11,184 nucleotides of DNA. Source: a bacterium. Its GTDB lineage: Bacteria; Thermosulfidibacterota; Thermosulfidibacteria; Thermosulfidibacterales; Thermosulfidibacteraceae. The DNA lies in NCBI GenBank assembly GCA_027022065.1, contig JALVZS010000070.1:1-11184 (forward strand). Reading direction: 5' to 3'. Shown piece after piece: positions 1 to 11,184 of the stretch. How positions within the stretch are numbered: the stretch's first letter is position 1; the number at the start of each line of letters is the position of its first letter. Below the pieces are notes generated by a model, which had not been told where the DNA came from, ran no database searches, and worked only from the letters and a program-made list of their open reading frames with translations. The translations under genes were made by a program, and so were the position numbers.

Positions 1-1120
1 CTATGGCTATCACATCGTTCTCGTAGATCTCCGCCTTTCTTTCGGCTAGATCCTTAAATCTCCTGAAGGCATCCTGAAGCTGCTCCTCGGTAAGCTGGTA
101 TCCCAGCTCCTCCACCTTCTGCTTGAACATGTACAGGCCGGAGCGTTTGGAAAGGGCTATCCTCTGCCTGGGATAGCCTATCTCCTCCGGATTTATGATC
201 TCATAGGTTCTGGGCTCCCTGACCACCGCAAGCCTCATATACTCCATCTTGTGGGCGAAAACCGCATCCCCCACAACAGCCTTGTGAGGAGGAATGGTGT
301 ATCCCGTGATCTTTGAAAAGATGCGGGCAATTCTGTAGAGCTTGGAGCAGTCCGCCTCGGCGTAAAGGCCCAAGCTTTCTCCGTGAAGCTTTAGAGCCAC
401 GAGGATCTCCTCAAGAGCAGCGTTTCCCGCTCTCGTTCCCACACCTGCTATGGTGAGGTGTGCCTGCCTCGTCCCTGCCTCAAGGGCAGCAAAGGTGTTG
501 GCCGTTGCCATGCCCAGATCATCATGGCAGTGGATGCTGAGCATGGTATCCTTCGCCTTTTCCTTCAAAAACGCCACAAGATCTTTAACCATGCTGGGAG
601 TGGCTATTCCCACGGTATCGGATATATTTATGACATCGGCCTTCCCTGCAACAGCCAAGGCAAACTCTGACAGATACCCCCTGTCCGCACGGAAGCTGTC
701 CTCAAAGGTTACCTCAACCTGGTGCCCCTCCTTCTTAACGGCCTCAATAGCCTCAACAACCCTCTCTATCTGCCCCTCCCTATCCATGCCCCTAAGATGG
801 GCAAGGCGTATCTCGGAGCAAGGGGCAGAAATGTGGACCCTACCCCTCTTTACCCCTTCAAGCACCTTTAAGGCTACCTCAAGCTCCTTCTCCACAGGCT
901 TTGAAAGAACAGAAACTATAGGACCTTCTATCTCAAAAACAAGCCTTCTTACAGCATCCTCCTCTTCCCTGCTAAGGGCAGGATAGCCACAGTCAATAAC
1001 ATCTACACCCAGATCTACCAAAGCCCTGGCAAGCTCAACCCTCTCGTCCTCGGTAAAGGAAATTAGAGGAGACTGAGCACCGTCCCTCAAAGTTGTGTCT
1101 AAAATAAAAACCCTATCCAT
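1..1120 (-). CDS. LeuA / homocitrate synthase family acyltransferase, C-terminus cut by the window edge
   Basis: I read a 373-residue open frame that starts with ATG at 1120 and runs off the left edge. AGGAGG lies three bases upstream of the start. It belongs to the DRE-TIM metallolyase family, which condenses acetyl-CoA with a 2-oxo acid (isopropylmalate, homocitrate, citramalate and Re-citrate synthases). The frame opens with DTTLRDGAQSP (residues 8-18). Predicted metal ligands are present: D13, H197 and H199 in HCHDDLG, and N233 in RAGN. The post-barrel region (about 278-373, HKAVVG, FAH, YEIINPEEIG, RSG) aligns with the LeuA linker subdomains. Oddities: the usual SGIHQDG after FAH is replaced by a same-length stretch starting KMEYMRLA, so methionine 295 sits where the conserved histidine belongs, and GERAGN reads GTRAGN. 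The substrate therefore cannot be assigned; Re-citrate synthase is one option. It lies 12 bases after the aminotransferase gene and is probably co-transcribed with it. Family membership is secure; isopropylmalate synthase activity is not. Confidence 0.88.
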   Translation of the reverse strand, partial: MDRVFILDTTLRDGAQSPLISFTEDERVELARALVDLGVDVIDCGYPALSREEEDAVRRLVFEIEGPIVSVLSKPVEKELEVALKVLEGVKRGRVHISAPCSEIRLAHLRGMDREGQIERVVEAIEAVKKEGHQVEVTFEDSFRADRGYLSEFALAVAGKADVINISDTVGIATPSMVKDLVAFLKEKAKDTMLSIHCHDDLGMATANTFAALEAGTRQAHLTIAGVGTRAGNAALEEILVALKLHGESLGLYAEADCSKLYRIARIFSKITGYTIPPHKAVVGDAVFAHKMEYMRLAVVREPRTYEIINPEEIGYPRQRIALSKRSGLYMFKQKVEELGYQLTEEQLQDAFRRFKDLAERKAEIYENDVIAI

Positions 1121-1132
1121 AACCCTCCTCGC

Positions 1133-2338
1133 TTACTTAAGGTTCTTTATCGCTTCCTCTATCCTATCCAATCCTTTCTTTATGTTCTCCATGGAGGTGG
1201 CGTAGGAAAGCCTCGCGCAGTTGTCGTCTCCAAAGGCCACCCCGGGAACAATGGCAACCTTGTATTCTTCAAGAAGGTATGCGGCAAAATCCATAGAGTT
1301 GTTTATGACTTTACCGTTATAGCTCTTTCCGTAAACGCTGGAGAAGTTGGGAAACACATAGAAGGCACCATGGGGCTTGAAGCACTTAACGCCAGGCATG
1401 GAATTGAGTCTTTCAACAATGTAATTTCTCCTTTCCTCAAAGGCCCTTACCATCTCAGAAACCTTGCCCTGAGGCCCTCTTAAAGCCTCAACAGCAGCCT
1501 TCTGGGCTATAGATGTAGGATTGGAAGTAGACTGGCTCTGAAGCTTACTCATGGCAGCAACCACCTCTTTATTGCCACAAACCCAACCTATGCGCCATCC
1601 CGTCATGGAGTAGGTTTTGGAAACCGCATTAACCAGAAGCGTTCTTTCCTTCACCTCAGGAGAGATGGTTGCTATGGAAACGTGCTTTCTTCCGTCGTAA
1701 ATGATCTTTTCGTAAACCTCATCGGAAATGATCCACATGTTGGGATTCTTCCTCAGGATAACCTCCGCAAGCTTTTCCAGCTCTTCCTTCGTATAGGTGG
1801 CTCCCGTGGGATTGCAGGGATAGTTCAGGATAATGGCCTTGGTCCTGTCGGTTATGGCCTCTTCTAGCTCCTCGGGCTGAACTTTAAACTCGTTTTCTTC
1901 CTTAGTGTATATAAAAACGGGCTTTGCCCCAACCAGAACCACCTGATCGGGATACGTAACCCAGTAAGGAGCGGGAATTATAACCTCATCCCCCTCCTCA
2001 AAAAGGGCCATGGCAATGTTGTAAAGGGTGTGCTTCGCACCGCAGGAGACTATAACCTCGCTTCTTTCGTATTTTAACCCTTGCTCCCTCTCACACTTTC
2101 CAATAATGGCGTCCTTAAGCTCGTCAATGCCAGGAACGGGTGTGTACTTGGTGAAACCTTCCTTTATGGCCTTTATTGCAGCCTCTTTTATGTTATCGGG
2201 AGTGTCAAAGTCAGGCTCTCCCGCGCCAAAGCCCACAACATCTATACCCTGGGCCTTCATGGCCTTGGCCTTTGCAGTGATGGTCAGAGTAGGAGAAGGC
2301 TTGATAAGGCTCACCCTCTTTGCGAGTCTTACCTCCAT
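1133..2338 (-). CDS. aspC: Pyridoxal-phosphate aminotransferase, aspartate aminotransferase type (class I)
   Basis: This 401-residue cytosolic enzyme has the usual length of the Thermus/Bacillus-type aspartate aminotransferases, which interconvert aspartate plus 2-oxoglutarate with oxaloacetate plus glutamate. Visible landmarks are GAGEPDFDTP (38-47), the lysine of SCGAKHTLYN (98-107), which matches a substrate-binding lysine in Thermus-type enzymes, and NPTG with N176. DEVY gives D206 and Y209. The PLP Schiff-base lysine is K241 in SKTYSMTGWRIGW, and ARLSYATS near the C-terminus holds the substrate-carboxylate arginine. GGAGG sits seven bases before the ATG. The gene follows nfi after 56 bases and precedes the LeuA-like gene by 12 bases, so it probably belongs to the purB-nfi operon. 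The 56-base gap before it holds no convincing terminator. Exact amino-acid specificity (aspartate, prephenate or a broader range) cannot be read from sequence. Confidence 0.93.
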   Translation of the reverse strand: MEVRLAKRVSLIKPSPTLTITAKAKAMKAQGIDVVGFGAGEPDFDTPDNIKEAAIKAIKEGFTKYTPVPGIDELKDAIIGKCEREQGLKYERSEVIVSCGAKHTLYNIAMALFEEGDEVIIPAPYWVTYPDQVVLVGAKPVFIYTKEENEFKVQPEELEEAITDRTKAIILNYPCNPTGATYTKEELEKLAEVILRKNPNMWIISDEVYEKIIYDGRKHVSIATISPEVKERTLLVNAVSKTYSMTGWRIGWVCGNKEVVAAMSKLQSQSTSNPTSIAQKAAVEALRGPQGKVSEMVRAFEERRNYIVERLNSMPGVKCFKPHGAFYVFPNFSSVYGKSYNGKVINNSMDFAAYLLEEYKVAIVPGVAFGDDNCARLSYATSMENIKKGLDRIEEAIKNLK

Positions 2339-2394
2339 TTTTCACCCTCCAAAAAACTTTTTAAGCATAAACCCACCACTCTTTAAACAGAAAG

Positions 2395-3105
2395 TCAACT
2401 AAAATCAAAAAGGGAGGTTTGGGAAGAGCCTTCCTGCATTTTTCTTCTGTACTCGTTAACCGCTATGTGCGCTTGACGGGTGGGCTCGGGAAGCCTGTAC
2501 TTTGTGCAGCAGGAAAGGGTAAATCTGATGGCGAAATCCAAGTTGCATCTATGGCCCACAGATACAAATACGGGCTTAACCCCCTTCCTTGTTCTCAAAA
2601 CAGCACCTATCACCTCCCCATTGTCCATAAGAAGGCTGTAATCCCCTTTATTTTCGCCAGGCTCCTTGTAGGAACCAACAAGCCTCGTTTTTGCCACCCC
2701 TATACTGGGCTTATCAAACAGAACGCCCAGATGGGAGGCGATGCCGAACCTCCTCGGATGGGCGATTCCCTGACCATCCACCATGAATATGTCAGGTTCC
2801 GTTTTGAGTTTCTCAAGAGCCTTGACTATTATGGGACTTTCTCTGAAGGACAGAAGGCCAGGTATATAAACCATGGGAATCTTTAAGTTTGCTGTGGCCA
2901 CCTCCACCACCTCAAGCTCTGGATACTTCATAACCACAACGGCAGCATATCCCTCCTCGTCATCTTTGCTGGTGGAAACATCAATGCCAGCCACATACCT
3001 GATGCTAGGACTCCCAACAGACACCACTTTTTTGGACATCTCCCGCTGAAGCCTTATAGCCTCATCCGGTGAAAGATCCCACGAATGGGAAAACTTCAGC
3101 TTCAA
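2395..3105 (-). CDS. nfi: Endonuclease V (deoxyinosine-specific DNA repair nuclease)
   Basis: Endonuclease V nicks DNA (in some organisms RNA) one nucleotide 3' of inosine and so starts repair of deaminated adenine. The protein has 236 residues, slightly longer than the roughly 225 of the Thermotoga enzyme. Family motifs appear in order: AGIDVS with D42, [10 protein letters not shown] with the wedge tyrosine Y80 and catalytic E89, [10 protein letters not shown] with D110, GVAKTRL with K139, SVGHR, and [12 protein letters not shown] with H213. The start is a TTG codon at 3105, supported by a four-base TTGA overlap with the purB stop and by AGGAGG seven bases upstream. The extra length is a short tail ending QTSLFDFS, which resembles a sliding-clamp-binding peptide (Q229 to F233). 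It is translationally coupled to purB. Repair of inosine next to a purine gene may just reflect operon packing. Confidence 0.96.
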
Positions 3106-4526
3106 ACCCTTACCTCCTCCACCTCTTCAATTAAGTGGCCGTACTTTTTAAGGATTGGTTCAACCTCCTCTTTCACAAACTCCTCTACCTGAGAAGGGGC
3201 TCTTCCAACGAAACGAGAGGGATCAAGCATACCTTCTATCTCCTTCCTTGTAAGCCTGAACTCAGGATCTGAAGCAACCATATCTATGAGCCTGTTCTCC
3301 TCTCCCTCCTTTACCTTTTTTGCCGCCTCAAAGGCGTATCTTCTTATCCTGTCGTGCAGAGCCTGCCTATCCCCTCCCCTCTTCACCGCCTCCATGAGGA
3401 TCTCCTCCATGGCTATAAAGGGAAGCTCCTGCTGAAGGCGCTTCTCTATCACTTTTGGATAAACCACAAGCCCCCTCACCACATTGGCTACAAGGATGAG
3501 CACAGCGTCAATGCCCATGAACATTTCTGGAATGGCAATACGCCTTATAGCAGAGTCGTCCAAAGTTCTCTCCATCCACTGGGTAGCGTGGGTGTACTCA
3601 AAGCACTCTATAAGAGACATGACAAACCTTGAAAGGGCGCATATCCTCTCGCTCTTCATAGGATTGCGTTTGTAAGGCATGGCGGACGAGCCCACCTGCT
3701 TCTCTCCAAAAGGCTCCTCAAGCTCACCAAAGGACATAAGTATCCTTATATCTGTAGCCATCTTATGGGCAGACTGGGCTATGCCGGAAAGGGCTTGAGC
3801 CACAAGATAATCCTGCTTCCTCGTGTATGTCTGTCCGGTTATGATAAAGACCTTATCAAAGCCGAATTTTTCCGCCACCATTTTATCAAGAAGCTTTACC
3901 TTCTCCTCGTCCCCGTTAAAGAGCTTCATAAAACTATCCTGGGTTCCCGTGGTTCCTTTAACGCCTCTGAACTTGAGATTTTCAAGAATGAACTCAAGGC
4001 TTTTAAAGTCCTCAACAAAGTCCTGAAGCCAGAGAGCCGCCCTCTTCCCAACGGTAGTGGGCTGGGCCACCTGAAGGTGGGTGTAGCCTAGGCAGGGAAG
4101 ATCCTGGTACTTCAGGGCAAAGTTTTTGAGAAGGGAAATCACATTAACCAGCCTCTTTTTAACTATGTTCAAAGCATTCCTAATGATTATCACATCCGTG
4201 TTGTCCGTAACAAAGCAGCTCGTTGCGCCAAGGTGTATTATAGGCCGGGCCTTTGGACATTGTTCACCAAAGGCGTGTATATGAGCCATCACATCGTGCT
4301 TCAGCTCCCTTTCTAGCTCGGCGGCCCTTTCAAGGTTTAAATTATCCGCATTTTTCTTCATCTCCTCTATCTGCTCATCGGTTATGGGAAGACCAAGCTC
4401 TTTTTCTGCCTCAGCCAAAGCTATCCACAAAAGCCTCCAAGTTTTGAACCTGTTAGAGGGAGAAAACAACTCAACCATCTCACGGGAAGCATACCTCTCA
4501 ACGAGGGGATGAGAAAAGGCGGACAT
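3102..4526 (-). CDS. purB: Adenylosuccinate lyase, long (human/clostridial-like) form
   Basis: PurB cleaves SAICAR to AICAR and adenylosuccinate to AMP, each releasing fumarate, in de novo purine synthesis. I choose the ATG at 4526 (474 residues) because AGGAGG lies six bases upstream and the product begins like its family (RYASREM, 11-17). The 21 extra upstream in-frame residues would be encoded across a terminator hairpin and look spurious. Landmarks: H77 in [21 protein letters not shown] (98-111), H150 in GYTHLQ, KGTTGTQ (190-196), GQTYTRK (231-237) and the fumarase/lyase signature [11 protein letters not shown] (279-289) with the catalytic serine region. The sequence matches the approximately 475-485 residue human and clostridial type rather than the roughly 431-residue Bacillus/Thermotoga type. 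One oddity is valine 153 where THxQPAQ normally has proline. It heads the group purB-nfi-aminotransferase-LeuA-like and overlaps nfi by four bases. Confidence 0.96.
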
Positions 4527-4540
4527 ACCAAACCTCCTGC

Positions 4541-4577
4541 AATAAAATAAGGGCCGGCACACGAGGCACCGGCCCTT
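4541..4577 (-). terminator. Intrinsic terminator between hppA and purB
   Basis: A perfect nine-base-pair stem (AAGGGCCGG / CCGGCCCTT, arms at 4549-4557 and 4569-4577) with an 11-base loop is followed on the minus strand by ATTTTATT. This suits Rho-independent termination of the prs-rplY-pth-hppA transcript. The purB ribosome binding site AGGAGG (4533-4538) starts only two bases after the T-rich run, so the element may act as an attenuator rather than a plain end. Confidence 0.8.
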
Positions 4578-4578
4578 T

Positions 4579-4605
4579 ATGTGAAACACTGGCTTATTTC
4601 ACCAT
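4579..4605 (-). other. Small inverted repeat spanning the hppA stop codon
   Basis: ATGTGAAA (4579-4586) and TTTCACCAT (4597-4605) pair with a single bulged base and enclose the hppA stop codon at 4594-4596. On the transcript this would form a weak A/U-rich hairpin immediately 5' of the hppA-purB terminator. It may be chance, or an alternative fold beside the terminator stem. I see no sequence extending it into a clear antiterminator. Confidence 0.35.
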
Positions 4606-6582
4606 GTGCTTGAGAAGCGGAGCAATGGTCAAAGAAACTATAGACATGAGTTTAATAAGGATGTTCATGGAGGGGCCTGTGGTGTCCTTGAAGGGATCTC
4701 CTACCGTATCTCCCACAACTGCAGCCTTATGGGCCTCAGATCCCTTACCTCCGAAGTGTCCCGCCTCTATGTACTTCTTCGCATTGTCCCAGGCACCACC
4801 GGCGTTGGCCATCATGATACCAAGAAGCACTCCGGAAAGCGTGGCACCGGCAAGCATACCGCCAAGGGCCTCAGGACCCAAAAGGAAGCCCACAACGGGA
4901 GGAGCAATAACAGCGCTGAGGCCAGGAGCGATCATCTCCTTAAGTGCGTTGACAGTAGCTATGTCCACGCACCTAGCAGGATCAGGTTTGGCCTTACCCT
5001 CAAGCAGACCAGGTATTTCCCTGAACTGGCGCCTTATCTCCTCAACCATGGCAAAGGCGGCCCTACCAACCGCCCTCATGGTCATGGCGCCAAGCACAAA
5101 GGGAATGGCACCACCGATGAAGATACCAGCAACCACATCGGCTTTCGTAACGTCAATGGTCTTAAGGCCCACCGTAGAGGCATAGGCGGAGAATAGAGCA
5201 AGGGCCGTCATGGCCGCAGAACCGATGGCAAATCCTTTACCTATAGCAGCAGTGGTATTGCCAAGGGCATCTAAGCTGTCTGTGATCCTTCTTGTCTCAG
5301 GACCAAGGCCAGCCATCTCAGCAATACCACCAGCATTATCAGCCACAGGACCGTAGGCGTCAACGGACATGGTCACGCCAATGGTTCCCAGCATACCCAC
5401 AGCAGTTAGGGCTATACCGTAAAGGCCAGCAGCCTTGTAGGCAAAGAACACACCCAAAGCTATGAGAAGCAGAGGTATACCAACACTCTCCATACCAACG
5501 GCAAAGCCATGGATGATGTCGGTAGCCGCTCCTGTTTGAGCAGACTCAGCAATACCCACAATGGGCTTTCCAGAGGTGTAGTACTCGGTGATGAGACCAA
5601 TAGCTATTCCCACAACGGTACCAATCACAATAGCCCAGAAGACGCCCACAGGAAGGCCCAGTCCCTTTGATATGGGGTATGCAAGTAGCATGAAGAGGAT
5701 AGCTGCAACAAAGGTGGAATAACGAAGTGCTGCTGCAGGGTTCATGTTCTTAAAAATAACCATACAGAAAACAGCAATAATAGAAGCACAAAGACCCGCC
5801 ATGATCATAATAATGGGAAATACCATCCACCTGAAGGTCTCCTGAGGAGCAAGTCCCATGGAAACAGCAATGGCTATACAGGCAACCACAGACTCCACAT
5901 AGGACTCAAACAGGTCCGCTCCCATTCCAGCCACATCACCCACATTGTCGCCAACGTTGTCCGCAATAACACCAGGGTTCCTCGGATCGTCCTCGGGAAT
6001 ACCCGCCTCAATCTTACCAACCAGATCCGCTCCCACATCGGCACTCTTTGTGTATATTCCACCACCAACCCTTGCGAACAGGGCGAAGAAGGAAGCCCCC
6101 ATGGCAAAGCCGTTCAAAACAGAAGGCTGAACCTCTCCAAATAGAAGAAACAGTATACTAAGCCCCAAGAGACCCAGGCTAGCAACGGAAAGACCCATAA
6201 CCGCTCCACTGAAGAAGGCAGTGGCAAGGGCCCTGTCCTGACCGTACTGATTGGCAGCAGCAGCAGTCCTCACATTACCTCTAGTTGCAGCTTTCATCCC
6301 AAAGAATCCAGCCAGAGCCGAACAGAAGGCTCCAACAACAAAAGCTATACCCGTCCATATACCTAGAAAGATGGCAAGAAGCACAGCCACAACTATAACG
6401 AAGATGGAAACAATCTTATACTCCCTCTTTAGAAAGGCCATAGCACCTTCGTGGATCATCTCGGATATTTCAAACATAGTTTCGTTACCTGTGGGCTGGG
6501 ATTTAACATACATAAATATCAACCCAGCAACCACTAGCCCTATGATACCCAAGATGGGACCATATACCACCCAGTATTCCAT
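4594..6582 (-). CDS. hppA: K+-dependent-type membrane-bound ion-pumping pyrophosphatase
   Basis: This 662-residue integral membrane enzyme hydrolyses pyrophosphate and pumps H+ and/or Na+ across the cytoplasmic membrane. It is strongly hydrophobic, in keeping with the 16 helices of the family. Substrate and metal-binding motifs are intact: [20 protein letters not shown] (173-192), DNVGDNVGD (208-216), [12 protein letters not shown] (408-419), DNAKKYIE (599-606) and [15 protein letters not shown] (624-638). In [10 protein letters not shown] (441-450) alanine 445 and glycine 448 match the K+-dependent class, whereas K+-independent enzymes carry lysine and threonine there. LFESYVES places glutamates at both 226 and 230, positions linked to Na+ and H+ pumping respectively, so ion specificity is left open. 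The start is fixed by AAGGAGGTG and lies two bases after the pth stop. A terminator follows, so hppA ends the prs-rplY-pth-hppA unit. Confidence 0.97.
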
Positions 6583-6584
6583 AA

Positions 6585-7193
6585 CTACACCTCCTTAATT
6601 GGGGTAGAGTAAGTCTTCTGCCTAGTGTTACATTTTTCCATGGCCCTATCTATACCACAGAGCACAAAATCTTCAATACACCTTATAGCCTTCTCAAAAG
6701 CGGGTTTCAGTCTATTTAAATCCTGTTCAGTAAGAGGCGAAAGCAGCCATTCAACAATGGCCTCTCTGTCCCTTTCCCTGCCAGGGGGGCGACCTGTGCC
6801 TATTCTTAATCTGGCAAAATCGCTGCAACCGGTCTCTCCTATAACAGACATTAATCCCCTGTGCCCCCCATGTCCTCCTCCCCTTTTCATTCTCACATCA
6901 CCCTCTGGAAGGTCCAGATCATCGTGGATTATGATAACAGTGTTTGGATCAACAGCCACCTTAGAAAACCACTCAGAAGCAGCAGCTCCAGAGCAGTTCA
7001 TGTAGGTTAAAGGCTTAATCAAGATCACCTTCTCTTCACGAAAAATCCCCTCTCCGTATAAAGAAAAATCCCCCTCTTTATTGAGGGGGATTCTCCAACG
7101 CTCAGAGAGCATGTCTATCACAATATGACCAAAGTTATGCCTGCTGAACTTGTATTCCTCTCCTGGGTTTCCCAAGCCGATAATGAGTTTCAT
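6585..7193 (-). CDS. pth: Peptidyl-tRNA hydrolase
   Basis: Pth frees tRNA from peptidyl-tRNAs that drop off the ribosome, hydrolysing the ester between peptide and tRNA in the cytosol. The 202-residue length is normal (E. coli 194). Motifs: GLGNPG with N9, SRHNFG with catalytic H19, [10 protein letters not shown] with N66, HDDLDLPEG with D91, and [10 protein letters not shown] with H111. The E. coli asparagine after that histidine is arginine here. RIGTGRPPG (130-138) follows. The start at 7193 lies three bases after the rplY stop and has no good Shine-Dalgarno sequence, so initiation probably depends on ribosomes ending rplY. The rplY-pth pairing is very common in bacteria. The last codons carry the hppA ribosome binding site. 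Confidence 0.97.
6588..6596 (-). promoter_or_regulatory. hppA ribosome binding site embedded in the end of pth
   Basis: The near-perfect Shine-Dalgarno AAGGAGGTG encodes the last three residues (Lys-Glu-Val) of pth. The pth stop TAG follows directly, and the hppA ATG starts two bases later. Ribosomes finishing pth therefore stop over the hppA initiation site, which supports translational coupling and fixes the hppA start. Confidence 0.85.
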
Positions 7194-7196
7194 AGA

Positions 7197-7793
7197 CTAC
7201 TCGGCGGCAGGAAGCTCCTCTCCCTCCTCTGCGGTTTCCTCCTCTTCAGGTGCCACAACGGTTACCACAGGCTGTTCAGGATCCTCCAGTATTCTGATAC
7301 CCTCAGGTGGCTGTATATTTCTAACGAACAAGGTATCACCAAGGTCCAGATGGCTTACATCAATAACAAGCTCCTCTATAATGTTCCTGGGCAAACACTC
7401 TATCTCTATCTCGTCCATCAGTATTTCCAGTGTACCACCCTTCTTAACACCTATTGCCTCACCCACAACCTTCAGAGGAACCGCAAGGGATATCATCTTA
7501 CCGTAGGTAACTTCGTAGAAGTCCACGTGCAACACTTCTCCTGTAACAGGGTGCTTCTGCACATCTTTAATAATCACATCCTTCTCGCCAACACCCTCTA
7601 TATTGAGCTTCCAGATCTTGGCCTCGCTGACCTCTCCCTTAAGGTGCTTGACAATGCTCTTTGCAACAACAGCTAGGGGTTTATTACCCAATTCTCCACC
7701 ATATATAACAGCAGGTACAAATCCTTTTCTACGAAGCTTCCTTGCCTCTCCTTTTCCTCTGCCTTCTCTAAATACCGCCTGGAAAACCTCCAT
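7197..7793 (-). CDS. rplY: Ribosomal protein bL25, long CTC/TL5 form
   Basis: bL25 binds 5S rRNA in the central protuberance of the large ribosomal subunit. The 198-residue form has two parts. The N-terminal 5S-binding domain (about 1-92) includes GKGEARKLRRKGFVPAVIYG and KHPVTGEVLHVDF. The C-terminal beta-rich CTC/TL5 domain (about 95-180) includes PRNI and HLDLGDTLFV. A very acidic tail (182-198) completes it. I choose ATG 7793 because GGAGG lies seven bases upstream. A GTG one codon earlier is in frame but too close to the Shine-Dalgarno. The gene follows prs after 24 bases and precedes pth by three, the standard prs-rplY-pth order. The long form is usual outside enterobacteria. Confidence 0.96.
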   Translation of the reverse strand: MEVFQAVFREGRGKGEARKLRRKGFVPAVIYGGELGNKPLAVVAKSIVKHLKGEVSEAKIWKLNIEGVGEKDVIIKDVQKHPVTGEVLHVDFYEVTYGKMISLAVPLKVVGEAIGVKKGGTLEILMDEIEIECLPRNIIEELVIDVSHLDLGDTLFVRNIQPPEGIRILEDPEQPVVTVVAPEEEETAEEGEELPAAE

Positions 7794-7817
7794 CACACCA
7801 CCTCCAAAAGATATCAG

Positions 7818-8753
7818 TCAGTTAAATAGGGAGCTAACAGACTCCTCATGATGTATGCGTCTTATAGCCTCACCCAAAAGCTCCGCTATGGACAGCACCT
7901 TAACCTTTGCCACCTCTTGCTTAAGAGGTATCGTATTTGTAACCACCACCTCCTTCAGGCTAGAATTTTCTATTCTTTCGCGGGCAGGACCAGAGAATAC
8001 GGGATGGGTAGCAGCAGCAAAAACCTCGTTAGCTCCTTCCTTGAGTAGGGCTTCTGCCGATTTTACAAGGGTCCCTGCAGTATCTATCATATCATCAAGT
8101 ATAAGGGCCTTCATCCCCTCCACATCACCTATCACGTGCATCACTTCGGCCACATTGGCCTGCTCCCTTCTTTTATCAATTATGGCAAGGGGCCAACCCA
8201 TAATCTTGGCAAACCTCCTGGCCCTCTCAACGCCTCCCGCATCGGGAGACACCACCACGAATTCCTCTCCTTTATACTCCTTGCTTATGTAATCAACAAA
8301 AATGGGAAAGGCCGCTAAATTGTCCACGGGTATGTTGAAAAAGCCCTGGATCTGTCCTGCATGGAGATCCACAGTAAGCACCCTGTCTGCCCCTGCCACT
8401 GTTATAAGATCAGCCACAAGCCTAGCACTTATGGGCACCCTGGGCATCACCTTTCTGTCCTGCCTGGCATAGCCAAAGTAGGGAATAACCGCCGTGATCC
8501 TTCCAGCAGAGGCCCTTTTAAAGGCATCTATCATAACTAGAAGCTCCATTAAGTTTTCATTAACAGGAGGGCAGGTAGGCTGGATGATGAAGACATCGTC
8601 CCCTCTAACGCTCTCCTTTATCTGAACATTAACTTCACCGTCACTGAACCTGCCAACAAAAGCGTCTCCCAATGGAATACCTAGGTACTTGCAAACAGCC
8701 TCCGCAAGCTCCCTATTGGCATTGCCAGAAAAAACCTTAAGAGCAATGGACAT
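7818..8753 (-). CDS. prs: Ribose-phosphate pyrophosphokinase (PRPP synthetase)
   Basis: Prs transfers diphosphate from ATP to ribose-5-phosphate to make PRPP, the precursor of purines, pyrimidines, histidine, tryptophan and NAD. The protein is 311 residues from ATG 8753, matching class I enzymes (about 310-320). The 23 in-frame residues farther upstream would read through the rpsU terminator and are rejected. Motifs: FSDGE (36-40), the ATP-binding flexible loop YARQDRK (95-101), metal-binding [12 protein letters not shown] (128-139), SPDAGG (169-174), DKRR (193-196) and the PRPP loop DDMIDTAGT (220-228). TAGGAAG directly precedes the ATG and GGGGG lies seven bases upstream. The start is only 25 bases from the rpsU terminator, leaving little room for a separate promoter, so expression may depend on read-through. 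It heads prs-rplY-pth-hppA. Confidence 0.97.
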
Positions 8754-8778
8754 CTTCCTACCCCCAACGGCAATTTGC

Positions 8779-8814
8779 AAAAAAAAGCGGGAACGGCTTA
8801 CACCGCCCCCGCTT
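8779..8814 (-). terminator. Strong intrinsic terminator after rpsU
   Basis: On the minus strand the arms AAGCGGG and CCCGCTT (8808-8814 and 8785-8791) form a stem continued inside by a CGG/CCG pairing (8803-8805 with 8794-8796). A run of eight T follows (8779-8786). This is a textbook Rho-independent terminator, 19 bases after the rpsU stop and only 25 bases before the prs start codon. Confidence 0.92.
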
Positions 8815-8832
8815 GTCCACAAAGGGAAGAGA

Positions 8833-9054
8833 CTAATACATTTCCATCATACGTCTCATCTTTTCCTGAAGCTTTCTTAACTTCTTCCTGGCTTTGAGAA
8901 GCTTTTTACGCCTTCTCTGGGTAGGCTTTTCATAGTACATGGCTTTCTTAATCTCTTTGATGAGGCCCTCCTTCTCTATCTTCTTCCTGAGCTTTTTCAG
9001 GGCCGCATCAATATCACCATCCACCACAACCGTAGCGTTTACAACTTTAGACAC
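8833..9054 (-). CDS. rpsU: Ribosomal protein bS21
   Basis: bS21 is a small basic protein of the 30S subunit near the anti-Shine-Dalgarno region, involved in initiation. The 73-residue product shows the family pattern: a short beta-rich N-terminus (VVNATVV), then long basic helices with [12 protein letters not shown] (20-31), [17 protein letters not shown] (43-59) and a methionine/arginine-rich end. The start is GTG at 9054, supported by GGGGGGAG seven bases upstream. No ATG gives a full-length product. It appears to be a single-gene transcript with a possible promoter in the 84-base gap after glcD and a strong terminator downstream. Confidence 0.95.
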
Positions 9055-9092
9055 CTACTATCTCCCCCCTTTCACCAAAATTTTCGGCAATA

Positions 9093-9120
9093 GGTTTAAT
9101 CAATCAGCCCCCAAAGTCAA
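9093..9120 (-). promoter_or_regulatory. Possible sigma70-type promoter of rpsU
   Basis: In the gap between glcD and rpsU the minus strand reads TTGACT (9115-9120), a 16-base spacer, then TAAACC (9093-9098). The -35 matches five of six consensus bases and the -10 only three. It would give a leader of about 30 bases. It is the best candidate in this gap, but weak. Confidence 0.35.
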
Positions 9121-9138
9121 TACTTAAGCCCACAAAAA

Positions 9139-10449
9139 TCAGAATTTTTTGCCCGGATTCATGATGTTGTCAGGATCAAAAGCTGCCTTAAGTCTGCGGT
9201 ACAAGTCCAAATGGGATGAAGGCACCTGCAGGCCCAGATATGGCCTCTTTGTAAGACCAATTCCGTGCTCCCCCGAAAGGACCCCTCCAAGGGCCACTGT
9301 TATTATGAAGACCTCTTTTGTGGCCTTCAGGGCCTTTTCCCACATGACGGGGTCGTCTTTATCTGTCATTATATTTACATGTATATTTCCATCGCCTGCG
9401 TGACCAAAGCACACTATCGGAATACCATACCTTTCTGAAACAGTCCTATAACCTTTAAGCGCATCCGCAAGTCTAGAAACAGGAACTGTAACATCCTCAT
9501 TTATCTTGGTAGGAGCTATGCTCATTAAAGAAGGCGATATGGCCCTTCTTGCCGCCCATACCTTCTCCTCTTCGGATTCCATGATTTCGGCCTTGTATTC
9601 GGCAAACAGCCCCTTTAGCACATCAACCTGCCTCTTCACACCCTCCTCAAAGCCGTCAACCTCAACCAGAATAACCGCCTCGGCCCATTCCGGAACATCT
9701 ATGCTTTTATACTTTCTAACGCACCGGATGCTGGTTATGTCCATTATCTCCAGTGCACTCGGAGAAAAGGAAAGGGACATCACCTTAGAAATCGCATCTC
9801 CCGCATCCTCAAGTTTTTTAAAAGCAACAAGCATGAAAGAGGCAGTCTCAGGCAGAGGCACAAGCTTCAAAAGCACCTTCGTAACTATCCCCAAGGTCCC
9901 CTCAGATCCCACAAAAACAGGTGTTATATTCAATCCCACCACCTTCTTTTTAACTCTTGCCATATTAGAGTAGATCTCCCCTGTTCCCAAAACCACTTCC
10001 AAGCCCTTAACGTAGTCTGCAGTCACTCCGTACTTAACCGCCCTTGGCCCTCCAGCGTTGGTGGCCACATTCCCCCCTATGGTGCAGCTTTCAAGGCTTG
10101 ATGGATCGGGAGGGTACATGAGGCCAAATTTTTTAACCGTTCTCTGTAGCTCTGCGGTGATAACACCTGGCTCCACAACCACCACCATATTTTTATCATC
10201 CACATCTAGGACATTCCTCATCTTTTCAAGGGAAACCACAACGCTACCCTTTAAAGGAACCGAGCCTCCCACAAAGCCTGTACCCCCGCCTCTTGGAACC
10301 ACCTTCAGATCTTTGCTTCTACAATAAAGAACCGCTTCCTTTACCTCCTCCACACTTTTCGGGAAAAAGACCCCTTCAGGTAGACCCCTCATACCTGTGG
10401 CATCGTAAGAATAAGCCTCCCTTATGGCCTCATCCTTGATCAGCTTCAT
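9139..10449 (-). CDS. glcD: FAD-linked 2-hydroxy-acid dehydrogenase, GlcD / D-lactate dehydrogenase family
   Basis: This enzyme oxidises a 2-hydroxy acid (glycolate, D-lactate or similar) to the 2-oxo acid through FAD, passing electrons to an iron-sulfur partner. From ATG 10449 it has 436 residues. The FAD-binding PCMH domain covers about 20-200: PRGGGTGFVGGS (52-63), PPDPSS (113-118), TIGGNVATNAGGPRAVKYG (123-141) and FVGSEGTLGI (179-188). The C-terminal oxidase domain carries NEDVTVP (317-323), H350 and H357 in GHAGDGNIHVN, SGEHGIG with H395, and a closing NPGKKF. The N-terminus is some residues shorter than in many relatives. An ATG eight codons upstream (10473) is possible; frames beyond it run into the divergent gene and look non-coding. 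Neither start has a Shine-Dalgarno, unlike nearly every other gene here. The natural partner is the divergent iron-sulfur gene to the right. Substrate is undetermined. Confidence 0.93.
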   Translation of the reverse strand: MKLIKDEAIREAYSYDATGMRGLPEGVFFPKSVEEVKEAVLYCRSKDLKVVPRGGGTGFVGGSVPLKGSVVVSLEKMRNVLDVDDKNMVVVVEPGVITAELQRTVKKFGLMYPPDPSSLESCTIGGNVATNAGGPRAVKYGVTADYVKGLEVVLGTGEIYSNMARVKKKVVGLNITPVFVGSEGTLGIVTKVLLKLVPLPETASFMLVAFKKLEDAGDAISKVMSLSFSPSALEIMDITSIRCVRKYKSIDVPEWAEAVILVEVDGFEEGVKRQVDVLKGLFAEYKAEIMESEEEKVWAARRAISPSLMSIAPTKINEDVTVPVSRLADALKGYRTVSERYGIPIVCFGHAGDGNIHVNIMTDKDDPVMWEKALKATKEVFIITVALGGVLSGEHGIGLTKRPYLGLQVPSSHLDLYRRLKAAFDPDNIMNPGKKF

Positions 10450-10458
10450 GGCTGGTAA

Positions 10459-10487
10459 TTGACATACCCCCATTGGAAACCTATAGC
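10459..10487 (+). promoter_or_regulatory. Promoter for the glcF-like gene, predicted to give leaderless mRNA
   Basis: TTGACA (10459-10464), a perfect -35 consensus, is followed after exactly 17 bases by TATAGC (10482-10487), matching four of six -10 bases but lacking the final T. With the standard seven-base step, transcription would begin at 10494, which is the A of the glcF-like ATG. No Shine-Dalgarno precedes that ATG, consistent with a leaderless message. Confidence 0.6.
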
Positions 10488-10489
10488 AA
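10461..10489 (-). promoter_or_regulatory. Candidate overlapping promoter for glcD
   Basis: On the minus strand TTGCTA (10484-10489), a 17-base spacer and TATGTC (10461-10466) form a weaker promoter-like pair (four and three consensus matches). It overlaps the plus-strand promoter almost base for base. The predicted start near 10454 leaves about five bases before the glcD ATG, again with no Shine-Dalgarno. Confidence 0.35.
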
Positions 10490-10493
10490 GAAC

Positions 10494-11184
10494 ATGGACT
10501 TTTCGGGCATATGCGTAAAGTGTGGAAAGTGCAAATCGGTATGCCCCACCTATGATATTTACAGAAACGAGGCCTTAAGCCCCAGGGGAAGGGTTCACCT
10601 GGCCCAGATAATACTAGAGGGAAAGCTCCCGAGAAACGCAGAAAAAGCACTGGAGAGCTGCACTCTGTGCCTTGCCTGCGAGGAAATATGTCCCCAGAAG
10701 GTTAAGATAACGGAGTTCATAACCAGAGCTAGAGCCAGAGTAAAAAAGGAAAAGCTTAAAAAAGCAGTAGTAACTATAGCATCAAAAGATACAGGAAGCA
10801 AAGGCTCCCCCACCTCCTCTAGGAAAACCTGCGTCCTTTTTGCAGGATGCGTTGTGTCAAAGGTGTTGCCCCATGTAGAGAGAGAGTCTTTAAGGCTGCT
10901 TAACGATGCAGGCTACAGCGTTATCCCCCTTGAGGGAAGCGTATGCTGCGGATTCCCCTTTTACGCAGTGGGTAAGGAAGCTGATGACTTCATTGAAAAG
11001 AACAAAAAGACCCTAGAGAAAGCAGAGGAAGTGATAACCTGCTGCTCCACATGCGCATCCTACATGAAGAAAACTAGGCAAGGGAAAGTCAGAGACATAG
11101 CGGAAGTGATAGTAGAATACGCCCAAATAATCACTCCAAAGCTTCAGTACACAAACACCCGCTTTGCCTTTCATATACCTTGCC
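10494..11184 (+). CDS. glcF: GlcF-like iron-sulfur electron-transfer subunit with CCG domain, cut by the window edge
   Basis: I translated 230 residues from ATG 10494 with no stop before the window end. Two ferredoxin-type [4Fe-4S] motifs open it: C7, C10, C13 and C17 (CVKCGKCKSVCP), then C56, C59, C62 and C66 (CTLCLACEEICP). SPRGRVHLAQ (29-38) between them matches GlcF. After a short lysine-rich linker comes the first cysteine-rich CCG domain, with C119 in FAGC, C151-C152 in VCCGFPF and C183, C184, C187 in TCCSTC. Such proteins take electrons from a GlcD-like flavoprotein to the quinone pool or another carrier. It is the only plus-strand gene here and diverges from glcD, whereas glcD and glcF normally run the same way. 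The upstream frame stays open, but no better start or Shine-Dalgarno is seen; a TTG at 10473 is the alternative. The call as a glycolate oxidase subunit rather than a related Fe-S oxidoreductase is likely but not certain. Confidence 0.85.
   Translation, partial: MDFSGICVKCGKCKSVCPTYDIYRNEALSPRGRVHLAQIILEGKLPRNAEKALESCTLCLACEEICPQKVKITEFITRARARVKKEKLKKAVVTIASKDTGSKGSPTSSRKTCVLFAGCVVSKVLPHVERESLRLLNDAGYSVIPLEGSVCCGFPFYAVGKEADDFIEKNKKTLEKAEEVITCCSTCASYMKKTRQGKVRDIAEVIVEYAQIITPKLQYTNTRFAFHIPC

Follow-up and report, generated by a model that had tools for sequence, protein, structure and literature searches.

The 44 bp between the start codons of two divergent genes, glcD-like and glcF-like, in an 11,184-nucleotide stretch of bacterial DNA (the window) are probably a minimal divergent regulatory region that holds two core promoters of the housekeeping-sigma (sigma-70) type on opposite strands. 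Each core promoter appears to be placed so that transcription would begin at, or a few bases from, the start codon, and the glcD and glcF messages would then have no leader, or almost none, and their translation would proceed without any Shine-Dalgarno (SD) sequence. We infer the real start sites, the sigma factor, leaderless translation and expression from the DNA sequence. Every ingredient of this arrangement is already known in bacteria, and the glc region belongs to established classes, of which it is a compact example.

Genes and promoter elements of the glc region

The features of the region are as follows.

9139..10449, minus strand: glcD-like FAD-linked oxidase gene, 436 aa, start ATG 10449
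10450..10493, no strand: intergenic region carrying both putative promoters, 44 bp between the ATGs
10459..10464, plus strand: -35 TTGACA of the glcF promoter
10461..10466, minus strand: -10-like TATGTC of the glcD promoter, weak, predicted start ~10453-10454
10482..10487, plus strand: -10 TATAGC of the glcF promoter, predicted start 10494 (the A of the ATG)
10484..10489, minus strand: -35-like TTGCTA of the glcD promoter, weak
10494..11184, plus strand: glcF-like iron-sulphur subunit gene, start ATG 10494, cut by the contig end

The glcD product contains FAD_binding_4 (2.9e-45) and FAD-oxidase_C (7.7e-61) domains, and the glcF product contains Fer4_8 (1.1e-11) and CCG (1e-9) domains. The initial annotation took the two genes, which it named glcD and glcF, for two subunits of one enzyme. 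The GlcD and GlcF models do match the proteins, but both matches fall under the curated cut-offs (440 bits against 567.9 for the GlcD model TIGR00387; 83.7 against 333 for the GlcF model, with a protein truncated by the contig end), and the name 'glycolate oxidase subunits' is therefore approximate. The glcD ATG is supported by an MKxxK motif just after it, which aligns in the window and in two genomes of the same family, G007 (GenBank JAADEW010000045, labelled Deferribacteres bacterium) and G008 (JALVKL010000063). Likewise, the GlcF proteins of all three start a few residues ahead of CVKCxKC. The remaining genes in the window have SD sequences apart from pth, which follows rplY by 3 bases; the earlier statement that neither glcD nor glcF has one held true, with a longest match of 0 ahead of glcF. 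The glcD ATG of G008 similarly lacks an SD.

An approximate sigma-70 matrix of E. coli was used to score putative promoters in 80-base scans, with 3000 dinucleotide shuffles for comparison. The glcF promoter (TTGACA-17-TATAGC) matches the consensus at 10 of 12 positions and is the top site of its scan; its score of 10.5 was reached by ~0.2% of shuffles (p ~0.002). The A of the glcF ATG is the seventh base past the -10, giving a -10-to-ATG distance of 12. The glcD promoter (TTGCTA-17-TATGTC) has 7 of 12 matches and a score of 5.7, which ~7% of shuffles reach (p ~0.07); one minus-strand site within its 80-base scan scores higher. Its -10 lies 17 bases from the ATG rather than 12-14, with a predicted leader of 4-5 bases. 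The window taken alone thus establishes one promoter, not two. A simple promoter scan lists neither of them, because it demands T at the last -10 position.

Each -35 overlaps the -10 of the opposite strand by 4 bp, and the predicted glcD and glcF starts are ~40 bp apart. The promoters overlap because a leaderless promoter needs ~36 bp upstream of the ATG and the gap has only 44 bp; polymerases at the two promoters would probably exclude one another sterically. The coordinates, the 44-bp gap and both hexamer pairs with their 17-bp spacers are as first annotated, as are the computed starts, on the A of the ATG for the plus strand and about five bases before glcD for the minus strand. The description 'face-to-face overlapping' is apt for the elements, which do overlap, but not for the predicted transcripts, which diverge without overlapping; 'overlapping divergent promoters' fits better. 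CCATTGG (10470-10476), a palindrome of 7 bp around a single central base, was seen by eye near the centre of the gap; it is absent from the intergenic sequences of G007 and G008.

Conservation of promoter position in the family

Among the genomes searched, the genus is represented by this one alone, and searches at the order, class and phylum levels give the same 9 genomes. A single-sequence scan of the genome contigs found nothing, and an alignment-based scan of the contigs returned 70 loci. The divergent glcD/glcF pair recurs in both other family members compared, G007 and G008 (GlcD 56% identical). Outside the family, a glcF next to glcD mostly has the same orientation, in tandem, so that the divergent layout is comparable in three genomes only. 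At three of the four start codons in the relatives, the top promoter lies 13-14 bases from the ATG and predicts a start 1-2 bases before it: glcD of G007 (TTGTTA-17-TATATT, score 11.2, shuffle p 0.0003), glcF of G007 (TTGCCA-17-TAAGTT, 10.2, p 0.002) and glcF of G008 (TAGACA-17-TAAAAT, 10.2, p 0.0003). The corresponding glcD site of G008 (TTGTGA-17-TATAAA, distance 13) is marginal, with a score of 6.3 and a shuffle p of 0.04, and ranks fourth in its scan.

The gaps between the ATGs are 44 bp in the window, 50 bp in G008 and 75 bp in G007, and the promoter elements are overlapping, abutting and back to back, respectively. It is the -10-to-ATG distance that is kept among the relatives, and the overlap is not. 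The overlap that the initial annotation described is present in the window, and the elements of G008 come close to it, but it is not conserved in G007.

For glcD of G007 (locus L004, ATG at 1501), an in-frame TTG also falls within the region predicted to hold the promoter, 36 bases ahead of the ATG. This TTG is preceded by AAGGAGGTG, a nine-base SD match at a spacing of 6 bases, and is either an alternative SD-led start or a coincidence.

Leaderless-type starts across the genomes and the truD/kinase pair

Across 0.8 Mb of sequence from G000 (the genome of the window) and G007, promoters scoring at least 9 were located relative to candidate ATGs of the called genes. A total of 23 promoters (8 in G000 and 15 in G007) were positioned 12-14 bases before ATGs, in 6 position-genomes, against 22 (12 and 10) at distances 16-31, in 32 position-genomes (sixteen positions in each genome). 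This represents a peak about fivefold above the neighbouring positions. Promoter counts climb again at distances 33-47, the usual position of leadered promoters. In a control with 200 kb of E. coli K-12, no peak was found at 12-14 (one match, against 7 at 16-31); with the wrong strand of G007 as the control, there were 5 matches at 12-14 as well. None of the leaderless-type starts in G000 and G007 has an SD match of at least 5. Counting TAnnnT hexamers alone ahead of ATGs yields no more than a faint signal, which becomes clear once the -35 and the spacer are added.

Leaderless genes are a minority in both genomes, with 7 of 435 genes in G000 and 15 of 404 in G007 at the strict threshold. In the G008 fragments, no promoter peak at leaderless distance was seen (0 of 90 genes), which is partly a matter of the small sample. 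The glcF gene of the window is missing from the related list of starts and apparently falls outside the genome-wide counts; an extended glcD frame probably displaced it in the gene calls. Independently of the promoter score, in which the base at -1 played no part, a pyrimidine precedes the A of the ATG at 25 of 31 leaderless-type starts (hand count) compared with 43% of SD-led ATG starts (p=5e-5). The same holds for all six glc starts (p ~0.006). A pyrimidine is preferred before a purine start site.

Taken with the scores above, a leaderless glcF message, as first proposed, is well supported as a prediction. A leaderless or near-leaderless glcD message is likely, given the relatives, the genome-wide peak, the lack of a good SD and the pyrimidine at -1, although the glcD promoter is weak in the window.

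A still tighter divergent arrangement is formed by a truD-like gene and a gene for a CLP1-like P-loop kinase, whose ATGs are separated by 22, 23 and 23 bp in G000, G007 and G008. The gaps are located as follows.

L065:3418-3441 (G000:C16): truD/kinase gap
L227:3789-3813 (G007:C35): truD/kinase gap
L246:1447-1471 (G008:C148): truD/kinase gap

On six of six sides in the three genomes, the best promoter is at distance 13-14; the weakest side, truD of G008, scores only 6.5. The near-consensus -10s overlap inside the gap and each -35 lies within the first codons of the partner gene, so that the same bases carry promoter and coding constraints. The two starts predicted for the pair lie ~24 bp from each other, within a symmetric -10. 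In three f2 genomes, a match to the kinase was found but no truD in the flank examined. Ultra-compact divergent leaderless promoters, that is, regions of 22-50 bp with two opposed core promoters and starts on both start codons, may be recurrent in this lineage and conserved across genera, with the truD/kinase pair and its -35s in partner coding sequence as the extreme; we consider the case for this generalization evenly balanced.

Start-codon-proximal promoters are best known from Deinococcus-Thermus, actinobacteria and archaea, and these results suggest that such promoters, with good -35 elements, are used in an uncultured phylum. They also bear on the length to which a whole divergent regulatory region can shrink if neither gene needs a leader, and on gene callers, for which some true starts in such genomes would have no SD.

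Alternative explanations and known systems

The most serious alternative is that only glcF has a strong leaderless promoter, while glcD is transcribed weakly, or from further upstream inside glcF, and the minus-strand hexamers arose by chance. We regard this as possible but doubtful. The frequency with which shuffles match the minus-strand score of 5.7 is compatible with it, and a site inside glcF at distance 47 (TTTACG-17-CATGTT) scores slightly more, at 6.1. However, the glcD-side promoters of the relatives reach higher scores at the leaderless distance (11.2 in G007 and 6.3 in G008), and a long leader would provide no ribosome site at a glcD ATG that lacks an SD. It is less probable, and in our judgement unlikely, that the true starts lie elsewhere and are SD-led, namely at ATG 10473 for glcD of the window (MGVCQLPAMKL...), at the upstream TTG for glcD of G007 and at TTG 10473 for glcF. 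The window ATG has a short AGGT at 5 bases and the G007 TTG has AAGGAGGTG six bases ahead of it, but the window TTG has no SD, and no alternative start was found upstream of glcD in G008 or of glcF in G007 and G008. Moreover, the N-terminal extensions so created are mutually unlike, whereas the MKxxK after the assigned ATG aligns in three of three genomes.

The initial annotation went further and proposed alternating firing from a single element. A regulated switch of this kind, in which selection favoured mutually exclusive polymerase binding at overlapping elements as a means of balancing the two subunits or making them in turn, seems highly improbable. The 4-bp overlap on each side in the window and the abutting elements in G008 are in line with it, but the G007 promoters are back to back and do not overlap, and two subunits of a complex can be made without alternation. 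Nor was competition seen at basal activity in five E. coli bidirectional promoters, where basal transcription was too low for polymerases to compete and competition occurred only once one side was strongly activated (PMC12825309). Alternating firing is thus unsupported beyond steric plausibility, and the preferred reading remains a pair of start-codon-proximal promoters that share a short gap.

Leaderless mRNAs and bidirectional promoters had both been cited as known in bacteria, which the literature confirms. Many bacteria, among them Aquificae and Deinococcus-Thermus, have leaderless genes whose -10 adjoins the start codon (PMC3160421; PMC12340547). Such TA-led genes resemble the present ones in that the start codon follows the -10 after a few bases, an SD is lacking and a minority of genes is involved; here, however, the -35s are good, the spacers are mostly 17 bp and two promoters occupy one 44-bp region. 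The M. tuberculosis genes prpD (Rv1130) and Rv1129c are divergent with mapped start sites on both start codons, and closely juxtaposed divergent promoters were called common in the transcriptome of that species (PMC3898074). The glc pair is alike in its adjacent divergent genes with two, in this case predicted, leaderless mRNAs. It differs in that the M. tuberculosis starts were mapped experimentally, and also in genes, lineage and gap.

Bidirectional promoters, in which the two start sites are separated by 7-25 bp and the -10 is shared, are widespread (PMC10268837). In the E. coli and Salmonella examples, opposed promoters engage polymerase in either orientation (PMC12825309; PMC10268837), much as is proposed here, but the predicted starts in the window are ~40 bp apart, outside the 7-25 bp range, and the shared bases belong to -35 and -10 elements. 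The glc region is therefore a slightly wider relative of the bidirectional class, and the truD/kinase pair, at its predicted ~24 bp, falls within the class. The overlapping and face-to-face divergent promoters of Beck and Warren (1988), as relayed in PMC3584212, share with the glc region a short gap and two divergent genes. Compared with the class as relayed there, the predicted glc transcripts are non-overlapping and leaderless, and no regulator or operator was found for the glc pair.

Two further divergent pairs in G007 have leaderless-type promoters on both sides, one with a gap of 79 bp (L233:2846-2926) and one with a gap of ~135 bp (L081:4002-4138).
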